Shown piece after piece: positions 1-42,131 of a stretch of DNA of 42,131 bases; within the stretch, counting starts at the first letter, position 1; each line of letters starts with the position of its first letter. This DNA comes from Thermococcus sp. Lineage in GTDB: Archaea > Methanobacteriota_B > Thermococci > Thermococcales > Thermococcaceae. The stretch spans positions 1 to 42,131 of the forward strand of contig NZ_WANV01000022.1 of the NCBI RefSeq assembly GCF_015521605.1, written 5' to 3'. Both the position numbers and the translations under genes were made by a program. Below the pieces are notes generated by a model. The model was not told the DNA's origin. It saw only the letters and a list, made by a program, of their open reading frames with translations, and did no database searches.

Positions 1-350
1 CTCAAAAATTCGGCGTCATAACCAGCACCAAGAAGGGCCAGCTCCGCTTGGCCGAGGCCAGGAGAATCGTTAAACTCCTCCGCGAACACGGGAAGTATGC
101 CCGGCTGATAGCGATGAACCACATAAACTATCCTGCCTTGGAGGGCTTCGATTTCGACGCCTACGTCGTCGTTGCCTGCCCAAGGGTTCCGATAGACGAC
201 TACGAGAACTGGAGGAAGCCGGTGCTGACACCGACAGAGGTGGAGATAGTGCTGGGCCTCCGCGAGGACTACGCCTTCGATGAGATACTCGGTGGGAAGC
301 GTGAGATCGACGAACCCGTAGGAATGGCTCTTCACGGGGTGAGAGGTTGA
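1..350 (+). CDS. dph2: Diphthamide synthase Dph2, C-terminal part (gene cut by window edge)
   Basis: The reading frame is open from the left edge, so only about the last 115 residues are present. The segment carries the conserved ACPRVPIDDY stretch, whose Cys is one of the three that ligate the [4Fe-4S] cluster in archaeal Dph2. Known family role: a radical SAM-derived 3-amino-3-carboxypropyl group is transferred to a histidine of elongation factor 2, the first step of diphthamide synthesis. The stop codon overlaps the start of the downstream methyltransferase by 4 nt (347-350), which suggests translational coupling. The N-terminal part lies outside the window, so completeness cannot be judged. 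Confidence 0.88.
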   Translation, partial: QKFGVITSTKKGQLRLAEARRIVKLLREHGKYARLIAMNHINYPALEGFDFDAYVVVACPRVPIDDYENWRKPVLTPTEVEIVLGLREDYAFDEILGGKREIDEPVGMALHGVRG

Positions 351-958
351 GGAAAAAGCATCTGGCCATTACCCTCTCAAGGCTGGAGGGATTTAGAAAC
401 CCGAAACCCGAACTTGAACAGTACAGGACGCCGGGAAACGTTGCGGCGGAACTCCTCTGGCTGGCCCACTCCAGGGGGGACATCGAAGATAGGGTCGTGG
501 CGGACCTCGGCGCTGGAACGGGGGTGTTAACAGTCGGTGCCTGTATCCTTGGGGCGGAGAGGGTCTACGCTGTTGAAATCGATCGCAATGCCATCGATGT
601 TCTTCTCGGCAACCTGGAGTCCCTTGGCCTTGCGGACTGTGTCGAGGTGGTGCACTCCGACGTCTCGGAGTTCTCCGGCAGTGTGGACACCGTCGTTATG
701 AACCCCCCGTTTGGGAGCCAGAACCCTCACGCGGACAGGCCGTTTCTGATAAAGGCCTTTGAGGTAAGCGACGTTGTTTACTCCATCCACCTGGCCAAGC
801 CGGATGTCAGACGCTTCATCGAGGCGTTTGTTAGAGACTTCAATTTTTCGATAACACATAGAGTAACTCTTCCTTTTGAGATTCCAGCACAGTTCTTCTT
901 CCACCGGAAGAAGCTGGAGAGGATCTCCGTCGATGTGTATCGGTTCCAACGTGTGTAA
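347..958 (+). CDS. METTL5-like SAM-dependent RNA/DNA methyltransferase
   Basis: A 203-residue Rossmann-type methyltransferase. The SAM-binding motif I DLGAGTG is near residue 48, the acidic end of strand 2 (AVEID) near 71, and the catalytic NPPF near 120. NPPF is typical of N6-adenine methyltransferases; in small archaeal proteins of this size it fits the METTL5 group, whose eukaryotic member modifies 18S rRNA. The target here is inferred. The start is a TTG inside the dph2 stop region, so the two genes are probably co-transcribed. The length is normal for the family. Confidence 0.8.
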   Translation: MRKKHLAITLSRLEGFRNPKPELEQYRTPGNVAAELLWLAHSRGDIEDRVVADLGAGTGVLTVGACILGAERVYAVEIDRNAIDVLLGNLESLGLADCVEVVHSDVSEFSGSVDTVVMNPPFGSQNPHADRPFLIKAFEVSDVVYSIHLAKPDVRRFIEAFVRDFNFSITHRVTLPFEIPAQFFFHRKKLERISVDVYRFQRV

Positions 959-974
959 AGCGAAAACAATATAT
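957..974 (+). promoter_or_regulatory. BRE/TATA promoter of first HEAT-like gene
   Basis: The motif AAAGCGAAAACAATATAT is a purine-rich BRE followed by an AT-rich TATA element, beginning at the stop codon of the methyltransferase. It matches the promoter of the next paralogous gene (1988-2005) at 16 of 18 positions. Confidence 0.6.
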
Positions 975-1019
975 TGGATGAAGTTCAATATCTCGTGGGT
1001 AGAATGAGGGGTGGAGCCC

Positions 1020-1973
1020 ATGGATCAAATTAGGGAACTAGTAATGTCCTGGCGGGCGATGGATGTAATAGATATCGCCAACGGAGACGAATACGTGGTC
1101 ACATCTCTCCTCCGACTTCTGGAAGATGAGGACACCACCACTCGTCTGCGGGCACTTACAGCCCTTGGGGAACTCCTCAAGGATCCTGATGGTAAGACAA
1201 AGTCCGCGGTGCTGAGAAACGGCTTCAACCGTTTAGTGGCCCTTCTGGGGGACAAGGACAGCAGGATCGTGTCAAGAACGCTGGAGGTTCTCCTCAGGCT
1301 TCTCGATGGGATGCAGATAGACGAGATAAAGCTTCTGACGCTGATAGACGCCTCGGTTCCTGTGGCGGAAAGAGGGGACACTTTCATATATCTGTCGCTC
1401 CTCGATCTGTTCCGCAAACTCCAGATGCCCCCGTTGAGCTGGAGAAGCAGGGCCAGGATAGACGGGCTTCTCAATGCGGACAACATGTACGTGCGGGGTC
1501 TTGGCATGCGCCTCTTCCTCAACTCCGGAAATCTCGACGGAAGGAGTGAGGCGGTGCTGGAGTGCATCACCGACCTCCTGACCAGTAATAACGTCCTGCT
1601 CATTGAGGCAGGATTGGACTTTCTGGAGGAAGTTCTTGCATTCCATCTCTCCGCCGACATGATGAGGCGCCTCGTGAGTTTCTTGAATGTTCTTAAAAAC
1701 ATTGAAAACGGCGCCGAGAATATTCTCATTCGCTCCAGAGCCTCCAACGTGAGAACCGAAGTGGAGAAGGTGCTGTTTTCGTATTACCGCTCCAGAAAGG
1801 AGGAAGCGTTGGGGGTGATAAAAGAGCTTCTTCTTGAAAAGCGCGTTGAGGAGGCTCTTAACCTGGCGTTGATACTCGGAGGAGCTTCACTCCTCCTGAG
1901 CCTGTGGGCGAGGGAGGATGATGGTCTTGATCCAACGCTGATGGAGCTGCTCATGCCGTCCAGGACGCCCTAA
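1020..1973 (+). CDS. HEAT/ARM-like helical repeat protein, paralogue 1
   Basis: A soluble all-helical protein of about 317 residues with repeated leucine-rich amphipathic helix pairs such as TTTRLRALTALGELL and SRIVSRTLEVLLRLL, as expected of a HEAT/ARM-type solenoid. No catalytic motif is visible. It aligns along its length with the N-terminal half of the next gene: DQIRELVMSWR matches DELREMVLSWQ, and both carry a YYRSR motif. ATG 1020 is preferred over GTG 1011 because GAGGGGTG lies just upstream of the ATG. Solenoids usually serve as protein-binding scaffolds; the partner is unknown. I do not recognise a named family. Confidence 0.7.
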   Translation: MDQIRELVMSWRAMDVIDIANGDEYVVTSLLRLLEDEDTTTRLRALTALGELLKDPDGKTKSAVLRNGFNRLVALLGDKDSRIVSRTLEVLLRLLDGMQIDEIKLLTLIDASVPVAERGDTFIYLSLLDLFRKLQMPPLSWRSRARIDGLLNADNMYVRGLGMRLFLNSGNLDGRSEAVLECITDLLTSNNVLLIEAGLDFLEEVLAFHLSADMMRRLVSFLNVLKNIENGAENILIRSRASNVRTEVEKVLFSYYRSRKEEALGVIKELLLEKRVEEALNLALILGGASLLLSLWAREDDGLDPTLMELLMPSRTP

Positions 1974-1987
1974 CTTCAGATGATCAG

Positions 1988-2005
1988 AAAGCGAAAGCGA
2001 TATAT
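1988..2005 (+). promoter_or_regulatory. BRE/TATA promoter of second HEAT-like gene
   Basis: The motif AAAGCGAAAGCGATATAT is nearly identical to 957-974. The TATA centre lies about 27 nt before GTG 2030, so the transcript may be leaderless. Confidence 0.6.
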
Positions 2006-2029
2006 GTCAAGTTGGTTATACTACATATT

Positions 2030-3739
2030 GTGCCGTTCGAAAGGGTTATTCCGTCCAAGGATGAACTGCGCGAAATGGTGCTCTCGTGGCAGATAAAGGA
2101 GGCCGTTAGGCTGGCCCTGGAGGACAGCGACGTTCTTCTAATGCTTCTGGATTTAGTTAGGGAAGACGATGTGAATACAAAGGTCCGAGCACTGCTTGCC
2201 CTCTACGAAGTTCTGAAGAAAGGAAACGAGGAGACGAGGCTTCTTGTGATAAACAACGGCTTTGATGCTGTGATCTCCTCACTAAAGTCAAAAGAGCCCC
2301 GCCTCGTAACGAAATCCCTGAAGGTTCTCTCTGCGCTGGCGGAGGGCTTTCCCCTGAGGAAGGAAGAGTTCCTGGAGCTTGTGGACATACTGGTTGAGCT
2401 GGTGAAAGACCCGGAGATGGAGTTTGCATCACTTGAGATGGCGGAACTGGTCACAAAACTCACAGTTGCTCATCCTTCCCCGGCGGTTCGTTCCAAGGTC
2501 ACTTGGCTGCTCTCCCAGGACAACCCTCGTCTCAGGGGTATGGGGCTGAGGCTTCTGCTCAACATCTTCGTGTTTACGGGAGACACCAAAAGCTTTGAAA
2601 CGCTCTTGGAGGAGGCATCGGAGCTCCTCTTGAGTGACGACGACATTCTGGTGGATTTCGTCCTTGACGTGCTCTCCGAGGCACTTCAGGGGGATGTCCC
2701 TGATGATGCGATCAAGGTGCTCCCCAGGGTTCTTTCGAGGGTTAAGAGGGTTGCCGCCCGGAGCGATGACTTCTTTATGAGGTCAAAGGCGAAAAAAGTA
2801 ACACGTAGAGTGGAGGAAGCGCTCTATAATTACTACCGCTCCAGACCAGATGAGGCTAAAAACGTCCTTCACAGGCTCGTGTTGAACGGGGAGTACGCCA
2901 TGGCAAGGGATCTGGCCATCTCAATCGGCGATGAGTTCCTCCTGAAATGGCTCTCAAAGACCCTGGAGAGGGAGGGGGTTGAGGATTTCACACCCAGGTT
3001 TCAGGTCGTTGGCGGTCCAAGCGGCGGCCCCGCGGGAGTCGTGGAGTTCTCGCCTCCGGCCCCACAGGGACGGCACGAAAAATCCGTGGAGGTCACTGTA
3101 AATGAGGTTTCCGACGGGGGTTCACTGCCGCCCCTTGAGAGGGTGCTGGAAGATGGGGACGCGGAGGGGCTGTTTAATATCCTCCGCTCACGGCCGGATT
3201 CCGTTCGGGAGATTGAGGACACCATTCGTTCTGGAGACCCCGGAAAGAGGTCGAACGCCATTTGGACACTCTCAAGGCTTGCTGGCAGGATGAACAACGG
3301 GGAGTTTGAACTGCTGTATCCCCTTATCCCCGCGCTCTTTGACGTCGTGAGTTCCGGAAACCCCTGGGAGAGAAACAAAGGGGCAAAAATCCTCGCTATC
3401 CTTGCTTCAAAAGGAGGCAGGAGGGACATCCTTGAGAGAATGCTCTCCCTGCTTGCGGAGAGCCCAGTCCCCGCGCTGGAGTTCTTCAGCTATTACTTCG
3501 TATACACCTGGGATGAGGACGCGGTGTCCAGGGTGCTGGAGTTCCTGAAGGGCGCCCTTTCAAACCCTGAGCTCAGGTTTTTTGCCCTCATGGTTCTCGA
3601 CGCGATAACAATGTGGGGAATACGCCCTGAAATAGACAGGGAAACCTTTCTGCCCATTCTTGAGAACCTTATTAACTCGGACGAGGATGAGATACGTAAG
3701 GTCACTGTCAGGATAATGGAAAGGTTCAAAACTGCGTGA
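2030..3739 (+). CDS. HEAT/ARM-like helical repeat protein, paralogue 2 (longer)
   Basis: About 569 residues. The first roughly 320 match the preceding gene, including DELREMVLSWQ near the start and YYRSRPDEA near residue 272. A low-complexity Gly/Pro linker (about 330-360) follows, then a second solenoid of about 200 residues with DPGKRSNAIWTLSRL and NPWERNKGAKILAIL helix pairs. The 3' part therefore looks like an added HEAT block. GTG 2030 is chosen because the promoter places transcription start there; an in-frame TTG at 2012 is less likely. No enzyme motif is seen. It probably arose by tandem duplication with its promoter. Confidence 0.7.
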   Translation: MPFERVIPSKDELREMVLSWQIKEAVRLALEDSDVLLMLLDLVREDDVNTKVRALLALYEVLKKGNEETRLLVINNGFDAVISSLKSKEPRLVTKSLKVLSALAEGFPLRKEEFLELVDILVELVKDPEMEFASLEMAELVTKLTVAHPSPAVRSKVTWLLSQDNPRLRGMGLRLLLNIFVFTGDTKSFETLLEEASELLLSDDDILVDFVLDVLSEALQGDVPDDAIKVLPRVLSRVKRVAARSDDFFMRSKAKKVTRRVEEALYNYYRSRPDEAKNVLHRLVLNGEYAMARDLAISIGDEFLLKWLSKTLEREGVEDFTPRFQVVGGPSGGPAGVVEFSPPAPQGRHEKSVEVTVNEVSDGGSLPPLERVLEDGDAEGLFNILRSRPDSVREIEDTIRSGDPGKRSNAIWTLSRLAGRMNNGEFELLYPLIPALFDVVSSGNPWERNKGAKILAILASKGGRRDILERMLSLLAESPVPALEFFSYYFVYTWDEDAVSRVLEFLKGALSNPELRFFALMVLDAITMWGIRPEIDRETFLPILENLINSDEDEIRKVTVRIMERFKTA

Positions 3740-3764
3740 ATCCAGCTGACAGGGGGGAGACGAT

Positions 3765-5090
3765 TTGGGAAAGCTCAAGCTCAGCGACAGACAGCTCTAC
3801 GCGCTCATAGAGGCAATCAAGCTCGGAGAAGAAGTTAAGCCGAGCCAGGGGGCGAAGAGAAGGGCCTTTGCCAGGTACAAAATCGACGGCTGGGAGAACT
3901 CCAAGCTGACGGGGATATTCTACTCCATCCAGCGGAGACTCGGGCTTATAGACGAGGTCATCGAGGAGCTTGTTGGGGTCTCCCCGCTGATACTCGATCC
4001 GTGGCTGAGGGCGACACTGAGGGTGGCCATCGAGGTGGCGGTCTTCCGCGACCCAAGCGAGAGGACGAGGCAGCACCTTAAAGGGCTCGCCCAGTTTCTG
4101 TCCAGGAAGACTCACCCCTACGTTGGTTATTACTACTACGACCTCCTGCCAAGGGTTCTCGAATACGTTCCGGTTATCGATACCGAGGAGAAGCGCCTCA
4201 AGTGGGACTACCTCTTTCCCGAGTGGTTCATAGGGAAGGTGAGGGAACTGGTAGGGGACGAGGCGGAAGACCTCCTGAGGGCGCTCAACGAGACCCTTCC
4301 GACGAGCATCAGGGTCAACCTCCTGAAGAGCAGCGTTGGGGAAGTTGAGGACTATCTGATGAAAAAGGACGTCCGCTTCGAGAGGAGCACGAGAGTGGAA
4401 ACGATCATCAGGATTCTTGATCCGTTCAACCCGGAATGGCTCCTCAACAAGGGCTACGCCATAGCCCAGGAGGAGGCAGCGGCGGTGGCCTCGCTCGTCC
4501 TCTCCCCAAAGCCTGGAGAGACTGTGGTGGATCTCGCGGCAGCCCCTGGCGGGAAGACGAGTCACATGGCCGAGTTGATGAACAACGAGGGTAAAATCTA
4601 CGCCTTCGACGTGGATAAGGCCAGAATAAAGCGCATGAACGAGGTGCTCAGACGCACTGGTGTGGAGATAGCCGAGACGATAAGGGCTGACGGGAGAAGG
4701 GCCCCTGCTATGCTGGGGGAGGAGATCGCAGATAGGGTGATGCTCGACGCCCCGTGCACGAGCGACGGGACGATAGCGAAAAACCCCGAGCTGAGGTGGC
4801 GTCTGCGTGAGAAGAACATTCCCCGGGTGGTGAAGCTCCAGAGGAAGTTAATCGAGAGCGCCTGGAGGCTTCTCAGGCCCGGCGGCAGGATGCTCTACTC
4901 CACATGCTCGATGTTCCGTGAGGAGAACGAAGGAGTTGTGGAGTGGTTCCTGAAGGGACACCCCGACGCGAGGCTCGTGCCCCTGGAGGGCCCCTACGAT
5001 GGGGGCTTTCTGCCGGGGACTATGAGGGCGTGGCCCCACAGGCATAAAACGATAGGATTTTTCTATGCGCTGATAGAAAAGGGGCAGTAA
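3765..5090 (+). CDS. NOL1/NOP2/Sun-type m5C RNA methyltransferase with N-terminal NusB-like domain
   Basis: A 441-residue protein with a helical NusB-like N-terminal domain (about 1-160) followed by a SAM methyltransferase domain. Motif I DLAAAPGGKT is near residue 253. Both cysteines used by m5C methyltransferases are present: Cys331 in DAPCTSDG and Cys381 in YSTCS. The architecture is that of RsmB/NSUN RNA:cytosine-5 methyltransferases; whether rRNA or tRNA is modified cannot be read from sequence. The start is TTG 3765 with GGGGGGAG upstream. A second enzyme of the same family lies at 40420-41778. Confidence 0.87.
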   Translation: MGKLKLSDRQLYALIEAIKLGEEVKPSQGAKRRAFARYKIDGWENSKLTGIFYSIQRRLGLIDEVIEELVGVSPLILDPWLRATLRVAIEVAVFRDPSERTRQHLKGLAQFLSRKTHPYVGYYYYDLLPRVLEYVPVIDTEEKRLKWDYLFPEWFIGKVRELVGDEAEDLLRALNETLPTSIRVNLLKSSVGEVEDYLMKKDVRFERSTRVETIIRILDPFNPEWLLNKGYAIAQEEAAAVASLVLSPKPGETVVDLAAAPGGKTSHMAELMNNEGKIYAFDVDKARIKRMNEVLRRTGVEIAETIRADGRRAPAMLGEEIADRVMLDAPCTSDGTIAKNPELRWRLREKNIPRVVKLQRKLIESAWRLLRPGGRMLYSTCSMFREENEGVVEWFLKGHPDARLVPLEGPYDGGFLPGTMRAWPHRHKTIGFFYALIEKGQ

Positions 5091-5302
5091 TCCAACATGT
5101 TTGAATACAAGCTCATACAACAATTAACAGAGGGGACTTGCATAATATGGGGGTTTAACGCAATGTTCATAATGATAGTAGGCTTAACGTCTTGATATAA
5201 ATCTAAGAAAAACTTTTCTATTTTCAAGGTTTTAATACAGTTGAGTTTACGAAGCCCTATTCTGGGGTTTTTCGTAAGCTCACGCGAAATGGAGGTGGGG
5301 TT
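5091..5302 (+). promoter_or_regulatory. Intergenic leader of the PKD surface protein
   Basis: AT-rich stretch without a credible gene. TATA-like elements occur at 5194-5202 (gatataaat) and 5231-5238 (tttaatac). Upstream of the ATG there is a 10-bp inverted repeat with one mismatch (5244-5253 and 5271-5280, 17-nt loop) and the ribosome binding site GGAGGTGGGG. Confidence 0.45.
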
Positions 5303-8300
5303 ATGAGGAGAGCCGCTCTCCTCTGCGTGTTCTTGGTTCTTTTTTCATGGCTGCCTGACGTAGACTACGCACTGGGTGGTGCCGGAGAGGAAATACCGTT
5401 CTGGAAGGATGGAATGCTCATAAAAGACGAGGAAATAATCATCGGTGACAGGGCTGACAAGTTTCTGATTTACGAAAACGCGAGCGGACACCTGCTCTAC
5501 AGCTTTGGAAAAGACTACGAAATCTGGGACGAGATAACGGCGGGAGACATCAACGGGGACGGAAAGGCTGAGATAATACACGGGGAGACAGACCCGGATT
5601 ACATTCACGTGTTCACGAAGGAGGGTGTGGAACTGGCAAGGAGGGGTTTTGGAGACTGGCAGGGTGGCGACGACTTAGCTACTGGGGACGTTGACGGGGA
5701 CGGAAAGGACGAGGTTATATTCGCCGACAAGAGCAGCGACTGGATAAACGCCCTCTCGGAGACCCTGGAGACGGAGAAGAGGTTTCAGGTTAAAGACTTC
5801 AGTGACGGCGATGCCATAGGGGCGGGGGACTTTGACGGAGACGGCATCGACGAGGTGGTTCACGCGGACCACAGCGAGAACCTCATCACGATATACGATA
5901 TGGACGCCAACGTGAAGGGGCGCTTCTCGACCGATGACTACTTCGACCTCACCGGAAGGGATGAGATAGCAACCGGCGATGTTAACCTCGACGGCGTTGA
6001 CGAGCTCATAGTGGCCACCCAGGATAGAGGAAACGACGGGGAATCCACTGGAATCCACGTTTTTGCCTTCAAAAAGGAGATGGGACAGTATAAACAGCAG
6101 GAGATTGCCTACTTCACAATCCCATATCGGAGCGGTGACAGGATTGCAGCCGGAGATGTCAATGCCGACGGAGTCGATGAGATAGTCTGGGCGTCACAGA
6201 CGGGAGTCGTCAAGGTGTACAACATGTGGGGAGACGTCCTCAACGGAAACGGCTTGAGGACGCACTTTGAACGCGGTGCCGGTCTGGCAGTGGGGGACGT
6301 TGACGGCAACTCGATACGGGTTGGGCCCCCGAAAAAGGGAACAATGGAGGTGACCAGGAAGGTACTGGTCGTCATAAACTCTCCTCCGATAGACTACGAC
6401 GTAATCCCAAAGGAAGAGACAGGGGTCTTCTACTCCCAGTACAAGGGGACGACAACGGAAACCGTCACGGCATCAGTAACCTCCGTCGTGGATATGAAGT
6501 TTACAATGGGCCTCGGCTTTACGTTTGGCGTCGAGAATTTTGCCGCTGCCGAGTTCAACCTGAAGACCACCCTTCAGTCCAGGACAGAAACGGTCACCGG
6601 ACAGAGCTTCACCCGTAAAGAGGAACTCACGCTCACTGCTGACGGCGTGGACGGGGCGATATATGTTACCTCGTACTATGACGTCTACGAGTTCCCCATA
6701 ATATCTCCGCCTGAGCTGGCAGTGATAAACGGCGAGCGGCAGTACGTAATGGTGAGCGTTCCCAAAGGCCCACCAACGATAACCTTTGCGGAGTACGATT
6801 CAAAAGTTCATGTGATAGGGGACATAACGACATACCCGACCAGAATTGAAGAGCTGGAGGGCTTTGAGGCGTCTAACCTTCTCGGAACGGTCACCATCGA
6901 GGCCGGGAAGGTCGGCAGCAGGTACAGGCTCTACATGAAGCAGCTTGACTGGAAGGGAAATACCAACACATTCACCACCACCGTTTCTGTGAACGTCAAG
7001 GCGGAGGACTATATCGCGCCGGGTGTGAAAATGAGCATGAACTTCGAGGGCAACTACATGGATCAGACCATCACCACCCACAGGGTGGAGTTCTCAAACG
7101 AGACCGAGATAGTGATAAACTACAACGGCCGCATCGAGGAGCCGGAAAAGCGGTACACTGCCACTGGTGTTATCTACAGGGACGGCACTGACGGGCACCT
7201 CGTTCTCGACTTCTACTTGTCAGGAATGGGAGACTATTACAGAACCCGGCAGCTGAGCCCGTTTATGGTGAACGTTAGCGAGGTTGCCCACATGCCGTTT
7301 ATTCCACCGTGGTACAGCAAGTTCACCAGACTCCAGAACCTCTACGGTATGTACACCTCAAACAAGCCCCCGGAGTGCTCTGTATCCCCAGTGCCCGTCT
7401 CCGGAAAACAGCCGCTCGACGTGACTTTCGAACTGTTCCTGAGCGACCCCAACAACGACCCCCTATCATGGAGGATTGACTTCGGAGATGGAACTGAGCT
7501 GACCGGCAACTCAACGGAGGTTCTCCACACGTATGCTGATCCCGGAAGTTATCCCGTCAAGCTTACCGTCTACGACAGGTGGAACGCCAACTCCACATGC
7601 AGCGCCACGGTGAACGTCCAGCACAACGAGAGGCCGAGCGTGTCCTTTACCTACTCCCCCGCCGAAGTCCGTGCAGGAGTGGAAGTCAGCTTTGAGGAGA
7701 GTTCCAGTGATCCAGATGGGAACGTGGTGAGCTGGGAGTGGGACTTCGGTGATGGCACTGCATCAAAGGAAAGAAATCCAGTCCACGTTTATGGGGCCCC
7801 GGGTACCTACACAGTTTCCCTCACCGTGATGGACAGTGATGGCATGAGGAACAGCTACAGCATGGATCTGGTTGTTCTGCCGAGAAACCTTCCACCAATG
7901 GCGGACTTCACCTTCCTGCCGAAGGAGCCGAGGGCCGGTGAAGAGGTCAGTTTCGTGGACAAGTCCTACGATTCCGACGGGAACATCGTGAGCTGGAGCT
8001 GGGACTTTGGTGACGGCAGTACTTCCAATGAGGCTGAACCTACCCACGTATTCTCCAGCCCCGGCAACTACACGGTAACGCTAACCGTAAGGGACGAGAA
8101 GGGCGGAGAGGGCGTAAAGAGGATAAGCGTGATTGTCGGAGAGGCCCCATCTCCCACACAGTCCTCCACATCCCCACCGGCACCAGAGGAGACGACGAGT
8201 CCGGCGACCTCCTCGTCGGCTTCATCGACGTCCTCCCCGGAGCGGGGAACATCAACAACCCAGTCAGGCGGGACGTGTGGCGTTGGAGTGGCAGTTCTGC

Positions 8301-8341
8301 TCCCGCTGCTGGTTCTGCTGGGAAGAAAAAGATGGAGATGA
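5303..8341 (+). CDS. Exported surface protein: FG-GAP repeats, three PKD domains, CGP-CTERM-like tail
   Basis: A 1012-residue protein. A signal peptide occupies about residues 1-26. Six FG-GAP/VCBS-like repeats follow at about 48-residue spacing, each with a calcium-binding loop of the GDxDGDGxDE type (near 82, 128, 176, 226, 284 and, degenerate, 332). A beta-rich middle region without a recognised domain spans about 340-690. Three PKD domains (about 692-772, 776-860, 863-945) carry the WDFGDG signature, with DFGDG in the first. A Ser/Thr/Pro stretch (about 950-988) leads to a terminal Cys-Gly-Val-Gly, a hydrophobic helix and a basic end. That tail matches the layout of the Thermococcales CGP-CTERM sorting signal, with Val in place of Pro. 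Likely role: a calcium-stabilised cell-surface or adhesion protein. Confidence 0.85.
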   Translation: MRRAALLCVFLVLFSWLPDVDYALGGAGEEIPFWKDGMLIKDEEIIIGDRADKFLIYENASGHLLYSFGKDYEIWDEITAGDINGDGKAEIIHGETDPDYIHVFTKEGVELARRGFGDWQGGDDLATGDVDGDGKDEVIFADKSSDWINALSETLETEKRFQVKDFSDGDAIGAGDFDGDGIDEVVHADHSENLITIYDMDANVKGRFSTDDYFDLTGRDEIATGDVNLDGVDELIVATQDRGNDGESTGIHVFAFKKEMGQYKQQEIAYFTIPYRSGDRIAAGDVNADGVDEIVWASQTGVVKVYNMWGDVLNGNGLRTHFERGAGLAVGDVDGNSIRVGPPKKGTMEVTRKVLVVINSPPIDYDVIPKEETGVFYSQYKGTTTETVTASVTSVVDMKFTMGLGFTFGVENFAAAEFNLKTTLQSRTETVTGQSFTRKEELTLTADGVDGAIYVTSYYDVYEFPIISPPELAVINGERQYVMVSVPKGPPTITFAEYDSKVHVIGDITTYPTRIEELEGFEASNLLGTVTIEAGKVGSRYRLYMKQLDWKGNTNTFTTTVSVNVKAEDYIAPGVKMSMNFEGNYMDQTITTHRVEFSNETEIVINYNGRIEEPEKRYTATGVIYRDGTDGHLVLDFYLSGMGDYYRTRQLSPFMVNVSEVAHMPFIPPWYSKFTRLQNLYGMYTSNKPPECSVSPVPVSGKQPLDVTFELFLSDPNNDPLSWRIDFGDGTELTGNSTEVLHTYADPGSYPVKLTVYDRWNANSTCSATVNVQHNERPSVSFTYSPAEVRAGVEVSFEESSSDPDGNVVSWEWDFGDGTASKERNPVHVYGAPGTYTVSLTVMDSDGMRNSYSMDLVVLPRNLPPMADFTFLPKEPRAGEEVSFVDKSYDSDGNIVSWSWDFGDGSTSNEAEPTHVFSSPGNYTVTLTVRDEKGGEGVKRISVIVGEAPSPTQSSTSPPAPEETTSPATSSSASSTSSPERGTSTTQSGGTCGVGVAVLLPLLVLLGRKRWR

Positions 8342-8345
8342 GTCT

Positions 8346-9407
8346 TTACGTTTTTTCTTCCTCTATTTTGACCCTGAGTTCGTTGGCGAACCAGTTGACC
8401 CTCTGCGGGAACGGTATCTCTATGCCCGCCTCGTCGAGGGCCTTTTTGACATCGAGCACTATCCGGGTTCTCACATCGAACCACTTCTCGCTGGGCGCCC
8501 ATGCCCTGATGGATATCATGACGGCGCTGTCGGAGAGCTCGCTTACGTACACCGCGGGCTCCGGCTCCGCGAGCACAAAGGGAATGGCGTCCAGCACCTC
8601 CCTGATTATCTCCACCGCCCGGTCGGCGTCGGCACTGTACGCTATCCCGACCTGCACGTCCACCCTCCTGGCGGGGTACCGCATCAGGTTCACGATGTTG
8701 CTGTTGAAGAGCTTCTCGTTGGGTATCCTGATCAGCGTCCCGTCCCACGACCGTATCCTGGTGGAGAGTATCCTTATGTCCTCAACAATCCCAGTGGCCT
8801 CCCCGACTTTAACGGCGTCGCCTATCTGCAGTGGCTTGTCGAAGTACATGAAGACCCCGGAAACAAAGTTTGAAACGACGGTCTGGGCGGAGAAACCAAG
8901 GATAATGCCCGTTATTCCCGCCGCCGCTAGGAGGGTGCCCAGCTGACCGCTGACCCCGGCAAAGCTCAGTGCCGTGAAGAACGCAACTGTTATGACGATG
9001 TAGTAGAACAGCTTGGCCCGGATAACAACGTCGGGCCCCGGCTCCCCCCCGGAACCCTCTATCATATAGTCCCTTGACTTCTTCGCTATCAGGTACGTGA
9101 AGTAGAAGAACCCTGCGGCAAAGGCGAGGTTCCCCACGGTGGTGGGGCCGAGGGTGTATTTCATGATTCCGAGGACGTAGAGTGCCCAGATTGCTCCCCC
9201 GAGGACGAACATCCTGAAGAGTATGTCCGCAGTGTCCTGGTTTATTATCCATGTCAGAGAGGTCTCCTTGGACTTCCTGATGATGAGCTTTCTGATGATT
9301 CTGCCGGCCAGAACCGCGCCCACGAGTATTGCCACCGCCTTGACGGCACTTACAACCGTCAGCTCAACCGACACCGGGGGCAGCCAGGGCAGTGTAACGT
9401 TGGCCAT
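8346..9407 (-). CDS. MscS-family mechanosensitive channel
   Basis: About 353 residues. Several hydrophobic segments fill the first 170, followed by the pore-helix region with GILGFSAQTVVSNFVSG, the hallmark of MscS TM3, and then the beta domain (IGDAVKVGEATGIVEDI) and C-terminal alpha/beta domain. Family role: tension-gated release of solutes during hypo-osmotic shock. ATG 9407 is preferred over GTG 9416 because GAGGTGG lies just before it. The ribosome binding site sits within the end of the upstream DUF432 gene, so the two are coupled. It converges on the PKD gene with 4 nt between stops. Confidence 0.88.
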   Translation of the reverse strand: MANVTLPWLPPVSVELTVVSAVKAVAILVGAVLAGRIIRKLIIRKSKETSLTWIINQDTADILFRMFVLGGAIWALYVLGIMKYTLGPTTVGNLAFAAGFFYFTYLIAKKSRDYMIEGSGGEPGPDVVIRAKLFYYIVITVAFFTALSFAGVSGQLGTLLAAAGITGIILGFSAQTVVSNFVSGVFMYFDKPLQIGDAVKVGEATGIVEDIRILSTRIRSWDGTLIRIPNEKLFNSNIVNLMRYPARRVDVQVGIAYSADADRAVEIIREVLDAIPFVLAEPEPAVYVSELSDSAVMISIRAWAPSEKWFDVRTRIVLDVKKALDEAGIEIPFPQRVNWFANELRVKIEEEKT

Positions 9408-9409
9408 AC

Positions 9410-10048
9410 CTACCACCTCATCCGGAAGTTGGGTACGGGCTCCGCCCTGTGGGTGGCCGTGAGCGTCCCGTCAGGGGGATTCCCCGTGTTGTTGACCTCG
9501 TAGGGCTCCTTCGTTGTGAGCACGACCAGGGGGTAGTAGGCCCTCTCTTTAGAATAGAACATCGTGCTGCCCTTTATTGGAATCACCACCCTTTCGACCA
9601 GCTTCCATTTTTCCGTCGGGTTGTTTATAACGAGCTTTACAACGCCAGTTGCTTCGGGGACTTCCGTGTGGAACTCGCTGGTGTGGTATCTGGCGATGAC
9701 CCCGGACGTTATCCTGCCGTAAAGCGCGTACTTCTCCCGTCCAACGACGAAGCGGTCTATCTCAGCGTTGCCGCTTCTTACTGAGATGTCTATCGGGGCC
9801 GACAGGTAACCCGTAACCCTCTCTTTGGGGGGGATGGCCATCTTCTCCGTGAGCTTTATCATCAGGAAGTCCACACCGTACCCCTCTGCCGGGGCGGGAA
9901 GAACCCACAGGCCCCCGTTGCCTTTCTTTATGAGAACCCTGACGTCGTCCCGCCGGTAGAGGACGGTGTCTCCCGGCCGCTCCACGAGATGGATTTTTTT
10001 GTCAGCGATCTTGATAAACTGTGTCTTTAGCTCGTGCTCTCCAAACAT
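9410..10048 (-). CDS. DUF432 family protein
   Basis: A 212-residue soluble, beta-rich protein without a signal peptide, resembling archaeal DUF432 (COG2430) proteins. No catalytic motif is seen. It immediately precedes the MscS channel in the same operon, so an accessory or regulatory link to the channel is plausible but inferred. A TATA element at 10071-10079 lies only about 25 nt before the ATG and no Shine-Dalgarno sequence is visible, so the message is probably leaderless. Confidence 0.7.
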   Translation of the reverse strand: MFGEHELKTQFIKIADKKIHLVERPGDTVLYRRDDVRVLIKKGNGGLWVLPAPAEGYGVDFLMIKLTEKMAIPPKERVTGYLSAPIDISVRSGNAEIDRFVVGREKYALYGRITSGVIARYHTSEFHTEVPEATGVVKLVINNPTEKWKLVERVVIPIKGSTMFYSKERAYYPLVVLTTKEPYEVNNTGNPPDGTLTATHRAEPVPNFRMRW

Positions 10049-10070
10049 GGAAGAAAGTAAGGACTAAGAA

Positions 10071-10079
10071 AATTTAAAG
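10071..10079 (-). promoter_or_regulatory. TATA box of DUF432-mscS operon
   Basis: The minus strand reads CTTTAAATT after a purine/C-rich BRE, about 25 nt before ATG 10048, within the 56-bp gap behind the first lipoprotein gene. Confidence 0.5.
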
Positions 10080-10104
10080 TTGTCTAAAATTTGGGAGAAG
10101 GAAT

Positions 10105-11157
10105 TCACTCCTCCTCAAACCCGATGTCCTCAAGTTTCATATAGGAATATATGTTTGTCCCCTCCGCCACAAAGATGCCTTCCGCTTCCAGAGGGACCGG
10201 CAGGTTTGGTGCTATTATCGCCCACCCATTGCCCCTGGCGTCTCCAACGATATAGGACCACTCAACCCTGACCGTCTTGAAGTTTTTTCCGCCTATGCTG
10301 GTGGTTCCCTGGGGCTCTATCTTGTACTTGTACTGGTAGTTCATGAAGCCGTAGCTTCCCTCGGTTGAAGTCATCAGGTTTTCTTCCTCCAGCACTCCCC
10401 AGAAGCCGAACGTCGTCATTGAGAAAAATGCCGTGTACGTAAGGTCGGTGTCCGGAATGTCGGCGAGACTGAAGCCCTCGCTCATATAGAAGTCATAGTC
10501 GTCCTTTCCAACGGCACTCGGGTTGTAAACCTCGTAGACGTTGTCCTTGTACTTAATCTTGAATCCGATGACCTCGGGGTAGCCCATTCCAAAGGTCTGT
10601 GCTATAGGAAACAGGAAAAATCCCTCGTAGAACTCCAGTGGCTGGGTTCCCCACAGCCAGTACTCCACAGGTGCATCGAGCTGCTCTGCGTTTATTGGTA
10701 TCAGCTTTCCGTAGTACTCGTAGGCATCGTACTCGCCCAGTTCGACCTTCTTGGCCTCCCCCGTCTGCATGTCCCATTCGGTTCCGTAAACTGTAACCTT
10801 GCCGGGGCCGCGTCTCTTCTCGACTTCGTATTCATAAACCGGTGCCCCCTCGGCCTGCCTGACCTTGATGTTGTACTTGAGATACGTTATCTTGTAAAGA
10901 CCGTCCCCTATGCGGACGGGCTTGGATGCATCCCAGGGGTTGGCCCAGGTGGCGTACTCCGATGTGGCGGTGGTTGTTTCCTCCCCTGTCCCGCTTTCGC
11001 TGTACGTTTCGGTGGACTCGCCCCTGCTCGTGTATTCCCCTTGGGTCGAGGTCGCGGGAGTTGTCGTGCTCCCGCCTCCTCCCAGACATCCGCTCACGCT
11101 TGTAAAAACCAAAAGAACGACAAGAATTGCAAAAACAGTCTTGGTACTAACGTTCAT
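10105..11157 (-). CDS. Exported lipoprotein, paralogue A
   Basis: About 350 residues. A signal peptide ends in a lipobox-like VSGCLGGGG, so the Cys is a probable lipid-anchor site. A Thr/Ser/Glu-rich spacer of about 45 residues comes next, then a beta-rich domain beginning ATWANPWDASKPV. The mature domain aligns with the neighbouring lipoprotein (shared ANPW/ENPW, GAPVYEYEVEK/NSPVYEYIIEK). No enzyme motif is recognised. ATG 11157 is preferred over TTG 11172 because GGAG precedes it. TATA element GTTTAAATAT at 11201-11210. Function unknown; a membrane-anchored extracellular protein. Confidence 0.75.
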   Translation of the reverse strand: MNVSTKTVFAILVVLLVFTSVSGCLGGGGSTTTPATSTQGEYTSRGESTETYSESGTGEETTTATSEYATWANPWDASKPVRIGDGLYKITYLKYNIKVRQAEGAPVYEYEVEKRRGPGKVTVYGTEWDMQTGEAKKVELGEYDAYEYYGKLIPINAEQLDAPVEYWLWGTQPLEFYEGFFLFPIAQTFGMGYPEVIGFKIKYKDNVYEVYNPSAVGKDDYDFYMSEGFSLADIPDTDLTYTAFFSMTTFGFWGVLEEENLMTSTEGSYGFMNYQYKYKIEPQGTTSIGGKNFKTVRVEWSYIVGDARGNGWAIIAPNLPVPLEAEGIFVAEGTNIYSYMKLEDIGFEEE

Positions 11158-11200
11158 ATTGTCCAACTCCAAGTTGTCCTATACAAAATACAACGGGGAA

Positions 11201-11210
11201 ATATTTAAAC
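11201..11210 (-). promoter_or_regulatory. TATA box of lipoprotein A
   Basis: The minus strand reads GTTTAAATAT, with predicted transcription start near 11180, between the two lipoprotein genes. Each paralogue therefore appears to have its own promoter. Confidence 0.5.
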
Positions 11211-11250
11211 ATTGGCATACCCGGGTTAAAAGAAAGGGGGTAGAAAAGAC

Positions 11251-12399
11251 TCAGGGCAGGTTTTTCTCCAGCTTCAGGTCTTCCAGCTTTAGGTAGCCGT
11301 AAATAACCGTCGTCTGGCCTGTGTTAGTGTCCTTGTAGGAGTAGTAGCCCTCGCTCTCAATTACCAGGGGAAGGTCCGGAGAGAACTTTCCTTCTCCCTG
11401 AAGCTTGACGCCCTCCACCGTACCTTCGTACTTCCACTGGTAGTTGACCAGCTTGAAGGTGAAGCCGGAGTAGCTTGTAACGCCGTCAGGACTTGTGCTC
11501 CATGTCCAGGTGTGTCCCATTCCGTCGCTCCAGACGCCTGACTGTGGAACCAGGACGTTAACATTGCTCCATTCGTACCAGAATCCCAGATGGACGAGGG
11601 CAACCCAGCCCATGTAGAGGTATCCAAGGTCTTCGTTTACCGTATCGGGCAGGTTCATGTCCCCCTCAAAGCACGGGAAGAGGCCACTCTGGAACGGGGC
11701 GGGGTTCATCACCCTGAAGCTCTGTCCCTTGTAATCGAACTGAATGCCGACAAAAACGTTGTCTCCAGCTCCGGTTGGGGATATGTAAGAGAACCACAGA
11801 ACGTCCCACGGGTATATGAACGCATCGCTCATGTTGGAGAGGTACCAGACCGTTATGGTGAGGGTGTCATCAAGCCCCGCGGCCTTGACGGGATTCACAA
11901 CGGTCTTGTATGCGTAAACCTGTTGCTCGCCGAGATCCTTCTTGTTCCCCATAAGATCCATGCCACAAACATTGACGGTGGCCTTATCAACGCTCTTCTC
12001 TATGATGTACTCATAAACCGGTGAGTTCTGGTCGGGCTGAACCTTGTAGCGGTACCTGTAATAGGTTATCCAGTATGTTTCGCCCTTGATGTTTATCGGG
12101 GCGTACTCCCACGGGTTCTCCCAGTAGGCTTCCTCGGTGGGGGTCTGTGTTTCGGTCTCGGTGGTGGAGGTGGTCTCGGTCACGGTGGTTTGGGTTTCCG
12201 TCACAGGAGAGGAGGTCGTCTCAGAGGGAACTGAAGTGGTGGAGGTTGAGGGGGATGATGTAACCTCGGCAGAAGTTCCGGGAGTGGTTGTTGGGGACGC
12301 GGAAGTGGTTGAGGTCTCCCCACCTCCCCCGAGACAGCCGCTCGCGACGACCATCCCGAGGAGTAGCAGTACCAGCACAGCCGTTATGGCACGTTTCAT
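11251..12399 (-). CDS. Exported lipoprotein, paralogue B
   Basis: A 382-residue protein. The signal peptide ends in VASGCLGGGG (lipobox-like). A very Thr/Ser/Pro-rich linker of about 70 residues, probably O-glycosylated, follows, and then a beta-rich domain starting AYWENPWEYAPI that is homologous to paralogue A. It carries a VNVCGMDLMG segment absent from A. No catalytic motif is visible. The ribosome binding site GGAGGGG precedes ATG 12399. The leader contains a palindrome and a short hairpin (see 12414-12455). The tandem pair probably arose by duplication. Confidence 0.75.
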   Translation of the reverse strand: MKRAITAVLVLLLLGMVVASGCLGGGGETSTTSASPTTTPGTSAEVTSSPSTSTTSVPSETTSSPVTETQTTVTETTSTTETETQTPTEEAYWENPWEYAPINIKGETYWITYYRYRYKVQPDQNSPVYEYIIEKSVDKATVNVCGMDLMGNKKDLGEQQVYAYKTVVNPVKAAGLDDTLTITVWYLSNMSDAFIYPWDVLWFSYISPTGAGDNVFVGIQFDYKGQSFRVMNPAPFQSGLFPCFEGDMNLPDTVNEDLGYLYMGWVALVHLGFWYEWSNVNVLVPQSGVWSDGMGHTWTWSTSPDGVTSYSGFTFKLVNYQWKYEGTVEGVKLQGEGKFSPDLPLVIESEGYYSYKDTNTGQTTVIYGYLKLEDLKLEKNLP

Positions 12400-12413
12400 C
12401 TAAACCCCTCCGA

Positions 12414-12436
12414 ACCCGCAAAAAAACGAAGCGGGT
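12414..12436 (-). repeat. Inverted repeat in lipoprotein B leader
   Basis: ACCCGC (12414-12419) and GCGGGT (12431-12436) form a 6-bp stem around an A/T-rich loop just upstream of the ribosome binding site. Confidence 0.5.
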
Positions 12437-12443
12437 CGTAGAG

Positions 12444-12455
12444 ACATGGCCATGT
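12444..12455. promoter_or_regulatory. 12-bp perfect palindrome at predicted start of lipoprotein B transcript
   Basis: ACATGGCCATGT is perfectly symmetric and lies about 25 nt downstream of the TATA element at 12475-12484 (minus strand TTTTTAATAT), where transcription should begin. A repressor site is possible. Confidence 0.4.
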
Positions 12456-12529
12456 TATATTCTTGTCACTCGTCATATTAAAAACTTTCTAAGACTTCAA
12501 ACAAAACTGAAGCAGTTGGATATACGACC

Positions 12530-13189
12530 CTACCTCACGGGGGGTGGGGATTTGAGAAGTCTGAAGAATGGCTCTGCTTTCCGCCCCAGCCGAAGGCCCG
12601 TGTAGGCCGCCAGGTCAAAAACGAAGGGAACCTTCTCGATGATGCCGACGTCGGCAGTTGCAACGGCCTCGTAAGTCTTGAGCTCGAAGTCGGGGCTCCT
12701 GACGAGTCTGACCTCTCCGGCCACGCCCTCGCTAGCAAGTGCCCCTTCGGTGAGCTTTTTGACGAGGCCGCTTTTGGGAACGCTTCTGCCGTAGAAGAAA
12801 ACCGCCTCCGAAACCTTCAGCTCAAGGAGGGCCCTGGCTATCCAGTGGAGCAGATTCCTGGTCTCTTCTTTGAGCCTGTATTTTCCCTGGTACTTTAGAT
12901 CCCTCACGAGCCCGTCCTCGCAGAGTATCGCCTGCCCCTCAAGGAGTGATTCAAGCGTTATCAGGACGTTGAAGCCGTCTATTCCAAGAACCCTGCCCCT
13001 GAGCTCTCCCGGAGTGAGGAGCTTTTTCGAGACTTTTTCAGTCCACTCGTCGGAAAAGATACACCTCGCCAGGAGATGGCGCTCTCTTCCGGTGAGCCGG
13101 TAGTGGTTGGCCACGAATTCGAGGGCATACACCTTTCTGTACCCCCTGTTGAGGAGGTACTTTAGATCGCGGTATGCTTCATCGAGCAT
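12530..13189 (-). CDS. DUF434/DUF5616 family protein
   Basis: A 219-residue soluble protein resembling the archaeal COG2454 family: an N-terminal helical DUF434 region (about 1-55) followed by a DUF5616-type alpha/beta domain with VLGIDGFNVLITLE near residue 70 and several conserved acidic residues (DGLVRD, TADVGII) that recall a PIN/nuclease fold. The nuclease idea is inference. No ribosome binding site precedes ATG 13189, but a TATA element overlaps the stop of the HD gene at about 26 nt, so a leaderless message is likely. It lies downstream of the aIF2-gamma/PIN/HD genes. Confidence 0.7.
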   Translation of the reverse strand: MLDEAYRDLKYLLNRGYRKVYALEFVANHYRLTGRERHLLARCIFSDEWTEKVSKKLLTPGELRGRVLGIDGFNVLITLESLLEGQAILCEDGLVRDLKYQGKYRLKEETRNLLHWIARALLELKVSEAVFFYGRSVPKSGLVKKLTEGALASEGVAGEVRLVRSPDFELKTYEAVATADVGIIEKVPFVFDLAAYTGLRLGRKAEPFFRLLKSPPPVR

Positions 13190-13209
13190 AGATAAAGAAA
13201 CGGTGGGGG

Positions 13210-13219
13210 GTTAAATAAC
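13210..13219 (-). promoter_or_regulatory. TATA box of DUF434 gene, overlapping the HD gene stop codon
   Basis: The minus strand reads GTTATTTAAC, centred about 26 nt before ATG 13189. No Shine-Dalgarno sequence is seen. Confidence 0.45.
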
Positions 13220-13981
13220 CTTCTCCACCACTTCGGTGCCGGTGTGTATCCTCAGCTTCACCTTCCCGCTGAGGAGTGAGCTCTTGACCTTTTTCGTCAG
13301 TATCTCGTCCACCTGAAAGATTCCTGCGGGGTGCTTCATCCATATCTCGATGAGTATCGGCTGCTCCTCGTTCCCCTCTCTGATCTCGACCTTTTCGATG
13401 GCCAGAGCTGAAACTGCGTGGATGTCAACCTTGTCCTTCTTGTGCACCAGCCTGCTCCTTCCGGCCTCCATGTCACAGCCGTCGGCTATGGTCACGAGGC
13501 TCCCTTCGATCGTTGTGCATGGGACGTGTTCGTCGTGGGTGTAGACGGCGTTCAGTGTGAGCGCCTTGAGGAGGAGCGGGTCGTCGGTTCCGAACTCCCC
13601 CACTAGCTTCTCTATTATTGGCTCCGCGAGGAAAACGCTGAACTCGTAGTGGTTTACCCTGTGGATCATGTTCCCGGTGTCGTGGAACAGCGCTCCAAAG
13701 GCGACTATAAACTTGCTCCAGCGGAAGGGCTTGCCGAGCTTCTCCGCCGTCGTCTGAATCCCGAACTTCCTGATGATGTTCAGAAGCTCCAGCGCGCGTC
13801 TGGTCGTGAGGAGGACGTGGATCGGCCCGTGGTCGTTGAAGCCGTAGACGTTCAGGACGATGTAGTTGGTGGTCTCAAAGTAGTAGTGGTACCCCCTGAA
13901 AGTTCTCTCGTAGAGTTCGTAGAGCTCCTCGTCCCCGAGGAGTTCCCTAATCTCACCCAGCAGTTCTTCTTCCGTATACAT
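13211..13981 (-). CDS. HD-domain metal-dependent phosphohydrolase
   Basis: About 256 residues. The HD signature is GALFHDTGNMIHRVNH, with upstream NDHGPIHV and a later TIADGCDMEAGR that probably supply the remaining metal ligands. HD proteins hydrolyse phosphomonoesters or phosphodiesters of nucleotides; the substrate here is unknown. ATG 13981 is preferred over the upstream in-frame start near 14029 because GGGTGAG is correctly placed before it and this avoids overlap with the PIN gene. It follows the PIN gene by 44 bp and is probably in the same operon. Confidence 0.8.
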   Translation of the reverse strand: MYTEEELLGEIRELLGDEELYELYERTFRGYHYYFETTNYIVLNVYGFNDHGPIHVLLTTRRALELLNIIRKFGIQTTAEKLGKPFRWSKFIVAFGALFHDTGNMIHRVNHYEFSVFLAEPIIEKLVGEFGTDDPLLLKALTLNAVYTHDEHVPCTTIEGSLVTIADGCDMEAGRSRLVHKKDKVDIHAVSALAIEKVEIREGNEEQPILIEIWMKHPAGIFQVDEILTKKVKSSLLSGKVKLRIHTGTEVVEKVI

Positions 13982-14025
13982 CTTTCTCACCCAAGGACGT
14001 GGAGAAGAGGGGGTTTTAAGGGTTT

Positions 14026-14442
14026 TCACCCCAGCATTCCCTCAAGCTCAAGGATCTTTCTTGAGCGGAGGTAGACGACGGGAATTCCCCTCTCCCTCAA
14101 TCTCTTCTTTAGCCCCTTGTCGTTGGTGCACACAACCACGTGCTCGTTTTTCACCGCAAAGTCAAAAATCTGGTCGTCTATAGGCCTCCTCCCGAACTCC
14201 CCTATGTCGATGACCTCGAACCTTTCTGCAAGCTTCTTGGCCATCCTTATGGCCATCAGGTCCTTTCCCCTGGCCTTTCTCTCTATGACATCCAGCTCCT
14301 GAAGGACGACGTTGGGGACCGCGATTTTAAACCTCACATCGAGAACCCTGCTCAGCTCGGAGATTATGTCCACGCCGAACTGCCCAGGGACGAGGAGGAA
14401 GTTCGTGTCAGGAACTACCAGCCATTCCCGCCTCTCTGGCAT
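14026..14442 (-). CDS. PIN-domain protein, Fcf1/VapC9-like
   Basis: About 138 residues. The PIN fold is indicated by VVPDTNFLL near the start (first catalytic Asp), ELDVIERKARG in the middle and IDDQIFDFAV plus CTNDKGLKKRL towards the end, which together supply the expected acidic residues. Its closest resemblance is the archaeal group related to the rRNA-processing nuclease Fcf1. Its position 35 bp downstream of aIF2-gamma, in a translation gene cluster and without an antitoxin gene, favours RNA processing over a toxin role. ATG 14442 is preferred (GGTGAGG just upstream); GTG 14451 is an alternative. Confidence 0.78.
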   Translation of the reverse strand: MPERREWLVVPDTNFLLVPGQFGVDIISELSRVLDVRFKIAVPNVVLQELDVIERKARGKDLMAIRMAKKLAERFEVIDIGEFGRRPIDDQIFDFAVKNEHVVVCTNDKGLKKRLRERGIPVVYLRSRKILELEGMLG

Positions 14443-14477
14443 CTGCCTCACCGGAAGTCAATGGAAAAGAAGAGGGA

Positions 14478-15710
14478 TCACTCCCTTATGAAGCCGTAGC
14501 CAATGAGGCGCCACCTTGAGCCGACCTGCCTGCTGATGGCGACCCTGTCGCCGACTTCCGCACATATCGGTATCTGGAGCTTGAGCTCGACCTCGTCCTT
14601 TCCAAGCCCGGTGACGAGGCCCATCGTCCTGGCCGTCCCAACGTTGAGGAGGAGAACCTCGCGCCTCTTTATCGGCTCAACCTTAAGCTCCTCCTCGGTT
14701 CCGACGACCCTCTCAAGGAGGTGGACTTCGAGGGTTATGTCGTCCCAGACCGGTGGCAGCTGGCCGGGCTTTCCGACGACGTTTCCGGCCATAAGGTCGC
14801 CCTTGGTTAGGAACGGGTCGAGCTTGGTTCCCACTCCGACGAGTCCGCCGGGGTAAGCCTCATCGACGAACCTCCCGCCCGCCTGGAGGGAGACTATCTC
14901 GGTGGTTATCGGCTCGTACTTTATCCTTCCGTGGTCTTCGTAGGGAACGCCGGGCCTTATCTCTATCTCGTCGCCGACCTTGAGCTTGCCCTGGATTATC
15001 GAGCCACCTATAACACCGCCGACGAGCTTTTCCGGCTTTGTTCCCGGCTTGTTGACATCAAAGCTCCTCAGAACCAGCATCTTTGGAGGCTTGTTGAGGT
15101 CGTGTTCCGGCGTCGGTATAAACTCCTCTATGGCGTGGAGCAGGACGTCAACGTTGGCCCCGTGCAGGGCTGAAATCGGGATTATCGGGGCGTTCTCAGC
15201 TACCGTCCCCTTGACGAACTCCTTTATCTCGTGGTAGCGCTCGATGACCTTCTCCCTGTCGACGAGCTCGATCTTGTTAAGGGCTATGACGATGTTCCTG
15301 TTGCCGACTATCTGAAGGGCCATCAGGTGCTCCCTGGTCTGGGGCATGACTCCCTCGTTGGCCGCTATGACGAGGACGGCACCGTCCATGAGGGAAGCAC
15401 CGGCGAGCATGGTGGTCATTAGCGCCTCGTGGCCGGGGGCGTCAATGAAAGAAACGCGCCTCTCGAACTCGGTCTCCGCTCCACAGTACGGGCAGACCGG
15501 CGAGTTGGAGTACCTGCCGCAGCTCGGACACTTCCTTATCTCCGCATCGGCAAAGCCTATCTTGATTGTAATTCCCCTTCTCAGCTCCTCGCTGTGGGTG
15601 TCAGTCCAGATTCCGGTTAGAGCCTTTGTGAGGGTCGTTTTACCGTGATCAACGTGACCGACCATTCCGATGTTAACCTCGGCCTGCCTAAACTCCTTCT
15701 TCTTTGCCAT
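14478..15710 (-). CDS. eif2g: Translation initiation factor aIF2, gamma subunit
   Basis: A 410-residue GTPase of normal length for the family. The P-loop GHVDHGKT spans residues 18-25, a zinc knuckle has Cys61, Cys64, Cys73 and Cys76, switch II is DAPGHE at 90-95, and the guanine-specificity motif is NKIE. EF-Tu-like domains II and III follow. The gamma subunit binds initiator Met-tRNA and GTP and forms the aIF2 heterotrimer. GGGGTGAG precedes the ATG, with a TATA element at 15744-15753 and the palindrome CTAAATTTAG between TATA and predicted start. PIN, HD and DUF434 genes lie downstream. Confidence 0.96.
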
Positions 15711-15722
15711 CTTCTCTCACCC

Positions 15723-15753
15723 CTAAATTTAGAGCGTTGGCCGGTTTATTAAG
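15723..15753 (-). promoter_or_regulatory. aIF2-gamma promoter with palindrome
   Basis: The TATA element CTTAATAAAC (minus, 15744-15753) is followed by the perfect 10-bp palindrome CTAAATTTAG (15723-15732), then the ribosome binding site. The palindrome could be an operator or part of the initiator; that is inference. Confidence 0.45.
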
Positions 15754-15817
15754 GTTACCTCAATAAGGAGAACTTGAGACGGACAGAAAAGCGATAAGTT
15801 TGGGGAAAGGAGGAAGC

Positions 15818-16195
15818 TCAGAAGACGAGCTTCATGTTGATCTGGACGATCTCGGGGCTGATGGTGTTGCCCCTGACGGTCTTCTTCCTCCTCTCGCCCT
15901 TCTCCTTTGGCCTGAAGCCCGGGCCCTTCGAAACGAGTATCTTGACCCTCCTCGGGCCGTGGACGTCGGGCCTCATGGCAAAGCCGTCCTTGTCGGTTCC
16001 ACCGGTTATCCTGAGCTTGACGTTGCCCGGTATCTCCTCGCCGAATATCGCGGTGAGGTTGAGCCCGAGCTCGCTCGCCGGTATCTCTTCTCCTATGCGC
16101 TTTCCTATGAGCTTCTCGGCCTCTTCGCCGCTTATCTCAACCTGCCTGGCTATGCCGGTCTTAGGGTTAGATATAACGAGCTTAAAGGTCGCCAT
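15818..16195 (-). CDS. rps6e: Ribosomal protein S6e
   Basis: A 125-residue protein of the usual archaeal length, starting [14 protein letters not shown] and carrying the conserved [15 protein letters not shown] and a basic [17 protein letters not shown] segment, both diagnostic of S6e. It is a component of the small ribosomal subunit. It lies upstream of aIF2-gamma on the same strand, a common archaeal neighbourhood, but each has its own promoter. The leader is about 60 nt, with TATA at 16269-16278 and ribosome binding site GGAGGTGGGAGG. Confidence 0.96.
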
Positions 16196-16268
16196 TTCCT
16201 CCCACCTCCTGTGTCATTAGCGGGATTCATTGGGTAAACCCCTTATCCAGTGAGCGCTGTGGTTTGGT

Positions 16269-16278
16269 GTTTAAAAAG
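16269..16278 (-). promoter_or_regulatory. TATA box of S6e gene
   Basis: The minus strand reads CTTTTTAAAC preceded by GGGGGAAA as BRE; predicted start is near 16250. Confidence 0.5.
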
Positions 16279-16294
16279 TTTCCCCCGTCGGAGC

Positions 16295-16609
16295 TCACTT
16301 TTTCCCCAGGCTGTGGAGCCAGTACCATAACCTAACCGTGTACTCCACCGTCGGCGGATAGCTCTGGACGACCTCCGTTATCTCCATGCTTTTCTTAAAG
16401 GTTGGAGCGTCGATGGTTTCAAGGAATCTCTCAAGCTCTTCCCTGCTCGGTGCCCTCCAGATGGTATGAGAGCCGCCGTTGAAGTTGTATGAGGCAACGA
16501 ACTCGAACCCCTCCGGGAGACTGACCTTGGTGAAGAAATCTGCGGCCTCCTTCGCTGCTACAACGTCCTCCTCCCCGGACCAGCGGTGGGTTATGTGGTA
16601 CATCGGCAC
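16295..16609 (-). CDS. Small conserved-looking protein, possibly ABM/DUF3303-like
   Basis: About 104 residues, soluble, with an alpha/beta pattern: MYHITHRWSGEED, LPEGFEFVASYNF, HTIWRAPSREELERFLE, and a C-terminal VVQSYPPTVEYTVRLWYWL. The layout (a strand, a phrase about an effort or yield, then an Ile-rich helix) recalls small dimeric ferredoxin-like ABM or DUF3303 proteins; the match is weak and unverified. GTG 16609 is chosen since GGGGGTG is 5 nt upstream; ATG 16603 is equally possible. No partner gene is evident; S6e is downstream behind its own promoter. Confidence 0.55.
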   Translation of the reverse strand: MPMYHITHRWSGEEDVVAAKEAADFFTKVSLPEGFEFVASYNFNGGSHTIWRAPSREELERFLETIDAPTFKKSMEITEVVQSYPPTVEYTVRLWYWLHSLGKK

Positions 16610-16650
16610 GGGAACACCCCCACATATGGACAAAACTTCATACGTTCTTG

Positions 16651-16724
16651 TCAGAGGGAGCGCCGCTGGGTGAGAAGTGTCGCTGGTTTCCGGGCGCTCC
16701 GTTTTGGTTCACCCAGATAGAACC
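16651..16724 (-). ncRNA. Candidate structured RNA or leader with interlocking helices
   Basis: Two perfect 8-bp helices interlock: 16657-16664 with 16693-16700, and 16666-16673 with 16709-16716. This order (A, B, A', B') is that of an H-type pseudoknot or of two alternative folds. A 5-bp stem (16706-16710 with 16720-16724) competes with them. A TATA element on the minus strand (CCTTTATATA, 16750-16759) would start a transcript near 16725, exactly at the edge of the structure. It may be a free RNA or a long leader of the gene ending at 16295. No known RNA family was recognised. Confidence 0.4.
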
Positions 16725-16841
16725 TGCTGTGCGGACATCGACCTTATTGTATATAAAGGTTGTGACAGAATTAACTTGTTATTTACCCAGAAAAAGCTTT
16801 ATAAAATTCCACAACACTCGGGTGGATGTCCCAATCAAAAC

Positions 16842-16850
16842 TTTTTTATA
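16842..16850 (+). promoter_or_regulatory. TATA box of Sec61-beta gene
   Basis: TTTTTTATA preceded by the BRE-like CAATCAAAAC; predicted start near 16873. A second TATA-like element (CTTTATAAAA, near 16797-16806) lies upstream. Confidence 0.5.
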
Positions 16851-16884
16851 CCTTGGTGCAGGTAGCCATTCCTTGAGGGGTGAG

Positions 16885-17061
16885 ATGATGGCAAAAGAAA
16901 GGACAACGCTTCCGCCGACCGGTGCCGGTCTCATGAGGTTCTTCGACGAGGACACGAGGGCAATAAAGATAAGCCCCAGGGGCGTCATAGCGGTTACGCT
17001 CATCCTGGTGGCCATTGAGATACTTCTCCACGCGTTCGGCCCGCAGCTCTTCGGCGGTTAA
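16885..17061 (+). CDS. secG: Preprotein translocase subunit Sec61-beta (SecG)
   Basis: A 58-residue protein with a short polar cytosolic N-terminus containing LPPTGAGLMRFFDED, a signature of archaeal Sec61-beta, and one transmembrane helix (about 34-50). It is the small subunit of the SecYE-beta channel that exports proteins. Two adjacent ATGs (16885 and 16888) follow GAGGGGTGAG; either may be used. A longer open frame upstream of this ATG is not credible as protein. Its stop overlaps the stop of the convergent PRC-barrel gene in a shared TTAA. Confidence 0.92.
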   Translation: MMAKERTTLPPTGAGLMRFFDEDTRAIKISPRGVIAVTLILVAIEILLHAFGPQLFGG

Positions 17062-17714
17062 ATAAAGCTGGTCTTCTTTAATCCCCTTGCGTTCAGCTCC
17101 TCGTTGATTATTGCCCTAACGACCTCTTCCAGCTGTGTCTGGATCAGCTTATCCACGTCGTCCTTTATCTTGTCTATGTCGTGCCTGAGTCCTTCGAGGA
17201 GTCTTATGTAGTCCTTGGCCATTTCAAGCTGTCCTTCCTGCCTTACCAGCTGTTCCTTGAGGTGCTCGAAGTCCTCCTTCATCACCTGGAGCTTTCTCAG
17301 TTCCCTCTGTATCTCGTCAAGCTTCTTTGTCAGCTCGTAGTTCTCCTCCTTGAGCTTCTCGATGAGCCTCTCTTTGGCCTCAAGCTCCCTGACCAGGGCG
17401 TTGTACTCCTCGGCGATCTGGTTGAGCCTCTCTATCTCCCTGAGGGGAGGAACCTTGCCGTTCCCGAGGATTATAACGTCAGGACCGACGTTGACTATAT
17501 CGCTCGGCCTTATCTTGAGCTTCCTCTCGCTTGAGAACATGCTCTGGCCCTTCCCAAGGTTCTCGACTTCCTTCATCTTGAGGATAAAGTAGAACTGGTC
17601 GCCCTCAACTTCGACGTTTATGTCGGTCACAAAGCCCAGTATCTTCCCGTCCGTCAGGGAGATGACGAATTTGTTGATGAGCTGGTTGGCTTTAGCTTCT
17701 CCACCCTCTACCAT
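17058..17714 (-). CDS. PRC-barrel-like protein with long coiled coil
   Basis: About 218 residues. An N-terminal beta-barrel of PRC type (LINKFVISLTDGKILGFVTD, then KIRPSDIVNVGPDVIIL) spans roughly residues 10-90, followed by a charged, heptad-rich coiled coil (about 100-195) and a short C-terminal helix. PRC barrels in archaea occur in RNA-processing and cell-division proteins (the CdpB group); which applies here is unclear. ATG 17714 is chosen because GGTGGTG precedes it and the upstream extension is poorly supported. Convergent with Sec61-beta, sharing stop-codon bases. Confidence 0.65.
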   Translation of the reverse strand: MVEGGEAKANQLINKFVISLTDGKILGFVTDINVEVEGDQFYFILKMKEVENLGKGQSMFSSERKLKIRPSDIVNVGPDVIILGNGKVPPLREIERLNQIAEEYNALVRELEAKERLIEKLKEENYELTKKLDEIQRELRKLQVMKEDFEHLKEQLVRQEGQLEMAKDYIRLLEGLRHDIDKIKDDVDKLIQTQLEEVVRAIINEELNARGLKKTSFI

Positions 17715-17807
17715 AAAACACCACCGTTGAGACTTATCCCTTTGCCTACTTAACTTTTCCGCCAACGCTTATAAGGCGAAAAAGCTTCATCGCTTACGGT
17801 GAGAGGG

Positions 17808-18431
17808 ATGATAATATTCGTGGGACGTTCGAACGTTGGCAAGAGCACGCTCATCTTCCGCCTGACGGGGAAATGGGTCAAGAGGGGTAAGAGGCCTGGG
17901 GTCACGAGGAGGCCCGTGGAGATAAACTGGCGCGGGAAGCTGGTAGTGGACATGCCGGGCTTTGGGTTCATGAGCGGCGTCCCAAAGGCGAAGCAGGAGA
18001 GGATCAAGGACGAGATAGTGCACTTCATAGAGAACAACGCCGATGACATCGAGCTGGCAGTTCTGGTGGTTGACGGTAAAGCCGCTCCGGAGATAATAGA
18101 GCGCTGGGAGAAGCGCGGGGAGATACCGATAGACGTGGAGTTCTATTCCTTCCTCCGGGAGCTGGAGATCCCCGTGATAGTCGCGGTCAACAAGATGGAC
18201 AAGATAAAGAACCTCCAGAGGACCATAGACTTCCTGGCGGAGAAGTTCGGCGTCCCCTACAAGGAGATACCCGAGACGTTTGTGCCCATTTCGGCGAAGT
18301 TCGGAAAGAACCTGGTGGAGCTGAGAAAGCTTATGGAGAAGAAGCTCAAAGAGGGCAGGAAAAAGCCCTCTGCCAGATCAGAGGACCTCAAGGACGATGT
18401 GGGTGATGGTCTCCTTGACACCGTCGAGTGA
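17808..18431 (+). CDS. engB: EngB-type GTP-binding protein
   Basis: About 207 residues. P-loop GRSNVGKS at 6-13, conserved threonine in PGVTRRPVEI, switch II VDMPGFGF, and NKMD for guanine specificity; the short TrmE-Era-EngA-EngB-like GTPase matches archaeal EngB. Bacterial homologues assist large-subunit ribosome assembly; an equivalent role is likely. ATG 17808 with GGTGAGAGGG upstream is preferred over GTG 17799. TATA-like GCTTATAAGG at 17767-17776. The last 54 nt overlap the convergent regulator gene, an unusually deep 3' overlap. Confidence 0.87.
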   Translation: MIIFVGRSNVGKSTLIFRLTGKWVKRGKRPGVTRRPVEINWRGKLVVDMPGFGFMSGVPKAKQERIKDEIVHFIENNADDIELAVLVVDGKAAPEIIERWEKRGEIPIDVEFYSFLRELEIPVIVAVNKMDKIKNLQRTIDFLAEKFGVPYKEIPETFVPISAKFGKNLVELRKLMEKKLKEGRKKPSARSEDLKDDVGDGLLDTVE

Positions 18432-18842
18432 GGCTATCTCCTCGAGTATCTCGTCGAGCTTGGTCTTGTCGGCCTCTATGATGAGGTCGATGTCACCGGT
18501 AACGCGGTATATCTTCTTTATTCTGAGTTCCTTTATGTGGTCATAGACGTGCTTCCTCTTTGTGGGCTCTATCTTTACGAAGATGAAGACGTCGCCCTTC
18601 TTCTCACCGAGAAGATCAAGGGCCTTGTCTGTGAGGTCTATAAAGCCCCTTCCGGTTCTTATGTAGCCGAGCTCTTTAAGCACCTTGAGATGATTGCTAA
18701 GGGCCTGTCTTGTGATTCCAAGTTCCTCCGCGAGCTCGTCCTGAGTCTTTTCAACGGTGTGCACCTCAATTGTCTTTCCTTCCTCGTAGAACTTCCTGAG
18801 CAACCTTATCTGCCTCGGAGTAAGGGTCGACCTCTCTTCCAT
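18378..18842 (-). CDS. Winged-helix transcription regulator with Lrp/AsnC-type effector domain
   Basis: A 154-residue protein. Residues about 30-75 form a winged helix (TQDELAEELGITRQALSNHLKVLKELG split across helix 2-3), and about 85-154 form an alpha/beta RAM-like domain (VFIFVKIEPTKRKHVYDHI, then TGDIDLIIEAD) as in Lrp/AsnC proteins. The N-terminus is longer and more MarR/ArsR-like than classical Lrp. Probable role: an effector-sensing repressor or activator. GAGGAGG precedes ATG 18842. It is divergent from the Clp1 kinase gene; the shared intergenic region holds a 13-bp palindrome. Confidence 0.82.
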   Translation of the reverse strand: MEERSTLTPRQIRLLRKFYEEGKTIEVHTVEKTQDELAEELGITRQALSNHLKVLKELGYIRTGRGFIDLTDKALDLLGEKKGDVFIFVKIEPTKRKHVYDHIKELRIKKIYRVTGDIDLIIEADKTKLDEILEEIASLDGVKETITHIVLEVL

Positions 18843-18927
18843 TTCCGAAACCTCCTCTTTTGCAAGATTAGCGTTTACAACTTTATTAAACCAACTATTT
18901 TTAAGTCTTATGTCAACTTTTCATAGT

Positions 18928-18940
18928 CCATAAATTATGG
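18928..18940. promoter_or_regulatory. 13-bp palindrome between divergent regulator and kinase genes
   Basis: CCATAA-A-TTATGG is a perfect inverted repeat with a single central base. It sits between the predicted promoter of the Lrp-like regulator (TATA near 18882-18891, minus) and that of the kinase gene (18975-18984, plus), a natural position for an autoregulatory operator. Confidence 0.45.
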
Positions 18941-18974
18941 CCACTACCACTCTTATAAGTCTTTCTAAAAGTTA

Positions 18975-18984
18975 GCTTTTTAAT
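18975..18984 (+). promoter_or_regulatory. TATA box of Clp1 kinase gene (leaderless)
   Basis: GCTTTTTAAT centred about 26 nt before ATG 19006, with no Shine-Dalgarno sequence ahead of that ATG. Confidence 0.5.
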
Positions 18985-19005
18985 TCCAGCCTCCTAGAAA
19001 CTCAC

Positions 19006-20073
19006 ATGAACAAAGCGACCTACACGGAGGACGTTCCGCCCGATAGGTTTGAGCTCCTTGAACGGATAATGAACCTGGAGAAACCTGCAAAAGTTATGCT
19101 GATAGGCCCGACCGACAGCGGAAAGACAACTTTGCTGACTTTTCTGGCCAACCATCTCATTGATGAGGGTCTCAGGGTTGCGGTTGTTGACAGCGATGTC
19201 GGTCAGAAGGGCATCCTCCCTCCAGCTACCGTGAGCATTGCCTTTCCCGAGAGGCCTTTCGAGTCGATCGGTGAACTTCAGGCACATGCCCATTACTTCA
19301 TAGGCACCATAACCCCCGGAAGCTATACTGGAGAGATGGCGGCCGGAGTCAAGAGGCTGGCTGATATGGCCGCCGAAAGGGCTGACGTTGTCCTCATAGA
19401 CACGACGGGTTTCGTCACCGGCCAGGGAATTGAGATGAAGCGCCTTAAGGCCGAGCTCGTGAGGCCCGCTCTAATTGTCTTCCTCGAAAGGAACGGCGAG
19501 CTCTCCTACCTCCGGAAGATCCTCTCCCCCTACGGGAAAACTGTGAGCCTTTCCATCAGTGAGAAGGCGAGGGAACATTCGAGGGGCGAGCGCAGGGAGG
19601 TCAGAAGGGAGAAATGGAGGACATACTTCTCAAATGCTTCACAGGTGGAGGTTGACCTTTCGAAGACGATTCCCACTGGGACGGAGCTCTTCAGGGGCAG
19701 GCCCCTGACCTTGGAGGAGAGGGAACTGCTGTCGGAGCTCTTCCGGTGGCTTGTCATAGCCGGCTGGAAGGAAGAGCGCTACGTTGTTGTCAAGGCGGAG
19801 GCTGAGGGTGGAATCAGAGGGTACGGTCGCCAGGTCATCCATGCGGTCGATTTTGAAAGGCTGAGCAACCTTCTTGTGGGCTTCATCGATGGGGAAGGGC
19901 TCTGCCTTGGGGTTGGGGTGTTGAAATGGATAAACTTCGGTGAGATGAAGGCGCAGGTTTTGACGCCCCTTCCGGCCCATGAAGTTGATAAAGCGGTTGA
20001 GATCCGTTTTGGCCGGATAATGGTGCTTGAAACGGGTGAGGAGCTTGGCCTCCTCCGGCGGGAGGAGCTCTAG
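19006..20073 (+). CDS. Polynucleotide 5'-hydroxyl kinase, Clp1/Grc3 family
   Basis: A 355-residue protein. P-loop GPTDSGKT at residues 34-41, followed by VVDSDVGQKGILPPATVSIAF, the conserved Walker B-like and lid region of Clp1/Grc3 kinases, and later VLIDTTGFVTG. A C-terminal beta domain extends from about 250. Archaeal Clp1 phosphorylates 5'-OH ends of RNA and DNA using ATP and is thought to act in RNA repair or processing. The length is as expected. The gene probably begins without a leader and is divergent from the Lrp-like regulator; the UbiA gene downstream has its own promoter. Confidence 0.86.
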   Translation: MNKATYTEDVPPDRFELLERIMNLEKPAKVMLIGPTDSGKTTLLTFLANHLIDEGLRVAVVDSDVGQKGILPPATVSIAFPERPFESIGELQAHAHYFIGTITPGSYTGEMAAGVKRLADMAAERADVVLIDTTGFVTGQGIEMKRLKAELVRPALIVFLERNGELSYLRKILSPYGKTVSLSISEKAREHSRGERREVRREKWRTYFSNASQVEVDLSKTIPTGTELFRGRPLTLEERELLSELFRWLVIAGWKEERYVVVKAEAEGGIRGYGRQVIHAVDFERLSNLLVGFIDGEGLCLGVGVLKWINFGEMKAQVLTPLPAHEVDKAVEIRFGRIMVLETGEELGLLRREEL

Positions 20074-20077
20074 CAAA

Positions 20078-20110
20078 GATTTTTAAGGCAATGACCTAAT
20101 CGAATTAGGT
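20078..20110 (+). promoter_or_regulatory. UbiA promoter with 7-bp inverted repeat over the start region
   Basis: TATA element GATTTTTAAGG (20078-20088) is followed by ACCTAAT-CGA-ATTAGGT (20094-20110), a perfect 7-bp inverted repeat with a 3-nt spacer. It spans the predicted transcription start and includes part of the ribosome binding site AGGTG. Confidence 0.5.
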
Positions 20111-20117
20111 GTCCCTA

Positions 20118-20948
20118 ATGGAACTCAAAGCCTTCGTGGAGATAACCAGGCCCCACAACTGCATCTTGGCCGGAATAGTGGGTGTCCTAGGTTCAATAGT
20201 TGCCGTAGGGCACTTCCCGGACCCGCTCACCGCGGTTCTGGTGTTTCTCGTCGTTACGCTTGGCTGTGCCGGGGGCAACACGATAAACGACTACTTCGAC
20301 TACGAGATAGATAAAATCAACCGCCCAGAGAGGCCCCTTCCCCGAGGCGCGATGGGTAGAAAGACCGCCCTCTACTATTCGTTGCTCCTGCTCGCGGTGG
20401 GATTGGTTCTCGCTCATTTCATAAACATTCAGGCGTTCATACTGGCAGTTATCGCCTACGCCGCGATGGTTCTCTACGCTTGGAGGCTCAAGCCGCTTCC
20501 GTTCATAGGGAACATCGTTGTCGCAGGCCTCACCGGCGCGACTCCGCTCTACGGTGCTCTCGCCGTTGAGCACATCGGCCTGGCCGGCTACCTCGCTCTC
20601 TGCGCCTTTCTGGTGAACGTTGCCAGGGAGGTAATAAAGGACATAGAGGACGTCGAGGGCGACGTTGCCAAGGGTGCCAGAACGCTCCCCATAATATGGG
20701 GCGAGAAAAGGGCAGCTTACGTCGGGGCCCTCTTCGCCCTCCTGACAGTTGTGGCCTCGTTTCTGCCGGTGAGAGCCGGTGTCGGCCTCGGTTACTACGC
20801 AATGGTGCCGGTTGACCTGATCATACTCTACGCGGCATACATTATACTTAAGAACCAGGACAGGGAATCGGCACACAGGGCGCAGAAGCTCCTCAAGGCG
20901 AGCATCTTCCTCGCCGTTATGGCGTTTATAATAGCCGCGATAGTGTGA
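20118..20948 (+). CDS. UbiA-family prenyltransferase, probable DGGGP synthase
   Basis: About 276 residues, with eight or nine hydrophobic segments. The prenyl-diphosphate binding motif NDYFDYEID lies at 57-65 and is followed by RPERPLPRGA; the second acidic motif is KDIEDVEGD near 172. This pattern and size fit archaeal (S)-2,3-di-O-geranylgeranylglyceryl phosphate synthase, which adds the second geranylgeranyl chain to the glycerol backbone of ether lipids. Other UbiA prenyltransferases cannot be excluded. ATG 20118 is taken; GTG 20109 is possible if transcription begins there. The following small gene is in the same operon. Confidence 0.82.
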   Translation: MELKAFVEITRPHNCILAGIVGVLGSIVAVGHFPDPLTAVLVFLVVTLGCAGGNTINDYFDYEIDKINRPERPLPRGAMGRKTALYYSLLLLAVGLVLAHFINIQAFILAVIAYAAMVLYAWRLKPLPFIGNIVVAGLTGATPLYGALAVEHIGLAGYLALCAFLVNVAREVIKDIEDVEGDVAKGARTLPIIWGEKRAAYVGALFALLTVVASFLPVRAGVGLGYYAMVPVDLIILYAAYIILKNQDRESAHRAQKLLKASIFLAVMAFIIAAIV

Positions 20949-20961
20949 GGAGGTGGGATTT

Positions 20962-21342
20962 ATGGAGTTTAAAGATGAACTCGTGAGAAACCTTGAATCT
21001 GAAGAACTCTGGACGGTCATTACATTTAAGACTCCGTACGGGCCCGCCAAAACCCTTGAAAAGCTCATTGAAATCGTGGAAGGATCCGGCTGGCGCGTTA
21101 CCTTCAAGGCCAACTGGTGGACTGCGGACATACCCTACGGGCTCGCGAGAATAGACGCCCGGAAAGGCGGCAGAGAGAAAATAGTGCTCGGGAAGTGGAT
21201 ACTCGGCTCAAGGTGTGAACTGATCGGTGTCGAGAACATGCCCCTTGAGAAGGGGAAGGACGAGTTCTTCCGCATGGTGGACAGCATAACCTCGACGCTG
21301 ATATATGACCCGGTCATAAGAACTATGCGGGAGCAGTACTGA
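20962..21342 (+). CDS. Uncharacterised small protein, downstream of UbiA
   Basis: About 126 residues, soluble, mixed alpha/beta, with WRVTFKANWWTADIPYGLARIDARKGGREKI in pieces of strand and loop and an aromatic cluster near residues 45-55. I do not recognise the family and no catalytic motif is visible. It begins 13 bp after the UbiA stop with GGAGGTGGG before ATG 20962, so it is very likely co-transcribed with the lipid gene. An oligo-T stretch follows the stop codon. Confidence 0.6.
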   Translation: MEFKDELVRNLESEELWTVITFKTPYGPAKTLEKLIEIVEGSGWRVTFKANWWTADIPYGLARIDARKGGREKIVLGKWILGSRCELIGVENMPLEKGKDEFFRMVDSITSTLIYDPVIRTMREQY

Positions 21343-21344
21343 GC

Positions 21345-21358
21345 TTTTCTCTTTTTTC
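21345..21358 (+). terminator. Oligo-T terminator after the UbiA operon
   Basis: TTTTCTCTTTTTTC directly follows the stop codon; archaeal RNA polymerase terminates on such T-runs. It separates convergent transcription from the RPA operon. Confidence 0.5.
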
Positions 21359-21383
21359 AGGAAAAAGTAGGGCAGGAATGCCC

Positions 21384-22187
21384 TTAAAGCGGCTCGTAAT
21401 AGCCGATCTCGGGCTCGTATATCTCTCCCTCTGCCAGGAGCTGTGTTATCGCCTCCTCGATAAGTTCCTCATCGATTTCCTTCGAGAGCTTCTTGACTAT
21501 GAACTTGTGGGATAGAGCTTTTCCCTTCTCACGGAGCAAGTCGAGGACGGCCTTCTTAGCCTTTTCAAGCTCGGGGTTCTCTGCTTTGGGCTCTTCCTCC
21601 GTGATTTCTTCCTCAAAGAGTGCCTCCTCGGTGCTCCTCTGTTCGAGCATCATGGTGTAGAGCTCGTCTATGGTCATGAGCATGTCCTCGCTCACTCCTT
21701 TGTTTTTGGCTATGACCTTGGCCTTGGCGGTTATCCCGTAGCGGTCGTATATCTCGAAGGCTATCTTTGCCTTCTTGGCGTGCTCGGCCTTCTCCTTCAG
21801 CGTCTCGAAGCGGTGGAGTATCCACATGTTCGGCTCGACCTTCGCTATGCCCTCGACGAGTATCTGCTTGTCGTCGCGCCATTCCGCCACCTTTCCGATT
21901 ATCTGAACCAGGTCGCCCTTCTTCACGAGGTTTATGAAGCGGGTGTTCTCCCTGAAACCGAAGACCCACAGGGTTCCGGTGCCGTCGTCGATCTGGAACC
22001 TTCCATAGGTCTCGTCCTCGCTCATTATGGGTTCCCTGACAACGGTGGCAACGACCTTGACACGGTACACCTTTCTGGCGTCCCTCGTTATCAGATAGTT
22101 CGGCTCAAAGTCGCCCTCGCTCTTGACGTAGTAGCCGTCTATGATGTCCTTGATGTAGACCCTGCTCGCTGGGAGGCGCTTCTTCAT
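21384..22187 (-). CDS. rpa32: Replication protein A, 32-kDa subunit
   Basis: A 267-residue protein. An OB-fold (about 40-125) contains YGRFQIDDGTGTLWVFGFREN, typical of RPA single-strand DNA-binding domains. A Glu-rich linker follows, then a C-terminal winged helix (about 205-265, KAVLDLLREKGKALSHKFIVK). It is the third subunit of the Thermococcales RPA heterotrimer that coats single-stranded DNA in replication and repair. The ATG overlaps the RPA14 stop (ATGA, 22184-22187), so translation is coupled. Confidence 0.9.
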   Translation of the reverse strand: MKKRLPASRVYIKDIIDGYYVKSEGDFEPNYLITRDARKVYRVKVVATVVREPIMSEDETYGRFQIDDGTGTLWVFGFRENTRFINLVKKGDLVQIIGKVAEWRDDKQILVEGIAKVEPNMWILHRFETLKEKAEHAKKAKIAFEIYDRYGITAKAKVIAKNKGVSEDMLMTIDELYTMMLEQRSTEEALFEEEITEEEPKAENPELEKAKKAVLDLLREKGKALSHKFIVKKLSKEIDEELIEEAITQLLAEGEIYEPEIGYYEPL

Positions 22188-22561
22188 AGCTCCTCACCTC
22201 CGAAGAACTCTATGATGCCCTCGACTTTGGGCAGAACCTTCCTCTCAAGCTCCCTGATCTCTTCCAGCGCCTGGAGGTCTGCACCGCTGAAGTCCTGGAC
22301 GACCTCACCGTAGATGTGCACCCCCTCCTCGTTCCGGATGACCCTGCCGATGACCCTCACTATCTGGCCGTTCTCTGGAAGGACGTTCTCCTCGCTCTCG
22401 ATGAGTATGACGCCGGTTCCGTCGTCGATCCAGAAGGTGTAGTCCATCTTGTCAACCTTGAAGGCCTTCCCGATGAGAGAAACCCTCGTGTCGTCCTCCC
22501 TTATCTCTCCAATCTTCCTTTCAACGGCGGGCTTCCTGCGTCTGAACTTAACTTCCTCCAT
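22184..22561 (-). CDS. rpa14: Replication protein A, 14-kDa subunit
   Basis: About 125 residues forming a single OB-fold, with FWIDDGTGVILIESEENVLP and GRVIRNEEGVHIYGEVV. It is the smallest RPA subunit and bridges the other two. ATG 22561 is preferred over GTG 22570 because GAGGTG lies 6 nt upstream. The gene lies 10 bp after rpa41 and overlaps rpa32 by 4 nt, in the known Pyrococcus order rpa41-rpa14-rpa32. Confidence 0.88.
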   Translation of the reverse strand: MEEVKFRRRKPAVERKIGEIREDDTRVSLIGKAFKVDKMDYTFWIDDGTGVILIESEENVLPENGQIVRVIGRVIRNEEGVHIYGEVVQDFSGADLQALEEIRELERKVLPKVEGIIEFFGGEEL

Positions 22562-22571
22562 TTTCAACACC

Positions 22572-23636
22572 TCACATGAACTCCTTGAGGACCTCCCTCA
22601 GCTCGGCCCTAACCCTGGCAATCTCGCGCTTTGGATCGACCTCGTCCCAGCCGAATGCCTTCAGTATGAGGCCCAGGAACTTGTCGTCCACGACGCTCCC
22701 CCGGACTATTATCTCCCTGCCGAGCAGGTAGTAGTACTCATACTCCGCCAGCTTTCTCCCTGCTTCCCTCAGCGTCAGACCGCTCTCGACGAGCTCCCTG
22801 AGCTTTTCGGCTATCTCATCGGGATCCTTGCCCACCAGCTCGGCGGCTTCGTCCCCAAAGAGGGTTGTCCTTATGTATCCCGTGGAGTCGTCAAGGCCGA
22901 AGTCGATTATCGTTATCTTCACCGGCTGAACCTCTCCGTGCTCCGGGCATATCCAGGCGTTCGTTGCGGGGTCGTAGTCAACTTTTCTCCTGCACTGGGG
23001 GCAGGCGTCGTAAACTGTGACGCGGTAGAGCCTCGCAATCGTTCCACGAACTTCAACGAAGCGCTCCCCGCCCATCAGCTCGCCGATCTTCCTCCTCTGG
23101 TAGTTGTAGCTTCTGACTTCCTCTATTGGTGGGATTTCCTCCACGCGCGGGTCTTCTGGGTTGAGAATTATCCTCGTTCTGAAGTTGGCGTGGAGCTCGA
23201 CTCCACTTCTGCCCTCTCTGACGCTGGGGTCTATGATCTTGATGACATCTCCCGGGTTGAGCTCGTTGTAGTACTTGGTTACGAGGCCGTCCCACAGAAC
23301 AAGCCTCGTCTTTCCGGTGGCGTCGTAGATTATTACGTTGGCCACCTGTCCGGTGGAGCCGTCCCTCTTCTGGTACTCCCTGGGTGGGTATTTCCTCAGA
23401 ACCCTCACAACAACGTTGACCCCGGTCATCCCGGGAACGAGGTCGGCTATGTGAAGAAGCTCCTCCTTGCCCTCAAGATTCACGCCGAGCTCCTCTGCAA
23501 GCATGAGCGCGGCGGCGTGTTCAGAGATTCCCTCGCGTGAGGCTATCTCGGATATCCTTTTCTCGATTTCATCTCTTGAGAGGCCTTTCTGCCCCTCGAT
23601 CATCTCGATAATCTGCTCCTTTGTCAGCACTCCCAT
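22572..23636 (-). CDS. rpa41: Replication protein A, 41-kDa subunit
   Basis: About 354 residues. An N-terminal helical region precedes an OB-fold (about 65-175, with RDGSTGQVANVIIYDATGK in the first strands) and a second OB-type domain with a zinc finger, CPQCRRK...CPEHGEV (CxxC...CxxH). This is the main DNA-binding subunit of the RPA heterotrimer. ATG 23636 is preferred over GTG 23645 because AAGGTGAG is correctly spaced. The operon promoter is the TATA element at 23670-23679. Confidence 0.9.
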   Translation of the reverse strand: MGVLTKEQIIEMIEGQKGLSRDEIEKRISEIASREGISEHAAALMLAEELGVNLEGKEELLHIADLVPGMTGVNVVVRVLRKYPPREYQKRDGSTGQVANVIIYDATGKTRLVLWDGLVTKYYNELNPGDVIKIIDPSVREGRSGVELHANFRTRIILNPEDPRVEEIPPIEEVRSYNYQRRKIGELMGGERFVEVRGTIARLYRVTVYDACPQCRRKVDYDPATNAWICPEHGEVQPVKITIIDFGLDDSTGYIRTTLFGDEAAELVGKDPDEIAEKLRELVESGLTLREAGRKLAEYEYYYLLGREIIVRGSVVDDKFLGLILKAFGWDEVDPKREIARVRAELREVLKEFM

Positions 23637-23669
23637 AACACTCACCTTAATGGTAATGATAGCTCGGAC

Positions 23670-23679
23670 TATTTAAACC
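23670..23679 (-). promoter_or_regulatory. TATA box of RPA operon
   Basis: The minus strand reads GGTTTAAATA after the BRE-like GGAGAAA; predicted start near 23648, giving a leader of about 12 nt that still holds the ribosome binding site. Confidence 0.55.
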
Positions 23680-23770
23680 TTTCTCCAAACTCTCTCCGGA
23701 GGCCGAGTTTTCAGAAAAGAGGCGTAATTTCATCTCTTGAGGGGAAATGAGGTGGCTGAGGGTCAGGAGA

Positions 23771-24385
23771 TTACTCCTCGCCTTCCGCAGCGACCTCTCC
23801 CTCCGGCTCGGCTGGACCCTCCGCCTCCCCTCCCCTGCCGTCGAGCTTGGCTATCAGGTCGCTGTACTCCGCGTGGACGACCTTTCTAAAGGCTTCCTTT
23901 ATAATGTTGGGGTCGTTCTCGGGGAAGCCGTAGAGTTCGGCGAACTTTGGTGTCGTCCCAAGAAGCTTCGTCCTCTCGTAGGGTTCGGCATAGATAAGGC
24001 CCATTTCAAGGAGTTTTCTTATGTGTTCGTATGCCTGGCTGCCCCTGAGCTTCACCACCTTGCTCTGTTCTATCGGCTGGAGGTAGGCTATCAGTGCGAG
24101 GGTCTTCAGCTCGCCGGTTCTAAGGTCTGGTCTTGGCATGAGGTGGACGACGCGCTGGCTGTATTCCTGCTTTACCTGCATGACGTACTTATCCCCCAGA
24201 ACCTTCACAACCTCTATCGCGCTCTTTCTCTCCGCGTACTCGGCTGCTATAAGCTCTATCAGCTTCTCAAGGTAGTCCAGAGACCTTATTCCCAGTGCCC
24301 TTGAAAGCTCCTTCACACTGAGCGGCCTCCCAGAAACGAAAAGGGCCGCTTCAACAAGGGCTTTGTCCTCAAGGAGTCCCATTAT
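23771..24385 (-). CDS. scpB: Segregation and condensation protein ScpB
   Basis: About 204 residues: two winged-helix domains (about 1-80 and 85-165), with EAALFVSGRPLSVKELS near the start and RTGELKTLALIAYLQPI in the middle, both typical of ScpB. The C-terminal tail is rich in Glu and Gly. ScpB pairs with ScpA and SMC to compact and segregate chromosomes; scpA is not in this window. ATG 24385 is chosen (GGTGGT upstream) over GTG 24394. Confidence 0.88.
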   Translation of the reverse strand: MMGLLEDKALVEAALFVSGRPLSVKELSRALGIRSLDYLEKLIELIAAEYAERKSAIEVVKVLGDKYVMQVKQEYSQRVVHLMPRPDLRTGELKTLALIAYLQPIEQSKVVKLRGSQAYEHIRKLLEMGLIYAEPYERTKLLGTTPKFAELYGFPENDPNIIKEAFRKVVHAEYSDLIAKLDGRGGEAEGPAEPEGEVAAEGEE

Positions 24386-24424
24386 TACCACCACATTGAA
24401 AATTAGGGCCCTCTCTTATAGGGT

Positions 24425-25471
24425 TTACCCTCCCATGAGAACGCGCCGGATCGTCAGGTAGTCCTTCCTGTCCAGCGCGTTTTCATCGGCGACGACGATT
24501 AGCCGGCCGTCCCTCAGTATGACAAGGTCCCTGAGGGTTCCGAGGAACTTCGTAACCGCCGTTATCCCGTTGTGGACTATCAGATACTCGATTCCGTCTA
24601 TCACCACGACCCCAGTAATGCCCTGCATCTCGGCCTCTCTGAGGTACCTCCCCGACAGTTCGAGCACCCGTGGAAGGCTCGTTGGGGGGATCGTGTCTTT
24701 TCCGGGCAGGCTGGTCAGGAAGTACGCCTTCCACTTGTCCGGGGCGCTGAGTTCCCGTATAAACGCCAAAACGGGATAGCCGTTTAATTCTTCCTTGACC
24801 CTATGGTAATCCTTACTGGTGACCAGCTCGATGCCTGGTTTGACGGATATCGCCGTCCCTCCCTTCAGGTGGGTAAACCCGCTGGACAGAACCATCTTCG
24901 CCATGAAGTACGCCGAGAGGACCGTTAGAACAGCCCCGAGGGTGAACCCGATGGGTGCAAACCATGCCACGTCCCTGAGGAACGCGTAGTCCATCTTGTG
25001 GAGTCCCAGCAGGCAGAGGGTGAACGCTGCCCTCCTGGCGTTCGTGAACTCTTCGCTTATGGTCGTGAGAATCATGATGCCCGAGAGAGCGATGAAAAAC
25101 GCAGCAACCCCGTAAGGTATTCCGACAACAGAATCCCAGTCGTTTCCAAGGAGTATCCCGTACATGGCCGCAACGAGGGGTGGTGCGGCCCATAGCATGG
25201 AGTACCTGATATTCTTTCCAATCTCCTCCGAGAGGAAAGTCAGCGACCCCAGGAAGAGCATGGACGAAAAAGTGGCCTCCGTCAGGGAAATGAGCTGGAG
25301 TACGCCCAGTGCATCGGAGAGTATGCTCATAGCCGCAACGAGCCATGCGAACGCCCATATGAGTGCGGACCTTCTTCGGGATTTTAGGTAGACAGTGAAG
25401 AGTACCGCCGAGACAACAAGTTTGGCGGAGAGGCTGGAGAACTGGCCCAGCATGAGCAGTGTGGTGTTCAT
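24425..25471 (-). CDS. DUF835 membrane protein
   Basis: A 348-residue protein. About six or seven hydrophobic helices fill residues 8-200, and a soluble domain from about 205 to the end matches DUF835, a family largely confined to Thermococcales (GIELVTSKDYHRVKEEL near the start and GVVVIDGIEYLIVHNG later, with VVADENALDRKDYLTIR near the end). Function unknown; the soluble domain is probably cytosolic. GGGAGGG precedes the ATG. TATA element at 25516-25525. It is divergent from the 5S rRNA gene. Confidence 0.8.
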   Translation of the reverse strand: MNTTLLMLGQFSSLSAKLVVSAVLFTVYLKSRRRSALIWAFAWLVAAMSILSDALGVLQLISLTEATFSSMLFLGSLTFLSEEIGKNIRYSMLWAAPPLVAAMYGILLGNDWDSVVGIPYGVAAFFIALSGIMILTTISEEFTNARRAAFTLCLLGLHKMDYAFLRDVAWFAPIGFTLGAVLTVLSAYFMAKMVLSSGFTHLKGGTAISVKPGIELVTSKDYHRVKEELNGYPVLAFIRELSAPDKWKAYFLTSLPGKDTIPPTSLPRVLELSGRYLREAEMQGITGVVVIDGIEYLIVHNGITAVTKFLGTLRDLVILRDGRLIVVADENALDRKDYLTIRRVLMGG

Positions 25472-25515
25472 CTTGACCCTCCCAGTGCGTCCAGCTGTTA
25501 ATTTATGTTCTGCTC

Positions 25516-25525
25516 ATATAAAAAG
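25516..25525 (-). promoter_or_regulatory. TATA box of DUF835 gene
   Basis: The minus strand reads CTTTTTATAT after CCAAAG, with predicted start near 25495. Confidence 0.5.
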
Positions 25526-25581
25526 CTTTGGCTACTGTGTGGGAACTTTGGGGTTGATGTGGACTGTCCAGCGACCGTAAT

Positions 25582-25590
25582 CTTTATAAA
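25582..25590 (+). promoter_or_regulatory. TATA box of 5S rRNA
   Basis: CTTTATAAA about 28 nt upstream of the mature 5S start, probably driving the 5S-tRNA-Asp pair. Confidence 0.6.
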
Positions 25591-25613
25591 CCCAACCCGA
25601 AAGGTTAACAGCG

Positions 25614-25738
25614 GTACGGCGGTCATAGCGGCGGGGTCACACCCGGTCTCGTTTCGACCCCGGAAGTTAAGCCCGCCAGCGATCCCGGTTGTACTGCCCT
25701 CCGGGAGGGGGCGGGAAGCCGGGGACGCCGCCGGCCAC
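25614..25738 (+). rRNA. 5S ribosomal RNA
   Basis: Conserved 5S elements are readable in order: TACGGCGGTCATAGCGG at the 5' end, CACACCCGGTCTC, the loop with GACCCCGGAAGTTAAGC, the GATCCCGGTTGTACTG region, and a closing GACGCCGCCGGCCACT that pairs with the 5' end. Ends are estimated to within a few bases. A tRNA-Asp follows after about 6 bp, the usual Thermococcales linkage; the large rRNAs are not in this window. Confidence 0.95.
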
Positions 25739-25744
25739 TCAAAC

Positions 25745-25822
25745 GCCCGGGTGGTGTAGCCAGGCCCATCATACGGGACTGTCACTCCCGTGACTCGGGT
25801 TCAAATCCCGACCCGGGCGCCA
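25745..25822 (+). tRNA. tRNA-Asp (GTC)
   Basis: Acceptor stem GCCCGGG (25745-25751) pairs with CCCGGGC (25812-25818); the anticodon loop is CTGTCAC, giving anticodon GTC for Asp. The T-arm is CGGGTTCAAATCCCG, the discriminator base is G, and CCA is encoded. There is no intron. It is co-oriented with and closely behind 5S rRNA. Confidence 0.97.
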
Positions 25823-25895
25823 TTCTAACAACCCTTTGCTTCGCAAAGCGTTGACGGAAAGATCGTGTGCCTTTTGAAAAACTCAAATCCTCAGG

Positions 25896-26005
25896 GGGTT
25901 TACTCATTAACTGCCATTTCTCGAACGTTTGCCATCCTCAAGGCGCCCTTCGGGCGCCAGAATAAAACGCAAACCTGTTTGGGGGAGTCTTTTAGAAGTA
26001 AACCC
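25896..26005. repeat. Nested inverted repeats (three stems)
   Basis: GGGTTTACT (25896-25904) pairs with AGTAAACCC (25997-26005); inside it GTTTGC (25927-25932) pairs with GCAAAC (25969-25974); innermost GGCGCCC (25942-25948) pairs with GGGCGCC (25952-25958) around TTC. All pairs are perfect and properly nested. Confidence 0.6.
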
Positions 26006-26077
26006 ACACTTCAGTAGAGTTCTGAAACGTGCACACCAGTGCTATCCACTTATCTAAGAGAAAGAGATTCTTTTGGT

Positions 26078-26098
26078 CAAGCTTTTCCAAAAAGCTTG
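26078..26098. repeat. Hairpin repeat, copy 1
   Basis: CAAGCTTTT / AAAAGCTTG, a 9-bp stem with loop CCA, flanked by TTTTGGT and TT. It is related to the copy at 26362-26386. Confidence 0.6.
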
Positions 26099-26223
26099 TT
26101 AGCGAAGTTTGATCAAGTGGTTCTTTTTAGTGATACCAAAGTCCAAATGGATTCCTTTTTACAAGCTGTTTTGGATTTGAATTCCCCTCATTATTGCCCT
26201 CTCAAGGAGTTCCTCTCTTCCGT

Positions 26224-26240
26224 GACGCCCGAAGGGCGTC
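26224..26240. repeat. GACGCCC/GGGCGTC hairpin with GAA loop
   Basis: A 7-bp perfect stem; on the minus strand the loop is TTC, as in the hairpins at 25942-25958 and 25834-25848. Confidence 0.55.
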
Positions 26241-26361
26241 GATTTGACAGCAAACTCCCTACAAGAGAGGGTGTCTTAACGGATTCCAACACTCTGGAGG
26301 TTAAATTTCACAGAAATCCCACTTTAGAAGCGAGCTTTAAGAAGGAGCTACCAACTTTGGT

Positions 26362-26386
26362 CAAACTTTTACGGGGCAAAAGTTTG
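26362..26386. repeat. Hairpin repeat, copy 2
   Basis: CAAACTTTT / AAAAGTTTG, a 9-bp stem with loop ACGGGGC, flanked by TTTGGT and TT as in copy 1. The fourth base pair is A-T here and G-C in copy 1, a compensatory change. Confidence 0.6.
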
Positions 26387-26391
26387 TTTTC

Positions 26392-26469
26392 TGGCGGGCC
26401 GGACGGGATTCGAACCCGCGGCCACGGGGTTAAAAGCCCCGCGCTCTAACCAGGCTGAGCTACCGGCCC
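26392..26469 (-). tRNA. tRNA-Lys (TTT)
   Basis: Read on the minus strand: acceptor GGGCCGG pairs with CCGGCCC, the D-arm is AGCTCAGCCTGGTTAGAGC, the anticodon loop is CTTTTAA (anticodon TTT, Lys), the T-arm is GCGGGTTCGAATCCCGT, the discriminator is G and CCA is encoded. No intron. TATA element CTTATAAAAT at 26496-26505. Confidence 0.97.
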
Positions 26470-26495
26470 ACGCCCGATGGGATAACGGCGGGGAG

Positions 26496-26535
26496 ATTTT
26501 ATAAGCTTTGCCCCGTGCGAAAACTACTTAAACAT
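26496..26535. promoter_or_regulatory. Divergent promoters of tRNA-Lys and the DtxR gene
   Basis: The minus-strand TATA CTTATAAAAT (26496-26505) serves tRNA-Lys and the plus-strand ACTTAAACAT (26526-26535) serves the DtxR-type gene. Just downstream of the latter is the 8-bp palindrome TTGGCCAA (26538-26545) followed by CCTAA. Confidence 0.5.
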
Positions 26536-26565
26536 TTTTGGCCAACCTAACGGCAGGTGAGGGCG

Positions 26566-27003
26566 TTGGAGATAAGCAAGAGGGAAGAGGAATATCTTGA
26601 GACGATGTACATCCTCCACAAGAACAAGGGCGTGATAAGGGTCAAGGACATAGCCAAAATGATGAGGGTCAAGCCTCCAAGCGTTGTAGATGCACTCAAG
26701 AAGCTCAACGAAAAGGGGCTGGTTGAATACGAGAAGTACGACAGGATTCTGCTGACTTCGGAGGGCAGGAAGGTCGCCGAGAGGACCTACTCGAAGCACC
26801 TACTCCTCACGAAGTTCTTCATAGACATCCTCGGGATTCCCCCGGAGATAGCCGAGAGGGATGCCTGCCAGTTCGAGCACTACGTCAGTGAGATAACCGT
26901 GAAGCGGATACGGGAGTTTGCGCAGTTTATTCAGGATGAGTGCCCCTACGTGCTGAAGCAGTTCATCAAGGAGAAACTGGCCGAGAACGCGGAATCGGAG
27001 TGA
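26566..27003 (+). CDS. DtxR/MntR-family metal-dependent regulator
   Basis: About 145 residues. A winged helix (EEEYLETMYILHKNKGVIRV, then VKPPSVVDALKKLNEKGLVEY) is followed by the metal-binding dimerisation domain with conserved Cys, His and Glu residues (ERDACQFEHYVSE). There is no SH3-like third domain, so it is the short form. Likely role: an iron- or manganese-responsive repressor of metal uptake. TTG 26566 is chosen (AGGTGAG upstream and family N-terminus); GTG 26557 is an alternative, since the TATA box would place the transcript start there. A palindrome in its promoter suggests autoregulation. Confidence 0.85.
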   Translation: MEISKREEEYLETMYILHKNKGVIRVKDIAKMMRVKPPSVVDALKKLNEKGLVEYEKYDRILLTSEGRKVAERTYSKHLLLTKFFIDILGIPPEIAERDACQFEHYVSEITVKRIREFAQFIQDECPYVLKQFIKEKLAENAESE

Positions 27004-27051
27004 TTTCTCCGTCCATAAGTTTTTGCTCTTCTGAATAAGGTAAAAGGGGGT

Positions 27052-28389
27052 TTAGAAGACCCCTCCGAGGTAGGCGAAGTAGGCCACGAATATTATTGCC
27101 AGTATGTACATGAGCGGGTGGAGTTCCCTTCCGCGGCCGCTGAAGAGCTTCAGCAGCGTGTAGCTGATGAAACCGGCACCGATTCCGTCGGCTATCGAGT
27201 AGGTGTAGGGTATCGTTATGAGGACGAGGAAAGCCGGAATAGCTTCGGTGTGGTCGGTGAAGTCAACTTCCTTGATGGCGCTGAGCATGTAGTAACCGAC
27301 TATGACGAGGGCCGGCGCCGTTGCGAAGGCAGGTATTGACTGGGCGAGAGGTGCTATGAAGAGGCCGATGCCGAGGAAGAGCAGGCCCGTAACGAGTGCG
27401 GTCATTCCGGTTCTACCGCCCTCCTCTATTCCGGCCGCGCTCTCGATGTAGGTCGTGACTGTGGACGTTCCGAGGACTGCCCCGACGGTAGTTCCTACCG
27501 CGTCCGTGAGGAGCACCTTCTCGGCGTCTGGGACTTTCCCGTCCCTGGTCAGGAAGCCGGCCTTGGCGCTCAGTCCGGTAACGGTTCCCAGAGTGTCGAA
27601 GAAGTCCACCATGAAGAAGGCGAAGACCACTCCTATCGCCCCGACGTTGAGCAGTCCTTGGAGGTCCATCTGCATGAATGTGTAGCTTATGGTTGGCGTT
27701 GAGAATAGGTGGTCGGGCCAGGGGGCGGCGCCCGTGATCCAGCCGATAATGCTGGTGGTTATGATCGATATCAGCAGCGCTCCTTTGATGCGGAGGGATA
27801 TGAGAACTCCCGCAAGGAAGAGCCCGAAAAAGAACAGGATTATCTCCTTGCTGGCCAGGGCGGAGGTGTTGAGACCGGTGAACTTGAGAACCCCCGTGTC
27901 CGTGACGAAGGCCGTGAGAAGACCAACGTCGTTGAGGCCTATGAAGGTCAGGAAGAGTCCTATTCCAGCCCCGACGGCATACTTCTGGCTGAGCGGTATC
28001 GCGTGGATTATCGCGCTCCTGACCTTGGTGACGCTGAGGACTATGAATATCAAACCTTCAACGAAGACCGCCGCGAGGGCAACGCGCCAGTCGTAGCCCA
28101 TGCCGATGACCACGCTGTAGGCGAAGTAGGCGTTCAGTCCCATTCCCGGGGCAAGGGCGAAGGGCTTCTTGGCGTAGAGGCCCATGAGAATAGTCGCAAA
28201 GCCCGCGGCAAGGGCAGTGACTGCCACGAGTGAATTGAAGGCCTCCTTCCCCATGGCATCGCTGAGTATCGCCGGGTTTACGAATAGGATGTAGGCCATG
28301 GTCATGAAGGTCGTCATTCCGGCGAGAACCTCGGTCTTCATGTCCGTCCCATGCCTCTCAAACTCGAAGTAGTTCTCAAACCATCCCAT
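27052..28389 (-). CDS. NCS2-family purine permease (AzgA/PbuG-like)
   Basis: About 445 residues, with 12 or more hydrophobic helices. Near the start FERHGTDMKTEVLAGMTTFMTMAYI and NPAILSDAMG, and later GLNAYFAYSVV and FFDTLGTVTG, are signatures of the AzgA-like NCS2 subgroup that imports adenine, guanine or hypoxanthine by proton symport. ATG 28389 is preferred over GTG 28398 since GGGGTGA lies 5 nt upstream. TATA element at 28433-28442. A structured noncoding stretch lies further upstream (28480-28610). It converges with the DtxR-type gene. Confidence 0.88.
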   Translation of the reverse strand: MGWFENYFEFERHGTDMKTEVLAGMTTFMTMAYILFVNPAILSDAMGKEAFNSLVAVTALAAGFATILMGLYAKKPFALAPGMGLNAYFAYSVVIGMGYDWRVALAAVFVEGLIFIVLSVTKVRSAIIHAIPLSQKYAVGAGIGLFLTFIGLNDVGLLTAFVTDTGVLKFTGLNTSALASKEIILFFFGLFLAGVLISLRIKGALLISIITTSIIGWITGAAPWPDHLFSTPTISYTFMQMDLQGLLNVGAIGVVFAFFMVDFFDTLGTVTGLSAKAGFLTRDGKVPDAEKVLLTDAVGTTVGAVLGTSTVTTYIESAAGIEEGGRTGMTALVTGLLFLGIGLFIAPLAQSIPAFATAPALVIVGYYMLSAIKEVDFTDHTEAIPAFLVLITIPYTYSIADGIGAGFISYTLLKLFSGRGRELHPLMYILAIIFVAYFAYLGGVF

Positions 28390-28432
28390 GAGCTTCACCC
28401 CTTGAGTTGACTGATTTTTGCTAATAACTTAG

Positions 28433-28442
28433 TTTTTTAAAG
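28433..28442 (-). promoter_or_regulatory. TATA box of purine permease gene
   Basis: The minus strand reads CTTTAAAAAA preceded by AAAAAAACC; predicted start near 28412. Confidence 0.5.
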
Positions 28443-28479
28443 GTTTTTTTGACAAAAAGATGTTAAAACATAGGGGAGG

Positions 28480-28610
28480 GGATAATGTGCGGGCAATCTG
28501 AAGAACGGGAAGGCAAAGGGCCGGAATCCTGGCCATAGACTGCGGTGAACTTTCAAGCACGATTCCTAGCCGGGGTGCAGGTCGTGTTCAGCCCTGCAGG
28601 GCTTGGTGAG
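28480..28610 (-). ncRNA. Candidate structured RNA upstream of purine permease
   Basis: GC-rich stretch without an ORF between AT-rich borders. Helices seen: 28519-28528 with 28561-28571 (9 bp with a small internal loop), 28576-28581 with 28593-28598 (6 bp), and the 12-bp palindrome GCCCTGCAGGGC at 28591-28602. A minus-strand TATA-like GATTTAAAC complement (28621-28629) would start a transcript near 28600. It could be a free small RNA or the trailer of the ABC operon. No known family is recognised and the strand is not certain. Confidence 0.4.
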
Positions 28611-28635
28611 TTATAGCGTTGATTTAAACCACACT

Positions 28636-29646
28636 TCACTTTGCTTCGAGCACCGAGAAGCTCCTCACCTCGATGCCAACGCGCTCCGGCATTCCTTCCA
28701 CGCTGAAGGGCAGCTCATCGAGGAAGCGCTCGGCGAGGATTACTTTGCCCTCAATCCCGAGCCTCAGCCGTATCCTTCCGGGGAGGAGCTCGTAGTCGAG
28801 AACCTCCGCGGTGTCGCCGGGTTTTATGTGAACACTCTCGGGCCGGAAGAAGACCCTCACCCTCCCCTCCCTTCCGACGTCAAAGCACAGCCCCCCGAGG
28901 CAGGCCCTACCGTTCTCGGCTTTAAGCTCCAGTATGTTGCTCAAACCCAGAAAGCGCGCCACGAACTCGGTCTTTGGGCGGTAGTAGAGCTCCAGAGGTT
29001 TCCCCACCTGCTCAACGTGACCGACGTTCATCACCGCTATCCTGTCGCTTATCGCCATCGCCTCCTCCTGGTCGTGGGTGACGTATATCGTCGTTATTCC
29101 CAGCTCGCGCTGTATTCTCTTTATCTCCCCCCTCAGCCGTTCCCTTATCTTGGCGTCGAGGTTGCTGAGGGGTTCGTCCAGGAGCAGGACGTCAGGCTCA
29201 ACGACCAGGGCCCTCGCGAGGGCTACGCGCTGCTGCTGGCCGCCGCTCAGCTGTTCCGGGTAGCGGTTTTCGAGGCCCTCAAGACCGACCAGCTCAAGCG
29301 CCCACTTCACCCTTCTCTCTATCTCCCCCCTTGGAAGACCCTTCATCTCAAGGCCGAAGGCGATGTTCTTGAAGACCGTCATGTGTGGAAACAGCGCGTA
29401 GTCCTGAAAGACTATGCCTATCCCGCGCTCGTAGGGCGGCAAATCGTTCACCTGCCTTCCGTTGAAGAGTATCTCACCCCTCTCCGGCTTTTCAAAGCCC
29501 GCTATCATCCTGAGCGTTGTGGTCTTTCCGCAGCCGCTCGGACCGAGGAGTGTGAGAAACTCGCCGTCCTTGACGTCTAGCTCACTTATCTCAAGCCGAA
29601 AATCCTCCCACTCTTTGAGGACTCCCTTCAGTTCCACCCTCACCAT
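28636..29646 (-). CDS. ABC importer ATP-binding protein (FbpC/ThiQ/PotA-like)
   Basis: A 336-residue protein. Walker A GPSGCGKT at 35-42, Q-loop in VFQDYALFPHM, signature LSGGQQQR near 135, Walker B LLLDEPLSNLD, and H-loop VTHDQEEA. A C-terminal TOBE-like region begins near 240. Membership is of the class that energises importers for iron(III), thiamine, polyamines or similar; the substrate is not readable. The ATG lies inside the end of the permease gene (7-nt overlap) with GAGGAGG, so the two are co-translated. Confidence 0.88.
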   Translation of the reverse strand: MVRVELKGVLKEWEDFRLEISELDVKDGEFLTLLGPSGCGKTTTLRMIAGFEKPERGEILFNGRQVNDLPPYERGIGIVFQDYALFPHMTVFKNIAFGLEMKGLPRGEIERRVKWALELVGLEGLENRYPEQLSGGQQQRVALARALVVEPDVLLLDEPLSNLDAKIRERLRGEIKRIQRELGITTIYVTHDQEEAMAISDRIAVMNVGHVEQVGKPLELYYRPKTEFVARFLGLSNILELKAENGRACLGGLCFDVGREGRVRVFFRPESVHIKPGDTAEVLDYELLPGRIRLRLGIEGKVILAERFLDELPFSVEGMPERVGIEVRSFSVLEAK

Positions 29647-31265
29647 ACCTCCTCACCCACCCTCTCGATTACCAGGAAGCTCAGAGTTGAGACAGCCATA
29701 AGGAGAACGGCCAGAGCGGAGGCCGAGCCGAACTGTCTCGCCCCGAGGAACTTGTATATAGCCACAGTCATCGTGGTGTACTCCGGTTTGGCCAGCATGT
29801 AGGTCGCCCCCAGCTCCGCTATGCTTATGGCGAAGGCGAATATCGCGCCGACGATGACCCCTCCCAGAGCCAGCGGGAGCTCCACCCTCAGGAATGCCCT
29901 CCACTCCTTGGCTCCCAGGCTCAGCGCCGCCTCCCAGAGGTTTGGCCTTATCTTCTTCAGGGAGGTGGAAACGGAGCGGAGCACGAAGGGGTATGCTATG
30001 ACGGTGTGGGCGGCTATGATTATCCAGGCGGTGAAGTACAGGGGCGTGGTGTGGAAGACCCTTATGTAGCCCAGACCGAGGGTTATGGCAGAGCTGGCCA
30101 GCGGAAGCATCACCAGGACATCGAAGAGCCTTTTGCCTTTGAAGTTCCAGCGGTGGAGGGCGTAGGCTATGGGGAGTGCCACGAGAACCGAGAGGAATAT
30201 CGTTGCCAGACCGAAGGTGAGTGAGTTCCTGACGGCGTCGAGCGTTGTTGCCCCGAACATCGGGTTGTACTCCGTCGAGAATATTCTCCTGTACCATTCG
30301 AGGCTCCAGGCATCGTTGAAGCGCAGGGAGTCGTAGATGACCGCCAAGAGGGGAGAAACTATGAAAAAGAAGACAATCAGGGAGTATATCCCAACGAGCA
30401 GTCCCTTGAGGCTCAGCCAGTCGCGCCTCGTGAAGGGGCGGGGCTTTCTAAACACGCGCTGCTCCTCGCGCTTGGCGTAGGCGTCGAGCGCCCTCAGGTA
30501 GAGATACATAAAGCCCATGCTGAGGAGTATCTGGATTATGGCAAGAGCCGAGCCGGTCTTGAAGTCGAGGAGCACCATTATCGAGGTGAAGATGTCCACC
30601 TCTATCGTGGCGTACTGGTAGCCGCCGATTATGAGGGGAATAGAGAAGCTCAGGAAGCAGAACACGAAGGTGAGCATTGCAGAGGCAAAAATCGCCGGGG
30701 ATATCATCGGCAGCGTGACCTTGCGGAAGAGCGTCCAGCCCCTCGCCCCCAGGGCCATCGCGGCCTCCTCGTAGTGGGGATTCACACGCTGCCACAGCGA
30801 CGAGACCATGCGTATGACTATCGGAAAGTTGTAGAACGCGTGTGCCAGAAGGATGCCCTTCCAGGAGTAGATTATGCCCAGATCGCGACCGAGGAGGCCG
30901 GTTATTAAGCCGCTCTTTCCGAAGAGGAGTATGTAGCCCAACGCGACCATCACGCTGGGCATCACGAACGGGACTGTCAAAACCGCCTTTATGGTGCCCT
31001 TCCCCGGAAAGTCGTACTTGGCGAATATGTACGCGCCGGGAAGGCCGAGTGCCAGGGTAAGGAGGGTTGAAGCTATTGCCTGTCCTATCGTGAAGAGGAT
31101 GACGCGTCTGTGGTAGTCGTTGGCCAGAACCGCTGAGATGTGTTTGAGTGTGAAGCCGTTTTCCCAGAGACCGGTTTTTAGAATACTGACTAACGGGACG
31201 TAGAAGAAGATGACCAGGAATATGAGCGGAATGAGCAGGAAGAGCTTCGAAGGCCCCATCCTCAT
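29640..31265 (-). CDS. ABC importer permease, two fused halves (FbpB/ThiP-like)
   Basis: About 541 residues and roughly 12 transmembrane helices, made of two homologous permease halves (about 1-270 and 285-541). Each carries an EAA loop: YEEAAMALGARGWTLFRKV in the first and LWEAALSLGAKEWRAFLRV in the second. Fused permeases of this type serve iron(III) and thiamine importers. No substrate-binding protein gene is next to it. ATG 31265 is taken; it lies about 26 nt from the TATA centre, so the message may be leaderless. TTG 31271 and ATG 31259 are alternatives. Confidence 0.86.
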   Translation of the reverse strand: MRMGPSKLFLLIPLIFLVIFFYVPLVSILKTGLWENGFTLKHISAVLANDYHRRVILFTIGQAIASTLLTLALGLPGAYIFAKYDFPGKGTIKAVLTVPFVMPSVMVALGYILLFGKSGLITGLLGRDLGIIYSWKGILLAHAFYNFPIVIRMVSSLWQRVNPHYEEAAMALGARGWTLFRKVTLPMISPAIFASAMLTFVFCFLSFSIPLIIGGYQYATIEVDIFTSIMVLLDFKTGSALAIIQILLSMGFMYLYLRALDAYAKREEQRVFRKPRPFTRRDWLSLKGLLVGIYSLIVFFFIVSPLLAVIYDSLRFNDAWSLEWYRRIFSTEYNPMFGATTLDAVRNSLTFGLATIFLSVLVALPIAYALHRWNFKGKRLFDVLVMLPLASSAITLGLGYIRVFHTTPLYFTAWIIIAAHTVIAYPFVLRSVSTSLKKIRPNLWEAALSLGAKEWRAFLRVELPLALGGVIVGAIFAFAISIAELGATYMLAKPEYTTMTVAIYKFLGARQFGSASALAVLLMAVSTLSFLVIERVGEEVW

Positions 31266-31286
31266 GGGCAAAATTCGGTTTTGGGG

Positions 31287-31296
31287 GTTTATAAGT
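31287..31296 (-). promoter_or_regulatory. TATA box of ABC operon
   Basis: The minus strand reads ACTTATAAAC, centred about 26 nt before ATG 31265. It lies immediately beyond the point where the truncated third copy of the small-protein family loses homology. Confidence 0.5.
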
Positions 31297-31311
31297 GTTG
31301 ATTAACAATAA

Positions 31312-31353
31312 AACCTTCCCAAACACGAAGTAAATATAGTTATCAACGCCCAT
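31312..31353 (-). pseudogene. Truncated 5' end of a third immunity-like gene copy
   Basis: The minus strand encodes MGVDNYIYFVFGK, the same N-terminus as the intact gene starting at 32826, preceded by an AAGGAAGTGAG ribosome binding site. Homology stops abruptly after about 13 codons, and the sequence continues as the promoter of the ABC operon. This is a deletion or insertion breakpoint. The upstream 25 bases also match those of the intact gene. Confidence 0.75.
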
Positions 31354-31356
31354 AAC

Positions 31357-31965
31357 TCACTTCCTTGCTGTAATCTGCACCTTGAGAATTTCCTCTGCCT
31401 TTTTGAGTAGCTTCTCATCCTCCATCCGCTTAGAGATTGGGGCAAGAGTTGTTAACGTAAGGAGCCCGCTTAGTTCCGTTAAGTCGTCAGCGTCTCATTC
31501 TTCCGGATTCCTCTTTTTGAAGGTATAAAGACTATCCCCCAAGTCTAAGAGTTCTTTCTCCACAATAGTAACGCTAGAGGGAAGGACTTCGAGCTTTCCC
31601 GTTTTATGGTCTCAACTAGGCCACTCGTAGAAGAGTAACTGGTTGTTCTCTTCAAAGCCTGCCTTTCTGAGGTCGTTGTCGTCCGTGTAGCCACAGATGA
31701 GAACCGTCCCAGCCCTCATCAGCTTTCTAAGGAACTTCATAAGTTCGGAGCTCAGGACGAACAGCCACCTGCTGGTGGAGACTCCAGTATAGAGGAGCAT
31801 CATGTTCTCCTTTGAGTATGTCTCGACCTCGAACCAGTCAACAGTGCTCTGCTTAGTGGTTTTTAATTCGTAGTGCAGTTGTATTTGAACTCGTGAGAGA
31901 GCTTTATCAAGCACTTCCTCCCAGGGCTTATCAAACACGGCAAGTGTATAATACGTAGTCCCCAT
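31357..31965 (-). pseudogene. Immunity-like gene copy 2, broken by two in-frame TGA codons
   Basis: The first 117 codons (to TGA 31612-31614) encode a protein related to the intact gene at 31993-32826: TSRWLFVLSSELMKFLRKL and VLICGYTDDNDLRKAGFE match RSRWGFVLSSEVIRLLKQF and LLICGYRDDVELTGLGFE. Past the stop, the same frame continues with KTGKLEVLPSSVTIVEKE, matching KTGKLETLPSALTVVKKE without any gap, to a second TGA at 31495-31497 and then an open run ending LLKKAEEILKVQITARK at TGA 31357-31359. The disrupted frame shows decay rather than a short functional gene, although the 117-residue product could still be made. ATG 31965 follows GGAGGGGGTGGT. Confidence 0.75.
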
Positions 31966-31992
31966 TACCACCCCCTCCCTGAGTGTAGGAGA

Positions 31993-32826
31993 TTAATCTC
32001 CCATGCATTTGAGTCGGGAATAATCCCCTGAGGTGTGGGCGTTAAATATTTCTCTTACCATCTCCTGCCACCTGTTGCTCTGCACTCTCTTGGCATTCTC
32101 TAGCGGTAGTTTAACCGGTATTACTAAGTCCCACGCCATTTCCCAGGGCTCCATTAGAGACTCCTTAACGTCCTCCGGGTCATCGAAGTCCACAATCCCG
32201 AAGAACCAAATAACAGCATAGCCATCCAACCCTCCTACGAACAGGAACCCCATCTCACCAGGGCGCCAGGGGATCGGAACCTCATACAAGCCCTCCCCCA
32301 GCGTCATGAATTCCTTCTTCACTACTGTGAGGGCTGAGGGTAGGGTTTCGAGCTTTCCTGTTTTAATTGCCTCTGGAAGCCAGTTTATGAACAGATACGA
32401 CATGTTGTGTTCGAAGCCGAGTCCCGTCAGTTCTACATCGTCTCGGTAACCGCATATTAAGAGGGGTTCCTCCTTCATGAACTGTTTTAAGAGCCTGATG
32501 ACTTCCGAGCTGAGGACGAACCCCCACCTACTTCTTAGAACTGGATGAATTTCGAGGATTGTGTGGCCATTGACGGTATAAATCCAGAAGTCTGCATTGA
32601 TTATAGCCCCCCATTCCGTAGTCCTCAGCGGTGGGTCAAAGAGCAGTTCGCCTGAAGTGATTAACTGAAAATCCTCTCCTAAGAGGCCCTTTTCCCTGAG
32701 GTAGTCCATTCGAGGATCACCGAACTCCTCATCTCGAACCTCAACTTCAAACTCCTTTTTAAGGAAGTCTTTAATCTCTTCCGGCTTTCCATCAAACACG
32801 AAGTAAATGTAGTTATCAACACCCAT
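31993..32826 (-). CDS. Soluble protein of unknown family, candidate immunity protein
   Basis: About 277 residues, acidic, without signal peptide or transmembrane helix, so cytosolic. I recognise no family. Sequence landmarks: MGVDNYIYFVFDGKPEEIKDF at the start, WGFVLSSEVIRLLKQF and LLICGYRDDVEL near 110-140, and GEMGFLFVGGLDGYAVIWFF near 205. The gene follows the nuclease-domain gene by 42 bp on the same strand with a strong GGAGGTGAG site, and decayed copies follow it. Position and copy number suggest an immunity protein for the nuclease, but this is inference. ATG 32826 is chosen over a longer in-frame start at 32862. Confidence 0.6.
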   Translation of the reverse strand: MGVDNYIYFVFDGKPEEIKDFLKKEFEVEVRDEEFGDPRMDYLREKGLLGEDFQLITSGELLFDPPLRTTEWGAIINADFWIYTVNGHTILEIHPVLRSRWGFVLSSEVIRLLKQFMKEEPLLICGYRDDVELTGLGFEHNMSYLFINWLPEAIKTGKLETLPSALTVVKKEFMTLGEGLYEVPIPWRPGEMGFLFVGGLDGYAVIWFFGIVDFDDPEDVKESLMEPWEMAWDLVIPVKLPLENAKRVQSNRWQEMVREIFNAHTSGDYSRLKCMGD

Positions 32827-32868
32827 GTCCTCACCTCCTTGCTGTAGTTTGGAGAAAAACAAAAAAAG

Positions 32869-33957
32869 TTAGTTGAAGTTTGACCCGAGATAAACCAAGC
32901 TTATATCAACGTTGTATTTTGAACTGATCTCCCTAAACTTCCAGAGGGTGTAAGTAGGTGGATATGACGGACCCTTTGCATAATAAATTTTTATTGTCAT
33001 TACCCCGTGGTTCTTGGCATATTCGGCCTGTTTTGCTATTTGTCCAAAATCTATCTCATCAAAACTCCTCTTGCACTCGATGTAGACTGCTTTCCCGTTC
33101 TTTTCGGCGATTATGTCAATCTCAGTTTTTCCGACTGAGGTTATCGCGTCCTTCTCTACCTCCTTTATCCTCCACCCGCTCCTCTTGAGGTGACTGACGA
33201 CCTCTGCCTCATAAAGATGCCCACCTAACTTTTTTATTCTTCCTTCTTTATAATCTCTCAGCTCTGCATTGATTCTCTTAATTAGTTTGCTCCCTCCTTT
33301 TTTAACGCTTTTTGCGTCGCTGAGTATTCTTTCAAACTTTTTAACGTCCCAGCCCCTGTCAATGATTAGTCTCCGGGCTTTTGCGCTGGTTATCCCCAGG
33401 CTTTGGATTCGCTTGAGGCTATTAACAACATCATCGAAGTTCTTACTCTTCTTTACGACGTATTTCTCCGCGATTTCCTTGATGTACTTCTCGCCGAGGG
33501 CGCTCTTTACCCACTTGGCACTGCTGGCACTTACATCGGTAATCTTTCTGACGACTTTGGTATGCCACCAGTCCTTTTTAACTACTACAATGGCATACTT
33601 TGTAATTTCATCTCCGTGCTTGGCCAGGACTTTGATGCCGAGTTTGAGACCATCTCCGGGGTCCGGGATTAAGAGTGAGACCGCATCATAAACCATTGCC
33701 GCTTCTGGAGAAACGTATTTCTCAAGCGCCCAGCTGAGGAGCAAATCCAGCAGAATCATCCCGACAAAGATGAGTATTGGGCCTACTTGCGGCTGTACCT
33801 CGTCTCCGGGTTTTCCCTCTGGGTTGAATCCTGACGGAAGCTTCACTGTGCTGTTGGTGGGTAGATTGACGAGGTTCGCAGTCGCACTAGCTCCACTAAC
33901 TGTCATTCCAAGGAAAAGTACAATCAAGACAAAGGTAGCAAACCTACGCCAGCCCAT
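32869..33957 (-). CDS. Exported/membrane protein with C-terminal PD-(D/E)XK nuclease domain, candidate toxin
   Basis: A 362-residue protein. A signal peptide (about 1-27, ending SGASATA) is followed by a Pro/Gly-rich spacer, a hydrophobic helix (59-78), and a segment with AVSLLIPDPGDGLKLGIKVLA that resembles the pretoxin regions of polymorphic toxins. A Lys-rich helical linker (about 120-245) leads to a nuclease domain whose PD-(D/E)XK residues are Glu250 or Glu252, Asp281 (in TEIDIIAE), Glu294 and Lys296 (in YIECK); Gln306 or Gln310 could complete the site. The signal peptide is unusual for this nuclease fold. If residues 59-78 span the membrane, the nuclease faces the cytosol. Alternative: a membrane-anchored defence nuclease. 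Confidence 0.7.
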   Translation of the reverse strand: MGWRRFATFVLIVLFLGMTVSGASATANLVNLPTNSTVKLPSGFNPEGKPGDEVQPQVGPILIFVGMILLDLLLSWALEKYVSPEAAMVYDAVSLLIPDPGDGLKLGIKVLAKHGDEITKYAIVVVKKDWWHTKVVRKITDVSASSAKWVKSALGEKYIKEIAEKYVVKKSKNFDDVVNSLKRIQSLGITSAKARRLIIDRGWDVKKFERILSDAKSVKKGGSKLIKRINAELRDYKEGRIKKLGGHLYEAEVVSHLKRSGWRIKEVEKDAITSVGKTEIDIIAEKNGKAVYIECKRSFDEIDFGQIAKQAEYAKNHGVMTIKIYYAKGPSYPPTYTLWKFREISSKYNVDISLVYLGSNFN

Positions 33958-33979
33958 GGAATCACCGTATTGGACGCAC

Positions 33980-33996
33980 GTTTATACATTTTAAAC
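33980..33996 (-). promoter_or_regulatory. Promoter of nuclease/immunity-like locus
   Basis: Two overlapping TATA-like elements on the minus strand, GTTTAAAAT (33988-33996) and TGTATAAAC (33980-33988), lie upstream of ATG 33957. No other promoter is apparent in the 42-bp gap behind the nuclease gene, so one transcript probably covers nuclease and downstream genes. Confidence 0.4.
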
Positions 33997-34070
33997 TTTT
34001 CTTCGTAATAACCGAATTATACCACTACAAACTTTGATAAGTAGTAATTGGAAGCAGAAAATATTCGGTG

Positions 34071-34080
34071 GATTTTTAAT
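34071..34080 (+). promoter_or_regulatory. TATA box of DmpA-type peptidase
   Basis: GATTTTTAAT preceded by TTCGGTG; predicted start near 34102, giving a leader of about 40 nt before ATG 34143. Confidence 0.45.
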
Positions 34081-34142
34081 CCAGCATGAAAATTGCCTCC
34101 AAAACCCTAAAAGCCAGAGGGCGTAGGGGGGTTGGTGATACC

Positions 34143-35189
34143 ATGAAGGCTCCTGAACTTGGGATAAAAATCGGCCGCTATGCCCGCGGAAAGAGGAACT
34201 CCATCGCTGACCTGGGGGTCAAGGTCGGCCACTCAACGATAATCGAGGGGGAAGACATCAGAACAGGGGTTACCGTTCTCCTGCCACCGGTAAAAAATCC
34301 CTACGAGGAGAGACTTTTCTCAGCCACCTTCGTCATGAACGGCTTCTCCAAGCCGATAGGCTTTACCCAAGTCGAGGAGCTGGGTTACATTGAGACGCCC
34401 GTGGCCCTGACCAGCACCCTAAGCGGTTACACCGTGGCGGATGCCCTTATAGACCTCTGGGCCGAGCAGAACCCCTCGGCCATCTCCGTTAATCCCCTCG
34501 TCATGGAGTGCAACGACGGCTACCTGAATGACATCAAGAGATGCGCCGTGAGGAAGGAGCACGTCTTCGAGGCGGTCAAGAAGGCTTCGCTTGATTTCGA
34601 AGAGGGCTCCGTTGGCGCCGGAACAGGGATGAGCGCCTTCGAGTTCAAGGGTGGGATAGGCTCGTCATCGAGGGTTGTTGAGATAGGGGGTGAGGAATAC
34701 ACCGTTGCCTCTCTGGTTCTCAGCAATTTCGGCAAGAGGGAGGACCTAACCATTGCCGGGGTTCCCGTTGGTCACGAGCTGAGGGACTATCCGGGGCGGG
34801 GTCTTTCCCTCGGCGGGAGCATATCCATAGTGGTCGCGACAGATGCCCCACTGACGTCCCGCCAGCTGGGGAGGCTCGCAAAGAGGGCGGTTGTGGGCCT
34901 TGCCAGAACCGGCGGCTACGCGTACAACGGCAGCGGCGACATCGTTCTGGCATTCTCGACGGCACAGACGGTCCCACGGGGGAAGGAAGTGCACTCAATA
35001 GGTTTCCTCTCCGACGATGCCCTGAACAGGCTCTTCGTTGGGACGGCCGAGGCCACCGAGGAGGCGATAATAAACTCTCTCCTCCAGGCGAAGACGATGA
35101 AGGGGAGAAACGGACATGTGAGGTACGCCCTTCCGGTTGATAGGCTCGTGGAAATCATGGAGAGATACGGGAGGGTTGAGAAGGCCTAA
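34143..35189 (+). CDS. P1-family (DmpA-type) aminopeptidase
   Basis: About 348 residues. The N-terminal nucleophile hydrolase signature of DmpA proteins is present: NSIADLGVKVGHSTI near the start, VNPLVMECNDGYLND, and GAGTGMSAFEFKGGIGSSSR, where the Ser in the SSS run is the nucleophile exposed by self-cleavage in the family. Members release D- or L-amino acids from peptides or amides; specificity is unknown. ATG 34143 (after GGTGATACC) is preferred to ATG 34086, which lies upstream of the predicted leader. Its stop shares bases with that of the convergent endonuclease gene. Confidence 0.86.
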   Translation: MKAPELGIKIGRYARGKRNSIADLGVKVGHSTIIEGEDIRTGVTVLLPPVKNPYEERLFSATFVMNGFSKPIGFTQVEELGYIETPVALTSTLSGYTVADALIDLWAEQNPSAISVNPLVMECNDGYLNDIKRCAVRKEHVFEAVKKASLDFEEGSVGAGTGMSAFEFKGGIGSSSRVVEIGGEEYTVASLVLSNFGKREDLTIAGVPVGHELRDYPGRGLSLGGSISIVVATDAPLTSRQLGRLAKRAVVGLARTGGYAYNGSGDIVLAFSTAQTVPRGKEVHSIGFLSDDALNRLFVGTAEATEEAIINSLLQAKTMKGRNGHVRYALPVDRLVEIMERYGRVEKA

Positions 35190-36031
35190 ACCCGTATCTC
35201 CTCGTATTTCTTTTTCATCAGGATTGCGTCTCCCTCGATGTTCGGGCTCTCGCTTATGACCACGCCCCTGACCCTGAACTCCTTTAGAACCCTGAGGAGG
35301 TCTTCCCAGTTCATGTCGCTCTCCTGAAGGTTCAGGTGGTTCCTTTCGCCCTTCGATGTGTAGTTTATGCCGCTTATGTGGATGTGCATGTTGTCTAGGG
35401 CCTCCCTGCCGAGCCTGTCCTCCATAAAGCTCAGCATTTCGCGCCACTCCTCCGCCGTGTTGAACTTCCCCACGTTCCTGGCGTGGCAGTGGGCGAAGTC
35501 TATCGTTGGCAGAACCATCTCAATCTCTTCGCTGAGCTTCACGAGCTCCCTAAGGTCTCCGAACTGGGTGGGCTTGCCGGTAAGCTCGGGTCTTACCCAG
35601 ACCTCGATGCCCCGATCCTGAAGGTTCTTTACGATGTCCTTAATCTCCCCCCGTATTTTCTCGTAAACCTTGCCGGGGTCCTGCTTGAGGTAGTAGCCGG
35701 CGTGGAAGACTACGCTCCAGCCTCCGGCCTGGTGGAGTCTCTCCGCACTCTGGATTATCCTCTTCTTGCTGGCCTCGACCTTGGCTTTCTCCGCAGCGTT
35801 GAGGTTGATGTAGTACGGAGCATGGGCGGTCAGCAGAATATCGTGCTTTCTGGCGACGTATTTTATCTTCTTCGCCAGCTCCGGCTTGAGGTTGACTCCC
35901 CGGACGAACTCAAGCTCCATGGCATCGAGGCCGAGGTTTCTCACATGGACTATCCCGTCCAGCGTTGAGCGCTTTGGAGTTGAGATGGGTATTCCAGCCG
36001 TTCCGAAGCGCAGTCTGTCAACTTTAAACAT
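35186..36031 (-). CDS. nfo: Endonuclease IV (AP endonuclease, Nfo family)
   Basis: About 281 residues in a TIM barrel. Zinc ligands of the family are readable in order: LTAHAPYYINL, VFHAGYYLK, RPELTGK, TIDFAHCHA, HIHISG, and a C-terminal ISESPNIEGDA. The enzyme cleaves DNA 5' to abasic sites in base-excision repair. ATG 36031 is chosen (GGTGGTGAGC upstream) over GTG 36040. A 20-nt perfect hairpin with 8-bp arms (36047-36066) lies between its TATA-like element and ATG. It is convergent with the DmpA gene (4-nt overlap). Confidence 0.86.
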   Translation of the reverse strand: MFKVDRLRFGTAGIPISTPKRSTLDGIVHVRNLGLDAMELEFVRGVNLKPELAKKIKYVARKHDILLTAHAPYYINLNAAEKAKVEASKKRIIQSAERLHQAGGWSVVFHAGYYLKQDPGKVYEKIRGEIKDIVKNLQDRGIEVWVRPELTGKPTQFGDLRELVKLSEEIEMVLPTIDFAHCHARNVGKFNTAEEWREMLSFMEDRLGREALDNMHIHISGINYTSKGERNHLNLQESDMNWEDLLRVLKEFRVRGVVISESPNIEGDAILMKKKYEEIRV

Positions 36032-36046
36032 GCTCACCACCCGAAA

Positions 36047-36066
36047 GAATTAGGGAAGCCTAATTC
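36047..36066. promoter_or_regulatory. 8-bp inverted repeat upstream of endonuclease IV
   Basis: GAATTAGG-GAAG-CCTAATTC is perfectly paired. It lies just downstream of a TATA-like element (minus GGTTTATGAA, 36064-36073) and upstream of ATG 36031, and could be an operator or a terminator-like hairpin for neither gene in particular. The octamer GAATTAGG also occurs in the UbiA promoter. Confidence 0.5.
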
Positions 36067-36072
36067 ATAAAC

Positions 36073-37134
36073 CTATCGCTCAACCTTCTGCCCGAGTATC
36101 TCCTCAAGTTTCGCGAGGCCGTCCTTCAGCTCCTTTTCAAGGTGCTCCAGCTGGCGTCTGAGCTTTCGTATCTCCGCCTCCCTTTCTTCGATGAGGCGCT
36201 TAAGCTCCCACATCTCCTTCTTTTTGGCTTCTCCTCGGGCTATGATTTCGTCTCTTTTCTTCTCAAGCTCTGAGAGCCTTTCTTTATCCCGTCTGATAGC
36301 CTCGGACTTCTCCTTGAGGTTCTCTACCAGCCACTGGGCGGTTTTTTTGTACTTGCCCTCCAGCCTCGGGTATATCCTCTGGAGCAGGGATATGAGTTCG
36401 TCTGGCTTTCTGAGGGCAACCCCGCTGTCCTTTATTAGCTCGTCGGCTATCGGCTCGTGGAGGCGCATCCTCTTTATGGGCTTCTGGAGCTTTGACGCCT
36501 TTGAGCGAACCTCCATCTCGGCACTCCGGAGCGATGAAGAAAGGCTCTTTATGTCCTCTTCAAGCTCCCGAAGCCCGTGTCTGCTGTAGAGCTCATTAAG
36601 TTCTTCTCTCTTTGCTTCTAGTTTCCTTTCAAGCTCCTGCTTTTCCCGTTCAATTTGCTGTATGTGTTCCCGGGTTTCCTCCTCTTCCCGGAGGATTTCC
36701 TTCAGCCTGAGGTCTGGCAGGCCCTTTTTGCTCAACTCGTTGTAGTAGCTCACGTAATCCTCGTTCAGCTCCTTCAGCAGTCGGTTTATGGCATAAACGT
36801 CCTTTTCGAATATTATCAGGAGGTACTTCCCGTGCCCCACGTGGAGCTTGGCCAGATCTGGAAGGCGCTTTCCTAGCTCGTCCATGTCATCTATACTGCT
36901 CAGCGCGTTCCTCAGCGCGGTGACGTAGTTCTTCTTTTCCGCCGTGACTATTTTTCTGATATTATCGTCGACCTTTTTGGGAACCTCTTTTTTCTCCAGC
37001 GCGTCTATTTTCTTCAGAACCTCCCGTATTTTCTTTTCCAGGCGTTTGTTGTACTTCTTCCTTATCTTCTCGACCTCTTTTTCGGCCCTCTTTCTCTTTT
37101 TCTCATACTCTTCAAGCGCTTGCTCCAGCTTCAA
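36073..37134 (-). CDS. Long coiled-coil protein of unknown function
   Basis: A 353-residue, highly charged protein that is almost entirely helical: coiled coil at about 1-60, a more globular middle (about 60-135 and 235-265, with LHEPIADELIKDSG) and coiled coil at 150-225 and 265-350. No ATPase or membrane motif. It overlaps the upstream DUF373 gene by 23 nt and starts with TTG 37134 behind GGGAGAGAG, so it is translated from the same message. It may scaffold the DUF373 membrane protein; that is inference. Confidence 0.65.
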   Translation of the reverse strand: MKLEQALEEYEKKRKRAEKEVEKIRKKYNKRLEKKIREVLKKIDALEKKEVPKKVDDNIRKIVTAEKKNYVTALRNALSSIDDMDELGKRLPDLAKLHVGHGKYLLIIFEKDVYAINRLLKELNEDYVSYYNELSKKGLPDLRLKEILREEEETREHIQQIEREKQELERKLEAKREELNELYSRHGLRELEEDIKSLSSSLRSAEMEVRSKASKLQKPIKRMRLHEPIADELIKDSGVALRKPDELISLLQRIYPRLEGKYKKTAQWLVENLKEKSEAIRRDKERLSELEKKRDEIIARGEAKKKEMWELKRLIEEREAEIRKLRRQLEHLEKELKDGLAKLEEILGQKVER

Positions 37135-38245
37135 CTCTCTCCCATCCCCTAACTTTTCCTCTCATGTATATCCCAACCAGAATCGCCACGGCAACGTCGG
37201 CGATAGCTATGAGGAGCTTTGCAAAGACGTCTATGTCGGATATAGTGAGTATGGCCATTGCGTACCTCGTAGTCAGGTCTATCGTTATCCACAGCGCGGG
37301 CATCAGGAGCAGGGCCGAGACGTAGTACCAGATGTGGTAGTCCTTCCGGAGGTAGGCCTGTATGGTTTTTCCCATTATCATCACTGATATTCCTATTATC
37401 AACGGGGCGCCTATGGCGTTTATGTAGATGAGAGTCGCCAAGAGCGGTGTCCCGGGCCATCCACCTATTATCTCCTTTGCGTACTCTTCAAGCCGGAAGT
37501 AGGCGTTTATGGCGCCGCCGCTGATTATGAGGACGCCGGCAACCACCGAGATTATGAATACGAACTGCTTTGCGATGGTCTCCCTGAGGTTGAACCGGAA
37601 GCCCTTGGTAAAGAAGTACCCGCCTATGAGGAGGAGTATTGTCCCAGTTATCGTGGCGGAGACTATCTTGACGCTGTCCGGATACCAGACCCCTATCAGC
37701 CTTGCGATACCATAGAGCAGGAGTATCATTCCCGGAATCCCAAGAACTACCTTTGCGACCTCCGGGTCGCTGAGTATCTCCCTCAAGTAGCGGTAGATGA
37801 TGTAGTACGTCGTTTCTATGCCTTCGCTCTGCTTGACAACTACCCTGTGGGAGCTTATTATGGGGACCTTTGAGGTTATTATTGGAAATATCTGCTCGTC
37901 CTCTGCCCCGTCGGTTACGGTGATCACGCCGTCGGCTGGAAACCTCTCAAGAACCAACTCAAGCTGTCTGGCCAGCTCTAGGTCGCTTTTTACTCCCACC
38001 TTTGGATGGCCGGTTATGAGGGCCACTTGGACGTCATCAAAATCCCCGCTCTCTTTCAGGCTGTCGTAGAGCTTAACCGCGGCATAAACAACGTTGGCAT
38101 CGCTGTCCTCTGGATCGGCCAGACTGAGCTTTAGGGCTGCATCAACGCATGCGTCTCTCCCTATGACGGGCCCCTCAACACCCGCCTTTTCTCCGAAGTC
38201 GTCATCGCGGTCTATAGCGAGAATCAGGGCCTTAATCTCAACCAC
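37112..38245 (-). CDS. DUF373 family membrane protein
   Basis: A 377-residue protein. A soluble N-terminal domain (about 1-125) begins LILAIDRDDDFGEKAGV and is rich in conserved acidic residues, and VALITGHPKVGVKSDLELARQ follows, typical of archaeal DUF373 (COG2237). Several hydrophobic helices fill about 165-360. Function unknown. It starts at GTG 38245, overlapping the 3' end of the thiamine-binding-like gene by 8 nt, and overlaps the coiled-coil gene by 23 nt: three genes form one translationally coupled operon. Confidence 0.8.
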   Translation of the reverse strand: MVEIKALILAIDRDDDFGEKAGVEGPVIGRDACVDAALKLSLADPEDSDANVVYAAVKLYDSLKESGDFDDVQVALITGHPKVGVKSDLELARQLELVLERFPADGVITVTDGAEDEQIFPIITSKVPIISSHRVVVKQSEGIETTYYIIYRYLREILSDPEVAKVVLGIPGMILLLYGIARLIGVWYPDSVKIVSATITGTILLLIGGYFFTKGFRFNLRETIAKQFVFIISVVAGVLIISGGAINAYFRLEEYAKEIIGGWPGTPLLATLIYINAIGAPLIIGISVMIMGKTIQAYLRKDYHIWYYVSALLLMPALWITIDLTTRYAMAILTISDIDVFAKLLIAIADVAVAILVGIYMRGKVRGWERVEAGASA

Positions 38246-38540
38246 CCCTGGCCTTTTCGAGGACTGATTTCACCTTGTCCTCCATATGAACCCGCTTGTC
38301 GCGCCTGTCGTCGATTCTTACCGTGGTTGAAACCCTTTCCGCCCCCAGTTTGAACATGAGCTCGTGAGCCTCCTCTATGATCTCGAAAGCCTCCCCTACG
38401 GTTGAAACCTCCATTATAGTTGCCATCGGTGTCAATTGGTATTTAACACCTTTCCTCTCTAAAAGCTTTACCACCTCGGCGACGTACCTGCTGAGACTCT
38501 TCTCACCGAGGGGCACGATAACGAACTCAACTATCACCAT
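38238..38540 (-). CDS. MTH1187/YkoF-like thiamine-binding protein (DUF77)
   Basis: About 100 residues with the ferredoxin-like pattern of MTH1187 proteins: MVIVEFVIVPLGEKSLSRYV, YQLTPMATIMEVSTVGEAFE and a C-terminal charged helix. Family members form tetramers and bind thiamine or a related small ligand. ATG 38540 is chosen over a longer frame because of family length and GGGTG upstream. TATA element at 38571-38581. It heads an operon with DUF373 and coiled-coil genes. The fused ABC permease and ATPase of a possible thiamine importer are about 7 kb away. Confidence 0.8.
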   Translation of the reverse strand: MVIVEFVIVPLGEKSLSRYVAEVVKLLERKGVKYQLTPMATIMEVSTVGEAFEIIEEAHELMFKLGAERVSTTVRIDDRRDKRVHMEDKVKSVLEKARGG

Positions 38541-38570
38541 CTTCGACACCCGACTTAACTTTTTTCGGCA

Positions 38571-38602
38571 ATTTTTTAAGCTTTGCGGGAAAGATAAATA
38601 AC
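38571..38602. promoter_or_regulatory. Divergent promoters of MTH1187-like and AMMECR1 genes
   Basis: The minus-strand TATA CTTAAAAAAT (38571-38581) serves the MTH1187-like operon, and the plus-strand GATAAATAAC (38593-38602) serves AMMECR1. The elements are only about 12 bp apart, so the two promoters may compete. Confidence 0.45.
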
Positions 38603-38635
38603 AATCCTCCAATACACAGGTCATGGGTGAGGTGA

Positions 38636-39250
38636 ATGTACAAAATCCGGGATGAGTGGGGAGAGTTCCTCGTCAGGCTCGCGAGAAGAGCCATAGAGGA
38701 GTACGTTAAAAACGGCAGGACGATAAAACCGCCCGAGGACACGCCCCCCGAGCTGTGGGAGAAGATGGGCGTTTTTGTGACCATCAACAGGCGTCATGCT
38801 CCCCCGCAGATGGCACTCAGGGGATGCATTGGATTTCCACTACCGATCTACCCGCTAGTTGAGGCCACGATAAAGGCGGCGATATACGCCGCCGTCGACG
38901 ATCCGCGCTTCCCGCCCGTGAGAGAGAGCGAACTGAACGACTTGGTTATTGAAGTGAGCGTCCTGACGCCACCAGAATTAATCGAGGGCCCGCCGGAGGA
39001 GAGACCGATGAAGATAAAGGTGGGCAGGGACGGCCTGATAATCGAGAAGGGCATTTACTCAGGCTTACTGCTCCCACAGGTGCCGGTAGAGTGGGGCTGG
39101 GACGAGGAGGAGTTTTTGTCCCAGACCTGCTGGAAGGCTGGTCTTCCGCCCGACTGCTGGCTTGATAAGGATACGAGGGTCTACCGCTTCACCGCCGAGA
39201 TCTTTGAGGAGGAAGAGCCTGGAGGACCCGTCAAACGGAAGCCGCTGTGA
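38636..39250 (+). CDS. AMMECR1-family protein
   Basis: A 204-residue protein of the usual archaeal length. The family signature MALRGCIGFPLPIYPLVEA is at about 59-77, and RFPPVRESELNDLVIEVSVLTPPE follows. Archaeal members adopt a fold with a conserved Cys-containing groove; a role in radical SAM-associated chemistry has been suggested for relatives, but the function is unknown. GGTGAGGTGA precedes ATG 38636. Confidence 0.88.
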   Translation: MYKIRDEWGEFLVRLARRAIEEYVKNGRTIKPPEDTPPELWEKMGVFVTINRRHAPPQMALRGCIGFPLPIYPLVEATIKAAIYAAVDDPRFPPVRESELNDLVIEVSVLTPPELIEGPPEERPMKIKVGRDGLIIEKGIYSGLLLPQVPVEWGWDEEEFLSQTCWKAGLPPDCWLDKDTRVYRFTAEIFEEEEPGGPVKRKPL

Positions 39251-39294
39251 TCATCTTGGGATTCTTTCGGATAATTGCCAAAATTTCTTGAAAA

Positions 39295-39304
39295 TATTTA
39301 AATA
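39295..39304 (+). promoter_or_regulatory. TATA box of the exported anchor-domain protein
   Basis: TATTTAAATA preceded by TTGAAA, with predicted start near 39326, just ahead of the ribosome binding site GGTGAGG. Confidence 0.5.
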
Positions 39305-39340
39305 GTTGTGGGGCGTACATCAAAATAGGGTGAGGTCAGA

Positions 39341-40423
39341 GTGGAAAAAAGGCAAGTTCTGGTGGCCCTGGCCCTCCTGCTGGTTTTGGGTAGTGTTGTC
39401 TCTCTGGGATACGTTGGGGCCACCTACGGGACGGTCATTACGAGGGATGCGACCAATGCGGCCAAGGCCATCCTAAACTCCAACTTCCAGAATTCGCTGG
39501 TCGGTGCTGAGTTCAGGGGGGTTGAGGAGCAGATCCTGGTGACCACGAAGCCGCTTCTCGGCTTTCCGATTGAGGGAGACTCCTATGTGATCCTAAGCTC
39601 CGGCGATGCAAGGTACGTCACGCAGGGGAGCACGTATGACGTGGAAAACGTGGGCGGCCTCTCCATACCGGGAGGGCACCCGGTAACCGGGGAAGACATA
39701 TACGACGTCGCCAGACTTGAGATAACCCTCGAAGTACCCTACGGGGCCAAGGAGCTGTCTTTCCGCTGGAGGATGGTCTCGGACGATTATTCCCCGTACA
39801 ACGACTTTTTCTACGCTTACGTGGTCTTCCCGGATGGCACCAAAAAGGTCGCCGCCACGATACTCAACGGCACGATTCCCTACATAACCCCAATCGAGCC
39901 ATATCTGACGTCCATCAACGGACAGGATGGCGTTGTGCTGTGGAGAATGAGCTCGATATACGTGGCCAAGGTTGATGTCTCCCAGTACCAGGGCGAGAAG
40001 ATAACCCTGGTTCTGGAGGTCGGAGATGAGGGCGACAGCATCGTTGACACGGCGGTTCTGATAGATGACCTCAAGTTCGATGTTCCACCTGCCTATTTCA
40101 TATACAACCGCATGATGGTCATCGCCCAGGTGTGGACACTGTACTTCTTCAGGCTTCACGACGACTTCGATGGGGTCTACGCCAACGCAAGCGCCGCCGG
40201 GGTCGATAACGAGACCCTGGCCCTGGCAAAGGAACTCCACGAGAACGCGACCCGGATGATGATGGAGGCATGGCATACGGACAACCTTGACGACATAAAG
40301 CTCCGGGTCTGGGGAGCGATACCAACGTACCCGAGGCTTCACTTGGTGAGGAAGGCGTACGTCATGGAAAGGGATGCGGTTAACATGCTCCTGGATGCCA
40401 TGAAGGAGCTTGGGGGCGGTTAA
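39341..40423 (+). CDS. Exported protein with choice-of-anchor L-like domain
   Basis: A 360-residue protein. An N-terminal signal or anchor helix (about 5-27) is followed by a beta-rich domain (about 30-250). Phrases such as ELSFRWRMVSDDYSPYNDFFYAYVV and LVLEVGDEGDSIVDTAVLIDDLKF match the pattern of the choice-of-anchor L domain found in exported proteins. A helical C-terminal part (about 255-360) has no recognised motif. No C-terminal sorting signal is seen. GTG 39341 follows GGTGAGG. Its stop shares bases with that of the convergent methyltransferase gene (TTAA). Confidence 0.68.
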   Translation: MEKRQVLVALALLLVLGSVVSLGYVGATYGTVITRDATNAAKAILNSNFQNSLVGAEFRGVEEQILVTTKPLLGFPIEGDSYVILSSGDARYVTQGSTYDVENVGGLSIPGGHPVTGEDIYDVARLEITLEVPYGAKELSFRWRMVSDDYSPYNDFFYAYVVFPDGTKKVAATILNGTIPYITPIEPYLTSINGQDGVVLWRMSSIYVAKVDVSQYQGEKITLVLEVGDEGDSIVDTAVLIDDLKFDVPPAYFIYNRMMVIAQVWTLYFFRLHDDFDGVYANASAAGVDNETLALAKELHENATRMMMEAWHTDNLDDIKLRVWGAIPTYPRLHLVRKAYVMERDAVNMLLDAMKELGGG

Positions 40424-41778
40424 TCCGCCCTCCTCATCTTTGCAATGAAGAAGCTGTTGCAGTCGTGTCTGTGCGTCCATGCGCGAAAGACCCTATCGCC
40501 GATTTCAAGGAAGCCCCCATCACCCCAGCCGAAGGGATAGTCTACCAGTTCAAGCCCGACCCTGTTGACTGCAAAGAGCACGTTCTCCTCGTCCTCATCG
40601 ATTCTGATCGAGCAGGTCGAGTAGGTCATCTCGCCGCCGTCGCGGAGGTTCTCGTAGGCGTTGCGGAGCATGTTCCTCTGCACGCTGATTATGCGCTTGA
40701 TCTTCTCCTCTTCAAACCTCCACTTCACCTCGGGGAACTGGCGGTAGGTTCCGGAGCTTGAGCACGGGGCATCGAGGATTATTTTGTCGAATTTGGCCTT
40801 GTCCCTGAAGCTCTGGCCGTCGGCGTGGACCAGCCTGACGTTTCTGATTCCCAAAAGCTTCATCTTCTCCTTCATTCTCATTAAGCGGTCGTAGGAATAA
40901 TCCACCGCAACTATCTCGCCCCGGTTCTCCATCAGCGCCGCCGCGTGGAAGGTCTTTGAGCCAGGGGCGGCGGCCAAGTCAAGAACCCTCTCACCTGGTT
41001 CGGGAGCCAAAACATGGGCCACGTAGGCACTCGCCAGGTCCTGAATCACGAACTTCCCCTGCTTGTACCAGTCAAGCCTCGTGACCGGAGTTTTGTATTC
41101 GAGCACCTTAAGCACGTCCGGGACGGGAGTCAGGGCGGTTCTAACACCCTTCTCCTCAAGGTAGTCCCTAAGGGAATCAACGTCCGTCTTCAGCGTGTTG
41201 GCCCTGACGTAGTAGCGCTGCGGCCTGTTGTTGCTGAGGAGGAGCCTTACCGCCTCGTCGTAGCCGAGGAGGTCGATGGCGTACTCCACGTACCAGCGGG
41301 GGTGGGAGAACCTAACTGAGAGCCACTCGATTCTGTCCTTCTCCTTCAACTTCTTCAACGCTTTATCGACGTCGAACTTCTCTATCGAGTGCATCAGAGC
41401 GTTTACAAATTTGGCGCGAGAGAAATCAAAGCGCTCCTTGACGACGCGGATTATTGAGTCGGTCGCCACCGCCGGCGGAACCTTCCGGAAGTGTATCTCA
41501 AACGTCCCGATGCGGAGGAGGTTAGCGAGGTAGGGGTCTAAGTCTTCAACGGTCGAGCCTTTAAGCACGGAGTTGATTATGAAGTCTATCTTCGCTCTCC
41601 ACTTCTCTATCTCGAAGACGTAGGCGTGAGCTAAGCCGCGCGCCTTGTCCCTGTCTCTGCCGGACACCTTCTTGAAGACCCTCTCAAGGGCATGCTTCGA
41701 AGACAGCTCGCGCTCCTCAACGAGCATCAACGCATCCGCCACCACTTCCTGAAAGCTCACGCGGTAAAACAGCTCCAT
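40420..41778 (-). CDS. NOL1/NOP2/Sun-type m5C RNA methyltransferase with NusB-like N-terminus
   Basis: A 452-residue protein: a NusB-like helical domain (about 1-140), a PUA-like or RNA-binding linker, and a SAM methyltransferase domain with DLAAAPGSKTFHAAALM. Both active cysteines are present (Cys339 in DAPCSSSG, Cys389 in YSTCS). It is a paralogue of the gene at 3765-5090; which one acts on rRNA or tRNA is not readable. TATA element CTTTTTAAAC (41799-41808) lies 26 nt before ATG 41778, and no ribosome binding site is evident, so the message is probably leaderless. Confidence 0.88.
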   Translation of the reverse strand: MELFYRVSFQEVVADALMLVEERELSSKHALERVFKKVSGRDRDKARGLAHAYVFEIEKWRAKIDFIINSVLKGSTVEDLDPYLANLLRIGTFEIHFRKVPPAVATDSIIRVVKERFDFSRAKFVNALMHSIEKFDVDKALKKLKEKDRIEWLSVRFSHPRWYVEYAIDLLGYDEAVRLLLSNNRPQRYYVRANTLKTDVDSLRDYLEEKGVRTALTPVPDVLKVLEYKTPVTRLDWYKQGKFVIQDLASAYVAHVLAPEPGERVLDLAAAPGSKTFHAAALMENRGEIVAVDYSYDRLMRMKEKMKLLGIRNVRLVHADGQSFRDKAKFDKIILDAPCSSSGTYRQFPEVKWRFEEEKIKRIISVQRNMLRNAYENLRDGGEMTYSTCSIRIDEDEENVLFAVNRVGLELVDYPFGWGDGGFLEIGDRVFRAWTHRHDCNSFFIAKMRRAD

Positions 41779-41798
41779 GCTCGGCTCTTCGATGGGAG

Positions 41799-41823
41799 GT
41801 TTAAAAAGGTGGTGGTGTATAAG
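41799..41823. promoter_or_regulatory. Divergent TATA elements at the right end
   Basis: Minus-strand CTTTTTAAAC (41799-41808) for the m5C methyltransferase and plus-strand TGTATAAG (41816-41823) for the edge ORF. Both lie about 26 nt from an ATG, consistent with leaderless transcripts. Confidence 0.45.
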
Positions 41824-41843
41824 CGTGCAACTGATGATGTCTC

Positions 41844-42131
41844 ATGGAGTATAATATGGGGGAAGTAACTCCGAAAAAAGGTATAACACTAGGAACTCAT
41901 TTTGGCTATTTCCACAACTGGGATTACATCAGACCCACAATGACGGCTTTCAACATGCTCATAAGCATTAAATATACAAACCCTCTTGTCTCAACCACCG
42001 TGACTTGGAGTGTTGAGAAAATACTCGGTGATGTGCTGGGGCGGGGTAAGGGGCTTTGGGAAAAGAAAGACGAAAGGGAAATAGTTTACTCTACTAGTGA
42101 ATATCCTTGGAAATCAACCCCACCGTGGCCA
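41844..42131 (+). CDS. Unfinished ORF at the window edge, function unknown
   Basis: An open frame from ATG 41844 (MEYNMGEVTPKKGITLG) runs through 96 codons to the last base without a stop. The in-frame TGA at 41835-41837 bounds it upstream. The start lies about 25 nt behind a TATA-like element, fitting a leaderless gene. It contains HFGYFHNWDYIRPTMTAFN and SVEKILGDVLGRGKGLWEK, but I recognise no family. The sequence is more AT-rich than its neighbours. Because it is cut off, length and domain content are unknown. Confidence 0.5.
   Translation, partial: MEYNMGEVTPKKGITLGTHFGYFHNWDYIRPTMTAFNMLISIKYTNPLVSTTVTWSVEKILGDVLGRGKGLWEKKDEREIVYSTSEYPWKSTPPWP

Follow-up and report, generated by a model that had tools for sequence, protein, structure and literature searches.

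The two hairpins in the gap between the tRNA-Asp and tRNA-Lys genes of this Thermococcus contig are end pieces of two members of a family of non-coding DNA modules anchored at the 3' ends of small stable RNA genes. The anatomy and the anchoring of the family can be regarded as secure. As to its nature, we see an about even chance that it represents a set of REPIN/MITE-like DNA cassettes, which would be exchanged by recombination and are held at the ends of small-RNA genes. Throughout, the window is the whole stretch of 42,131 nt that was analysed, and the genome from which it comes is called G000.

The gap measures 569 nt from the end of tRNA-Asp, which is itself preceded by a 5S rRNA gene, to the 3' end of the oppositely oriented tRNA-Lys, and both hairpins lie inside it (Table 1). 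Each begins with the 5' tag TTTGGT, followed by CAAGCTTTT-CCA-AAAAGCTTG in the first and by CAAACTTTT-ACGGGGC-AAAAGTTTG in the second. Both stems are perfect over 9 bp, and they are unlike only at one stem pair, G-C in one and A-T in the other, and in the loop, exactly as the first-pass annotation had described them. That annotation had also taken them for two copies of one hairpin. The hairpin is indeed repeated, but the two are not copies of one unit in tandem: the first closes module 1 on the side away from its tRNA, the second closes module 2 on the side next to its tRNA.

Table 1. Features of the module array between tRNA-Asp and tRNA-Lys in the window, and sites of a second repeat family elsewhere in G000. 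Fold z-scores are for single-stranded DNA.
Feature	Position	Strand	Evidence or remark
tRNA-Asp (GTC), anchor of module 1	25745..25822	+	ARAGORN, Rfam RF00005
Module 1, 270 bp, non-coding; type C end on the tRNA side, type A end distal	25829..26098	+	Partial paralogues behind other tRNAs
Module 1 tRNA-side terminal hairpin (type C), 6-nt spacer from tRNA 3' end	25829..25853	+	DNA fold, z -2.86
Module 1 central palindrome GGCGCCC-TTC-GGGCGCC	25942..25958	+	DNA fold, z -3.39
Module 1 distal terminal hairpin; tag 26072-26077, stem-loop 26078-26098	26072..26098	+	Sequence, genome-wide pattern, DNA fold (stem-loop z -3.28 against shuffles)
Module 2, non-coding, anchor tRNA-Lys; half of tRNA-distal (left) hairpin missing	26102..26386	-	Sequence, partial paralogue
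Module 2 left hairpin remnant (GCGAAGTTTGATCAAG), 3 nt from module 1 hairpin	26102..26117	-	Comparison with intact CAAACTTCG-type ends
Module 2 central palindrome GACGCCC-GAA-GGGCGTC	26224..26240	+	DNA fold, z -4.38
Module 2 tRNA-Lys-side terminal hairpin; tag 26356-26361, stem-loop 26362-26386	26356..26386	+	Sequence, genome-wide pattern, fold (stem-loop z -3.19 against shuffles)
tRNA-Lys (TTT), anchor of module 2; 5-nt spacer from 3' end to hairpin	26392..26469	-	ARAGORN, Rfam RF00005
Second-repeat sites behind tRNAs, G000	C41:78851, C2:33765, C36:73541, C2:48836		Last one diverged

Module 1 matched DNA behind other tRNA genes with 72-83% identity over 179-271 nt (83% over 271 nt at locus L002, 72% at L003 and L004), and a partial paralogue of module 2 was found behind tRNA-Gln (L005, 72%). 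The junction within a terminal hairpin is not peculiar to the window, as modules are joined in this way at other loci too, for example at GCCCTT-CAAGCTTTT in genome G024. An open frame of 136 codons (26039-26449, plus strand) crosses module 2 and runs into the tRNA-Lys gene; it is probably spurious, and similar frames in the arrays of relatives may be annotated as genes.

From the loci fetched, 81 distinct modules were set off by their outward-facing end motifs, identical inner sequences from overlapping loci being merged. A module consists of two terminal hairpins with their tags outward, arms specific to the subfamily and, in most cases, a palindrome at the centre (such as CGCCC-TTC-GGGCG, detected in 62 of the 81), and it is non-coding. 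The set falls into six subfamilies (18, 13, 13, 9, 7 and 6 modules), besides which there are two pairs and 11 singletons, and none of the 81 was found in a second flank context. Modules chain into arrays, and the same terminal hairpins are common to different subfamilies. The 63 modules delimited at both ends, which served for the analysis of length and of target duplication, belong mainly to length classes of 236-242, 260-278 and 293-308 bp, with four outside them (231, 318, 320 and 332 bp). When the terminal hairpins were removed, the inner parts still folded with a median z of -3.0 against dinucleotide shuffles, and 63 of the 81 fell below -2. Complementarity of the subterminal arms was 6.41 within a module and 5.14 between subfamilies, several of which have unlike arms; because this excess is only slight, we do not claim compensation along the whole stem between subfamilies.

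Could the pair simply be two chance hairpins in AT-rich DNA? At the level of the window the count by itself is weak, since TTTGGTCAAGCTTT with up to two mismatches was found twice against 0.24 expected and 2 of 100 shuffles reached the same count. A genome-wide search, which the first-pass annotation had proposed with special regard to tRNA genes, gave a different picture. The pattern TTTGRTSAARCTTN{0,24}AAGYTT had 18 matches in G000; they represent 17 hairpins, one match overlapping two others, while the reversed control pattern had none. The pattern was present in 74 of the 94 genomes of the family, and the highest count in a single genome, that of G024, was 66 matches with overlaps among them; the control gave one match overall. 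By genus, 58 of 61 genomes of the window's genus were positive, none of the nine of genus g3, 5 of 13 in g4 and 11 of 11 in three others; outside the family, the phylum contributed 21 further genomes, of which one had a single match. When named genomes were scanned with a common form of the hairpin, all 25 stretches found were Thermococcus, Thermococcaceae or Thermococci records, and the host is accordingly almost certain to be a Thermococcus. Two genomes, G035 and G072, both listed at 99% completeness, had no match to the hairpin pattern, and the window's array had none in the plasmid and phage collections. With these genome-wide counts and the homology of whole modules the chance reading is refuted, and its probability is practically nil. 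A lack of other copies, which the first-pass annotation had named as the refuting outcome, was not borne out.

The placement of the modules was examined behind every tRNA gene detected by the Rfam model in two genomes, 44 in G000 (one of them at a contig end) and 43 in G024. At 11 of the 44 genes and at 18 of the 43, a module end was seen by eye to follow the tRNA CCA at a distance of 2-6 nt; with a strict pattern the numbers were 9 and 16, and the same pattern was absent from the 75 nt preceding each of these genes. We also took the opposite approach and looked at 45 arrays from three genomes that had been chosen by hairpin and not by tRNA (all 19 clusters of G024, 13 of the 13 listed for G018 and 7 of the 11 for G013; one incomplete array of 46 was dropped). 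The nearest flanking tRNA ends were 36 three-prime ends, 24 of them abutting, and only 4 five-prime ends, all of them at a distance of 35-590 nt. Ends of protein genes, called crudely as open frames of 100 codons or more, showed no such bias (25 three-prime and 25 five-prime). Two further arrays (L117 and L143) touch long tRNAs that are probably intron-bearing.

The anchor need not be a tRNA. At locus L139 the array hairpin ends 4 nt from a gene for the C/D-box sRNA sR47 (2296-2353 of that locus, match above the cut-off), and at L004 and L007 the array ends touch sR47-like and sR44-like matches below the cut-off. All the anchors identified have in common that the array sits at the 3' end of a gene for a small stable RNA; some arrays have no anchor. 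Another sR47 gene was seen at L120 (1189-1247), just upstream of tRNA-Arg. Apart from the modules, we noticed a second repeat family, rich in GC (CAACGAAAGACAAGGGGGCTCCGCCCCC...CTGTACTCTCAAACCCC), which starts directly behind the tRNA CCA in L002, L004, L006 and L007 and is also found where sR36 ends in L007. The CTGTACTCTCAAACCCC segment of this family comes after certain module ends and was present in 9 of 21 genomes including G000, with no match for the control.

The base-pair change between the two window hairpins had been noted as compensatory, and this was confirmed on a sample of 251 hairpins with different 60-nt contexts, many of them related, which carried at most two mismatches in 8 bp; because of this threshold, unpaired hairpins are excluded from the counts. 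The pair in question, pair 4 of the stem, changes in step on both sides, being A-T in 136 and G-C in 91 hairpins. A search for further compensatory pairs, also suggested at the outset, yielded a second one at pair 1 (G-C in 149, C-G in 80). Stems were perfect in 195 of the 251, and among these all four combinations of the two pairs occurred (93, 41, 36 and 23, with 2 others). The mismatches were G.T in 16, A.C in 21 and others in 43 cases, so that no excess of wobble pairs was seen. Two stem pairs covarying without such an excess point to DNA rather than RNA. Paired change is strongly documented for the terminal hairpins and only weakly for the long stem, where RNAalifold on subfamily A1 gave 47 pairs, only 7 of them changed on both sides, with a covariation term of -0.73.

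Loops known in both orientations account for 136 of the 251 hairpins, although one orientation usually dominates (TCC 33, GGA 2). Correction of quasi-palindromes by template switching would produce changes on both sides of a pair, and inverted loops, in the absence of selection. As the loops occur both ways round, such correction, or the processing of cruciforms, could have matched the arms without any selection. Selection on a folded RNA, one of the two causes named in the first-pass annotation, is not supported, given the lack of wobble excess, the little covariation of the long stem and the absence of a matching Rfam family; the other, a protein-bound cruciform, may be the source of the kept stems. 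When the window's array was searched against Rfam at E up to 1, the sole match reaching into 25829-26386 was a sub-threshold YrlA (26354-26453; 24.4 of the 69 bits), which covers the end hairpin together with the greater part of tRNA-Lys. In searches with 20 and 39 further loci, some in both sets, at E up to 0.1, no module was matched. A known structured RNA of Rfam was therefore rejected.

Modules at a given site are not constant. The flanks formed by tRNA-Asp and tRNA-Lys hold different modules in G071, G037 and G014; in G058 the array next to tRNA-Lys has tRNA-Pro opposite it, not tRNA-Asp, and in G035 no module was seen at this site. Similarly, at the site between tRNA-Leu and a convergent protein gene the modules differ between G000 and G071, and sites in G070 were also covered by the comparison. 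Insertion itself was never observed, since no clean pair of an empty and a filled site was found. Two nearly identical pairs of modules at different loci of the same genome (97% in G024, 96% in G070) indicate that copying does happen, by transposition or gene conversion. More than 90% identity was reached by only three pairings among the 81 modules, one of them between two genomes, and judged by their sequences the copies appear to be mostly old.

No target-site duplication of 5 nt or more was found at the boundaries of the 63 delimited modules; the longest repeat was 4 nt, and the mean length was 0.81 nt compared with 1.16 nt when the flanks were permuted. A Y1 transposase (PF01797) had no match in G000 and none in 69 of the 94 family genomes. 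The remaining 25 genomes do have matches, but the enzyme is absent from rich carriers of the hairpin such as G014 (45 hairpin matches) and G022 (53), and a RAYT/Y1 transposase was rejected as the mobiliser.

We also compared gene order around the arrays. It was kept outward from the arrays in 47 and across them in 23 of 54 flank comparisons, which are not independent of each other. In a tRNA control between G000 and G024, both sides were kept in 2 of 15 tRNA pairs without arrays, in 1 of 5 where both genomes carry an array and in 1 of 12 mixed ones, 6 further pairs being too short. Since tRNA genes without arrays lose gene order as well, recombination by the modules is not separated from breakage linked to the tRNA genes. 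The control removed an effect that had looked strong initially, and arrays as the cause of synteny breaks were rejected; what we claim is only that tRNA genes are the site of arrays as well as of breakpoints. In the window, the tRNA-Lys gene and the frame at 26557-27003 have matches that lie apart or are reoriented in many of the 61 genomes of the genus, and this frequent separation suggests a breakpoint used repeatedly.

In the reading that we favour, that of exchanged DNA cassettes, the shared terminal hairpins would allow modules to be added, replaced and exchanged beside small-RNA genes, by recombination or strand switching. The arms would remain complementary through correction of the palindrome or through selection at the DNA level, and the enzyme that mobilised the modules initially may be extinct in most genomes. 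The placement 2-6 nt behind RNA 3' ends could alternatively reflect a role in RNA 3'-end formation: the hairpin behind CCA or box D would be transcribed and would terminate transcription or guide the 3' processing of the small RNA, the long palindrome being a by-product or a small RNA itself. The exactness of this position, its absence upstream of tRNA genes, the module ends at C/D sRNAs and the stems conserved through paired changes all fit such a boundary. However, G.T mismatches are not in excess over A.C, no Rfam family matches the modules, and the pattern is absent from the two nearly complete genomes mentioned above. Moreover, inspection by eye showed no hairpin behind 33 of the 44 tRNAs of G000, which include the one at the contig end and some that retain degenerate remnants, nor behind 25 of the 43 of G024, some of the tRNAs without it leading a tandem pair, and counts of T-runs near the arrays, made with T-rich terminators in mind, showed no clear difference. 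We consider a boundary acting at the RNA level rather unlikely. A classical MITE of a DDE transposon, or of a casposon-like integrase aiming at tRNA 3' ends, would explain the terminal inverted repeats, the dispersal and the tRNA 3' placement. It is made quite improbable by the boundary repeats, which are shorter than with permuted flanks and never reach 5 nt, by the lack of a plasmid or phage match for the window's array, and by the fact that no gene-bearing copy was noticed in passing.

Archaeal histone wrapping proceeds in 30-bp steps, and the length classes near 240, 270 and 300 bp might reflect such steps if the modules were curved chromatin elements that wrap histones and insulate highly transcribed small-RNA genes. 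Besides the length classes themselves, a periodicity of AA/TT/TA at 10.4 bp speaks for such an element: the power in the 10-11-bp band was 3.48 for the 81 modules compared with 1.52 for 829 GC-matched control windows, which are mostly coding DNA, and 53% of the modules lay above the 95th percentile of the control. The phase about the central palindrome agreed over 13 subfamilies with R 0.93 (62 of 81 modules), a value inflated because a palindrome allows only two phases and inner motifs are shared between subfamilies. The modules of the window itself reached moderate scores of 2.44 and 3.12, the peak of module 2 being at 11.9 bp and not at 10.4 bp, and stretches within the window's long open frames outscore them. 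Neither are indels compensated for length, with 5.25 observed against 5.37 expected in subfamily A1 and 2.11 against 2.63 in A2 (L068 was left out of this analysis; A2 was taken with 12 of its 13 members, L073 being omitted). We regard the phasing as only suggestive of a role in chromatin, and a chromatin element as unlikely. The strongest 10-11-bp A/T periodicity in the window was seen at 2721-3180 and 14861-15260, in DNA of 52-61% GC within long open frames and not in the modules, where the highest-scoring 240-nt windows start at 2721-2941 and 14861-15021. Eukaryotic tRNA genes act as chromatin boundaries, and a combined reading would have the phased modules found across the genus at small-RNA 3' ends serve both as chromatin boundaries and as the substrate of tRNA-linked inversions, the latter because all of them share terminal hairpins; this we find very doubtful.

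Families of palindromic repeats are known in bacteria; the tie to the 3' ends of archaeal tRNA and C/D sRNA genes, close to the nucleotide and across a genus, did not come up in the literature that we searched. The module family is undescribed in this literature, although subscription papers were mostly outside the search and an earlier description is possible; the portions available to us of PMC5495485, PMC2718504, PMC12306157, PMC3124441, PMC3733652, PMC4247193, PMC10969869, PMC3968343 and PMC3116915 contain no description of it. As the end stems stay paired while their sequences and loops change, RNA-level and DNA-level causes of covariation become separable here. REPIN and REP doublets, in the available part of PMC3116915, resemble the modules as extragenic, clustered pairs of inverted, tagged short hairpins with a spacer and a larger hairpin, and all 81 modules are inverted doublets of tagged short hairpins. 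They differ in the tag, which is TTTGRT in the modules and GTAG/CGTC in REPs (PMC3733652, seen in part), in their length of 230-330 bp, usual central palindrome and strong anchoring at tRNA 3' ends, and in the absence of a cognate RAYT/Y1 transposase from this genome and most of the family.

Casposon-derived MITEs insert at the tRNA 3' end and duplicate about 14 bp; the modules share the placement but not the duplication. Archaeal MITEs such as the SM elements of Sulfolobus, in the portion of the review PMC10969869 at hand, are short, non-coding, dispersed and bounded by terminal inverted repeats, all of which holds for the modules; in that review the word Thermococc- does not occur. The modules are unlike them in being mostly old and diverged, tRNA-anchored copies with neither a target duplication nor a parent transposon seen. 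By the tests made they fall outside both REP/REPIN and MITE, since no Y1 enzyme and no target duplication were found, though they resemble both. The sRk48 and sRk52 RNAs of Pyrococcus abyssi are transcripts of about 130 nt with a K-loop and have six similar sequences in that species, according to the accessible part of PMC3124441; by description they are, like the modules, repetitive, structured intergenic sequences of Thermococcales, whereas the hairpin pattern is missing from all nine genomes of g3, a genus that we guess to be Pyrococcus.

A likeness in placement exists to the tRNA-targeting integrases, which act at tRNA genes. The available part of PMC5495485 reports endpoints of inversions at tRNA genes in Thermococcales, where large inversions can end, and proposes an integrase; the cause of these frequent inversions is debated. 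According to the same part of that paper, a tRNA pair at an inversion border failed to recombine in vitro, which was blamed on too little similarity; no palindromic repeats are named there, and 'palindrom' and 'MITE' do not occur in it. That integrase acts on tRNA-gene sites, whereas the modules lie outside it, behind the CCA. The modules may contribute to the rearrangement of Thermococcus chromosomes at tRNA genes, a suspicion that is testable: dispersed and inverted behind these genes, they offer a concrete alternative substrate for inversion that can be deleted and tested.
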